Below, piece after piece: positions 1 to 64,000 of a stretch of DNA of 64,000 nt (positions are counted from its first letter, which is position 1; the number at the start of each line of letters is the position of its first letter). The translations under genes and the position numbers were made by a program. Under the pieces are notes generated by a model, which saw only the letters and a list, made by a program, of their open reading frames with translations, was not told the origin of the DNA and made no database searches. Source of the DNA: Meloidogyne chitwoodi (lineage: Eukaryota; Nematoda; Chromadorea; Rhabditida; Meloidogynidae); NCBI GenBank assembly GCA_015183035.1, contig JACZZP010000010.1, positions 744,001-808,000 on the forward strand, in the 5' to 3' direction.

Positions 1-1
1 G

Positions 2-220
2 ACACTTTTAATAGAAGATGGTCAGTCAATTCTCGGAAGGCCTTCAGTGCGCATCTCTCACCCAATTATATTTTGGAATATGTTTTACTATTGTCGTCGT
101 CTTGAACTTCCAACACATTTGCTTACTTGGGTATCTCCAGCTGTTGTCATTCATTGTGTACAAAACATGTTAAGACTACCTTCACAAGAAGATGAGGACA
201 TTGCAGCTCAAAAATGTTAA
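2..220 (+). CDS. C-terminal end of a DENN domain protein, DENND4-like (partial)
   Basis: The stretch is open from base 2 to a TAA at 218-220, giving 72 residues; the rest of the gene lies upstream of the window. It contains a segment with S-H-P-I-I-F-W-N, then F-Y-Y-C-R-R-L-E-L-P, which resembles the conserved tail of DENND4 proteins, where a W-N-x-x-W-Y-x-R-R-L-x-L-P motif follows an S-H-P. DENND4 proteins are guanine nucleotide exchange factors for Rab10. Assignment rests on this short motif remembered from the family, so it is moderate only. The stop is followed by AT-rich DNA with no further exon in the same frame. Confidence 0.45.
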   Translation, partial: TLLIEDGQSILGRPSVRISHPIIFWNMFYYCRRLELPTHLLTWVSPAVVIHCVQNMLRLPSQEDEDIAAQKC

Positions 221-473
221 AATACTGGTGAGATATTTTATCCATTTATTGTCTTTAAAAATAAAAATTAGCCAACTATTTAAATTAAAATAAACAAATT
301 TCGATGTAAAATTCAATTTTTATTTATGACCGTATGTGCATAATTATATAATTCTGTCCTTTTTTAAAAAAGTTTATCTTTTTGATAATTTTTTGTAATT
401 AACATAAAACGGGTAACTAACCAAAGACAGGTAATAAGATTTTTTTTCAATTTTATTCTTAATAATCCTGTCG

Positions 474-724
474 TCATGGTAATCCTTCGTCTATGTTTTT
501 TCTTTTACTAGTGGTTTTCGACACATAACCGCCTTCCTCTCTATCTATCTCTATCAAGCATTGTTCTATTTCTGTCTTTTTTCATCTTTGCCATAAAAGA
601 ATCTACGCAAGGCTACGTATTATAACGTTTTTTATTAAATATTTCTCTGTTTTTTTAAGAAAACCTTCAATAACTCGGGTAAAGCGCCAAGCCCTTCAAG
701 TGCACATTGCATTATTTCTTTGGC
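474..724 (-). CDS. 3' part of a small unrecognised gene, two exons
   Basis: Two GC-richer blocks read as coding on the minus strand. Exon A (724-665) encodes AKEIMQCALEGLGALPELLK, and exon B (575-474) encodes 33 residues beginning TEIE and ending with DEGLP and TGA. They join in phase across an intron with a GT donor and an AAG acceptor. The product is a helical, charged segment with a Lys-rich tail. An ATG inside exon A (start at 712) would give a 49-residue protein, but exon A has a plausible acceptor upstream, so earlier exons may exist; I could not find them between 725 and 1220. I do not recognise the family. The gene would be divergent from dyf-11, so the roughly 500 bp between them may be a shared promoter. 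Confidence 0.45.
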
Positions 725-736
725 CTAATTGAATAA

Positions 737-750
737 ATTTCCATGGTTTC
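737..750 (+). promoter_or_regulatory. Candidate X-box (RFX/DAF-19 site) upstream of dyf-11
   Basis: ATTTCCATGGTTTC matches 12 of 14 positions of the nematode X-box consensus RYYNYYATRRNRAC; both misses are in the last half-site. DAF-19 drives ciliary genes, including dyf-11 in C. elegans, through such sites. The distance to the dyf-11 ATG (about 470 bp) is longer than usual and one half-site is weak, so this is suggestive only. Confidence 0.25.
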
Positions 751-1220
751 CTTGTTATATTTTTTACTATATCATTTACAATCAACCTGCTTCACTTCAC
801 TTTATTTGCGCAAAAATTAGTCAAACTCATTGTTAAAAGACATTTCCTTTCTTAAAAACATATGATTACATTTAAAACTATGCCAACAAATTTGAAAATC
901 GCGTAATTTATATAAATTTTGTCAACAACTTATATTTTCTTCACATTATAATCCGCTGGTTCCAATTTTCCATGTTTCACAACTCACATTTTTCTCGTTA
1001 AAGGTCAATTCAGAATAGCTCGCATAACTTTTTTAATTTCAAACCATTTAAGATAATTTTTACGATAGCGAAAAGTTTGAAAAGTAGATTTTCACGTTGG
1101 ACCGATCAGATCAGTTCATTCAAAAAAAAGTTATGTCCAAAGACTCCCCAACCCAATTTTTATATGTTTCTAATGCTTGCCTTTTATTAATTTTTATTTT
1201 AGAATAACTTTTTTTATTAA

Positions 1221-3105
1221 ATGGATACTGACAGAACACGGGCACTTTTTGCCCCACTAATTCAACGGCCAACACTAACTGATCAATTACTTAATAGACC
1301 TCCATTCAAATTTCTTCATGACATCATTCAAGAAATTCTTAAATCTACAGGTTATCCTTCTGGACTTTTCACAGATGATGAACTTGATTCGACCAAAGCT
1401 TCATCATCACGTGATAATAAAATTGCTTTTCTTCAAAAGCTTATTGACGTACTTAATATCGAAGGTCAACTGGACGATCTAAAACCTGCCAAAATTGTTG
1501 CTGGTAAAGAACCAGAATTAACAAATATTTTGCTTCAATCATTAGCCATTGAAGCGGCTGCATTCAAGCAGAAAAAGGAGAAAAAGTCAAGTTCATCTAA
1601 ATTAAAAAGCAGCAAAACCTCATCCAAAAGCAATGAAAAAGTTGAAAAAAGTAAAGAAAGGGATAGTTCAAAATCACGTAACAAAACCTCTTCCAAGTTA
1701 AAAACAACTGATGAAAATCAAAAGAAAGAGAAGGTTTTAGAAGATTCTTCAAAAATTCGCAAGGCTAAGAAAGAAGAAACAGCATCTGATACGAAGATTA
1801 GGAGTAAAGAAAAGAAGAGTTCTACTTCAAAAGAAAAGTCAAAGGATTTAAAGGATAGTAAAGAGAGGAAAAAGAATAAGTCAGATTCTGTTTCTAAAAA
1901 TGGAACAAAAGTTTCTGGAGCTGAACTGCCTGTTTCTACTTTACCCATTTCATCTGTAAAACAACAGATTGCTCAACCTCAGACCGAATTGCTTTATAAT
2001 TCTAGCCTTCCAACTACTCAAAGGACCCCACCGGGCAGGGAGTCGAGCGGTGGAACTTCAAAAGGAGATTCTGGAGTCGAATCTGGAATCGCAGAAGAGA
2101 CAGGGGCTGACAGTGAAAGGCATGATTTATCTGAGAGGTCTATTGCAGCAAAAATTAGGTTATTTATATATTCATTTTAAAAGGATTGTTTCAATTTTAG
2201 TCGACAAGAGTTTATTGAAGATAATTCTACACCAGATCTGCTTCCATCTCAACCTTTGAGACCTGGTACAGCGATTGGACGACCTCAAACAGCAATTGGA
2301 AGACCAGGAACAGCAGTTGCTCGTCCAGCGCCCCCAAAACCAAAGAAAAACATTATAGCTACAAATTTAAATGAGGAAGACACTTCAACACTTGTAGAAA
2401 ATAAAATGTTGAATTTAATTTTGGATGATGAGAAAGAAGAAATAAAAAATGATGATTCTTGGTGGAATGGAGATTTAATTGTTGAAGCTGAAGAGGATGA
2501 GAATTTAATGTCAAATTTTACTGGTGCAAATATTAATAAATTGGCAGAAAGCAATGAAGAACATGGAGTTCTTGTAAATAAAATAATTGAGAATACGAGA
2601 GAATTGGAAAAAGATCAAATTAAGGTTTTTATTAATTTTTATTGTAATTAACCAAATGATTAAAAAAAACTTCTTTCTTACAGTCCACCTTTAGTTAATT
2701 GTCCTTTAATTTTTATTAACTTTAAAGGTTGATGATACTTTTACTGAAGGTGATTCTCTTGACATGCATGAACAAATAAGAGTTCGTGCTGAAATAGAAA
2801 CAACACAAAAGTCACTTCAAAAAATGACACAATATGTACAACCAATGGTTAGGACATTAGAGTTTGTTGTTGACGATTTTGATTCAATGCTGCGTGAATT
2901 GGAAGAAACAAGAAAACAAATTGTTATTTTGGAAAGAAAATTAGCAGAACAAACAGTCAATGCAGATTCTGAAGCAAACAAATTAAATATTTCGATACAA
3001 TTGGTCGATAACGACATTCAACATATTAAAGAACAAATTGCCAGTTCTATGGCTATAATTTTACAAAATGAAACAAAATTATCAGAATTACTAATATTCC
3101 CTTAA
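1221..3105 (+). CDS. dyf-11: TRAF3-interacting protein 1 / IFT54 (DYF-11)
   Basis: Three exons (1221-2158, 2201-2624, 2728-3105) give 579 residues. The first 115 residues match the N-terminal MIP-T3 domain (calponin-homology-like, tubulin-binding): a compact helical region with PFKFLHDII and SGLFTDDEL. A long Lys/Ser/Glu-rich disordered middle follows, then a short GRPGTA-type repeat near residues 335-355, and a C-terminal coiled coil from exon 3 (many E, K, L, Q heptads) as in the family. IFT54 is a subunit of intraflagellar transport complex B, linking kinesin-2 cargo and tubulin in sensory cilia; loss in C. elegans gives dye-filling defects. An AG at 1200-1201, just before the ATG, could accept a spliced leader. 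The last intron ends in AAG, a common acceptor in this window. Confidence 0.88.
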
Positions 3106-4346
3106 AAATAATCTTTCTTTCTATTTAAAAAATAGTTTCGGTTTTAATAGATTTTTTTTCTATCCCAAAGATTCTCTTTGTGCCTTAAAGTTATGCATAT
3201 GCGATCTTTTTATCGTGATCTTTAAAATTCTAAAATTTATTTAATTTTTCAAAATAAAATTTATTTAACATGTTTTTTTAATGTTTGTATATTTTTAATA
3301 TTTAAATTAATTTTTAGAATGATTCTTGTACAATAAATTGCCATTTTTCTTGTCAACACTTTCCTTGGGTTAATGACTTTGGATTTTAACAAGTGTTTGT
3401 TCAAGAATTTTTTTATTTAATAATTGACTTTTTTTAATGAATATATGATTCTTTATTTTTTTCGTTAATTACCTTTTAATAATTTGGACTGATAATAATT
3501 ATAATTTTGTAGTCAAAAAAGGACTAAAATTAGTTATATTTTTGGAAAAACTTTCTTTTATTTTTTGACAACAAAATAATTATAAATGTTTCGATACAAT
3601 GATAATTTGTTTTCCTTTTTTCTCATAAAAAAGTACAATTTTAATATAATATGTGATTAATATATGTAAATGATAATATTCTGATTTAACTTTTAATTAC
3701 CTATTTTTATATAAATTTTATTAAAATTTATTACGTTGCCTGGACTATTTACCTATTTAGAAAGACATTTGACGTTAAAATAAGTTAATCCTTTTGTTGT
3801 TTTAATGTTATGATTTTAATTATCTTAAATTCATAACTTAAATTAATTTAAAAGCTTAACAGTTCAGTTTACGAATTTTTCTCTGTATTTTTTTTTTTTA
3901 TTTTTATTTAATTTTTAATAAATTAAATTTAATAAAATCAGAATATTATATTATTTTCAAAAATTATTCAATTGGCATTAATCCTTATAAAATTGCATTT
4001 AAAGCTTTGCCTCTCTTTTTCGGGTTGCTTACTAATGGATTGAATTTTTAAAAAATTAAAAGAAAAATTTATTTTTTATGAAGAATATTAAAAATTCTAT
4101 CCATTTTATTGCCATTTTATTTACTCATTTCTTTTAAATTAAAAATACTCTTAAAATTATGTATTTCTCTAAAAAAGATTGATTTTATCGGTCTCATTCT
4201 CTCCTAACTTTTATTATAAAATTAGTATATAAAAATTATTTTATCAACAATACTCAATAAATATTAAAAAAAAAATATTATTTTAAATATATATTTTTTT
4301 TAATTTCTTAAATTTAATTAAATATTTTATTTAAAAATATATAGAA
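3106..4346. other. AT-rich intergenic region, no gene seen
   Basis: Between the dyf-11 stop and the Sen54 start the sequence is strongly AT-rich, with frequent stops in all frames. No RNA gene or clear repeat was recognised. It must hold the dyf-11 3' UTR and the Sen54 promoter, but no individual signal stands out. Confidence 0.4.
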
Positions 4347-5942
4347 ATGTCACAAAAAGAAGGAACAAGTTCATCAAATTCAAATTTTTCTTCTCAAGTT
4401 GTTTGTGTACGAAATGATTTTTTGACATTGGAGTATCACAATAATAAACCATTATTTAAATCAATTCGTCAAGCAGTGCGTTTTTTAAACAATTAAAATT
4501 TTACTAATTAAATTAGAGGAAATCCTCTTTTTATTTATTGTAATTGGCTTCATTGTCTCTTATTTTTGCAATTTAATTTTAAAATTTTAATTTTTAGACT
4601 TTTCATTTATCAAAAATGGGAATAAAAAGAAAAGACGGACATTTTCTAAACATTGAAGAAGCTTTATATTTAACAGAAATTGGTGCAGCGATAGTTGTTG
4701 ATCAAAAAGGAAATCAATTAGCAATTTCACAATTATATACTCTTTTAGGGAATTTATGTGTTTCTTTATTAAAGTTATATTTATTTAAATTAAATTTAAA
4801 TATATTTTTAATTTTAAAGATATACAGTATTTGTTAATTTGGTTAAATCTGGTTATATTGTTAAAAAACCTTTACAAAAGAAAAATGAAGAAATTAAACA
4901 ATCTTTGGGTTATTCAGTCAAAATGAGAACTTTTCAATTTCCTAAAGAATTAATGGATCAAGTATGAATTTTTCGACAGTTTTTTTAATTATTTTTTTAA
5001 ATTATATTTTTATTTTTTTAGTTTCCTTGTGTTTATTCACTTAATGCTTCAGGTCCTTTTTCTCGCTTTTCTCTTTGTCTTCATCTTCCACAAATTAATA
5101 TTAATTCTGAATTTACTAAACTTTTTAAATCAGATTCAGAAAATGAAAATATTAAACTTACAGATTTGAATGGTCAGATGGCAGAAAAAGTTAAAAAAGT
5201 AAAATAAATAAATTTAATTAATTAAAATATTTGAGAATTAACATAATTTAAAAACTTTTTTTATTTTTTATTAGTTTGAATTTCAACTTCTTTCAAAAAT
5301 TCGTCGATTTGACAGAGAACCTTGGGAATGTTTAAGGCCTAGATATTGGCCTAGTTTTCATTCCCTTCATTCTTGTGAAAATTGGGCAACTTATCAAATT
5401 CGTAAAGAGGCTATACTTAAAAATTCTCAGAACAGAAGAGGAAATAAAAGAGGAAGAAGAGAAGAAGATGAGAAGAAAAAGTAAATATTTTTTTAAATTT
5501 AAATTATTCAAAAACAAAAGTTTTTTTTTAATCAGAAAACTTGGCTACGATTATGAAGTTTATAGAAAAAGTACTACTGAAAAACCTTTATACAGAGTTT
5601 TGGTTATTAAGTAAAAATATTTTTATAATTATTTCAAAATTATTTTATTATTTTTTGTTAGTGATACCTTTTCTTCTGATTATCCAAACTTTTCTGAACT
5701 TGAATATATAACAGAAATGCCTTTAAATGAATCAAATAATGATGAACAAAAAATAAATAATAATAATAATTGTCAATTATCTCCTTTAATTGTTGCTTAT
5801 GGTTCTCCAAATTGTTTACAATTTATACAAGTTTTTTTAAATTTATAATATTATTTTTTATTTTTAATAGATTCAAAAGGGAGAACTTCAAAACCTTTGT
5901 GTTCCTCAAAATGATTTTGGAGAATTTGTTGATATTATTTAA
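4347..5942 (+). CDS. TSEN54: tRNA-splicing endonuclease subunit Sen54
   Basis: Eight exons (4347-4475, 4598-4757, 4828-4961, 5022-5198, 5275-5480, 5536-5610, 5662-5830, 5871-5942) give 373 residues. Exon 2 carries the Sen54 N-terminal signature: a basic patch followed by FLNIEEALYLTEIGAA and an SQLYTLL helix. Exon 3 continues with FVNLVKSGYIVKKP, matching the family's 'LKRxGYxVxR' segment. The C-terminal part ends with KPLYRVLVI and a final acidic tail, as in the Sen54 C-terminal domain. Sen54 is a structural, non-catalytic subunit that positions Sen2 on pre-tRNA in the nucleus. The middle (residues 140-270) is poorly conserved and low in complexity. The exon 2/3 junction (GTGTTT donor, TATACAG acceptor) is the least certain. 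Confidence 0.75.
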
Positions 5943-6273
5943 ATAAAATTTTAAAAATTGATGTGTGAAATTTTTCTTCAAAAAACAAAAAATTTTAATG
6001 AAAAAAAGATAAATTAAAAGAATATTAATTTTTAAAAGAAGATAAATATTTACTATTATTTAATTTAATATTTTTAATATTTTCTAGGTGTAATTAAAAT
6101 ATTTAATTATTTGCTAAATAAGAGATTTCTTTATTATTTTAGGATAATTTTAATCCCAATATCAACAGCAGTTTATGTTCAGACCTTTTTTAAATAAATT
6201 GAATTGTTGTCGTTTAAGTGTTGCAGAATTAACAAAATTATTATTTATTTTTATAAATTGCTAAAAAACTAAC

Positions 6274-6280
6274 TATAAAA
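6274..6280 (+). promoter_or_regulatory. TATA box for the membrane microprotein gene
   Basis: TATAAAA followed by GAGAG lies 70 bp before the ATG at 6350, a normal distance for a core promoter with a short leader. A similar TATAAAAGAGAG occurs at 7926. Confidence 0.35.
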
Positions 6281-6349
6281 GAGAGATGGTTTAACTCATT
6301 TAACAACTTCAACAAAAGCAACAACTAATAACTTCTATTGCCTTGTTCC

Positions 6350-6583
6350 ATGGATCTGATCGCCTATTTGATCTTTGCTATATTCTGCGCCGTTGCTGGA
6401 TATGTAAGTTTTATTTTATTTTTTATTAAAATAATTTGTTTAAAATTTTTTTTATTTTTTTTTTAGTTTGCTGGCAGCTATATGCGTCAATTGCAAATGA
6501 AAGGCGGGGCGAAAAAGTCAAAGTCAAAGGTGGGCAGAGCGCATTCGACGGAGACGGCACACAGCGCAAAGAAGAGAAGATAG
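6350..6583 (+). CDS. Single-pass membrane microprotein, 56 residues
   Basis: Two exons (6350-6403, 6467-6583) join in phase 0 with a strong GTAAGT donor and TTTTTAG acceptor. Residues 3-21 (LIAYLIFAIFCAVAGYFAG) form one membrane helix; residues 24-56 are basic with Lys/Ser and ending AKKRR, so the tail should face the cytosol. There is no cleavable signal. The coding part is clearly richer in GC than its surroundings, which supports a real gene. Poly(A) signals AATAAA follow at about 6596 and 6734. I do not recognise the family; small C-tail proteins of this shape occur in the ER and as accessory subunits of membrane complexes. Confidence 0.6.
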
Positions 6584-7925
6584 AGAGAGGAACGAAATAA
6601 AAGATAGTGAAATTCGAAAATGGATAAGTCTAAATATTGTTGTAATTCTTCCTTTTTTGTCAATGTATAATTTTACTGTAATTCTCCTTCTATTATTGTA
6701 ATTATATGCCATATACCTATATATATTTTTTGAAAAATAAATTTTGTAAAAGAGACGAATTTTTTATATAATTTTAGTATTTAAAAAAGATTATTGTTAA
6801 CTAATGAATAGATTATAATCTGTTTTTTTTATTCTTTTGAACTTGTAAAATTATTATCTATTAAATTTTAGGCTTATCGACAGATTAAAAGTCCTTTTAA
6901 ATAATAATTTAATTTTTAAAATTTATTTTTGTCTAATTATTTAAATAATTTTGTTTTACAGATTTTGCTCTATCTACTTTATTGCAACCTTTTACCTTAA
7001 AATAGATTTTGAAAATATTTTGTTTAAATTTTTTTTAATTTTCTAGTATTTCCCGGAAGGAAATTGGATCAATTTAATCCTTCTAATTTACACATAAATT
7101 CTTTGGAACATTTTCCTCAATAAAAACTAGTAAATAATAATAGTATTATTTTTTCTTTTTTTAAATAAAAAGTTAAAAAGAAGAGCAGGCGTGTTTTTAA
7201 ATATTGCCAGCTGTTTAAGTTAATGAAGAAAAATTAAAAAAACACTAAATATCCATTCTAAACATTCATTATTTTACCCAAAAGAGTATATTTATTTGGC
7301 AATAATAGAAGGAAAAAGGAGAACTTGAAAAAAAAGAATTTTCGTTCGTACGTCAGATTGAAAGAAAAAATAAAGTTTAAAAAAAATATAAACTAAATAA
7401 ATATATTTAAATTGCCCAACTGTTTTTAGTTATTTTTCGTTGCATTAAAATTGATCACAAAAGAAATGGGGGCGGATAAATACTTTTTTTTATTCTTTCT
7501 CTGTTAGAGAAATAAAAGTTTTTAATTTAAAAGGATGGGGATGATTTGGCGCAAACAATAATTATTATTGTGATTTTTAATAAAATTTATTAATAAAGAA
7601 AATTTAAATTAATTAAAAATTGTTTTTATTTATATTATCAAATATATTTATACTAAAATGTTTATTTAAAATTTGTTTAAATTGAAAATTATATTAAAAT
7701 TATTATATATTTATTTATTAAAAATAAATATGATTATATAATTTTAAAAAATATTAAACCTAAAAATCTTTAATTTATTTAATAATTATTAATTTTTTAA
7801 ATAAAGTATTTAAATAAAAAAATCTTTCAAATAATTTAAATTAATTTTTTTTATTTTGCAATTTTTAAATTATGCGCCGTAATAACCCTTTATCTTTTAT
7901 TTATTTCTTTTCAGATCTTTTTGGA

Positions 7926-7933
7926 TATAAAAG
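7926..7933 (+). promoter_or_regulatory. Candidate core promoter (TATAAAAG), possibly for a twitchin 5' UTR exon
   Basis: TATAAAAG followed by GAGAG sits in a GC-richer island (7870-8060) 1.3 kb before the twitchin ATG. A non-coding first exon near 7960-8080 splicing to the acceptor at 9143-9144 would fit a large muscle gene, but the transcript is not demonstrable from sequence. Confidence 0.25.
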
Positions 7934-9145
7934 AGAGAGTAGAGAGATAATATTAACTAAAAAAGCTTTTCCTCATTGATTTAATCGAGAAAATAAAAAA
8001 ATAGTTTAAAAAAAATGAGGACAGCCGAAAAGCTGGAATTTTGTGTATAACATTTTTAAGATGAAAACTTAAAGAAAATAAGAAGAAAAAAATCTAGAAT
8101 TTAGCAAAATAAAGGAATGGATCAGAAGAAAGAAAATAATAAAGAAGAAAAATATTTTCTTTTTTTCCTTTCTTTTAAAAATAAAATAAAATTATTGCTT
8201 TATTTTTTCATGGCCCGAGGTGAAAAGAAAATTAGCTAGATAATTTTCTTTTTTATTTTTATAAAAAAATAATTAAATACTAACTATGCCTGATTAAACC
8301 GGAAATAAATAAAAACATACTCTGATTTTTAAATAATAAAAAATAATTATTTTTTATTATTTTTTAATTTTTTAATATTTTTAAATAATTTAATAATTAC
8401 CTATTAAAAAAATATAAAATATTTTTTTATTAAATATTAACTTCTAAAATTTATTAAAATTTAACCTCAAATATTTTTCATAGGAAACTTAAATTTTTTA
8501 AATAAAATTCCTAGAAAATTATTTTTTAATCTTTATTTTAATATTAATTTTTTAATTTTCTAAAATGATCTAAAATTTTAAAAATTATTTAATTTATTTT
8601 TTCTAAAAAATCAGATGTTTTTGTAAATAATAAAATTAATTTTTAGTCAAAAAATATTAAAATTAATTATGTAAATAATTTTTAAATAATTTTAAAATGT
8701 AAACAATAAATATATTTATTTATTTATTGTTTCTTTTAAATATTTTTATAAAAAAATACAAAAATTTTTAAAAAATTTCAAGTGATAGCTAACAAATAAT
8801 AAAACGATATTTAAATTCTTTTATTTATTTTATTTAAAAACTATCTAGAAATTAGCTTAAAAATGACTAAAAATCAATATAATATATTTTTAAATATTTT
8901 ATAAATTAAATTAAATTAATTATTTTTTATAAATATATTTTTATTAATTAATTATTTGTACAAATAAATAATTTATTTATTTAATTTATTTAAAAAATAT
9001 TAAAAAAAAAGCATTTTAAATATTTTCTTTTTATTTTATTTAAATTTTTACAATTTTATTAAAATATACATATTTACGTTTATTTTATCAATTTTAATCA
9101 TTATTTATTTATTTAAATAAATTCTTATTTTTTAAAAAATTTAGG

Positions 9146-9203
9146 AGAGCCAAAATTATATTTAAAAAAAATAGAGCCAAAAATTTGAACAAAAAGAAGA
9201 GCC
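9146..9203 (+). repeat. Three AGAGCCAAAA repeats in the twitchin 5' leader
   Basis: AGAGCCAAAA occurs at 9146, 9173 and 9198, spaced 27 and 25 bp, directly after a TTTAG acceptor (9141-9144) and just before the ATG at 9222. The copies lie in the mature leader if a spliced leader or 5' exon joins at that acceptor. They could bind a factor at DNA or RNA level; function unknown. Confidence 0.45.
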
Positions 9204-9221
9204 AAAAAATTAAAAATAAAA

Positions 9222-10619
9222 ATGCCGGGAGCACCCCGTTTTACCCAAAAGCCATCAATTCAACAAACGGCCTCAGGCGATTTATTAATGGAATGTCTTT
9301 TAGAAGCAGATCCTCCACCTGATGTTAAATGGCAACATGCTGGTATAGCAATAAATGCTTCTTCAAAAGTTTTATTAACATTAAATAAAGTTAGTGGAAA
9401 TCTTTACAAGGCTAATTTGGTTATAAAGGCAAGTTTATTTTTTAATAAAATTAAATATTAGAAATATTTATTAGAATATACCTACATATTTTGTGTTTTT
9501 TTTAAATAATTTTTTGAATTATTTCTAAATTTTACTAATTTTCCCAAAATTTGTGAAATTTCTTCTAAATAATTAAAATTTTATCTTATTTTTCTTTAAA
9601 TATATTTAGGAACCAAGTGCATCAGATGGTGGTGCTTATAAATGTACAGCAAGTAATCAATTTGGAGAATCAAATGCTAATATTAATTTAAATTTTGCTG
9701 GAGGAGAAGAACCAGGATCAACAGAAAAAGGGGCTAGAGGGCCTACTTTTGTTGGAAAGCCTAGAATCATGCCCAGGGACGGGGGCGCTTTGATTCTAAT
9801 GGAATGTAAAGTGAAAAGCATAACAAGGCCTCAGGCAAAGGATTTTTTAAAATATTAAAAATAATTTAAATAAAAGAAATGTTAAAAATAAAATTAAAAA
9901 AATATTATTTTTTTAATTTTAGGCAAAGTGGAGCAAGGACGGTGTTCCCCTTCAAATGGGTAGCCTTTACCAAGATGTTTTTGCTGATTTAGGAGATGGA
10001 ACTTATCTTTGTCAATTAGAAATTAGAGTAAATTTTTTTAATTAAATTTTAATTTTCTTCTCTAATAAAAAGAGGCCAACTGCTAATGATGCTGGACAAT
10101 ATCGTTGTAATATTAAAAATGATCAGGGAGAAACAAATGCTAATTTAAAATTGGATTTTCAACAAGAAGAAGCCCCATCTGATTCTGCTGGTTCTAGACG
10201 ATCAAAAACTCCTTCTAGGCCTGGCACTCCTTCAAAAAAACATCGAGAAGGAACTCCTGGGGAAAAAAGGGAAAGAAGACATAAATCAAAATCTCGTGAA
10301 GGATCTCCTAAAAAACATATTCGTTCAAGAACGGCTACACCAACACAAGAAGTAGAAGGAGGATTAAAACCAAAAGATACAAGTCGAGAACTTACACGTA
10401 TTTTTAAATATATTTAATTAATTAATTATTTTAATTTAATTATTTTTTAAAGCAAATAAAAGTCGTAAAGGATTAGAAAGTTCTGATAAAGGCCTTCCTC
10501 CAGCACCCAAAGATCGGACTAGACGAAGTAGAAGTCGTAGTAAAACACCAGCTCTTCTTCAAGGAGGACCAGAAGGCCATAAACGTGCACCTGTTATTAT
10601 TGAGCCACTTAAATCACAG
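9222..10619 (+). other. unc-22: Twitchin block 1: Ig1, Ig2 and Ser/Arg-Pro linker
   Basis: Exons 9222-9428, 9610-9834, 9923-10027, 10073-10397, 10453-10619, all in phase. Ig1 runs from PGAPRFTQ to NINLNFAG, Ig2 from RGPTFVGK to NLKLDF, both with the Cys/Trp/Cys pattern (MEC, KW, YKC or YRC). Residues after Ig2 are a basic linker rich in S-P, S-R and T-P pairs. Introns at 9429 (GCAAGT) and 9835 (GCAAAG) use GC donors, and the second is flanked by an 8-bp direct repeat. Confidence 0.88.
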
Positions 10620-13600
10620 GTAAAAAATTAAATTAATTAATTAATTAAATTAAAAAATTAATAAATAAATAAAATATATTTTATTTATTTATTTTTCTCT
10701 CTTTAATATTATATTAATATTTAAAATGCTACTCAATTTAATAATTGAAATATTTTTACAAATTATATTTTTAATTTTCAACTTAATCAAATTTCTTTAT
10801 TAAAATTAAAAAATTATTAAAAAATAGATTAATTATTTCAAATATATTTATTTATAATATCACAATATATATTCAAAAGTTTTATTATCACATTTATTTA
10901 TTTTTAATTCTTTTTTAATTTTATTAAATTATTTTCCCCATCCACCTCTCCAACGTCCTCCACCATCTCCTCTCCAACGTCCTCCACCATCTCCTCTCCA
11001 ACGTCCACCTCCTCCTCTCCATCTATTTCCTCCCCATCTCCATTGACGTTTCACACGATCTATTAATTAATAAAAATATTATTTAATTTTAAAGTTCAAA
11101 AAGTGAATTAATAAAAGAAATTTAGTCAACTTTCTTTTCTACAATAATTATTTTTTTACCTCACTAACTATATAATAAATTATTTAAAAATATATATTTA
11201 ATTTAATTAAAAATAAAAAACCTCCTAAAAATCCTTCCATTTCTTCCTCATCAGCATTAATTTCTGTTGTTAACATAAATCCAAAAATTAAAGCAATAAA
11301 TAACAGAAAAATTATTTGACGAGTAGAAAACATTTTTAAAATATTTTTAAAATTTCTGAAATTTTAAAATAATTATAAAAAAATATATATTTACTTAAAA
11401 ATAATATTAAATGTTTAAATATATTTAATTTGTATTTTCTCTTAGCTTTTAAATAAAAATAATTTTCTTTTTATAAAGGGGTGTTTCAGTTAAATGATCA
11501 AAAATAATAATAATAATGTTCGTTCTAATTAGCGAATATTTTTTTATTAATTATTATAATATTTTGAAAAAAATTCGGCGAATAAAATTTTAATAAAAAA
11601 TTAATTAATAAGCATAAATAAATAAAAACTCTTTCCTTTTCCTTTTTTTAATTTCTATTTTTATTTACTAAATAATTACTCCAAAGACCAAAAATAATAA
11701 TATAATTTTTAACTTAAGATGGAAATGGAATTTATTTAATAAATTAACTTTTAACAAAAATAAAAAATAATAATATAATGATCATTAAACAAATGGTAGT
11801 ACCTGATATTATTATTACTAATTATTGGGTAATTAATAAATAATTATTTTATAAAAAATAAATAAAATAATATTTTTAAATATATTAAATTAAAAAATAA
11901 ATAAATTATTTTTAAAATTTATTTTAATTTCCGTGAAAATGAGTAAACATAAAATTAAAAAATAAATAAATTATTTTTAAAATTAATTTCATTTAAACTT
12001 TTGTAAAGAAATAATGAATATGTAGTAGTACATATCAGTGTTTTTTAATTTGAGTCAGCTAAATCTTTATTTTCTTTAAATATTTTATTTTCTCAATTTT
12101 ATATTAAATATTTGTATTTATTATGAAAAAATAAATTATAAAATATTAAAAAAAATAAAATATAATTATTTTTAGAATGTTCATTTAAATGAATCTGTTA
12201 AATTAGAATGTGAATTGCAATGCCATACTTCCACTAAAATTAGTTGGACAAAGTTAGAAATTCTTTAAAATTATTAAATTAAAATTTAAATTAAAGAGAT
12301 GATAAAAAACTACTTTTAACAACATCTAGTGGTTATAAAACATCTTTTGATGGTAAAATAGCAAAATTAGAAATAAATAGAATGAATAAAGAAAAAGAAG
12401 GATTATATAAAATAATAGCAAATAGTGATTTTGGAGAAATACAAAATTCAGCAATAATTAAATTAGAAGAAAAAGAAGAAAAAGAAGAAGAAAAAATGGA
12501 ATTAGATATTAAAGAAGAAGAAAAAACAAGTAAAAAAAGACGTAAATCATCAAAATCACCAAAACCTCAAGATGGTGATGATGAACAAATTGTACCTGAA
12601 AAAAGAGTTCAAATTCATGTAAAATTAATTTTTATTTTATTTAAAATAAATAAATAAATAATTTTAATATATTTTTAAAATCTTTTTTAATTTTTCTTTA
12701 GAGTCCTTCTCCTTCTGTTGATGGTTCAACAATTGCTGAACATAAAGTTCCTACAAAAGTGGTTTGTCTTTTTTATTTTTAAATTAATTAATTAAATTAT
12801 TTATTTTGTTTAAATTACTTTATCATTCACTTAATAATATATTAAAAAATATAAAGAGGATTACAATTTAATTCTGACTATTTTTATTTTATTAAAATTT
12901 AGGTGATATATTTACTTTCTTTTTTATACTAAAATAAAATGAGTAAATAAATAAATAAAAAAGTTTTAACACAAACAAAAACTTTAAAAAAATTCGATAC
13001 ATTTTTTAAAAAACTTTATTTTATTTTATTGACTAAGAAAAATTTTAAAATTTTTTTTTAATATTTATAAATTAAATAAATTTTCCAATAATAAATCTTA
13101 AATTATGTTATTAAACAACAAAAATAATAATAAAGAAAAAAATAAAATTTTAACAAAATCTTTTTCTGAAAATAATTTTGAAGAAAATTCCTCATCTAAA
13201 ATTAAAGAAAAAAATAAAAATAAAATAAAAAAAGAAGAAGAATTTAATAAAAATAATCAAAGAAGAAGATTATCTAATGTTCATTTATTTATTTTAAGTA
13301 AAATTCCAAGTGGTCAGGCTAAAGAAAAATTTTTAAATGAATTAATAGATTATTCACCACCAATAAATAATAATAAAAATAATATTAATTTTATTCCTAA
13401 TAATCAACAAAGTAGAAATTCTTTGGTAAGATAATAAATAAAAAAAAAGTGCTCCCGGAAAATTGAGCAGTAAAAAACTTTCAAGAAAATACAAAAATAC
13501 TTGAAAAATAAATAAATCTTTTTATATATTTTTGTATTTTCTTGCAAGTTTTTTTTACTTTTTCTTCACTGCCCAATTTTCCTAGCACGAAAAAAAGAAT

Positions 13601-16600
13601 TAATTAATTAATTATTAATTTTATTCAAAAAATTTATTTTATTTTTAGCATTTTTAATGTTTTTAGAAGAAGAAAAAAAGTAAAAGATTAATTATATTTT
13701 TTAAACTATATTTATTTATTTTTAAGTAAGAAGTGTCTGTTTGTGTTAACACTAATTGATTTATTATTTTAAGAACATTTTTTTTGGAAAAGTTAAAGGA
13801 AGTAAATTAATTTAATAAAAATAATTTAAATTTATTTTTTTATTTGTTTTTATTAAAATAATATAATTAATTTATTTAAAAATAATTAAGGTAATAACAG
13901 GAGAAGATGGAATTCCTTCTTCAGGACTTAAAATTCCCCCAGAAAGACGTAAAGAATTAATGAAAATGTGTGGAGGAGGAGATGAGTCTGAAGAAGATAT
14001 TACAGAATCTATTTCTGAACAACCACCTTTAAAAAAAGATTTAAAAAAGCCTTCTGTTACAATTAATGAACCTCTTCTTCAAAAATCATCAAAAAATGGG
14101 GTAAGCAAAATTAAAAAAAATAAAATTAAATTAAGAGAATTTTAAAAATAAGAATTAATTAAAAAAAAAATAACCTTTTTTTTAAGTTTTATTTTTATTT
14201 TGCAGTGAAAAATATATGTTTTAAAAGAATTTTAGTTAAATAAATATTTTATGTTAATTTTTATTTTATTTATTTTCTTAATATTTAATTTATTAATTAA
14301 TTTAAAAAAATAATATAATTTTTATTAAAATAAACACTTTGGTGTGTTTCTATTTTCTTTTATTCTTTATTTAAAAATTAAAAAAAAATTAATTTTCTTA
14401 GCACAGCTGTTAACATAAATAAATAAATAAATATTATCTCTAAACTATTTTCTTTAAAACTCTGTGATCTATTCATTTATTTATTTTTTCTTTTTTTAAA
14501 TTCTTTTTCAATTACCTCTTATCATTTATTTAAAAAAAGGGTTAAATATATCCTTCAATAAATGTTTTTTTTATTAAAAAAAAATATTTTCACCTTTTTT
14601 TAAATTAAAGAAAAGAGAAAAAGCAATTTGATCTTTTCTTTTACAAAAAATATTAGTACCTGATTTATCAATATTTAATAAATTCTTTTTTTTTTCTTTT
14701 TGTTTGCCAAAAAAACAATGCAACAACCTTTTTATTTAAATAAATAAATAAATTGATTTTATTTTTTAAATATCTACTCTTTTTTAAATTAATTATATTC
14801 TTTGATTTTTATTAAAAATTAAAGTTCTATTAATTTTCATTTTATTTAAAATTTATTTAAATTTATTTAAAAAAATAAATAAATTATGCCAAATAAAATG
14901 ATTAGAACAGAATCAAGAAAACAACAACCTTCTACTTCTTCTTCCCTTTCACTCTCTTATACGGTAAATAAATTAAATATTAAAATTCTGAAATTCTAAA
15001 AACTTATTAAAATACCCTAAAACTCTCCTACTAATTATTTAACTAAAAACATTTTAATTAATAAAATAAAAAATAAATAAATAAAAAAGGCTTCTTCTTC
15101 TTCTTATCCTTTAAAAAAAAGAATGGCTACATCAATAAAAATGAGTCCACCAATATCTCTTATTAAACAACAAAAAGATTCTTTATTAAATAATGATGAA
15201 AACCAAAATAATAATAATAATAATAATAAATTAGAATATAAAATTAGGCCAAATAAAAATTCTTCTAAACGTTTGTATGATTCTAGATATGAAAATCCAA
15301 AAGGATTAAGAGGAACTACTTTAATAGAATTAAAACAAACATCAATTAGAATAAAAGGATCCCCTTCCCCTAAAAGAGAAAAAATTGAACAAAATAATAA
15401 TTATTATAATTATAATGATGAGGTTATTTTTTAATAAAAAAATAAAATTTAAATTTTATTTTTTAATTCCTAAATTTTTTATTTTTTAATTAATTAATTC
15501 TTTTATTTTCTTTTTTATTTAAAAAAATTAGACAAATATCTTTTTTAAAAAATTAATTAAATTATTTAATTAATCATAAAAAATTCTAATCTTTTTTTAC
15601 AATACACATATTTTCTAAATTTTTTAAAAATAATTATTAAATATTTTATTTATTTTTTCTAATATTTTAAAAAATCATTATTTTTATTTCTTTTATTTAA
15701 TTACTTCATTTTATTTAAATAATCTTTTTTCTATTTTTAATTATATTTTCTTTTCAATTAATTAATTTATTAATTTTGTTTTTATATGTTTTACAGGAAA
15801 ATGAAAAAACACCAAAAATGGTTCAAGTTGGTCTCAGAAAAAAAGCTTCAACTACAACAAATTTAAACTTAAATAAAGATAAACAAATAAATGAAGAAGT
15901 AAGTTTTTTAAATTATTTTTTATTAAAATACTTTATTTTATTCTTCTTCTCTTCTCTTCTTTATTTATTAAATTAATTCTTTTGTTTTTTTTAAATATTT
16001 TGTTATTTATTTTAGTTAATTTATTTATTTAATTTATTTTGTTTTTTTTAAGAATGCAATTGAATTTTGTTATTTATTATTTATTTATTTTTTTTTTTAT
16101 TTCCTGTTCTAATTGAATGATGTAATATATCTAGGTATATCTTTATTTATAATTTAATTAGATTGTATTAATAATTAAATTTTAATTTATTGATTTTCCC
16201 AAAAAAAAATTAATTTTAAAATTGTTATTTTCAAAGAAAATATTAATTATTTTTAATAATAATAAAAAATATATTTTTTCGGCAAATCAATTTAAAGATT
16301 AAAAATAAATGATCAATTAGTCATTTTTTGTTTACCTTTTTTTTAATTTATAAGAAGAGATTTGATTCTTTTTTTGTTAATTATTTGGCTTCAAGTCTTT
16401 TTTAGTTGCTCTTATAAAAATTATTTATTTTACTTTTTTTTTTTTAATTTTTGAAAGTGGCCACTCTTCTGTTTTATATTAATTTACTAAAAATAAATAA
16501 TTTTAAAAAAATGAGTAACATTTAAAATTATAAAAAATTAAGAAATTCAATCAAATTATTTAATTAAAAAAGAATATTTTTATTTTATTAAAATAATAAA

Positions 16601-19600
16601 AATAAAATAATTTGATTGAATAAAATTAAATTATTTAAAAAATAACCTAAAAATGGACCAATCATTAAATAAAAAACAGAAAGAAAAGTCAAAATCAAAA
16701 TCTCCAACACCAACACCTATTTCTGATGAAAAAAGGCGTTCAAGTACCCTTAGACAATTAGAAGGCCTTCAAGTTGGTAAAAAACGTGAACAACATGAAT
16801 TTCAAGGAATTCAATTAAAAAGAGTTTCAAAAACTAAAAAAGAAGATAAAAAAGAAGAAATGGAAAGACCAGATTTAAAAAGAATAGAAAAAGCTTCAGA
16901 AAAGAGAGTTTCAATTCCTGAAGAGGAAACAGATTTAATTAGAAGAGATTCTTTACATCCTGAATGGAATGCTAGAGAAGCTACTGAATTAGAAGAATAT
17001 CAAAAAAGAGCAAACATAAGGGTATTTTTAATAATAAACTTTTCTTAAAGTTTATTATTTTCTTTTTCTCTAACATTCTCTTATATTTTCTTTATCTTTT
17101 TTATATTATTTTGTTTTTATTAAATTAATTATTTAATAAATTAATTTAGAGGAGAAGTAGTGTTGATATGAGAAGAGAGTCAGTTTCTGATGTTTTAGAA
17201 AGACCACCTGTACCATTAAAAGAAATTGGAAAGAGTGGAACTCCAGCACGTATTGTTGAAATACCTGAAAATGTTACTGTTGTTGAAAGTAGGGAAAATT
17301 AATTTTAATATTTTTTATTTATTTTTAAAATTAATTTAATAATAATAATTTAAAAAAATAATAAAATAATTTAAAAAATAAATTAAAGATGAAGTAGCAA
17401 TATTCAAATGTATAGTAGAGGGAAATCCAGCCCCAACATTTGTTTGGAAAAAAGGAGGAAGAGATGTTCCATTAACTGGAAGAGTTCGTTGTAACACAGA
17501 TGGTGAAACTGGGTCAATTAGTTTAATAATTGGCAAATGTAGACATCAAGATGAAGATGATTATTCTTTACAAGTTTCTAATAAAAATGGATCAGATTCT
17601 GCTTCAGCTAAATTATTAGTTACTTCTGGAATTGAATCAAATTTAGATTTTAGAGCAACACTTAAAAAAAGAGAAACAAGTATTTCAGAAAAACAAAAAC
17701 AAGATAGTCAAGATTTTTCAAGAAGTGAAGCTGATAGAAGGTTAAAAATAAATAAATATTTTAAAATATTTTAAATTTTAAGAGCTTCAATATTTACTGG
17801 AAAACGTGAAGAACGTTGGGTAGAACCATTACCTGATAAAGCTCATTTTCAACAACAAGTAAATAAAATAGCTCAATTAAAATGTATTTATTCTCGTCCA
17901 AATGCTAAAGTTAGATGGATGAAAGACAGAAAAGAAATATTTTCTGGAGGACTTAAATATAAAATTTTAATTGAAAAACAGGCAATAACATTAGTTATTA
18001 ATAATCCAGACCCAGATGATAGCGGAAAATATACTTGTGAAGCAAATGGAATTCCAACACATTCTATGGTAATTTTTTAATTAAATTTTAAATTTAAAAT
18101 TAAAAAATAAAAAGGTAACAGTTGAAGAACCTCCAATGAAATATAATTTTTTGGTTCCTTTGCCAAATACAATGGAAATATATAGAACAAAACAAGGAAT
18201 TCTAACTTGTAAACTTAACAGTGCTCGTGCCCCTCTTGTTTGGCATAGGGGAGGAAAACCAATTGACCCGTAAGTTTTTTTGATTAGATTATTTTATTTT
18301 ATTATTTTTTAGAAATGATCCTCGTTTTATTATTGAAAAAGATACAACAGGACGTTTTACAATAACAATAAAAGTTGTTGAACAAATAGATCAAGCAGAA
18401 TGGACTGCTTTTGTTAGTAAAGATGTCTTATCAAAATGTAATGTTTACGTAGAAGAGCCAAGAGATACTTTTGTTGTTCCATTAAAATCACAAAGAGCAA
18501 ACGAAAAAGAAAATGCAACATTTGAATGTGATACTAATGATAAAGATATTGAAGTAGAATGGTTTCATGATGGAATTAAAATTAAAATGGATGGTGCTCA
18601 TTTTAAGGTATTAAAGAAGAAAAAGATAATTATTTTATTATTTTTTTAAATAATTTTAAGGAAGAAAAAGTTGGAAGAAAACGTCGTTTAATAATAACAG
18701 GTGTTAAAATAGAAGATCATGGTGAATATAAATGTACAACAAAAGATGATAAAACAATGGCACAATTAATTGTTGATCCTTTAAATAAATTTATTGTAAA
18801 ATTAGAAGATAAAGAAGTTTTTGAAAAAGAAGATGTTAATTTAAAATGTGAGACAAAAGATACTAGAACACCTGGACAATGGTTTAGAAATGGAAAATCA
18901 ATTAGTTCAATGCCTGGTTCTAAATATGAATTTCAATCAAGAAGTGGTGTTCACACAATGAAAATTAGTAAAATTGAAATGGTATTTATTTTTTAAAATT
19001 AAGAATTTATTTATTTAATTATTTTAAGAATGAAGCGGATCGTTATGAAGTAGAAGTAGCTGGACTTAAAGGTTCTTGTAATGTTACAGTTTTAGAAGCT
19101 GAAAGAAAACCAGTAATTAATTGGAAACCTCAAAAAATTGAATGTGAAGCAGGAAAAGAAAAAAGAGTAAAAATACCTTTTCAAGTAAAAGGTACTCGTC
19201 GAGGAGATCCAAAACCAATACTTTTAAAAAATGGAAAGCCTGTAGATTTGGATAAAATGAAGGATTTAGTTGAAGTAAAATTTATTTATTTTTTTCAAAT
19301 TTTAAATAAATTTTTGGATTCTCTATAGTACATAGGGGGTATCTGAAGTCCTTTATTTTTTCCTAAAATAAATTTAAAAATAAAATTAAGAAAATAAATA
19401 TTTATTTTTAAAGGTTGTAATTAATGGAGATATTGCTGAAATTATTTTCAAAAATCCTCAGAAAGGTGACGCTGCTAAATGGGCATTAAAACTAGAAAAT
19501 ACTGGTGGAGAATCTGCTTTAGCTCCATTTGAGTTAATTGTTAGAGATAAACCTAAAGTGCCAAAAGGACCTTTGGAAACGACAGATGTTACTTCTGAAA

Positions 19601-22600
19601 GTTGTAAATTGAAATGGAAACCTGCTGACCCAGATGAAATGGCCCCAACACGTGGATATATTGTTGAAATGCAAGATGGGCGTGGAGGTCCTTGGAAAAA
19701 AATTGGAGAAACTAAAGGAACTGAATTTCCTGTTAATGGATTAAAAGAACATGGAGAATATAAATTTAGAATTAAAGCATTTAATGAAATTGGAGAATCT
19801 GATCCTCTTGTTGGAGAAACTATTCTTGCTAAAAATCCTTATACGGTAGAATTGAAAATTAAAAATTATATTTGAACATTTTTTTCTTCAATTTTTAGGT
19901 CCCAGGTAAACCTAAAAATATGCAAGCAGCAGATATTGATGCTAATTCACTCACATTGCAATGGGACCCACCAGAATCTGATGGTGGTGCTCCTGTTGAA
20001 TCTTATATTATTGAACGACGTGATAAATCTGACAAGGATTGGGCTAAACTTAATGAAATTCCTGCACAAGGAGCTGGAAAACATTCAATGGTAGATGACA
20101 AAGTAGTTGAAGGAAAAGAATATTATTATCGAGTTCGTGCTGTTAACAAAGCTGGGCCAGGTGATCCTTGTGACCACGGAAAGCCTTTCAAGATTGCAGC
20201 AAAACCTGGTTTTTTTTTAATTTTAATGGGAAAAAATAAATAAAAGGGGAAACGTGTTTTTTAAATTTATAGTCAAGTACTGTAACAACTCTCCTCAATA
20301 AATATTTTTTTTAATTTTATAGCAACTCCTCAATTTACTTCTGGGGGAATTCAAGACCAACGTCTTCATGTTGGAGAAACTATCAAATATGAAGTTGGCA
20401 TCTCTGGATCACCCCTTCCAGAAGTTAGCTGGACAGTCAATGGAAAGCCTTTAAAAGCTGGTGGCCGTGTAAAAATCAGTACAGAAAAAGGAAAAACTGT
20501 TCTCAAAATTGAAGATGCACAACGCTCAGATTCTGGAAAATTTTGTATAAAATTAAAAAATAAAAGTGGAGAAGTTCAATCTGAAGCAAATGTTACTGTT
20601 GTTGGAAGGCCAGATCCTCCACAAGGACCTTTAGAAGTTAGCGATATTTGTAAAGATGGGGCAACGTTAAACTGGAAGCCACCTTTGGATGATGGTGGTG
20701 AACCTTTGACTGGTTATATTATTGAAGCACAGGCAAGTGTTTTTAATTAAAATAAAAGATTTGTGTTCTATAAATAAAAAATAAATTAAATTTTAAAGGA
20801 TGTAGATGGAGGCAGTAAATTTGTTCCAATTGGCAAGTGTGGTCCCGATGAAACTCAATTAAAAGTTAAAGGACTCAAAGACAAAGGGAATTATAAATTC
20901 CGAGTAAAAGCAGTTAATAAAGAAGGAGAATCAGAACCATTGGGAACAGATAAACATTATCAAATTAAAGATCCTTTTGATGAGCCAGGAAAGCCTGGAA
21001 GACCTCAAGTCACTGATGTTGATGCTGATAAAGTTTCTCTCAAATGGGATCCTCCAATGAAAGATGGAGGTGCTCCAATAGAGAAATATGTTGTTGAAAT
21101 GAGAGATCCTAAAAGTAAAGATTGGGTAGAAGTAGCAACTTCTCAAAAACCTGAAGCTACAATTAAAGGACTTGAAACAGGGAAAGAATATCAATTTAGA
21201 GTAAAGGCAGTCAATAAGGCTGGTCCTGGACAGCCTAGTGAGCCTTGTGAAAAGGTTTTGGTGGAACCTAAATTTGGTTGGTTATTTTTCTTTTTTTGTA
21301 AAAAAGAAAGGAAAATTTAATTTTTAGTTAAACCATGGCTTGATCATGATGGAATGAAAAATTTGGTAGTTCGTGCAGGTCAAACTGCTCGATGGACTGT
21401 GAAGGTATTTAATTAATAAATTTACAAATTTTTTAAATAAAAATTAAAAAATTGTTTTAGTTCAATGGAAAACCTGCCCCTGACGTTTTTTGGTCTAAAA
21501 ATGGTCAGCCAATAACTGATCAAAGTGGTGCCATTCAAATTGATGTGAAAAAGAATGATCATACAATTCTTTGTATTCCTGCTGCTGTTCGTGCCGATAG
21601 AGGCAGATATACTCTTAAAGTAAAAAATAAAACAGGCGAAGATTCTGCTGAGGCTGATTTGACAGTCTTAGACAAACCTGGAAAGCCACGAGGGCCATTA
21701 GAAGTGAGTAATGTAACAGAGGAAGGATGCAACTTGGAATGGAAGCCCCCAGAAGATGGTAAGTTTTTATAGCAATTTTATTATTTTTTTAAATAAATAC
21801 TATGTTCAATACTGAGTTATTAGATTTTAACTCTCAGATATACAGAAAAACTTTGAATTATACCGACTTTCACAGAATTGGATAAGATAGAGATTTTAGC
21901 TTCTTTTCTTCATTTAAATTTATAAATTAAAAATAATTTTATTAAGATGGAGGAGAGCCTATTGAATATTACGAAGTTGAAAAACTAGATGCGGATACTG
22001 GCCGTTGGACACCCTGTGCAAAAGTTAAAGATTGCAAGGCTGATGTAAAAGGTCTTCAAAAGGGAAAGCAATACCAGTTTAGAGTAAAGGCTGTTAATAA
22101 AGAAGGCCAATCAGAACCTCTTATCGGAGATCAATCAATAATAGCTAAAAATCCTTATGATGTTCCAGGAAAATGTGGAGCTCCAGATATTGGTTTGTTG
22201 TGTTTTAATTTTCTTTTAATATTTTTAAAGTTGATTGGGACGAGAAAAGTGCTCAATTAGCATGGGATCCGCCAACTCATGATGGTGGTGCTCCAATTGA
22301 AGATTATATAGTAGAAAAAAAGAATAAACATGATAGAGACTGGAAGGAATGTGCACGTATTGGTAAGGGGTTTTGCTTAAATTTTAGTTTAAAATTTAAT
22401 ATTTTAAGGTGGCCCAACACCGAATGCAACAATAAAAGGACTTAAAGAAGGTGAAGAATATGAGTTCCGTGTCCGTGCTGTCAATAAAGCAGGGCCTGGT
22501 CAACCATCTGATCCAAGTCGAAAACTTCTCGTCAAGCCAAGACATCAAGCTCCAAGAATTGATAGATCTGCGATGAAAGCTATAACAATTAAAGTTGGAC

Positions 22601-25600
22601 AATCTTTAGATTTTAATGTTCCAGTCACTGGAGAACCTCCACCTGAAAAGACATGGACAATAAATGGAAAGCCTATTGATGATGATGCTAAAATACGTGT
22701 TACAAATGAAGATTATAAAACAAATTTAGCATTAAGAAATGCGACACGTGAACATGCTGGTACTTATTTACTTGTTGCAACAAATAAAAATGGAACAGAT
22801 CAGTATGGAGTTGAGGTAATAATTAATTTTGATTTTTAATAATTATTCTAAAAATAAACTTAAATTATTGCTTAAATTATTAGTCTTAAATTCTCTCATA
22901 TCTCCAATCTTAATTTAAGGTTACTGTACTTGGTCGTCCCTCAGCCCCTGAAGGTCCATTGGAAGTAAAAGACGTATTTGAGGACCGTGCTACACTTTCA
23001 TGGAAAGCACCTCTTGATGATGGTGGAATGCCTATTGATCATTATGAAGTAGAAAAAATGGATTTGGCCACTGGTAGATGGGTACCTTGTGGTCGATGTA
23101 CAGAGCCAGGAATGACAGTAGAAAATCTTCAGCCTGGACATCAATATCAGTTTAGAGTACGAGCTGTAAACAAAGAAGGTTGTTAATTTTGGGAAGATGA
23201 TAAGTATGTATTTATCTTTTTTTTTAAAGGTGAATCTGATCCTTTGATCACCAAAGACCCAACATTGGCAAAAAATCCTTTTGATGTTCCTGGCAAAATG
23301 GAAAAACCACAAGTGACTGATTGGGATGCTGATCATGTTGATCTTGCTTGGAAACCTCCATCAAGTGATGGTGGCTCACCTATTGAAGAATATTTAATTG
23401 AAAAGAAAGATGCCACTACTGGTAAATGGACTGAAGCTTTACACGTTCCTTCTGACCAATTAAATGCTACAATTCCTGGTCTTCGTCAAGGAGAGGAATA
23501 TCAATTTAGAATAACAGCAAAAAATAAAGGAGGTCTTGGAGAACCATCTGACCCAACTGATCCAGTTATAGCAAAGGCAAGAAATCTTGCTCCTAAAATT
23601 CACAGAGAAGATCTAAGCGATACTGTTCTACGTTCTGGCCAAGATGTTAAATTTAATGTGAATATTGATGGAGAACCCCCACCTAAAGTTACTTGGACAT
23701 TTGAGGGAAAGCCTCTTCCTGAATGTGCAAATGTTCAAGATCAAGATTATTTGAGCAAATTTGCTTTGGTAAAACCAACAAGAGCACAAAGTGGAAAATA
23801 CACAATAACAGCAACAAATCCAAATGGAACAGATTCTGTTACTATTCAAATTGATGTTAAAGGAAGACCAACTGCACCTAAAGGTCCATTGGAAGTTAGT
23901 GATGTTTTTGAAAATAAAATGACTTTGGATTGGAAACCACCTGAGGATGATGGTGGAGAGCCTATTTCTCATTATGAGGTAGAGAGGCAAGATCCTCGAG
24001 ATGGAATTTGGGTGCCATGTGGGACAACATCAGAGCCTCACATGATTGTTGATGGACTTTCAAAAGGTTCAAACTACAAGTTTCGTGTTAAGGTAATTTA
24101 ATTATTTTTTTATTTTTTAAAAGATTATTGACAAAATATTTAATAAATCTTAATAAAAATATTTTTATAATTATAGGCAGTAAACGCTGAAGGAAAATCT
24201 GATCCATTAGAAACAGAAAAAGCAACACAAGCCAAAAATCCTTACGAACGACCAGATAAACCTAATGCACCTGAACTTGTTGATTGGGATGCTGACCATG
24301 TTGATCTTAAATGGGACCCACCAGCTAATGACGGCGGAGCCCCAATTGAACAATTTATTATAGAAAAACGTTCAAAGTATGGCCGCTGGGAACCTGCACT
24401 TACAACGGATGGTCCAACAAATGCAGGAACAGTTGATGGGCTAACAAAAGGAGAGGAATATGAATTTAGAGTTATTGCTGTAAATAAAGGAGGACCTAGT
24501 GAGCCTTCTGACCCTACTAGACCTGTTGTAGCTAAACCGAGAAATGGTAAATACTATAAATAATTTATTTGGTCAATCTAATGGAAATATTTAGCTTTCT
24601 TTTTTTGACTTTTTCTTAATTCTAAATAAATATATTTAATATTAATATTTTTCCAGTTCCACCAAAAATTGGCGAACTTAAACCTCTTCGTCTTCACGCT
24701 GGCCAGATGATTAACTTTGATGTTCCTGTAGAAGGAGAACCTCTTCCAAAAGTTAGCTGGTTCGGTCCCGATGGCTCAGAACTTCATGCTGGTCCAAAAA
24801 TGAGAGTAGAACATGATGAGGAGTCAAGACGAGCAAAACTTCAAATTAAAGGCACTGACAGAAGTCACAGTGGTGAATATAAGATTCGGGCAGTTAATGA
24901 TAATGGAGAGGCTGAACAGAGTGTTAGAGTTGATGTTATTGGTATTTTTAAATTTTTATTTTTTAAATTTACATTTTTTAAAAATATTTTTAGATAAACC
25001 TTCATCTCCTGAGGGTCCTCTCAATGTAACGGACATTCATGCAGATAACTGTACTATTGATTGGAAACCCCCACTTGACGATGGTGGTTCTCCTATAGAA
25101 TGTTATCAGATAGAAAAAATGGATCCTAGCACTGGCCGTTGGGTAAAAGCAGGCAAAACTTCTGGGCCAGAATGTTCATTTAAAGTAGATGGCCTAACAC
25201 CTGGACATGATTATAAATTTCGTGTTTCTGCAATAAATGCTGAAGGAGAATCTGAACCACTTGAGACAGAACATAAAATAACTGCTAAGGAACCATTTGA
25301 TGCACCTGGAAAGCCTGGAAAAGTTTGTTTTTATTTATTTTTATTTCAACATTTCCCATTAAAGTAAAATTAATTCTTAAATTTATTTTAGCCAGAGCTT
25401 GTTGATTGGGACAAAGAACACGTTGAATTAAAATGGGAACCTCCGACTGAGGATGGTGGTGCCCCTATTGAGGAATACGTTGTAGAAATGCGTGACAAAT
25501 TTTCTCCTCAATGGAAACCAGTTAAAACAGTACCAGCTAGTGGAACACCTCAGGCTTCTGTTGATGGATTACAAGAAGGAGAGGAATATGAATTTCGAGT

Positions 25601-28600
25601 AATTGCCAAAAATAAGGCAGGAAAAGGACAACCTAGCGACCCATCAGATGCTGTTATTGCTAAAGATAGAAATGGTACTAAGATTTTTGTTTTTATAAAA
25701 ATTTTAATTTTATTTCAGTTCCACCGAAAATTGATCGTAATTCAATTCATGAAATTCGTGTCCGTGCTGGTCAACCTTTCCAACTTGATATTCCAATTTC
25801 AGGAGAACCTCCGCCTGAAATTTCTTGGGATTTTGAGGGAAAACCTTTAATATCAGATGATCGAATGAAAATTGTTTGTAATGAAAAAGGAACAAAATTT
25901 ACTGTAAAACGTTCTCTTCGTTCTGATACTGGAATTTTCAATATTACTGCAAAAAATGAAAGTGGAACAGATAAAGCTGAAGTTCATGTTACTGTATTAG
26001 ATAGGCAAGTATTTTACTAAAATATTTATTAAATAATTTATATTATTTAATTTAATCATAATTTTAAAATTAATTTTTTAAATATTTAAAACTTGTTTTT
26101 ATTTTTAGACCTGGTGAACCTCGTGGTCCTCTTAATATTGGAAATGTTAACAAAAATGGTTGTACTCTAGATTGGAAACCACCAGCAGATGATGGAGGTG
26201 CTGGAATTTCTCATTATGTTGTTGAAAAGTTGGATTTGGCTACTGGCCGTTGGGTCCCAGCAGCTGAATGTACTGATTGTAAATGTGAATTGGATGATTT
26301 AACACCTGGACATGAATATCGTTTTCGTGTAAAAGCAGTGAATAAATATGGAGAATCTGACCCATTGGAAGCACAAAAATCAGTTGTGGCTAAAGATCCA
26401 TTCGAGACTGCTGACAGGCCTGGAACTCCTGATATTGTTGATTGGGACAAAAATTGGGCAGATTTGAAATGGACACCTCCAACTGATGATGGGGGAGCCC
26501 CATTAGAAAAATATGTTGTTGAAAGAAGAATGGGAACTGGTGATTGGGAATATGCAACAGAAGTACCTGCTTCTCAAACAGATGCTCGTGTTGAAGGTCT
26601 TCAGGAAGGAAAGCAATACCAATTTCGTGTAAAGGCTGTCAATAAAGCTGGAACTTCTGCACCTTCTGATCCAAGTCGTCTACTAATCGCAAAAGCACGT
26701 CGTCTTCCACCAAAAATAGACCGTTCAGCTATGCCAGAATTACGAATCCGTAAAGGCGAAACTGTTGAATTTAATGTTCCTGTGGAAGGTGAACCTAACC
26801 CAAAATGCCAATGGTCAATTAATGGCACTCCTCTTGTCACTTCTGACCGTACACGAGTGGATAATACAAATGACAATAATACAAAACTTAAAACTTTGGA
26901 TGCTGAAAGAATGGACAGTGGAGTTTATAAATTAATTGCAACAAATGAACATGGACAAGATGAGGCTGAAGTGCTAGTTACTGTTTTGGATGTGCCCAGC
27001 CCACCTGGAGGACCACTTGAAGCACGGTTAGATTTTTTAAAAATTTATATTTAAAAAATAAATAAATACTAATTTTTAGAGAAGTAACAAGGGACAGTGC
27101 TACACTTAAATGGTTTAGTCCTGAAGATGATGGAGGATCACCTGTAACTCACTACATTGTGGAAAAACAAGAAACTAACGGTCGTTGGATTCCTTGTGGT
27201 GAAAGTCCAGATACTTCTTTACGTGTGAATAGACTTATTGAAGGAAAGGAATATAAATTTAGAGTTAAAGCAGTTAATAGGCAAGGAGAATCTAAGCCAT
27301 TAATTGGCGATCAAAGCATTGTTGCTAAAAATCCATGGGAGAAGCCTGGAAAGCCTCAAGATGTTAAAGTTGTTGATTGGGACAAAGATCATATGGATTT
27401 GGAATGGAAGCCACCAATCACAGATGGTGGGGCACCGATACAAGGATATGTGATTGAAAAAAAGCCAAAAAATGGATTATGGACACCTTGTGGTCAAGTA
27501 ACTGGCAATCAATGCAAAGGCACAGCAGATGGACTAATTCCTGGTGAAGAATATCAATTCAGAATTAAGGCATTGAATAAAGCAGGCGAAGGAGAACCTT
27601 CTGATCCAACAGATCCAAAAATAGCAAAACCAAGAAAGCTTGCTCCAAAATTGAATTTAAATACTTTAATGGATATTCGAGTTCGTGCAGGTCAACCAAT
27701 CAACATTAGTGCAGAATTTGAAGGAGAACCAAGACCAACTGCTACTTGGACAATAAACGGCAAATCATTCACTGGAACTTCTCATGCTGATCTTGACAAC
27801 GATAAAGAACATTTAAGTTGTATCACAATTTCAGCAGCTGAACGTTCAGATGCTGGCAATTATTCAATTACTGTTCAAAATGAATATGGAACTGACCAAG
27901 GTCAATGTAAAGTAACTGTTTTGGACGTTCCTGGACCTCCACAAGGACCTTTATCTGCCAAAAATATTCATAAGGAAGGTTGTACTCTAAGTTGGCGCCC
28001 TCCTGAAGATGATGGTGGCGCTGAGATTATTGGATACGTGGTTGAAAAAATGGACACAACGAGGGGAACATGGCAAGAAGTTGGTCAATTTCCAGACTGT
28101 GAGGCCAAAGTAGCTAAATTGATTCCTGGCAAGCAATATCTGTTTCGTGTAAAGGCACTTAATGTTTATGGAGAATCAAAGCCATTAGAAGGTGACAAAG
28201 CAATAACAGCAAAAAATCCGTTTGATGTGCCTGATTCACCAGATGCACCTGAAATAACGGATTATGACGAAAACCGCATTGATATTGGCTGGAAACCTCC
28301 TGCTAATGATGGTGGTGCTCCAATTACTGGTTATATCGTGGAAAAACGAGAAAGAGGCTCTCCACTTTGGCTAGAAGTTGGTCGTTGCCCTTCTACCACC
28401 TTTTCTTGTACTGGACTAAGAAAAGGACAGGAATACGAATTTCGTGTTAGTGCTGTTAATGAAGCTGGCCCTAGTGCTCCATCTGCTCCGTCAGCTTCTC
28501 AGATTTGTAAAGCTCGCTGGTTAAAGCCTGCAATTATCACTCAACAAAGAAAATGGAAAATACGTGCAGGAAATACTTTAACTCTTGATATTGAATTTGT

Positions 28601-31600
28601 TGGAGCACCTGACCCAAGTGTTGGATGGACAAAAGTTGATGGTGGAGGAACTCTTCCTCCTGAATTAATTGTTGATGTTCGTCGTCCTGGACAAACTTCC
28701 ATTTTTTTCCCTTCTGCAAAGCGCTCAGAAAGTGGTGCATATGAATTAAGACTTAAAAATGAAGTGGGAGAAGCTGAGGGCACTTTTGAGGTTATCATTC
28801 AAGACAAACCTTCTCCGCCTAAAGGCCCAATAGCTGTTGATGGTGTTACAAAAGACTCATGTCAACTGAGCTGGCAACCACCTGAAGATGATGGCGGTTC
28901 TCCTTTAACTAATTATGTTGTTGAAAAACGAGAGATTGGAAGCAATGTTTGGACACCTGTTTCAAATTTTGTTCCAGGCTGTCAATGTTCAGTACCAAAA
29001 CTGAAAGAAGGTCAAGAATATGAGTTCCGAGTTTGTGCCGTAAATGCTCTAGGCCGGTCGGATCCTTTAGTGACAGATTCGCCAGTTTTGGCTAAAGATC
29101 CATTTGGAAGGCCAGGAAAGCCTGGAAGGCCAGAAATTACCGATCATGACAATAATTATATTTCACTTAAATGGAAACCACCTAATGATACTGGTGGATC
29201 GCCTATAACACATTATGATGTACAACGAAAAGATCAAAAAACTGGACGTTGGGTTAAGGTAGAATGTTAATTGTGAGATTTTAACTAAAAATATTAATTA
29301 ATTTATAGGTAAATACCCATCCTGTCTTTGGAAATGAATACACAGATGAAAGAGTTCAACCTGGACATGGATATGAATATCGTATTGTTGCGGTGAATAA
29401 AGCAGGTCCTGGCGATCCTTCAGACCCTTCAGAACTTGCTTGGGCTAAACCCAAATTTGAGGCCCCTCGTTTTGAATTGGATATAGATGGAAAAGAGATT
29501 CGAGTTCGTGCTGGTCAGCCACTTGATCTCGCAATTCCTTATATTGGCTCACCTCAGCCAACAATAACTTGGACAAAAGATGGTCAACAAATGAGTGGTT
29601 AATAAAAATATACAAAATATTTTTCTTTTATTTTTTTTTTAAAGGAATTGAAACAAAACCTGGAATTACTCGTCTTTACATTCCACAAAGCAAGCGTTCA
29701 GACTCTGGCCAATGCCGTATTGAAGCAACAAATGAAAAAGGAAAAGCGGAGGCTCGTGTTCTTATTAATGTTATAGACAGGCCAGGGCCACCTGAAGGAC
29801 CAATTACTTATCCATCAACAACTCGGTAAATTAAAAGGAAAAAATATTAAAAATATTAAATTAAAAGGCGTGGAGTAACTCTTTCATGGAAACCACCGAA
29901 AGATGATGGAGGAGCTGAGATAAGTGGTTATAGAATTGAATATCAAGAGATGGGTGCTAGAGAATGGGAACGTGTGCCTGAACAAATTACTTTATTAAAT
30001 TATACTGTTAGAAATCTGGAAAAGGGTAAAGAATATAAATTCCGAGTATTTGCTGAGAATATGGTTGGTCAAAGTGATCCTCTCAATGGAGATCCAGTTA
30101 TAGCTAAAGATCCATTTGGTAAAAAATTAATGAAATCTAGACTTTTAATATTTTAATTTTTTAGATCCACCAGGTCCTCCATCAACACCTGAAGTGACTG
30201 CGTATGATACAAATATGGTATCACTTCGTTGGAACCCTCCAAGAGACGATGGAGGTTCTCCAATAACTGGATATGTTGTTGAGCGATTTGAAAAGCGTGG
30301 CGGTGGAGACTGGGCTCCTGTCAAATCATTGGGAATTTGTCGCCTCACACAAGCAAATGTTACTGGTTTATCTCAAGGTGAAATATACCAATTCCGAGTT
30401 CGAGCCATAAATGCTGCTGGTGAAGGACCGCCCAGCGGTTCTTGTGAACCAGTTGAATGCCGACCATTTGTTGGTGAGTTTTTTAATTTTTTGAACTAAA
30501 AATCTTCCTTCGTTTTCAGAACCTCCTGGTGCTCCTGACAAACCTCGTATAGGAAAAGTTACCAAAAACACTGTTGATTTGAACTGGAATCGTCCAATTT
30601 CTGATGGTGGAGCACCTATAGAAGGATATGTTGTCGAACAACGTAAAATGGCAGATGGTGAAGAATGGCGTCGCTCTAATACTGGACTTGGCCCTAGAAA
30701 AATGTGTAGAGATACTCGATGCACTGTGGAAGGTCTTCCGGAGAAAGAGCAATTTGAGTTTAGAGTTCGAGCTGTTAACCGAGTGGGTGAAGGCGAACCA
30801 TCTAAGCCCAGTGACATGGTTCTCACTACTGACCAACCTGGACGACCTATTCTTGATCTGAGTGGTCTAAAAGACATTACAGTACGTGCTGGTGAAACAA
30901 TTACCTTTACTTTGCCTTACACTTCGGGAGGAGCTAAACCCACTGTTGATGTACTCAATAGTGGTCAAACAATATTTGATGATGATAGAACTACAATACA
31001 AGTGGAAGATGATCGCATTGTTTTTACAACATTGGATTCTAAAAGATCTGATGCAGGCCCATACAAAGTGGTGAGTGGACTTAATTAGAGTGTTAGTATG
31101 TTTGGGTCTAATCTCTTTTTAATTTAAAAAAGGTTGTCCAAAATCGCTATGGTAAAGATTCAGCCAAACTTAACGTCAATGTTCTTGATGTTCCCGGCAA
31201 ACCAACTGGGCCAATTCTCTTCTCCGAATTAAGTGGAGATGCTTGCACATTACATTGGAGCCCTCCAAAAGATGATGGGGGTTCACCTGTCACAAATTAT
31301 GTTGTTGAACGTAAGCCAGCCAAAGGTGGTGACTGGGAACGTGTAGGTGCACCATCTGGCCTTTCTTACCGATGTCGGGGACTAAATCACGGCGAACGTT
31401 ATGATTTCCGTGTTCGGGCAGAAAATCAGTATGGCATTGGTAAGTAAATATAAATCACTTTTTTATAATTTATGTATATTTTGTTTAGGTGACCCACTTG
31501 ATGCTGATGAGTCTTTACTCGCAAAAGGAGCATTTGACGTTCCAGGTCCACTTATATAATAATTACTATACAATAATTTATTTAAAATCAAAGCTTAAAA

Positions 31601-34600
31601 TAAAATAACAGAAAAAAAGAATAAAATCACAAAAAACCTATTGAATTTTACGATGTTCTTATGTAGAGTAAAACCCATTTGCCCTTTTGACAGCTACTCT
31701 TCGCGTTGTTGGTGATAAAGTTGACAAGGTGGAAGCACATTGAGAAACAGTTTTTGGCACAGTTCTTTTTTTGTTGTGCCGTTTGAGCTTAATCCACTCC
31801 AAAGTAGGCCACTTTTCGCAAAGGAGTTGTACCGCTGCCAAATGCCAGAAGGAGACCTTAATAAAAAATTGTATTTTTCTAAAATGAAACAACCTTCGCA
31901 TGGACTAATTCATCATCACTGCATTCAATACAATCCAAAACATTTTTCCATTCAATTGTTTTGTTTGTCAAATGTTTACGGCGTTTATTTGCAATAGTTA
32001 GGAGGCCCTCTAAAAAACAAGAAACATAATTACTCAATAATATTTTCACCCAAAAATAAAGCCTTCTCTCTATTAATGTTTCTGATCAAAACTGCTCCTT
32101 CAACCTTTTTAAATTGAGAAAATCTTTTTCCACCTCCATGTTGTCTGAAACGACGTTCAACACCCCTAGTATAGCCCACATAAATCCAATCAAGTAAATT
32201 AGGACCCTTTCTGGAGATATAAACCTAAAATTAAGCTGTAAAATATTCCAAAAAAAAATAAAGAAAAATACCGCTGCATTTCCTTTACTCTCAGTTAAAA
32301 AATTCATAAGATTTTCCGTTGATACGCTATTTCCGCTAACAGCATCATTGAAATGGTGAGACCACCCATTAACATCATAAAATTTAGCATGTTTACAGTT
32401 TTTGGATTTGAAATGTCTGTACATGCCGTTGGCATTATCAATTGACAAAGAACAAAATAAGCAGTTGATTGAATCTTTTGCTTTGTATTTCTGTACTTTA
32501 ATACTTGGGTGTTGTTTATTCATATGTCTCAAGATGCCACGACAGCTTATACCTTTTTCGTTTTTAAATTGAATTGTAATAGTCGCTCTACATTCTTTGC
32601 ATGTAGCCTTTGAATTATCTACTGTGAAGTGTTGCCAAATTGGACTTCTGAAGGTATTTTGTGTGTTTAAAGGACAAGAGTTGGAAGTTGGAGAAGACAT
32701 TAAATAATTATAAAACGTTTACGTATTTGAAAATCTAAATTAGAAATTAGAGAAAATAACCTTAAGGCACCATCACTATGTAGATAAATGTTTTAAAAGT
32801 TGACATTTTGAAATTTAAACACAAAAAAATTACAAAATGTCTAAGAGCATATAGCAAATAGAAGAAACGTGTCTATGCGCTAGTATCCCATCTGTTAAGT
32901 TAAGCTACGGTGGTAACTCAATTCCGCTTTTATTCAAGAAAATGGTTTTTTCTGCCTTTTTTAATATTTTTGGAAAATAGAAATTATTTATTTGGGAAAT
33001 GTGTATATTAAAATATTATATACATATAATAGAACAATAAAATTCTATTTATATTATCTCTAGTGCATTCGTCATCATTATCGAGTTCCTCTTCTACTAA
33101 TCGCTCTTAGAATCCATCGTGTATTATGTTCTGTGATGCCTGATACTTCCTTTATCATCCTTTTTAGTGTACGCATTTTTCCTCGGCATTTTTAAAACGA
33201 TTAAGCTGAAAAAATAAGTTAAAAATGGTAAAATCATTTATATATTAAATTTTGAATGAATAGTTTTTAACACTGCTCAGTAATACTCCAAGTATGATTT
33301 TCCATAGGCTTGTTCCAGCCCCTAAATACAATCCAGAAAACCACATTTACTTAATTGAATAAAAAAATGCTTTTTAGTAGGAATTTTGACTATCAATTTT
33401 AAATGCTTTAAATTTTAATTTAAGGTCCACCGGGTGCCCCTGAACCTGTTCATACAGCTGATGATTCTATCATACTGGAATGGACACGCCCACTTTATGA
33501 TGGAGGTGCCCCAATTACTGGATACGTTTTGGAAAAAAGAGAAGCAGGCAAAAATTCTCCCTGGGAAAGAGCTGCATTTGGGAATGTGCCAGAAACTAGG
33601 TTTAAAGTAACTGGCGTTAAACCTCAACACACCTACGAATTTCGTGTAGCTGCTGTCAACACTGCAGGTCAAGGCGGTTGGAGCGAGAATTCCGTATATT
33701 TCTTATATAATTTTTAATAATTTAACTTTTATTATTTTAAGATTCCAATTTTGGCAGCACCACGCCCTTCTAAACCAATCATTTCTTTGGGATTACTTGC
33801 CAGAGATATAGTTGCTTTGGTAGGAGATCCAGTAAAAATACTTGTACCTTATGCTGCTAGTCCTAAACCAGATATTAAATGGACAAAAAATGGTTTACCA
33901 CTCGATGCTAGTGCTAGAACTCGTTCTGAGATTGAAAGCAGTGACTTTCTAACTCAATTAAATTATCCTAAATGTGAAAGAGGGGATACTGGCACATATT
34001 CTATTAAAATTGAAAATGATTTGGGCTCTGATTCAGTTGATCTCAAATTAAAAGTATTTCTGAATTTAAATATTTTTATTTAAAAAAATATGTTTTTAGG
34101 TTGTAGACAGACCATCACCTCCAGAAGGGCCACTCGAATGTGACGATATTGGCCCAGAATCTTGCAGATTGGCATGGAAACCACCAAAAGATGATGGTGG
34201 ATCTCCAATAACTAATTATGTTATTGAAAAATGTCGTTTAATTGGTGGTCAAGAGAACTGGGAAAGGCTTAGTTCATTTGTTCGTGGCACAAATACTTTA
34301 GTACCTGGACTTGTAGAGAATGAAAGATATAGGTTCAGGGTATTGGCTGAAAATCAATATGGGCTTTCTGATCCGCTAGAATTGCCTGAACCGATTGTGG
34401 CTAAATACCAGGTGAATAAAAAAACAAAAAATATCTTTAAATAATATCTTTATGCAATCTAAAATAGACTTTTATTTTTAATATTTTTAGTTTTCTGTTC
34501 CTGGACAACCAGATAAGCCGATTGTACGTGACTTTGATCGAAATTGGGCTTTAATTGAATGGGATCCTCCAGCTTCTAATGGTGGTTCTAAAATATTGGG

Positions 34601-37600
34601 ATATAATTTACAATACCGTGATCAACATTCGCATAAATGGGTAAAATATTTAGAAAAATTATATGTCAATTAATAATTTAAACTAACAGATAACTGCCAA
34701 CAAATCGCTAATTGAACAATGCAATTTTAAAGTAAACAATCTACGTGATCAAGGCGAATATGAATTTAGAGTTGTGGCTAAAAACGCCGCTGGCTGGAGC
34801 CGTCCCTCACCTCCGAGCGATAAAATTCAGCTTCGCCAACGATATGGGCCTCCTGGACAACCTATTCAATTACGGGCACAAACAATTGGTCCCAACTGGG
34901 TTACTCTTACATGGCAACCTCCAGTTGATGATGGAGGTTGTAAATTGGCTGGATATGTAATTGAGAAACGCGAATTTGGTTATCAACAATGGGAAATGGC
35001 TACACCGGAAACGGTAATATTTATTTAAGTTTATTTATTTGTCTATTTTGTTATTCATTAGACTCCTCTCACTGAATTCACTGTTCCTGGACTCAAAGAA
35101 TTCCATGATTACGAATTCCGTGCTATAGCTTTAAATTCACATGGACGTGGTCTTCCTTCATTGCCAACATCGCCAATTAAAATTCAAGAAACTGCTGGAA
35201 TTAAACCTACAATTGTAGTTAAACCAGAAGACATTGCCTGTCCATACAACAAAAGAGCAGTTATAACTTGTGAGGCTGTTGGACGCCCAAAGCCAACTGC
35301 AAGATGGCTGCGTAATGGAAGAGAAATACCTGATGGAGCTCGTTATAGAGTGGAGGATAATGGAGAAGGCCTTTATAAATTGATTATAAAGGAAGTTTGG
35401 GATATTGATGGTGGTGATTATACTTGTGAGGTAAAACTTTTAATTAACCTAGAAACTATACTAAAGGTTTCTGAGAGATTTAGATGAAACTAAAAAAATA
35501 ATTTGATATATTTAGGAAGAAATAGTTTCTCTTTTATTTATTAAAAGTAAATCTAAGTATCTTTTTATTCAGGTGTCCAATGTTTTTGGTGTGGATACAG
35601 CAACTGCCACTCTAAAAGTTCAAGCACCACCAGTTATTGAAAAACAAGTTCCAAATGCCGTATATCCAGCTGGAGATATGGTCCGCATTAAAATTTTCTT
35701 TTCTGGTTCTCCTCCTTTCACTCATCGATTTACACTTAATGGTAGTGAATTAAATCCTGATGCAGCAAATATTCGATGGGTTGACTTTGATGATCACGTA
35801 CTTCTTACAATTCCTGAGTTTAATGCACATGAAGCTGGCCGTTACGAATATCAGGTAAACTTAATAATAAAATTTAATTTTTTTTATTTTTTGTTCTTCT
35901 TAGGTCAAAAATGAAAGTGGCGAGGCAAATACGGGCTTTTGGTTGAATGTTAGTGGACTACCTTCAGTACCGGAAGGACCTCTACAAATCAACGACATTG
36001 GAGAACATCAATGCACTGTTTCATGGCGACCACCTGCTCATGATGGTGGTTCTCGTATTACTAATTATGTTTTAGAAAAGCGGGACTTGAGATCTACTGA
36101 AAGTGATGCTTGGGTTACTGTAGCTTCAGCTGTTAGAGAACTGTCCTTTATTGTGGCTGGACTTTTTTCTGGACATGAATACGATTTTCGTGTTTCTGCT
36201 TGTAATGCAAATGGAAAAGGACCTGCATTAAATTCTGACAAACCTGTGGTTTGTAAATATATAATTAGAATTAAATTAAATGTTTTTTGGCTATTTAAAT
36301 TATTTAGGTGCTAATATTCTTTTATAAAATATTTATAGATTGCCCGTCTTCCATTCGACCCACCAGGACCACCCCTTCTTCCCGGAGTTGTAGATGTTGG
36401 TCCTGAATATGCCGTACTAAGTTGGCAAAGGCCAGAACGCGATGGAGGTGGCAAAATTCGTGGCTATATGGTAGAGAAATGTGAACAAGGCACTGAGCTT
36501 TGGCAACGCTGTACACAAGCCCCTTCTCCTTCCACTTCTCTCAATGTCACAAATCTTATTGATGGACGTTCCTATAATTTTCGGGTTGTTGCAGTTAATG
36601 ATGCTGGCGAATCTACTCAAGCTTTGGTTGAAAATTACGAATTCAGGCCTGATTCAAAAGGAAAAGCACCTGAAATTATTGGTCCTTTACGTGATCAACA
36701 TGGAACATCAGGAGGGACAGTCACATTTGAATGTGAAATTGGAGGATCTCCAAAACCAGAAATTCATTGGTTTAGAGGAAGTAGAGAATTAGTAGATACT
36801 CCAAAATGTACATTAATTGATAAAGGAACAAAACAGGCAAGAACAAACAAACAAATTTAATAATAATAATTTATATTTTAGGTTTGTATTGTTAATAATT
36901 TACATCCTGAAGATGAGGATGAATATACTTGCCGAGCTACTAATCAATTTGGCACAAGGTCGACAAGAGCACAATTAAAATTGAGCAGTTATTATTAATT
37001 ATTTTATTAAAATTTAAATTAATTATTTTCCAGCAAAACCTCGTTTACTCGTTCCACCAAAATATTTTATGGGTTTGGAGGTTGAAGCTGGTCACAGTAT
37101 TGAATTACGTGTTCCATATAAAGCATATCCTTCAGTCACTTCTACTTGGACTGCTTTAAGTTTAGAAGAAGAAAAACAATTGTCAAGTGGTGGACGTTAT
37201 GCTTTACTAACAGACGATAAAATAATTCAATTAAGAATTTCTGATTGTAATAGAACAGATGCTGGTGAATATAGGATATTTGCAAATAATTCTGTTGGTT
37301 CTGATTCTGCAGTTATTAAATTAATTGTTTTGGACAAACCTGAACCTCCCGTAAAATTTTATTTTTTTTATTTTTTAATTTAAATTTAAATAATTTTCTT
37401 TTTCAGCGATTCCCTATTGTAGAGAATGTTCTTGATGGGGCAGCCATTCTTTCTTGGAAACCACCGGCACTTGATGGTGGTGCTCTTGTTACAAAGTAAA
37501 GAAGAAAATATTTATTTAATTATTTTTTTTTTTTAAAGTTATATTGTTGAAAAAAAAGAATCTGGTGGACAATGGAAACAATGTGCTCGTTCTCGTTTTT

Positions 37601-40600
37601 GTTATTTAACAATTGAAGGATTAAAAGCAAAAGAAAGTTATGAGTTTAGAATTATTGCTGAAAATAAACATGGCCTTTCAGAACCTAGTGAATCAACACA
37701 ATCATGTTCGTTTATTTTATATTATAAAATTATTTTTAATTTTTTAAAGGTACAATTCCTGAATCTAGAATTAAAAGGATTAACTATGAAGGTGCTAGTA
37801 GTAATGGAATAATAGGGTTATCTGTTGCTCGTGCCTCCTCCCATGCCTCTTCTTCCTCTTTTTCAATTTTAAATTCCCATTCTTCATCATTACTAACTAC
37901 TGGAATAAATACAAGCAAAACATTCTCTAGTTTGGCTGTTTCTTCAAGTTCAGCATATAATCGTTCTAGTAGAAGTCCTTCTCCAAGGCTTAGCACATTT
38001 AGCAGTACAAAACATAGCAGATGATAAGTTTTTTATTTTTAATTAATTTTGCACTTTTTTTTGTTTTATTGCACTGCTAATTTTGTGATTATTAACATTT
38101 TTATTAATTTATTTTATTTTTTAATTATTTAGAGCTTTTTATTTATATAATTATTTATTTTTATTCCAAACTTTGGTTATTATCAGTTTTGTTCTTGCCT
38201 TATTATTTTTAGCTTTTTATTCCCTTGCTTTCTTAAGTTCCCTTTTAAAAATTAAAATTTTTTTATAAGAATTTTTTTTATTATTTTCACTGCAAGATTT
38301 TCCTTACCAATTCACGCTTATTTTTATGTTTATAGTTAATATTGCTTTCACTTTTACTATTTTTATATTATATTTTTATAATAAAATCAAAAATTTCTTT
38401 TTTTTCTGTTTTAGGTGAAATAATTGAAAACAACATAAATTGGCAAAAATATTCAAAAAATAAAGTCTGCATCCATTCCAGCAGAAAAAATATCTATGCC
38501 AAAATTTTGCCAAACAAACAAATTATCTTTTTGAATATTTTTATTTTAATCAAATTATATTATTTTTTTAATAAATTTATAAAAGGAATATATTTAGATA
38601 TTTAATTATAATAATTTTGTTTTAATCTCTCCCCAAAAAATTCCGTCCAAACTTTTTTGGGGAGAGATTAAAGTTAATTATTTTTTTAGAATTAAAAATA
38701 TTCCTTTTAATAAATTTAATTTTTTTATTCATTTTTTAAATTTATTTTTAATTTTTTTTCTCTTTTTAAACCGTCCTTTTAACATCTTTTTAAAAAGAAA
38801 AAATTAATTAAATAATTCTCCCTTAATTTTAAAAATGCCCCTAATTTTGCTTCTTCTTTTTTTCTTAAATCATTTAGAGTGTTTTGGCTCTCACTCTTTG
38901 TTTTTTGAAAAAATAAAATAAAAGGCTCTCCTCTTGACTCTCTTCAATTTCTTTTTTATTATTACTCAAAAAAAGCTCTATTTTTATATTTACAAAAATA
39001 TATTATTATTTCCATTTTATAAACCCGTTGATTTTATAATTTTTTAATTAAAATAAATAAATATATTTTTTAATAATTTTTATTAATTTAAAAAAAACAG
39101 AGTTTTTCTAATAAAAGTTTAAAAATATTAAATTTTAATTAATTAATAAATTAATAATAATTTAAATCTTTTGCACTAAAATTTAATTAATATATTTTAG
39201 AAAAATAACAATAAATAAATTAATTTTAAATATTTATTAAATTAAACTAATTTTTTAAAATTTTTGTATTTTAAATAAATTAAGGAAGTTATGGAATGGG
39301 AGGAGTTGATTATATTTATATATTTAACCTTTTTAATTAATTTTTACTTTTAATTTTTAAAATAATTAATAGTTGATGATACTGGTAAATTAATACGTGG
39401 AAAATCAAATATAAATTATATACAAACTGATAAATATGATTCAATGGGTAAGAATAATTAAATAAATTTTACAAAATATTTATTTTTTTATTTATTGACA
39501 AATAAGAAAAGTAAAAATTTTTATAAATAAATAAAATAAAATTAATTAAAATATTTAAAATTAATTTTGTAGTAATTGATTACTGTACTCATTATTTACC
39601 TAAAAATGTCAATATAAAAAAGAATCAATCAATTTATGATTATTATGATATTCTTGAAGAGATTGGTACAGGATCATTTGGTGTTGTCCACAGATGTGTG
39701 GAGAAAGCAACAGGAAATGTTTTTGCTGCTAAATTTGTACCAACATTTGGAGGAGAAAAACAAAAAGAAATTATTAGAAATGAAATTAAGTAAATATATT
39801 TTTAATTAAATTTTGTTTAATTTAATTAATTAATTAAGGACAATGTCAGAATTAAGACATCCATCACTAATATCTTTACATGAGGCCTTCGAAATGGATC
39901 AGGAAATGATTATGATATATGAGGTAATTAAAATAATAATTAGGTATATTTGAATTAAAATATTTAAATAATATATTACCCAATATTTGTAAAATAAAAT
40001 ATAAAATTAAGTTTATCTTAAAATTTATTTAATTCCAAAATATTAGTCTAGTAATTATTTATAAAATAAATATTAAATTTATTTAGTTTATATCTGGCGA
40101 TGAATTACTTGAAAAAATAAGTAAAGATGAAAAAATGAATGAAAATAAAGCAAAAGATTATATTAAACAAATTTGTGAAGCAATTAAATATATTAATGAA
40201 GTTACTAATTTAAATTAAATTAAAATTAATTTAAATTAATTTTATAGCTTTCATATGTACATTTAGATTTAAAACCAGAGAATATAATTTTTACTACAAA
40301 ATTAAGTAATAAATTAAAAATAAATGATTTTAGTATGACAACTAAATTAAATCCTGGAAAAACAGTTAAAGTGACAACAAGTAAATTTAATTATAATTTA
40401 ATTAATTAAATATATTTATTTTTTAAGCAAATAAAGAATTTTCAGCACCAGAACTATTAAATGGACAAGAAATTGGATTTAATACTGATATGTGGAATAT
40501 TGGTATTATTACAAAATTAATTATTTCTTTAAATGATCAAAAAGAGAATATATCTTTATTAGCTAAAGATTTTATTAATAAATTACTTATTAATGATAAA

Positions 40601-42210
40601 CAAAAAAGAATGAATATTTTTGAAGCTTTGGAACATCCATGGCTTAATAATAATATAAAAGATTTAAATGAAGAAGAAATTATAATTAATAAAAAAAGTT
40701 TTTATAAAGAACGTGATTATATTAGAAGAAAATATGTAAATATTATTTTATTTTTATTTTTTAATTTTAAATAAATAATTAAGGATGCCTGGCCTGAACC
40801 AAGACTTTCTCTTGGTAGAATAGCACAATTTAGTTCTTTATCAAAACTTTATTCCAAAAGATATGGTATTAATGATAGAATTTTTGATAAAGAAGATGGA
40901 CTTCCCTACTTTGTTATTCGACCTAAATCAATAATACAAGCAATTGAAGGACAGAGTTGCACATTTTTTTATAAAATATTTTCACCTGTACCATTTAAGC
41001 AAAGCTGGTAAAATTTAAAAAAAGTTAATAATTTAATTTAAAATTTAATTAAAAGGTGGAAAGATGGAAAAGATTTAAATATTTCTATTAATAACAATTT
41101 TGGAAAATATTGTCAACAAATTAATGGTAATGATAGGGCATTGATAATAAAAGAATTAAAAAATGAAGATCAAGGAGAATATTTAGTTAGAGCAGAAAAT
41201 GAATTTGGTAAAAGAGAATGTATTTCAATTATTAATTTAATAAAAGACAGAAATATTAGTAGTAAGTTATTTTAATAATAAATATATTTAAAATTAAAAA
41301 AATTAATCTGACCACGCACTTTTCATTTAAAAATGTTGAAATTACTTTTTATTAATTTAAAAATTAATTTAAAGGTTTAAAAAAATGTTTTCTTTTAAAA
41401 GAAAAACAAAGGGCTCTGTCGATGATCGAAACCGGGACCTCTCGCAATTTTGAGCATTCCCAAAACGAGAATCATACCACTAAACCACTAATCCAACATT
41501 TGTTTTTTAAAATAAAATGCTTTTAGTTGTTATATTTTTTAAAATATTTCAATATTAAAGTTATCAAATATATTCTATTTTAGGTATAAATGTGAGATAA
41601 AAATATCTTTAAAAAAATATTAATTCTTATAAAATAATAATTTAAATTAAAATATAATAATTTAATTTTAATATTAAGAAAATCAATCACCAAATAATCA
41701 ATTAATTAAAATTAAAGAAGAAATATCTTCATCATCTTCATCTAATTTAATTGAAAAAGGCCCTCCACATTTTACTTTTTTACTTAGACCTCGTTTTATT
41801 CAAAAAAATCATAATTGTAAATTAATTTGTACAGTTACATCAGATCCACCAGCAAAAATTAAATGGATAAAAGATGAAAAACCAATAGATGAACAAAAAA
41901 CACAAATATCATTTAAAAGTGGTGTTGCTTCTTTAGAAATTTTTAATATTAAAATTGAGGTAAAAAAATAAATTTTAAATTGTTTATTATTATTAAAAAA
42001 TAAAAGGATTCTGGTATTTATACTTGTATAGCAACAAATGAATTTGGTAGTGATAAAACTTCATCTTTAATTACTGTAGAAACAAAGCATTCTTCTTTCT
42101 CTTCTTCTACTAATAAAACAACAACTACTAGTAATTCTTTAGATAATGCTTCATCATTTTTAATGACTGGATTAGTTGGAGAAAGACGAAATAAACTTTT
42201 AAAAAAATAA
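9222..42210 (+). CDS. unc-22: Twitchin, giant muscle Ig/FN3/kinase protein
   Basis: By my splicing about 67 exons encode about 6,620 residues, close to the nearly 7,000 of C. elegans twitchin and collinear with it from the first residues (PGAPRFTQKPSIQQT) through kinase and terminal Ig domains. Twitchin lies in the muscle A-band and regulates contraction and relaxation. Order: Ig1-Ig2, Ser/Arg-rich linker, Ig3, long disordered linker, a set of Ig domains, then the characteristic FN3-FN3-Ig super-repeats, FN3/Ig pairs, kinase with autoregulatory tail, two Ig domains, TAA at 42208-42210. Odd points: the kinase core is damaged, the post-kinase Ig run is shorter than in C. elegans, five introns use GC donors, two introns look insertion-derived, and two antisense genes sit in introns. 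Exon lists are given with the blocks below. Confidence 0.92.
9835..9922 (+). mobile_element. 88-nt insertion-like intron flanked by 8-bp direct repeat AGGCAAAG
   Basis: AGGCAAAG is present at 9833-9840 and again at 9921-9928. The intron begins inside the left copy (AG|GCAAAG) and ends with the AG of the right copy, so splicing restores one copy and the conserved protein (..RPQ|AKWSKDG..). This is the pattern expected from insertion of an 80-bp segment with target duplication. The insert is pure AT-rich sequence without visible terminal inverted repeats. The GC donor is explained because the original exon had AGGC, not AGGT. Confidence 0.5.
10620..12175 (+). other. Twitchin intron 5 (1.56 kb) hosting an antisense gene
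   Basis: It contains the minus-strand secreted-peptide gene at 10929-11333. The remainder (10620-10928 and 11334-12175) is A/T-rich low-complexity sequence without recognised features. Confidence 0.6.
10929..11333 (-). CDS. Secreted Trp/Arg/Gly-rich peptide precursor, NLP/caenacin-like
   Basis: Two exons (11333-11222, 11059-10929) encode 80 residues. Residues 1-27 form a classic signal peptide (FSTRQ, a hydrophobic IIFLLFIALIFGFML core, then TTEINA). A short acidic spacer (DEEEMEGFLGD) leads to a dibasic site VKR at 39-41 plus R|Q, and the rest (residues 43-80) is QWRWGGNRWRGG followed by GGRWRGDG units and the ending GGWGK. Exons join phase 1 to phase 1 (GTTTTT donor, AATAG acceptor). C. 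elegans NLP-29-group antimicrobial peptides also start with Q after the signal and end in GWGK after Gly-rich repeats, but with Tyr instead of Arg/Trp. Likely role: secreted cationic antimicrobial or neuropeptide-like peptide; a role as a secreted parasitism factor is possible. GC content is far above the host intron. Confidence 0.7.
12176..12761 (+). other. unc-22: Twitchin block 2: Ig3 and acidic/basic linker
   Basis: Exons 12176-12252, 12297-12618, 12702-12761. The Ig3 core has KLECELQC, KISWTK and GLYKIIA and follows the C. elegans order. The usual C-terminal Cys of this Ig is absent in the F-strand (YKI in place of YKC). After it comes a Glu/Lys-rich linker with SKSPKPQDGDDE. The last exon is phase 0 at both ends, so it can be skipped without a frame change. 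Confidence 0.8.
13105..13425 (+). other. unc-22: Candidate alternative first exon of twitchin
   Basis: An ATG opens a 107-codon frame that ends at a strong donor (TTTG|GTAAGA) in phase 0 and would join the conserved exon at 13891 in frame. No AG acceptor precedes the ATG closely, so it reads as a first exon. The peptide is rich in Asn, Lys and Glu with one ordered patch (RRRLSNVHLFILSKIPSGQA). It suggests a second promoter giving an isoform without Ig1-Ig3. Confidence 0.4.
13449..13588. repeat. 140-bp imperfect inverted repeat (MITE-like)
   Basis: The left arm begins GTGCTCCCGGAAAATTGAGC and contains TCAAGAAAATACAAAAATA; the reverse complement of the right arm begins GTGCTAGGAAAATTGGGCAG and contains GCAAGAAAATACAAAAATA. 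The arms are about 60 bp with small gaps and would fold into a long hairpin. Its ends are GC-richer than the surrounding intron. No clear target duplication was found. Confidence 0.6.
13891..14100 (+). other. unc-22: Twitchin block 3: conserved linker exon
   Basis: Encodes 70 residues beginning VITGEDGIPSSGLKIPPERR and then an acidic DESEEDITESISE stretch; the C. elegans protein has the same SGL-x-IP-x-ERR and SISE motifs in its inter-Ig linker. Phase 0 at both ends. Confidence 0.75.
14101..15089 (+). other. Twitchin linker intron, mostly featureless
   Basis: AT-rich sequence; the only coding signal is the candidate first exon at 14886-14963. Confidence 0.45.
14886..14963 (+). other. unc-22: Candidate alternative first exon of twitchin (short)
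   Basis: ATG followed by 26 codons (MPNKMIRTESRKQQPSTSS...) ending at ACG|GTAAAT in phase 0, so it joins the exon at 15090 in frame. No AG acceptor precedes it. The Ser-rich run continues across the junction, which supports the pairing. Confidence 0.35.
15090..15898 (+). other. unc-22: Twitchin block 4: disordered linker exons
   Basis: Exons 15090-15422 and 15797-15898, both phase 0. They are Ser/Asn/Lys-rich with a short KIRPNKNSSKRLYDS patch and KMVQVGLRKK. C. elegans has comparable repeats of the form L-K-K-V in this linker. Individual conservation is low, so inclusion in every isoform is uncertain. Confidence 0.6.
16546..16620. repeat. Perfect 16-bp inverted repeat before an alternative twitchin start
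   Basis: TTCAATCAAATTATTT at 16546-16561 is the exact reverse complement of 16605-16620, with a 43-bp AT-rich spacer. It ends 32 bp before the ATG at 16653. Confidence 0.55.
16653..17021 (+). other. unc-22: Candidate alternative first exon of twitchin with linker sequence
   Basis: An ATG opens 123 codons (MDQSLNKKQKEKSKSKSPTP...) that end in phase 0 at AAGG|GTATTT and join the conserved exon at 17150. The peptide holds FQGIQLKRVSKTKKED and LIRRDSLHPEW, which resemble the 'GIxLKKV' and 'RRDS' motifs of the C. elegans linker, so it is true twitchin sequence. No acceptor AG is visible close upstream, so it most likely starts a shorter isoform. Confidence 0.55.
17150..19274 (+). other. unc-22: Twitchin block 5: tandem Ig domains
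   Basis: Exons 17150-17288, 17389-17740, 17783-18068, 18115-18269, 18313-18607, 18661-18981, 19029-19274. The first starts RRSSVDMRRESV and IVEIPENVTVVE, nearly identical to C. elegans. Several Ig folds follow with the Cys/Trp/Tyr-x-Cys pattern (for example FKCIVEGNPAPTFVW, KYTCEANG, EYKCTTKDD). Most junctions are phase 0 or 2 and lie inside Ig domains. Confidence 0.85.
19414..31545 (+). other. unc-22: Twitchin block 6: FN3-FN3-Ig super-repeats
   Basis: Exons 19414-19845, 19899-20208, 20323-20732, 20799-21276, 21328-21404, 21461-21758, 21947-22192, 22231-22362, 22409-22815, 22920-23178, 23230-24092, 24177-24546, 24657-24941, 24994-25322, 25392-25674, 25719-26004, 26109-27026, 27080-29258, 29309-29597, 29645-29825, 29868-30118, 30165-30473, 30520-31070, 31133-31439, 31489-31545. 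FN3 modules show PPxDDGG, YxVEK and YxFRVKAVNKxG; Ig modules show GEPxPxxxW and Y-x-I/L-x-A-x-N. The pattern is two FN3 then one Ig, repeated about ten times. The 2,179-nt exon spans several modules. GC donors occur at 20733 and 26005. Confidence 0.92.
31544..31551 (+). repeat. Left copy of 8-bp direct repeat AGGTCCAC flanking the insert
   Basis: AGGTCCAC lies across the exon/intron junction (AG|GTCCAC). An identical copy lies at 33423-33430 across the downstream acceptor. Eight bp is the target-site length of hAT-type transposons. Confidence 0.7.
31659..32700 (-). CDS. BED zinc finger plus GIY-YIG nuclease protein, antisense in twitchin intron
   Basis: Four exons (32700-32272, 32224-32050, 32009-31894, 31856-31659) join in phase to 305 residues. 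Residues 19-64 are a BED finger (SPIWQHF, C34-x2-C37, H59-x4-H64). A second Cys/His cluster follows (C80, C83, H96, C102, H104). Residues 142-205 fit a GIY-YIG nuclease: AVY at 143-145 for GIY, YVG at 158-160, an R-x2-H type helix (R163-H172), and E202 in ALFLEGLL, which the GTGAAA donor of intron 2 brings into place. The C-terminal 100 residues are basic. BED fingers are DNA-binding modules of hAT transposases; GIY-YIG domains cut DNA in homing enzymes, SLX1 and Penelope elements. I see no reverse transcriptase or hAT catalytic core. Introns 1 to 3 are about 36-48 nt. Function inferred: DNA-binding nuclease of a mobile element or a tamed relative. Confidence 0.72.
33124..33349 (-). pseudogene. 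Chromodomain-like coding remnant inside the insert
   Basis: Exon-like block 33349-33274 reads NVVFWIVFRGWNKPMENHTW then SITE; its spacing of an aromatic/hydrophobic run, R-G-W and a later H-T-W resembles the chromodomain core (V-K-W-K-G-W ... N-T-W-E-P). A GTGTTA donor and CAG acceptor join it in phase to 33205-33124, ending in a basic tail and TAA. No N-terminal half or start codon was found, so it may be a decayed element gene. Assignment is weak. Confidence 0.3.
33425..37791 (+). other. unc-22: Twitchin block 7: FN3/Ig modules up to the kinase linker
   Basis: Exons 33425-33693, 33742-34053, 34100-34411, 34491-34640, 34690-35013, 35062-35430, 35573-35854, 35904-36248, 36339-36836, 36882-36987, 37034-37350, 37407-37495, 37539-37705, 37750-37791. 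Collinear with C. elegans twitchin (for example VVKPEDIACPYNKRA, PPVIEKQVPNAVYP, PFDPPGPP, YKAYPSV). The last exon gives RIKRINYE and splices in phase 1 to the kinase linker at 39373. GC donor at 36837 (GCAAGA). Confidence 0.9.
37792..38024 (+). other. unc-22: Read-through coding extension: possible kinase-less twitchin C-terminus
   Basis: If the donor at 37792 (GTGCTA) is not used, the frame stays open for 77 more codons to a TGA at 38022-38024. The extension is Ser-rich (about 30 Ser) and ends RSPSPRLSTFSSTKHSR. Its base composition and codon use are coding-like compared with the AT-rich DNA after the stop. This would give a twitchin without kinase and terminal Ig domains. Confidence 0.5.
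38025..39372 (+). other. Intron before the kinase exons; hairpin inside
   Basis: 1.3 kb of AT-rich sequence. The perfect hairpin at 38621-38672 is the only clear structure. A 3' end for the kinase-less transcript would lie here. Confidence 0.45.
38621..38672. repeat. Perfect 20-bp hairpin with 12-nt loop
   Basis: Bases 38621-38640 are exactly complementary in reverse to 38653-38672; the loop is TTCCGTCCAAAC. The stem contains CTCTCCCC, unusual in this AT-rich intron, and two more wobble pairs extend it. It could be a short RNA precursor, a transcription pause or termination structure between the two alternative twitchin ends, or a small inverted-repeat element. Confidence 0.6.
39373..41007 (+). 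other. unc-22: Twitchin block 8: degenerate kinase region and autoregulatory tail
   Basis: Exons 39373-39447, 39573-39789, 39839-39923, 40087-40200, 40248-40380, 40428-40735, 40784-41007. Retained: glycine loop GTGSFG, lysine in FAAKF, helix-C Glu in RNEIKTMS, YVHLDLKPEN, SAPE, and TDMW. Changed: DFG reads DFS; the activation-segment VTTGTAEF reads VTTTNKEF; and from TDMW to DFI only 24 residues remain where C. elegans has about 48, removing the PFGG loop and helix-G region. That gap is inside one uninterrupted exon, so it is not a missed intron. The regulatory tail (IRRKYDAWPEP) is conserved. Likely a weakened or dead kinase. Confidence 0.82.
41056..42210 (+). other. unc-22: Twitchin block 9: two terminal Ig domains and stop
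   Basis: Exons 41056-41261, 41679-41959, 42007-42210. The first Ig follows the kinase tail (YFVIRPKS ... YLVRAENEFG), the second starts HFTFLLRPRF and ends YTCIATNEFGSD. After it come 45 Ser/Thr-rich residues and TAA. C. elegans twitchin has further Ig domains here, so this protein is shorter at the C-terminus. Confidence 0.8.
41411..41494 (-). pseudogene. tRNA-Pro(UGG)-like pseudogene with 12-nt anticodon-loop insert
   Basis: On the minus strand, TGGTTTAGTGGTATGATTCT and then CGTTTTGGG match the D arm and anticodon arm of eukaryotic tRNA-Pro, and GCGAGAGGTCCCGG matches the 3' anticodon stem and start of the T arm. Twelve extra bases (AATGCTCAAAAT) follow the anticodon, where tRNA introns lie. 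The T stem (CCCGG against CATCG) and acceptor ends do not pair, so it is not a normal tRNA. It lies in a twitchin intron (41262-41678) and may be a decayed tRNA or part of a tRNA-derived SINE. Confidence 0.5.
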
Positions 42211-43135
42211 ATATTTATTAAAATAGAATAAAATTTGAAAATATTAATTTTTAAATATTTATATTTTTTTATTTATATCAATTTTATTCAATGATTAAAA
42301 GATAAACATATTTAATTAAAAAAAGAAAAATTAATTAATTAAATTACTTAATATATAAAAATTTAATTATTATTTTATTTAAATAAAAAATAACAAATTA
42401 GTTTATACATATATTTTTTTTATTTAATTTTTGGAATGAGGTTTTTCCTAAAATCTCTTAATTTTTTTTATTTATTCTTTTATAATTGTATTTACTAATT
42501 AATTAAAAATATTAATAATTTTAAACATTAATAATAAATAATTAAAAAAATCGCGCATTAAACACAAAATAAAAAATTTTTCATTTTTACAATGAGGGCG
42601 GGGTTTTCCTCTTTTCCTTCCCTTTTTTAGGTTAGCTTTTCCTTATCCTCCTTCTCATATATTTAGCTTCTTTCTTTTTTATTATAAAATAGTAGTTTTA
42701 CTGCTCTAAAGGAGATGGCGCGGTTCTTCCCGCCGAGGGCAGTCAGTTCTTCTCTTTTTATCCTCCCCTTTTTTATTTCCTATTCATTCAACACACAATC
42801 ATCTCGTCCATTTTTGTTATTTAGTAATGTATATTATTTATTTATAACAAAACTGTTAGTGTTATTAAACCTTTATTTATACTCTCTTTATATTATGGCA
42901 TTTTTTTGTTTTAATGTTTTTATTACTTTTAAATATTTAAATCATTTTTTATTTTAATTTTTATCTTTTATTTTGTGACTTATCATTTCCCTCAATTTAC
43001 AATAAATTTAAAAATAATTTTAAATATATATTTTAGTAAAAAAATGTTTTATTTTCCTTTTCTTCTTCTTCAACTTAAAGAAAATTGGAAATAATTCTTT
43101 TTAAAAAAAAGTTTTATTTTCTTAAATTGCCACAA
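42211..43135 (+). other. Twitchin/ephrin intergenic region with candidate ephrin promoter
   Basis: After 350 bp of AT-rich 3' sequence there is a GC-richer stretch at 42590-42830 with a TATA motif (42683) and a CGCGG-rich segment at 42718-42740. It most likely holds the ephrin promoter and 5' UTR. A short open frame starting at 42715 in it has no family resemblance. Confidence 0.4.
42683..42690 (+). promoter_or_regulatory. TATA motif, candidate ephrin core promoter
   Basis: TATAAAAT lies about 30 bp before a GC-rich stretch that could be the transcript start (about 42715), 450 bp before the chosen ATG. Confidence 0.3.
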
Positions 43136-46100
43136 ATGCCTACTACTATTTTCTCTTCTTTTTTTATTTTACTTCTTGACCTAAGGCATTCCTTGACAAG
43201 GCTAAATAATTATTTTATTTTACTTTTTCTCTTCTTCCTGTTACTGACCGGTGGTGGAATTATTAATAATAATAATAGAGTAATAATGACAACAGCTAGA
43301 AAATTGCCTGACTTAAATTGGCAATCTAATAATTTAATGTAAGTTTTTTTTAGAAAATTAAAATATTTATTAAAAATCATTAAAATCCGGTCTTTCTCTT
43401 TTATTATTTTTTTAAATTTGTTTTTGTATATTTTCATGTGCTTTTGCGGCACATTTTGTTGTTAGTGCAAATAAAAAATAAAAAATAAATAAATAGTTAG
43501 CGGACGTGCCCAATTTAACCAAATTTTGTTTTTCTTTAATTTTCATACAAATCGACCGCAAAATATATAAATAAATAAATAATAAAAATAATCATTCCCC
43601 AAATTTATTTTTTGCTTCAATTCCTTTTCTTTTTTTTTAAATTGCGCGATTCAATTAAATTTAATTTTATATTAATTTATTTTTTTAAAAAAAAGGGGGA
43701 ATATACATAAATAAATAAATAAATATAAAAAAAATAAATAAAATAAATAAAATATTTTAAATATTTACTTTTGTCATTTTATTTATTTATTAACCTTTTA
43801 AATAATTTTAGATATCTTATTTCTACTATTAAATATGTTTTAAAGGTTTAAATCCTCCTTTATACATGGGAATATTTAAATATACCTAATTCTTTTTATT
43901 TAATTCTCATGGAATTTAATATTCCTTTTTCTTTTCTAAACGGTCACATCTCTCATTATTATTTTTTGTGGCCCTGTCCTCCGCGCATTTAAATATAACA
44001 AACAAATATTTTTTTTCTAGTTTAAAATATATACATACTTTTTTTTCTTTAGCATGCGACCACAAATAAATAAATAAATAAAAATATATATTTTGTTTTT
44101 AAGTGTCGGTTTTTGTTTCTTTTCTTATGCCGATGCGCGGTATATAATAAATAAATAAATAAATAAATATAGATATTTTTAGTTTGAAAAAAAATTAGAT
44201 GGATTGGATAGATGGCAGGTGTGTTTTTTGAAAGCGGGCAATTTCAAAAATACAGATTTTTGGATAAAAAAATAATTTAGTTGAAATACAACACTTTTTG
44301 GTTTTAAGTATTTTTCTGAGAGACAGAAAGAAAAAAAGAATATTTAGGGGTACTCATTCATTCATTTATTTATTTATTTATTTCTTCAATCCCTGGCGAT
44401 TATGTAATTTTTTGAAAAAATATGGAATTAAATTTTAAAAAGAGGAAAATAAAAATATCAAATAACAATATTTTTATTTATTTATTTTTTTCTAGTTTAA
44501 GAAATTAAAAATAAAAGAAAATTTACTTAAAATAATTTATTTTCTAAACATTCCCTCAAATCACTTTTTCAATTTTTTTTTTAAATTTTAAAAAGATTTC
44601 TGACTAAAAACAAATAAATAAATATATTTATTTATTTTCAAGGTTATTTTTAATAAAATTCCATTAAAGGACAGTTAATTATTTTTAAACTATTGTTTTG
44701 TCAGTTTTTAAAAAAATCACATATGGCGCGATTCTGTCATTTATATATTTATTATTTTAATAAATAAGAACATTTATATAATATAATTGACTGATCTAAA
44801 TATATTATTATTGACCTTTTATTGTCGGCATTTTTATAAAATGATTAATTGAATAATTTAAAATAAAATTCTTTTTTTTCTTAAGAAAGGAGTGTTCCCT
44901 TCTCCTCCAATATTTTTATATTTTTTAATTAAAATATTTTAAATTTTAGACAAAAAAATATTTAAAAAATAAAATAATATAAAATTACCTAGTTTTATTT
45001 TAAATTATTTTATTTTAATTTTTGGTTTAGTTTTTACTGAATATTTTTTTATAATTTTTTATTTGAATAACTCAAGGTCATCTCTCCTATATACCCAAAA
45101 AAAGAGATTGAAGAGAAATCGCTTTCAAGACCGGTCAATGAATTTGGGAAGGGGTTTGAGAGAAAGTAAAAATTGATTATTAAATAAGAAGACTCTCATA
45201 AGGCTTTTAACGTTCATTTGACTAAATATAATAAATAATACACAAATAAGCTAATAATAAAACAAATATATTTACTCTCTCCTTAAAATAAAGTCAATGA
45301 CCCTTGAATAAAAATTAAAAAAAGAAAAGAAAAAAAATATATATTTAGGTAAGTTATTAAAATACTTAATATTTAAAAATATTTTCTAATCATTTTTTCT
45401 TATCATTTAAAAAATAAAAAAATATTACTAATTTTAAAATTATTTTGTAGGATAAAGGAAAGACAAATAAATATATTAAAATAAATAAATAAAGGATTAG
45501 GAGAATATATAAATATTTATTTATTTATTATCAGTTAATAACTAGTTTATATTTTTTTATTTTTAAGAGAAATAAAAGGAAATAATATTAAGAAAAATAA
45601 TATTTAGATATTATTGGGTATTATTATTATTTTTAAATATTTTTATTTATTTATCAAATATAAATATTAAAAAAAAAAAAGAAAAAAATCAGAATATTAA
45701 GCCAATATAAAATAATTAATTAATTTTTATTTTACTTAACAAATATATGTATAACTTTATTTTATTTTTTTAATTGTAACATTTTTATTAATATTTTTTA
45801 AGAAAAAATAATAAAATATTACTATTTTTTGTGACATTTTATTATAAAATATTTTTTACAATTCTTTTTTTTTAATAAATAATAATAATAAAAATAACTC
45901 GTTAATCAACTTAAGCTTTTCACTAAAAAAGAGAAAAGTTTCTCACACATATTCTTCTCTTCTTTTTTTTTAAAAAAGAAGAGAATGCTTAAGAAAAAGA
46001 AGAAATGAATAAATTTGGGTAATTTAATAATAAAAAAGAAATATAATTGTGAAAATAAAAAAAAAATAATAATTATTATTATTATTATTAAATTATAATA

Positions 46101-49100
46101 TAACTATATAGGTATATATATTAATGAAGATTTAAAATAATTTAAAAAAGTCTTCAAACTTATATCCCTTCAATAATAAAAATTTTAATGTTTTGTAAAA
46201 TAAAATTAAAATAAATAAACAAATATTAAAAAATACGCTTTTTAAAAAAAAAATCTTTTTTTATTAGCTATTTAATCGACCATCAAAAACATTATTTGTT
46301 CTTTTCCATTCCTTTAAAAATAATTTTTTTAAATAAAAATAAGAAAAAAATTAATTTATTTTTTTTATAAAAAATAATATTTTAAATTTTTATTAAATGA
46401 AGAGAATTTTAATAAAAAAATTAAATAAATATTTTAAAAATTATTTAAATTAATTTATATAATTAAATATTTATATAATCAAGATTATGGTAATAATTGG
46501 AAAAATAAAAATAATTAAAATTATTTTTAATTTAATTATTAATTATTTATTTATTTAAATATTCTTTAATTTAGTTATATCCATAATTATTTTTTTATTG
46601 ACCTTGTTTTTGTTTTGTTATTATTATTAAATAAAATAAAAACTAAGAAGTATCCAGCTATGTTGCCTAACTAAAAATCCTTTTTTTAAAATTTATATAT
46701 TGTTTTTAATTTTTGTATCAAATATTCTCTTTTAATCACAGTTGGATATATTTATTTATTTTAAAGTTATTATTATTTAAATAAAGTTTTATATTAATGG
46801 AAAATATAATTAAAAATATAAAATTTAAATAAATTAATTAATTTTAGATTTGATATAAGTAACACAGAACATGTAAAAAGAGTAAATTTATTAGATAGAA
46901 TAACTTTACTATGTCCTCCACCTGTTATTATTGATGATGAATATGAACATTCAAAATTATTTATGGCAAGTTAATTTTTTTTTTTAAATTAATTATTTTA
47001 AATTAATTAAATATTTTTTAATAAATAAAAATAAAATATAATTTTTATTTTAATATTTAATTATTTTTTTATTTTATTTTTCACTTCCTTTTTCTGCAAA
47101 AATTTATTTATTTTTCTTTATTTTTTCAATCAATTTACTATACAATTGGCAAAAAATTTTTCTTTCTTTTTTTTTTTGCTAAAAATAAAATTAGGAATTT
47201 CCTTTTTGAAATAAATAAATTATAATTTCAACAAAAATTTATTTTTGTTGAAATTATGGCACTGAAAGCATGGAATGAATAAATAAATAAATAAATAAAT
47301 AAAATTAAATTAGAAAGAGCTCTAAATGATTAAGTAAACAATTAACTTTTTGTTAGAACAATAGATGAAACAGCCATTTAAAATCTAAAAACAATAAACT
47401 TAAGTTTTAGACAAAATGTCATAACTATAAATCTGTTGAAACGTAGGGCAGAATTGAATTGCTTCTTTTTCTTTTATTAAATCATAAATAATTAAATATT
47501 TTTTTATTTATTTATAATTAATATAAATTAAAAAAAAAACATTTAAATAATTAGAGTAACTATTAAATAATGCTTTAAATAAGTTATTTTATTTTCTTAT
47601 GTTTTTAAAATAATTTAATTTTTAAAATAAAAATTAAATTAAATATAATTTGTTAATAAATAAATTCTTTATAATTTTATTTTTCTTGGCCAAAATTTGT
47701 GGAATATATTCAAAACATTTATAAATAAAATAAATATACTTATCTCTTTTTTATAATTTTATTTAGTAATTGGTCATTTTGCGCAATTTTTCTTCTTCTT
47801 TTTTTCTCTAGGGACAAATTTTTATCTTTCAAAAAACTCAATTTGCTATTTTTTTGGATTTTAATCTCTTTTTTAAATTAATTTTAATAGAAGATAATAA
47901 ATGAAAATTTTTAGACACTTTTTTGGAAAATAAATATTAAAAGATTTAACTAAATTTAAATTAATTATAAATATTTTTTTAAATAATTTTAATTTATTTA
48001 TATAAACTTATCAGCTTTTCTTTTTCTTTTCTTTCTTTTTGAAAAAATAGTAATTGGTAATTTTTCATTTGTTTTTGTGCCAAACAAAACCAAAATAAAA
48101 TAACTAATTTGAAAATATAAATTTATTTTGTTTATCGGTTATTTGTATTAAAAATAAAAAAGAAAATTAAAAATAATTTTAAATAAATTAATTGGGCATA
48201 GAGAGAAAAGGATATATCTATATTCTTTTTTTAAAATTATAGATAAAGCCCCAATTATTTGTATTGCATGACAAAAATAAATTTATATAAAATTGTTATT
48301 TTTACTAAAATATTGAAAAATAAAAATATAATATTTAATTAAAAATAAATTCTAAATCTTTATTTATTTTTTTAGTAATTTATATTTTAAAAATCTTTTT
48401 AATAATAACAAATTTGTATATTATTTTAATTATTTTTAATTATTATTTGATTTATTGTTGCTATGGTTTTAATATTTTTTTATTTATTTTTATTCTCTTT
48501 ATAAGCATCCAATTTCATAATATTTTTTACTTTTAATTCTTCTGCTTTTTTATTTTATTTTTTCATTCTCATTATTATCCTCAACACCTGCTGGGACTAT
48601 AAATAACAATTATTATTATTATAAAATAATAATAATTGGAAAAAATAAAAATATGAAAAAGAAATGAGGGGAAAATTAAAAAAATATTTTAAATTAATAT
48701 AAATTCAGATACATAATTTAAAAACTTGGAAAATATTAATTAATTTTAATTTAAAAATATATATATATTTATAAAAATATTATTTTATTTTATTTTTTTT
48801 AATATTAATTTTATCATAATTTGCGAAACAATTTTTTTAAATTTAAATTAATATAATAATAAAACAATTAAATATTCTTTAAAATATTTAATAAGAAAAT
48901 AAATATTATTTTAATTTATTTAAATATAATTTAATTTATTTAAATATGTATCTAGTCTTTTATTAATTATTAAAAAAGACCAAAATTAAACAAATCACAC
49001 ACTCCTTAACCTTCTTTTTTAAAATAGATAATCTTTTTTCTTTCTCTTTATTATTATTTTTTACTTGACAATATCCGCCTCTTGAGCTTATTATCTCTTT

Positions 49101-50085
49101 TTATTTTATTTTTTAATATTCCGACATAAAAAGGCTTTAGACCTTCAAAGAGATTAGAAGGTTATTATTGACCTTTTTTATTATTAAAAAATAAATTAAT
49201 TAATTTAATAATTTAAAAAAATTAAAGGTATCTAGAAATTCTTATGAACGTTGTTTTCTTAATGGTGATGAACGTCAATTAGGTGTTTGTTCAAGTATTG
49301 ATAGACAATCCTCTATTACACTTGTCTTTAGAGAATTTTCTCCATTACCCTCAGCTTTTACTTTTAGGCCTGGATATTCTTATTTTGTTATAAGTTTGTT
49401 AATATTTTATTGTTAAATATTTATTTATTTTTAAAGCAACATCAAATGGAACATTAAATGGTTTAAATAATACTCAAGGTGGTCTTTGTTCAACAAAAAA
49501 TATGAAATTAAAATTTGATGTTTTACCTTTAATTTCTTCTATTGATAATGGTTATATTTTAATTTAATTTATTTAAATAAATTTAGATCAACAATTAATT
49601 ATTTCATCATCATCATCAGAACAACAAAATTCTTCTTCTTCTCAAAAACCTTTAAAAAATAATTTACAACAAAAAATTCATCATAGGCATTCACATCATC
49701 ATCATTATCATAAATCAAAAGAAGAATTAATAATAGAAAAAGAAGAAGAAAAACAAAAAGAAAATATAAATAATAAATTAATAATAACTTCTTCACATCC
49801 ACCATTTATTTATGTTATTCATACTGATAATGATGAAAAACCAATAATTTTAGAGGAAGAAGAAGAAGAAGAAAAAGAACATTCTTCTAATTATTTTAAT
49901 AATGAAATTACTTCCAATACTACTTTAATTATATTTTCTAATGAATATTTAGGTAAATTAATTATTTTTAAATAAATAAATATATTTTATTTCTTTTAAA
50001 AATAGAATCTTCATCAAATCAACAAAATTTTATTTATTGGAATTTTTTATTAATTAATTTATTAATTATTCTATGGTTATTATAA
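43136..50085 (+). CDS. Ephrin, GPI-anchored type
   Basis: Six exons (43136-43338, 46848-46965, 49228-49393, 49437-49550, 49587-49952, 50006-50085) give 348 residues. A hydrophobic signal (YFILLFLFFLLL) precedes the ephrin domain: LPDLNWQSNN, RVNLLDRITLLCPPP, LFMVSRNSYERC, GVCSSID, then LCSTKNMKLKF. The four ephrin cysteines are present. A 120-residue Ser-, His-, Lys- and Glu-rich spacer leads to a hydrophobic end (FLLINLLIILWLL), as expected for GPI attachment; C. elegans ephrins are GPI-linked ligands of the VAB-1 Eph receptor in epidermal and neuronal morphogenesis. The ATG at 43136 is the best in-frame start; upstream exons are possible. Intron 2 has a GC donor (ATG|GCAAGT), which restores the conserved VSR. 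Confidence 0.85.
43339..46847 (+). other. Ephrin intron 1 (3.5 kb)
   Basis: Long AT-rich intron with several (AAAT)n runs, for example 44145-44169, and an oligo-purine hairpin near 45949-45984 (TTCTCTTCTTTTTT against AAAAAAGAAGAGAA). No nested gene was recognised on either strand. Confidence 0.45.
47222..47257. repeat. Perfect 17-bp inverted repeat with 2-nt spacer
   Basis: ATAATTTCAACAAAAAT at 47222-47238 is mirrored exactly in reverse complement at 47241-47257. It forms a near-perfect cruciform or RNA hairpin in ephrin intron 2. Confidence 0.55.
47277..47303. repeat. (AAAT)n microsatellite
   Basis: About seven AAAT units. Such runs recur through the window (43559, 43710, 44070, 44145, 59645). 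Confidence 0.7.
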
Positions 50086-50857
50086 AAAATATATATATTA
50101 AATATATTTAAACAACACAGATTAACAACATTTAAAAATGAAAAAAAATAATAATACCGGTTTATTCCCTAAAAATTTAAATAAAATATTTTTTTTTAAT
50201 TTTAATACTAATATTCTATTTTAAATTGTTAGATAAATTTTTTTTAATAAAAAATACTTATTTTAGAATTTTTTGTCAGATTCCATAGTCTTATATTTTA
50301 AACTACTGTTAAATTTTGAACTTTTTTTATCTAACAATTTGTAGTTTTTAATTTTTAATATTATTTTTATGTCTTTCTTTTTTTGCCAAATTAATTTTTA
50401 TACATATTATTATTTAATAATTTGAATATTTATAAATATTTTTAAAAAGTTAATAATTAATTGATTTTCTAAGAAAAATTATTTAATAAAAAAAATAAAG
50501 ATTAGAAGTTGAATACACTTGATACGTTATTTCCGAGGTATTTTTCTAATTTCAGGATCAAACAAAACTTAATATCTAGCCTATCAAATAAAAAAAAAAC
50601 ATTCAACAAACATATTTATTTATTATACATTTACAACATATATACAATCAAATACAAATATATATAATACATACAATAGAAACAATAGGCATACAAATAT
50701 ATATAGTTTAGGGGATATAGCACAATTAATATATTTAGGGAAGAACAATACTTATACATATATATAGAACAAGAATACCTAGAAGGGAATACCTATACAT
50801 ATTTATATATTTTTACATTATTATTATCATCTCATCCCTCTCTTTTTTCTTTTGACT
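50086..50857. other. Convergent 3' regions, no gene seen
   Basis: Between the ephrin stop (+) and the stop of the next gene (-). AT-rich with TATA/CATA-rich stretches from 50610 to 50815; it should hold both 3' UTRs. Confidence 0.4.
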
Positions 50858-51815
50858 TCAACCCTCTTCCTCATATTGGCTTGGAGACGCTCCCTCAGCT
50901 TTCGGTTCTTCAACGTTCTTTGCCATGTCACTGACCGCATTTGATGCCTTCTTGCCATCCGCTCCTGCCTTTGGTGTTTTCTTCTTATTTGCCGCAGTTC
51001 CATCTATTTTTTTTGAAGGAAGTCCCTTTGCAGAACTTTTTTCATTATCCTTTTGCTGAAAAAATAAATTTTAATTTAAAAAATTATCAATTTTAAATAA
51101 ATTTACATTTTCTTTGTCCTTCTTCTTCATCGAGAACCATATCAAAGCTCCAATGCCACCGACACACAGACCACCAACAAGAAAACCAACAATTATCCCA
51201 ATTACAAGACCTCCACCGGACCCGGATTCTTCGCATTTTTTTTCGGTCGGAGGCGTTGTCGTTGTAGCTTTTGTCGTTGGACATTCTGTCTTTGGACATT
51301 CTGGACACTTTTCCGTTGGAGGAGCTTCTTTTGTTGTTGTAGTCGTTGTAGTTTGAATTGTTGTCTTGGGAGGATTAATAGCAGCAAGTAGACGATAGTC
51401 ATTTGCATGCTGAATAAAAGTAAAATTAATGATTCTTTTATAAATGTAAAATCTTACAAAGCAGAATTCACTATTCATCTCCACAGCGCATAATTTGCCT
51501 TCATCTTTAAATTCACTGGAAAATTAATTTATTTAAAAAAAAATAAACAAAATATTCTCACACAAAGCCATCTTTGAATTGAACATTGCAGTCACCCGCA
51601 GAGAATTCCTTGTACTCGGTAATGTTGAATTTCTTTTTAACGCCAATGAAGTAGTTTATGTTGAGCTTTACCTCACCTTTCTTCGGAAGGTGATCACCAA
51701 GTTTAGCGTTTTCGGCATGTCCGGGTACTCCAAGCACAAAGAACGTAACAAACAGCAGCAGCAGAGAGCACAGAATTGAAGACTTTCTTGTCCAAGGTCC
51801 GGTGTCGAGCTCCAT
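50858..51815 (-). CDS. Type I membrane protein with Cys/Thr-rich stalk and glycine-rich TM segment
   Basis: Four exons (51815-51562, 51515-51458, 51409-51107, 51055-50858) give 270 residues. Residues 12-36 are a signal peptide (SSILCSLLLLFVTFFVLG, then GHA). The ectodomain (about 37-125) has GDCNVQFKDG and LCAVEMNSEFC, followed by a Thr-rich stalk with CPECPKTEC. The membrane helix is glycine-rich (GGGLVIGIIVGFLVGGLCVG). The 90-residue cytoplasmic tail is Lys/Ala-rich. An ATG eight codons earlier (51839) is also possible. TATA motifs lie at 51964-51970 and 51929-51936 on this strand. GC content is higher than in neighbouring genes. I do not recognise the ectodomain; it looks like a secreted-pathway receptor or surface protein restricted to nematodes. 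Confidence 0.7.
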
Positions 51816-52803
51816 TGGATACAGGCAGCGGAAGAGCATGAAGTGTTGTTGTTTGTTTAGATGTAGACGATGTTGGCGCAATTTTGATGAAGATTTTGTA
51901 GGTTGTTAATAATAAAGAAAATGATTGGTTTTTATAGTTTTGTATGATCAAGTTGGAGTGTTACTATATAAGCCGGCAAGCTTATCATAGTATAAAAGCC
52001 AGTTTATCCATTAAAATAGTCAGTAGGACCTGGCGCTTAATCCCTCTCCACTGTCATCAGCACAAGGCTCAGTGAATGAAGTCTTTAAAAGTTCTGGTAA
52101 TAGTAGTTAACGGATAGGGAATAAAATAAAAATATTTTTTAATGGAAAAGAATAAAATAATTTTTTGTTAAATTAATATAAGTAAATATTTTTTATTTTC
52201 TCAAAAATTAAGTAGATATAAATATAAGTGATGGACAAGTTTTGAGTTTTTAGGATGTCCTTTTTATTTCGTATTTCGGATTTATTTTCCCATTTTGTCC
52301 ATCCTTGATATATATAATAAAATATTTTTGAATACTTTTTATAATAAAACAAAATCCTCTTTTTCAGAATTTTTCAGTGTGTCAGATTCCATAATTTTAT
52401 ATATAAAATTAGTTATTTTATTACTACTACTAAATTTTAAATTTTTTTATTTTCTCTAACAATTTGTAAATAAATTTAAGCTTTTTTATGTCTTTCTTTT
52501 TTAAACTCATTTTTATATAATAATTTATATTAAAATATTAAAAAAAATTAATAATTGATTTTATTAATATAAATACACATATCTACACATAATTAAAAGA
52601 AATTGAGAGATTATTTAATTTAATAAAATAATAAAGATATTACAAGTTGACATATTTTATTTTTATTTTATTTAAAAGTGCCAGTATTATGTTAGTGAGA
52701 TCTATTTTGGGTATAAATAATTTTAAAAAATTATAAAAAAAAAAGATTATTTGCTTTGAAAAATAATAAAAAAATAGAGATTTAATTCTAAAAATATTAA
52801 TAA
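51816..52803. other. Promoter region of the type I membrane protein; rest featureless
   Basis: 51816-52110 is GC-richer and includes two TATA motifs on the minus strand (51964, 51929). 52110-52800 is AT-rich and holds the cho-1 3' UTR. Confidence 0.4.
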
Positions 52804-55700
52804 TTAATTTATAGAAGAATAATCACGATTATTACTTACAACATTACCATCTGGATGTAAAAGAGGAGCTAAAAAATAAAATTAAAAATATTTTTAAATA
52901 TAAAAACAAACAAATAGAAGCAACAGCTAAATGTTTTTGTTGTTGACTTTTTAAATGTCCATTTAATTGTATATTATTATTATTATTAGATAAACGTTGT
53001 AATGTTAATTCACTACTATTTACTGATATTGTAGAAGCATTAAAACTACTAAATTATTTTTTTAAAAATAAAATTAATTTTAATTTATTTAATTATTTAA
53101 CCTAGTATCAGGTAAACGTATAGAATCTGTTGGTAAATTAACAATACAACCAAGAATATCCCATTCTGGAGGTAATTTTCCATTAATAAAAGCATTTGTT
53201 GTAAATTGTGAAATAAATATTGTTGTAAATAAACTTGAAAGCATTGACATTGTTCGAAAAGGAAAATATTGAATTGAAGTTATTTGATCATAACTAATTT
53301 TAATTAAATAATAAAAATATTTAAAAAAATCATACAAAGGATAATAAATTATTGGATGAAAATGTAAAAGTGCTTCACCACCAGAAAGTCGTAAAATAAG
53401 TCCAACTATAATTTATTTAAATTTAATTAAAATAAAATATTATTAATTTAATTATACCAATATAACCAGCTAAACATCCATAAGTATTACTTTTATGAAA
53501 ATAAACAACACATAAAAGTTGAGGAAAAAGAATAACATAAACCTTTTTTTAATTATTTTAAATAAATAATTTAATTATTTAAATAATTTACTAAATCAGC
53601 ACATAAATACCAAAGACCATAAATTGAATTTATTGTTAAAGCCATTATTGTTGCTAAAATACCCACAGCAATAATACTAAAAAATAATTTATATATTAAT
53701 TAATATTTTAATAACCTAATTCTCATTACATAAATTACTTCTTTTTCACTTGCCTATTAAAATAATTAATTAAATTAAAAATACATTTTAATTTTAAAAA
53801 TATTTTATTTTTTTTAATTAATTTAAATTATCAACAAAAATGAAAATAAAATTAAATTGTTTTAAATAAATTCATTTTTTAAATTTTACATTAGGACGAA
53901 TTGTTAATTTCCAAATATTATGGGCAAACATTGAAGCAGCTGATAAAACAGAAGAATCAGCTGATGACCTTTTTATTAAAAAAAAAAAAAAGAATTAATT
54001 TAAATTAAAAAAACAAACATAACAGCAGCAGAAACAGCACCCAAACCAATAAAAGAAACCCATTTTGGAGTTAAATATTGAAAAACTAAAGGAACAACTT
54101 GAGATGTTTGATCAGCAGGAATTGAAACAGATTTTGTTCCATTACCCCAAGGTGAATATTCTGTTAAACTCCAATCTTTAATTTTAAATTAATTTTTTAA
54201 TTAAATTATAATTAATTAATTCACTTAAATTAAATTAAATAAAAATATTTTTAAAAAATATTTTTAAAAATACCAGTATTTCTAGCAATTGCACCTATAA
54301 GAGCAGGAGGAATTGCCATTAAAATACAACCAATTCCTGCTACAAATGACAATCTTTGTGCACCTTTAGATGTTTTAGAAGAAAGTACTCTTTGAAAATA
54401 TACCTTTTTTAATTATTTTTTAAATTTAATTTATTTTAAAAATAAATAAAAAACCTGCCAAGGTATACCACCAAATATTAACAATAACATACAATCAATC
54501 CATAAAAGTTTTTCTTTAAATCCACCAATTTGACCAATCCAACCAATTGCATTTTCTGATAAATCACTTGTTTTCTTTTGTAAAAGTGCTGCTGGAATAC
54601 AAACCCATAAACCAATAAATATACAAAAAAGTTGAACAACATCTGTATATCTTTAAATTAATTAAATTAAATGTTTATATTTTTACAATTAATATTCTTA
54701 AAATTTAAGTAAAAAATTTAAAAAAATATTTAAATTATTTTATAAATTTAATAAAATTTTATATTTATTTCAATACCATTATTAAAATTAAAAAACTTAC
54801 GCCACAGCATAAAGGCCACCAGTAAATGTATAAAAAACGGCAATAAATGCAGAAAGAATAACTGATGCAGCCATATCCATTCCTTTAATTAATTTAAATA
54901 ATAAAAATATATATTTTATTATTATTAAAATATAATAATAATTTTTACCTAGAATGACTGACAATGTAGCACCTTAAAAAATAAAATAATATTAAATATT
55001 ATTTAATAAATATAAAGGTATTTTTAAATAAATAAATATTTTTTATTAATTATTATTTAAAAAAACCCAATGCAGAGAGGATAGCCGCAGACCAAAAAAC
55101 CTGAGAAAAAAATATTTTTTTAATTATTTATTTATTTTAAAATAATTAATAAACCTCTCCAAGTAATGCAGGAAAGAACATAAGTCCACCAACTCTTTGA
55201 CCATATTTAATCTTTTTTTTAAATTAATTAATTATATTATTAAAATATATTTATTTACTTGAAAAGGGTCTAACATTGTAATATATCCTTGTTCACGCAT
55301 TGGACGTGCAAAAAAAATTCCTCCCAAAACTAAGGAAAGTGCATAACCAATTGGGGCTTGACAGCCTAAAATTCCACCATTGTAGAGTGCTTCAGCTGTT
55401 CCATTAATATAAGCACCACCTACCCATGTAGCTTTAAATTAATTAATTATAAATTAATTAATTAAAATAAATAAACCTGTCATAGTAAAAATACCAACAA
55501 TTGTTCCAATATTTCTACCTGCAAGCATTACCTAAAAAATATTTTATTTTTATTTATTAATTTATTTATTTTACTTCTTCTGTTTGTCCTCCTTCTATAA
55601 CATTTTTAGTGTCATCTGTTTTTCTACCAGCCCATATTCCAACAATTAAAATTAAAATGTAAAAGAAAATTATTGCAATAATTCCTAACCAATCAACCAT
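52804..55700 (-). CDS. cho-1: High-affinity choline transporter (SLC5A7 family)
   Basis: About 18 small exons on the minus strand, first ATG at 55700 and TAA at 52806-52804, give about 596 residues, matching the usual 580-600. It begins [20 protein letters not shown] and carries family blocks [86 protein letters not shown] and [19 protein letters not shown], all in order, with about 13 membrane helices. CHO-1 carries choline into cholinergic nerve terminals with Na+ and Cl- for acetylcholine synthesis. The C-terminal 65 residues (Asn/Gln-rich) are poorly conserved. An intron inside YYPF|YDQ (GTATGA donor) is needed to restore the family sequence before QYFPFRT. Confidence 0.92.
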
Positions 55701-58471
55701 TTAATTAATTTAATAATATTTTTTAATTAAATTAATTATATTCTAAATAAATATAAAAAATAAATTATTTTATTAAAAAAAACAATTTAATTTCCCTAAA
55801 AAATAATTAAATAAATTAATTAAAATTTTAATTTTTTATTTAAAATAAAATTAAAATATTTTTATTTTTCCAATTTTTTCATTCTCTTAAATCTTTTTTA
55901 TATTCTCTTTTTATTTTTTTTGGTTCAATATATCTCTCATTCGTTTGTGTCAATTCCCATGAGAACATTCAGTTAAATTTTGTTTTTTTTTCAAAAAAAA
56001 AAGAATTTAAAAAAAAATTCTTTTGTTCATTCAATATATATTTATTTACACGTTCAAACAAATAAAAAATTAAAAAAATAAATAAAGCACAAAGAAGGTA
56101 AAAAAGCCAACCGGAACTCTCTTATAAAGAACAAAATGCCAAATATATTATTTAACTAAAAAAGGAAGCAAAATGTTCAGAAATTTTGGATGATGAAAGA
56201 ATATTTTTGGGGACTATTAAGAGGATAAAATAATAAAAATAATTTTATTTATTTTATTAAAATAAAATTATAAATTAAAAATTAAATAAATAAATATATG
56301 TAAAGGAAAAATAAAATTTAAAAAAAATCTTTACTATTTTTCCTAAAAAAATACATAATAATTTTCAGGTTTATATACTTATTTTAATAAAATAATATTA
56401 AAATAATATATTAATTTTATAATATTAAAAAAAAATTAATTTAAAAATATTTCAGTAAATTTTTAAACGGAAATTATTTAAAAAATAAAATTACTAAAAA
56501 TTTAAAAAAAAAAGAAAATTGGCCAAATTTGTGTTTTTTTCTTCTTTTCTTCTTAACTTTTTTTTGTATTCTTCTTTTTTATTATTTATTTATTTAAATA
56601 TATATGCGTGATGCCTAAAAAGATTGTTAGTCTGGAATGTTTTGATTATAAATAAATAAAAGAAAACCATGGTTTCCATAAAGTTTTTTGATTTTTTTAA
56701 ATTTTTAAAGGTAAAAAATTATTTTTTAAATAATTTATATTTTTAATTAAAAATAAATTAATTAAAATATTTTAAAAATGAGATTTATTTTAAATTATTA
56801 TAATTTATTTTAAATAAATTATTCAATTTAAAAAAAATAAAATTCAAAAAAAAAAAAATAATATTAATTAAATTATGTAGAGAATAATATTAAAAACATT
56901 AAAGCAATTTTTATAATTAAAAAATTGTTAACTTTAAAAAAATATTTTTATAAAAAATTTTAATTTTCTTAGAAATTAATTTAATAAAATAAATAAATTG
57001 AGTTCAAATTTCAATAAATTTATATTTTAATTATTTTATTTTATAAAATATATAGGTAATTATTCTCTCATATTTCAAAATTAGGTATATCTGTTCTTTT
57101 TTAAAAATGATGTTTTTTTAATATTAATTTTTATAATGATATAGAGGACTCTTTTTGTGTTTTTGGAAAAGTTCTTTTTTTAAATAAAAAAAGAATTCTT
57201 TTTTTTTCGTATTTTTAAGGAAATAAGTCTCGCGGGAATATTAAGGGGGCGATGAAAAGAATTCCAATAAATAAAATAAATATAAATATAACAACAACAA
57301 ACATTAACAAATATCAAAAAATATTTTAGAAATAAAATAAAAAAATAAATTTTGAATACACAAAAGGCATGTAAATGAAGTGTTTTAAATAAAAATAAAA
57401 ATATAAGAAATGGCAAATTTTAAAAAGAATTTTTTTGTAAAAACGGAAGGAAATAAATGTAAAAAAACAAGAAGAGAATGAAGATGTTCAAATTTATTTA
57501 TTTTTTTTTAAATTGACGCAATTTTAAAGAAAAATAAAGAAGTAAAAAAATATATAAATATTTATACTTTTAAAATATTTTTGCGCTTAATTTCTAATTA
57601 AAAAATGTAAAAATAATATTTAAGAGAGAGCCTGGGAAATTTAAATAAATTTAAAAAAATAAATAAAATATTAATATTTTTCTAAATATTATTATTAATT
57701 TAAAAAATTAAATTAAAATATTATATTTTAATTTATAAATGTTTAATTATAATTAATTTATTTATTAAAAATTTATTAAAAAATAAATTGAGATATACTA
57801 TACGGGATATTTAAAAAATAAAAAAAAATTAATAATCTTAAAATAATATTTAAATAAATAAAAATAAATTATTTTTTAGTAAAATAAATAAATTTACATT
57901 TTAAAAATAAAAAAATAATTTTTTTATTATCAAAAAAAGCTTTTCTTCTTTTTTTAAATTTAAGAGTTAACAAAAAATAAATTGACATTTGAATTTATGG
58001 AATAAAGAAATTTTTTAAATTAAATTATTTATGGACGTAAATCCTTTTTTTTATAAAAAATAAAATTTTTGTTTTTTTACTCAATTTTTTTTTTGAATTT
58101 ATTGGAAATAAGGAAAACTAAATAACAAAAAAACTTTAATTTTAAGCAAAATATTATTATTATGACGTATTTTTAAAATAATCAAGGGACATAATATTTT
58201 ATTAAGAATTATTTAAATATCTAATTAAATGTGAAAAAAGTATTAAATTAATAAAAAAATAAAAAAAACTTTTAAAAAATAATTAAAAAATCATAAAGTA
58301 TTATGATATAAAAACATTAAAATTTTCCTTTTTCTATCATTCAACAATTCAAAATCTTCATTTTGCCCTCAACTATATTTTTGTTTTTCTTCAAAAAGTT
58401 AAGTTGTTTTTTATTTATTTATTTATTTAAATATTTTTATTTTAAGATTGTTCTCTTCTCTTCTTCAAAAA
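55701..58471. other. 2.8-kb divergent intergenic region
   Basis: Lies between the starts of cho-1 (-) and the orphan gene at 58472 (+), so it should hold both promoters. Almost entirely A/T-rich; a palindrome AAACCATGGTTT occurs near 56665. No gene or RNA recognised. Confidence 0.4.
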
Positions 58472-59518
58472 ATGTCTGAGGCTAAAACCAACGATAGTAA
58501 CAAGAGTCAACAACAAAAACTTCTTTTGCCATCATCTGGTTTTCCTCCGAGTTCGCCTGAAGATGATTCTAAGATTAAAGGGTTTTAATTAATATTTTTA
58601 AAAATAAGTTTTCTTTTTTTTAAAGTAAATATCGCTTCGAAGTTGCTGTTCTCTCATTGGCTACTATGGTTTTTGCTGTTTGTGTTCTTCAGGCATTAGC
58701 AACCTGTGAGTTCTTTTTTGTTCGGCTTGGAGTTCTTCCTGTTGCTTTGTTTTTGACTTTCTTTGGATATGAGGTTAATTAATTAATTAAAATAAATTAA
58801 TTATTATTTATTTAATTTTAGTGGGTTACCTACTTCTCGGATGCTTTGACTCGTCGCAAAAGGGCCTATTTTGATGTGAGAAATCTTTTAGAGACATATC
58901 AGCCACGTAGAAACACCGATTTAGCTCGTCAATTCAAAGCAAGTTTTTCAAAAATAAATAAATAATTTTTCTAATTTTTTTAGCCTGATCCTCCAACTCC
59001 AAGTGTTTCAAACCAACCAACAAAAGGAACTAGTCTTCCTGAAGAAGATGTTAGTGGTGATAATAAGGGAGGTAATGCTGCATTGAAAAAAGATTTTGCT
59101 TCATGGAGGAATCAGGTAATTTAAAATTAAATAAAAATATATAATTATTTTATTTTAGCATTATGCAAATGAATATGCAAATGCTATGACAGCAGGTCAA
59201 GGCCAAGTAAGTCTTTACGAGCCAATTCCTGGTGAAATTGTTGGCAATGATGTTTCTACAGCTAATTCTACAAACAGCAATGAAAATAATAATTTAGTTA
59301 TTCCTGCTGATAGTATTGAACAAATGAAGGGATTACTCGAAGAAAAGAAGAATAATATGGAAAAAGCAACAAAGGAAGGATCAAAAGAATTGACAAAGGA
59401 AATGGCTAATAATAAAGAAGAGGCAAAACAACCAACAACAACTACAAATATTCAAGATCAGAAGAAACAAGAATCTAATAATGAACATATTTCTTCTCCT
59501 AATATTCCTAACAAATAG
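58472..59518 (+). CDS. Orphan membrane protein with two hydrophobic segments
   Basis: Five exons (58472-58581, 58626-58773, 58822-58938, 58984-59115, 59159-59518) give 288 residues. After a polar N-terminus (residues 1-36) come two close hydrophobic stretches, VAVLSLATMVFAVCVLQALA and FFVRLGVLPVALFLTFFGY, then a basic segment (DALTRRKRAYFDVRNLLETY) and a long polar C-terminus ending in Glu/Lys/Asn/Thr-rich repeats. Intron 3 uses a GC donor (AAA|GCAAGT); reading through it would end the protein after eight more codons, so a short isoform is possible. A poly(A) signal lies at about 59553. I do not recognise the family. Confidence 0.68.
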
Positions 59519-60870
59519 AGGTAAAAGAAGAAGAAGAAATTAGGGAAAAGAAAATAAATAAAAGGATACTGTTGTTGATATAAATAAATATATTAGGTAA
59601 TAAATAAATATAAATATTTGGATTGTAAATATATAATTGTATTGTATTTGTAATAAATAAATAAATAAATATTCTTTTTTAAGCATTTTTCTATTTTTTT
59701 ATGAGAATTTTGGTTATTTTAGTAATTAATTATAAAATCTTATCTTTTCAAAATTAAATAAAAAATACCTAATTATAATTTTTAAGTACATTTTTAAAAT
59801 TTTGAACATTTTAAAAAAATTAAATTTGAACAATGAAAAGAGCCTTTTTTTTTGTTTAAGGATTTTCACTTAATAAGTCCAAAGCTTTTTTAATTTTTGT
59901 TTATTTGGAGTATCTAATATTTTTTAAAAGAATTATTAGGAAAATAAAACAGACATAAAATAAGCATTTCTCGTTTAAAATGTTGTGAAAATCTTTATTT
60001 TTTATGCTTTTAAAAAGATAGTAATTTTATATTAAAAATGTCACAAAATTAAAAAAATAATCATTGGATCATTTTCTTGTAAAAAAAAAAGCAAAAAATA
60101 AAACAAAATAATTGTTTATCCTCTCATTTGTCATTTTTTTTATTTTTCAATGACGCCAACATTTAGAAATAATTCAAGCAATAGAAAATATATTCAAGCA
60201 TTCAGTTCAGTCTAAATGTAGAAAAAAAGTTAAGTCAGCTGCCACACATAAGAAAAAGTTTTTAGTTCATTTTTTGATAACTTTTCTCTCTATAACGTTC
60301 AATCAAAATAAAGAATTTCTTTATTTATTTTAAATAAATTTATATGCCTTATTTTCAGTATTTTTTTATTAATTGAAAATTAATATTTAAATATTAAAAA
60401 ATATTTATAATATTTATTTTGACACGTTTTGTAATTTATTTTGTTGTAAATTCTGGAAATTTCTCTTCCTTTCCCTAATTAAAAGTGAGAAAAATAGAAA
60501 TCTATTTTAAGAGTAAATTGTATCGTTTTAGAATTTTTTTATCTATTAATTAGTCGTAATAAAATTTTTGGAAAAAACTAATTCGTTTAAGAGAAAATTG
60601 AGTGCCATAGAAAGAGGAAAATGAGCTCAGCTGCTCAAAAGGGATAAAACACAAAAATAAATTTACAAACCTTCACGCAATAAAAACAAATAAATATTTA
60701 TTTAGTAAATATATCCTTTTTTACTACAAAAAATATATAATTTTTATAAAATAAAAATAAAATAATTTTACTTTAAAGTCAATTTTGGACTTTGATCAAG
60801 CTTTTTAATAATTATTATAATCTCATCAATTCTTTATTTTAAAAAATTATTTAAAACTTTTAACTACAAA
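59519..60870. other. Intergenic region, no gene seen
   Basis: AT-rich with an (AAAT)n run near 59645. A slightly GC-richer part at 60140-60310 has no open frame. Should hold the potassium channel promoter. Confidence 0.4.
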
Positions 60871-62762
60871 ATGGTTGTTGTTATTCATTTGCTTTACAGA
60901 ATTTTATCATCAGCCAAAAGAATGCAGGTAAAAATTAATTAATTAATTTATAAAATACTTTTTTGATTAGAGAATAATTTATTATTGTAAATATACGTTT
61001 CTAAATATTTTTTAAATTTAATACTATATTTATTTAGTAACTAAAATAATTATTTTAGTTTAATAACCTAAAAATAATTAAAATAAAATCAAACAATTAT
61101 TTAGCAAGTAAAGCCATATACGTTGCATTGCTCGTTGCTTTTACTTGTTTTTGTTTATGCTTTTGTTGGTGGATTAATATTTAACAAATTAGAAGCACAA
61201 GCCACTCATGAACAAAATAAAAAGTAAAAATAAATAATTACCTAGATTCTCTATTTTAAATATTTTCAGAGATTGGGAAGAAAAAATAGAATGTGTACAA
61301 AAGGTTTGATAAATATTAATTTTAAGATATTTTAGTACATAAAAGGTATTAATAAAGATAAGATGAAATTGTTGTAGGTCTTAAAGTCTTTCAACTAAAA
61401 TTACACATGAAAAGAGTGCGTAAAGAGAAGAGAGACAGAGAACAAATTAAAAAGAAAATTAAACAATTTATTTTCGTGCTCTTAATTAAAAAAACATTTT
61501 GCCAAATGTTCGCGTTAATCTCTAAAATAAAAGTTTTTCTTTTCAAATAAAAACGAACATCTAGAATATTTAAAACTATATAATTCTTTAAAATAAAAAA
61601 TCTAACTATTTTAAGATTATACAAACGCCATCAGATCCGCTGGAAGAAAAAACGGAAGTAAATACAAATCGTATTATGCATTGTTTTCAAAATGAACCTG
61701 ATCATAGATCTCAGTGGTATTTTATTTATTCATTTTTTAAATTAAAAACAGACTTTCTTTTTTTCTTTATTAGGAGTTGGATAACAGGTACACTTTATGG
61801 TTTTGGCATTATTACAACATTGGGTGAGTTAAAATTATTTTAATATAAAGACTTATTTATATAAGGTTATAATCGGATAGCACCAATAACATTGGCTGGT
61901 CGCCTCTTCTGTGTATTTTACGGAATTTGTGGAATTCCTCTGACAATGATTGTATTTTTTTAAATTTAATATGATATAAATTTAATTTAATTTTAAAGAT
62001 AATTGCAAATATAGGTCAATATCTTAATCAATTTGCAAGTGCAACAAGAAGACATGTAATTAAAAGAAATATAATAATTTAAATTAAATTTTCATATCCT
62101 AGCTTGAATTATATCGAGATAAACGTCGTCGTTCACGTGCTACAAGTTCTGGTGGCTCACCTAGCAGCGAAGAAGAAATTAAAGATTCGTCCGTGGAGTT
62201 TATGTCACTTGGCTTATTAATAGCTTTTTTGTTTTATGTTTGTATGGGGGCCTTCCTTTTGCCTCTATTGAATGGCGAGGTTAATTATATATTTTTAGAC
62301 AAATTTATTGGATTTCTTTAATTAAAAACTTATTTTGGAAGTAATATATAAGTTTATATAATTCTGATTAAGTTGGACTTCTTCAATGGAATATATTTTA
62401 ACTTTCTCTGTTTGACAGCCATCGACTTCGGTCAACTAGTTCCTTCAAGGTTTGTTTATCGTTAGACTATTTTAGAATTTAGCAAATTGGTTAACCAAAA
62501 CATATATAATTTTAAAATTTAAGATGGGCCTTTTTGCCAATAACCTTCCTTTATGTATGTACTGGACTTGCAATTACAACGATAGCTATTGAAATTGGTT
62601 CTGAATATCTGAAAAAACTTCATCACTTTGGCAAACGTATGAAGAATGTGGCACAGACAAGGATTTGGTTTGGTGGTAAAACGTGAGTTATATTTTATTA
62701 TTATTTTAATTAAAAAGGATTAATTTAATTAATTTATTGGTGGTAAAAAAAGGTTAGAATGA
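60871..62762 (+). CDS. Two-pore domain potassium channel (TWK family) with atypical filters
   Basis: Eleven exons (60871-60927, 61105-61223, 61270-61303, 61616-61716, 61774-61823, 61866-61951, 61999-62055, 62103-62279, 62373-62449, 62524-62682, 62753-62762) give 308 residues. M1 is HCSLLLLVFVYAFVGGLIF; an extracellular cap follows. Pore 1 reads WITGTLYGFGIITTLGYNRI, pore 2 FFNGIYFNFLCLTAIDFGQL followed by VP. Between them are IPLTMIIIANIGQYL (M2) and M3; M4 ends in AIEIGSEYLKKLHHF and the family motif IWFGGK. The usual filters are T-x-G-Y-G and T-x-G-F-G; here they are TLGYN and AIDFG. The N- and C-termini are short. The final 3-residue exon (TLE stop) is the least certain. Family role: background K+ conductance in neurons or muscle. 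Confidence 0.82.
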
Positions 62763-62835
62763 TTACTTTTGTGCCAGTATACGCTAATTATTTGAGTTTA
62801 AAAATATATAAAAGTTAATGAGAATAATAAAGTCT

Positions 62836-64000
62836 CTATCGACGTGATGAAGTTGTGCTACGTCCATACTGTTGTGTATTATGATGAGATGGAGATACAT
62901 TTATTGGTAGAGGAGAAGCAATTGCACCTGTCTGTGAACCTTGACGATGCTGTCGACCACCACCAATTTCTTGTTGTTTTAGCAATGCCGGTGAAGAAAC
63001 GAAAGTTTTGCATTGCGGACATAATACTTCTTGGCAAGAAAAATGAGACTTACATCTAAAAATTGTTGAAATAATTTTATTTTCAAATAGTTTTGACTTT
63101 ACTTTGTACAAGTGTGTGATGTTTGAAGCGCTGAAAAGCTGCCAAGATTTTGTATAAGCTGTGCAAAACGATCCATCATTGCTCCTTTTGCCCGAGTTGA
63201 AAGACATTCATCTGTTATATAAATATATTTATATTATAATAAAGAATTACATGTTTGTTGTTGAGTCATTTCCACAATGTCTTCAGCTCTTTGTACCATT
63301 TGTAAGCATTGTTCAAGCAATTCTTGAAGTCGACATCGATCAAGTAATGAAAGTCTTACGAATATGCTTAGCTGTGTTTGAGAATTAAGCAATAATGTGG
63401 CACACTTCCGCAACAAACCATGAGATTCTAATTTACAAGCTGCCATCAATATTGGAGCTATATTTGATTCTGTTAAATATTTATATATTTTTTAATCATA
63501 AAAATCTTCAAATTTCTACCAGTTATTTTTAATTGTGGTGGGTATATGGCCATTAAAAAATATTTTAGTTCTTCATTCGAGCACGGACAATAAATCAATT
63601 CATCGTCACCAATTCCTATTCCATTGTGAAATCTCTCCTGGAAAATTGTAGACCAAGCGGCAACATAATCTAAAGAAAAATAAATATAATAATAATGGAA
63701 AGTGTTGAGTGATTTACATGGATTAACGTGATAGGCTCTTCCAGTCTTTGCACGGACAGAGACGAAATTAAGATCGCTAGGGCTCAACATGTGTTCCATG
63801 TCAAATGGAGGTTCAGGCAATTCCTTAAATAATTTTTAGAATTCTAAAATTAATTTATAATTTACTTCTGGTGGTGGTGAGCCATGCATTCTCTCAAGAA
63901 GAAATACTTTTACACGATCTGAAAGGCTGGAGTATCGAGGTCCGCTCAAGTCAAGTTTGTGAGTATTTGGGCGAAGCTCTTTAAGTAGAAGTGCCAAAAG
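62836..64000 (-). CDS. BTB/POZ domain protein with C-terminal Cys cluster (N-terminus outside window)
   Basis: Six exons (64000-63866, 63823-63718, 63669-63520, 63469-63251, 63211-63103, 63055-62836) give 312 residues to a TAG at 62838-62836. Residues 66-140 look like a BTB fold: FVSVRAKTGRAYHVNP, YVAAWSTIFQERF, YFLMAIYPPQLKIT, then NIAPILMAACKLES and LLRKCATLLL. A helical segment with Gln/Leu repeats follows, then a Cys cluster HTCTKCKSHFSC and CPQC that could bind zinc. The tail is Gly/Ser/Gln-rich. BTB proteins of this layout often act as Cullin-3 adaptors, but nothing here proves it. The gene converges with the potassium channel, only 73 bp between stops. Confidence 0.72.

Follow-up and report, generated by a model that had tools for sequence, protein, structure and literature searches.

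Organization of the Twitchin Insert

The window analyzed here is a 64-kb stretch of the Meloidogyne chitwoodi genome (C2:744001-808000; the assembly comprises 47.48 Mb in 30 contigs). Among its genes is twitchin, a muscle gene, the host being a root-knot nematode. One twitchin intron is formed by an insert bracketed by exact 8-bp copies of AGGTCCAC, a sequence present at exactly two places in the window (Table 1). As described in the first-pass annotation, the left copy provides the GT donor and the right copy the AG acceptor, and the exons joined without the intervening DNA read GAFDVPG/PPGAPEPV in frame. An uninterrupted form of the site would read AGGTCCACCGG. In 100 shuffles of the window the mean for AGGTCCAC was 0.32 copies, with at least two copies in five of them; the window contains 874 AGGT...AGGT pairs at spacings of 40-2500 bp, and 8 of them (0.9%) also matched over the next four bases, so the repeat by itself is modest evidence for insertion. 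The intron donor, GTCCAC, is unlike the two adjacent twitchin donors as read by eye (GTGAGT and GTAAGT), which fits a donor derived from duplicated exon. Together, the sequence supports the view that the insert behaves as a twitchin intron.

Antisense to twitchin, and again as originally annotated, the insert carries a gene of four exons and 305 residues. It has no internal stop, and its GT-AG introns measure 47, 40, and 37 bp. The codon for Glu202 straddles the junction of exons 2 and 3. The BED finger exceeds its Pfam cut-off, whereas the GIY-YIG domain scores 17.1 bits in the whole protein and 20.5 bits alone, against a cut-off of 22.6. Pfam searches of the protein found neither a hAT domain nor a reverse transcriptase, and inspection of the insert's reading frames by eye revealed no hAT domain. 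A block of about 50 bp containing an inverted repeat lies approximately 90 bp upstream of the antisense start codon and is also present in short collagen and ankyrin-gene introns. The flank of one copy (L002) of the neighboring multi-copy repeat resembles, by eye, a hAT C-terminus.

Table 1. Features of the twitchin insert (window positions) and further family A introns (contig positions).
Feature	Position	Strand	Length	Remarks
Left AGGTCCAC	31544..31551	+		donor is its GT, 31546-31547
Insert between repeats	31552-33422			
Predicted twitchin intron formed by insert	31546..33424	+	1879 bp	
Left end of insert	31552..31592	+		resembles left ends of collagen intron C27:1712448 and ankyrin-gene intron C5:17047
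Exon 4	31659..31856	-		C-terminal tail and stop; FWHLAAVQLL..W motif like that of relatives
Exon 3	31894..32009	-		end of GIY-YIG domain, with Asn217
Exon 2	32050..32224	-		GIY-YIG core: Tyr145, Tyr158, Arg168, His172
Exon 1	32272..32700	-		start codon at 32700; BED finger and second Cys/His module
Second finger and FY..N.WS..F module	32272..32463	-		residues 80-143; common to relatives
BED zinc finger	32506..32646	-		residues 19-65; PF02892, 23.8 bits, cut-off 20.6
Block of ~50 bp with inverted repeat	32791..32843			arms 32802-32816, 32827-32841
Multi-copy repeat	32844..33066			
Right AGGTCCAC	33423..33430	+		acceptor is its AG, 33423-33424
Family A intron	C29:1927197		344 bp	3' end of gene kept
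Family A intron	C27:163718		266 bp	both ends kept, inner deletion
Family A intron	C9:1817005		311 bp	arrestin-like host (by eye)
Family A intron	C29:2032463		321 bp	
Family A intron	C9:333953		75 bp	score 78, best of 500 shuffles 53
Family A intron	C7:2144533		57 bp	score 63, best shuffle 60

A Family of Finger and GIY-YIG Genes

The two-domain protein had been thought to stand alone, but it belongs to a family with a shared module and changing N-termini. Six-frame genome searches with the window protein and one relative as queries recovered the module, whole or partial, at 16 loci including the window (E <= 0.11). Finger and GIY-YIG domain are both present at ten (C1, C2, C3:1925k, C6, C8, C9, C10:809k, C10:1588k, C12, and C29), and the remaining six are partial (C3:2037k, two on C11, C13, C27, and C28). 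The member at C28:665k is weak, matching the finger part only (E 0.04), and C11:923k was dropped as a family locus (E 0.33). Members share the finger and the FY..N.WS..F stretch, as well as the tail motif where this was located, and most have an intron immediately before the GIY-YIG exon. The N-terminus is a BED finger in the window protein, C2H2 fingers within the module exon in L033 (C8), a nuclear-receptor finger likewise in the module exon in L035 (C12; zf-C4, E 2.4e-16), and SH3 in both L034 (E 4.5e-09) and L036, a near-copy of L034; upstream of the L030 module lies an I-set domain (24.0 bits, cut-off 23.7). Before the L035 module comes a tyrosine kinase, and a further kinase copy at C8:1389 kb, 64-71% identical, suggests that the pieces of L035 and L034 may be captured copies.

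Profile searches bore out the GIY-YIG assignment in the relative L030, which scored 23.0 bits and thus above the GIY-YIG cut-off, but not in the window protein itself. Where L032-L036 matched the profile they fell below 22.6 bits, and L029 and L031 gave no match to it. Residues Y145, Y158, R168, H172, E202, and N217 are invariant in all eight alignment rows, one of which is composite, and their equivalents are invariant in 7/7 contiguous relatives, a set that does not include the window; the residue motifs were taken from PMC1564403 and from general knowledge of the domain. Two fold models were made, of which the first (L032) matched nothing and the other was closest to I-TevI. Duplicated GIY-YIG pairs are evident in L030/L039 (95.8% identity over 2168 bp) and L031/L032 (95.6% over 3067 bp), and recent pairs have dN/dS values of 0.55 and 0.75 with few changes, indicating weak constraint. 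Sequence of hAT type lies beside the L038 relative.

Protein-database searches, which covered predicted proteins of 0.55-1.75 times the query length with shared words, returned no public relative of the window protein at E 0.001 (375 candidates) or of the eight-row alignment A1 at E 0.01 (3178 candidates). Nematodes are present in this database, the best named match of a window protein being TRAF3IP1 of Meloidogyne enterolobii (68%), so the lack of module relatives is informative within these limits of length and words.

Host Genes and Related Introns

Both host exons were located for four of the 16 family loci, and in all four the module gene lies antisense in the host intron, the hosts being twitchin and WDR62-like, nuclear receptor, and IFT140-like genes. 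The C6 unit occupies a 2294-bp intron of the WDR62-like gene and the C9 unit a 2242-bp intron in the zinc-finger region of the nuclear receptor gene. The L032 module (C1) is contained in a 5119-bp intron of the IFT140-like gene, whose joined exons give 37 protein letters; a copy on C10 is ~95% identical. An open frame continued across 13 of 13 exon joins, which is no blind test since splice sites were chosen by eye and several joins offered more than one open frame. By sequence, these four loci appear to be spliceosomal introns holding a homing-type nuclease gene, the arrangement that characterizes the viral shintrons discussed below.

The first-pass annotation had envisaged related copies elsewhere in the genome, and besides the protein loci these were found as introns. 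The gene-bearing introns of C6 and C9 are 89.4% identical starting at intron base 1, with unlike exons, and are part of family A, of which eight introns were found: two carry the gene, one a remnant, and five are gene-less. When eight sequences were compared with the C6 unit, five were alike from intron base 1, two shared only a donor stretch, outside the aligned piece, and L062 shared only the acceptor end. The intron at C7:2144533 is barely above its shuffles, and its best local match is at the acceptor end of the C6 unit. In gene orientation, the introns at C29:1927197 and C9:333953 retain the 3' end and have lost the 5' part. The donor-end pattern of the family, with up to three mismatches, occurred at 17 places compared with 6 for a backwards control; five of the 17 were already in the set and four more were examined, one then being dropped. 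A C2 site was dropped (13/500 shuffles). Inverted repeats of the family reached E 9.5e-11, little better than the 3.3e-10 of AT-rich controls that had been reversed. Similar introns in unrelated genes, with similarity bounded by the splice sites, are the mark of introners, and family A appears to display both.

Family B, to which the window insert is assigned, includes short introns in collagen A (226 bp), an ankyrin gene (168 bp), and collagen B (70 bp). Their pairwise scores (collagen A/ankyrin, 102; collagen A/B, 78; ankyrin/B, 62) were reached by 0/500 shuffles each. The inner 50-bp block of the insert scored 96 with collagen A (best shuffle 52) and 71 with the ankyrin gene (46), and scores of its left end with the collagen A and ankyrin introns were reached by 1 and 2 of 1000 shuffles. 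Its right end matched none of the three short introns, and the insert showed no significant match to collagen B (46/500 shuffles). No other copy with the gene was found in family B, and the membership of the insert is suggested by two stretches, the left end and the inner block. Copies of GGGCCAGC flanking the collagen A intron were considered as a duplication and read as chance in repeated codons, since one copy fewer breaks the Gly-X-Y frame.

Target Sites

It had been proposed that the nuclease cuts at AG/GT sites and leaves 8-bp duplications, and neither proposal is supported. An 8-bp junction duplication is found in one of 12 mobile introns, that of the window; ten of the other 11 share 1-4 bases at the junction, and the intron of the arrestin-like gene shares six (CCAGGT). 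The junction of the IFT140-like intron has two shared bases. The duplication was accordingly rejected as a general rule (0/11), and other insertion sites include TCTG/G, TGCG/A, and AATG/G. Its restriction to the window intron indicates that integration chemistry is not uniform. In the window it would be consistent with staggered cutting followed by insertion and fill-in, and its absence elsewhere may reflect eroded ends or else blunt or homology-led repair as in intron homing.

Mechanism and Alternative Explanations

The observation on which this study was based is confirmed and the interpretation first placed on it partly supported. On balance we lean toward a group of mobile spliceosomal introns, spreading possibly with the assistance of a nuclease, of which the insert is one that carries the gene. 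Related introns sit in unrelated genes, and in family A the identity between copies starts, by sequence, at the donor. It is plausible that the nuclease drives this movement. The module gene would use a promoter of its own, the N-terminal domain of the protein would guide the GIY-YIG domain to DNA, and repair of the resulting break would copy the intron into it. The spliceosome would then clear the intron from host mRNA, making insertion cheap for the host, while antisense orientation would keep the splice and polyadenylation signals of the element out of the host transcript. The gene-less short introns (57-321 bp in family A and 70-226 bp in family B) may be deletion derivatives that either were mobilized in trans or shrank at their present positions. 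A broader proposal, which we put forward tentatively and at somewhat less than even odds, is that these are self-spreading animal spliceosomal introns with an antisense fusion nuclease whose DNA-binding part (BED, C2H2, or nuclear-receptor finger) has been swapped between families, opening new sites.

The introns could instead be introners moved by some other enzyme, the module gene being a passenger or an intron-dwelling host family. Such an explanation would account for the preponderance of gene-less introns and the single remnant in family A (six of eight together), for the pairs L030/L039 and L031/L032, known as duplications and not as intron-bounded units, and for the hAT-type sequence that, by eye, adjoins the window gene and also accompanies the L038 relative. 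We judge it unlikely, however, because the two gene-bearing family A copies moved whole with the gene inside, the frames of the unit revealed by eye no other protein except SH3 exons, and three units (window, C6/C9, and C1) that resemble one another in DNA only by AT-rich scraps all have the module in an intron. More improbable is an ordinary old twitchin intron in which a transposable element landed and AGGTCCAC was repeated by chance. The insert spans the intron from repeat to repeat with nothing left over, other whole introns share its left end and inner block, and the donor is atypical, although such repeats accompany 0.9% of AGGT pairs, nested genes are common in introns, and the right end of the insert is without detected relatives.

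Least probable of all, in our estimation, is RNA-mediated spread, whether a reverse transcriptase (Penelope-like or otherwise) worked in trans or intron RNA spliced itself into new sites. Penelope elements retain introns on moving, and the loss of 5' parts at C29:1927197 and C9:333953 would suit this route, as would the 11 of 12 mobile introns lacking an 8-bp duplication. The endonuclease of these elements is also of the GIY-YIG type, but the invariant C-terminal Asn is typical of the UvrC/homing lineage (PMC1564403), the C27 intron has both ends and an inner deletion, and no reverse transcriptase was seen by eye in the unit.

Comparison With Known Systems

Mirusvirus shintrons, reported in 2025, are GT-AG spliceosomal introns with a homing-type nuclease gene, and 132 of 334 intron-borne nucleases are GIY-YIG; they are found in giant viruses of protists, 64.1% in virion genes, and the paper describes such nucleases as not previously observed with spliceosomal introns (PMC12768974). 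Spliceosomal GT-AG introns carrying a nuclease gene are common to both systems, but the nematode introns lie in the nuclear genome of an animal, their nuclease genes are antisense and themselves interrupted by introns, the partner domains are animal-type zinc fingers, and unrelated genes hold copies.

Introners occur in many eukaryotes, and similar sequences serving as introns of unrelated genes are likewise seen here. The long nematode copies differ in that they encode a nuclease, and few copies were found (8 and 4 in the two families). Introner families have been reported with TSDs in 49/130 and TIRs in 72/177, others having neither, and are described as nonautonomous transposons for which transposases that may move them were searched for (PMC9860276). 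The word nematode is absent from the main text of that paper, and the discussion of a nematode intron survey cites introner elements to exemplify recently discovered sources of introns (PMC9169325). The nematode case appears to unite the shintron and introner kinds and to add animal DNA-binding domains.

I-TevI is encoded in a self-splicing phage intron, and its GIY-YIG domain has the residues Tyr, Tyr, Arg, His, and Glu and a C-terminal Asn. The putative nematode nuclease has the same residues, its gene is similarly within an intron, and one of the two models has I-TevI as its best fold match. In the nematode the intron is spliceosomal and the part presumed to bind DNA lies at the N-terminus, whereas the DNA-binding part of I-TevI is C-terminal (PMC1564403). 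Penelope-like elements, which are mobile elements of eukaryotes, likewise have an endonuclease of the GIY-YIG type (PMC1564403). The reverse transcriptase fused to GIY-YIG that defines them is lacking in the window protein, and none was noticed by eye in the frames of its relatives. BED fingers are common in hAT transposases, and the window insert has both such a finger and an 8-bp duplication; it is without the hAT transposase that should accompany the target duplication, and the duplication is not general.

Within the open-licence literature, outside which most subscription papers lie, no report was found of nuclease-bearing spliceosomal introns in animals or of a BED and GIY-YIG zinc-finger transposon, and GIY-YIG in Meloidogyne yielded only repeats of another nematode.

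Implications

If true, our reading would provide an animal counterpart of the viral shintrons and an autonomous introner. The origin of new spliceosomal introns is an old open question and the mover of many introners is unknown; an animal intron with its own nuclease gene would give a testable mover. It would also connect intron gain in animals with the homing introns found in phages and mirusviruses, and would show natural fusion nucleases made from host-type DNA-binding domains.

Sequences Neighboring Module Loci

Matches to U2 spliceosomal RNA accompany the module (second Cys/His finger and GIY-YIG nuclease domain) on contigs C1 and C27; the former sits within the 5.1-kb intron of an IFT140-like gene that also holds a module gene, and the latter is close to a module fragment. 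The repeat at the C1 locus (L032) has dozens of copies among the matches listed (40 of 631 candidates scored), and these frequently adjoin an inverted partial copy. At the C13 locus (L038, C13:265000-271500), a hAT dimerisation domain (PF05699, 21.9 bits) lies upstream of a partial finger module on the same strand.

A TRAF3IP1-like open frame is located at 1221-2180 of the window, close to its start.

Features at module loci
Feature	Position	Score	Remarks
Repeat, ~340 bp	L032:2795-3133 (C1)		
U2 spliceosomal RNA match, full-length	L032:266-452 (C1)	124.6 bits	
U2 spliceosomal RNA match, full-length	L037:2000-2190 (C27)	155.4 bits	
SH3 exons	L034:2800-3120; corresponding part of L036		Same orientation as nuclease gene; within mobile intron unit

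Variable N-Termini and Host-Type Domains

The duplicated module genes L030 and L039 are 95.8% alike across 2168 bp; their first exons, compared by eye, are both short and basic but unlike each other. At the C12 locus (L035, C12:2371000-2378000), exons of an Abl-like tyrosine kinase are followed on the same strand by a nuclear-receptor zinc finger, an order of exons that need not represent one transcript. A single exon encodes both the final part of this zinc finger and the finger that belongs to the GIY-YIG module. The SH3 exons of L034 and its near-copy L036 look like captured host coding sequence.
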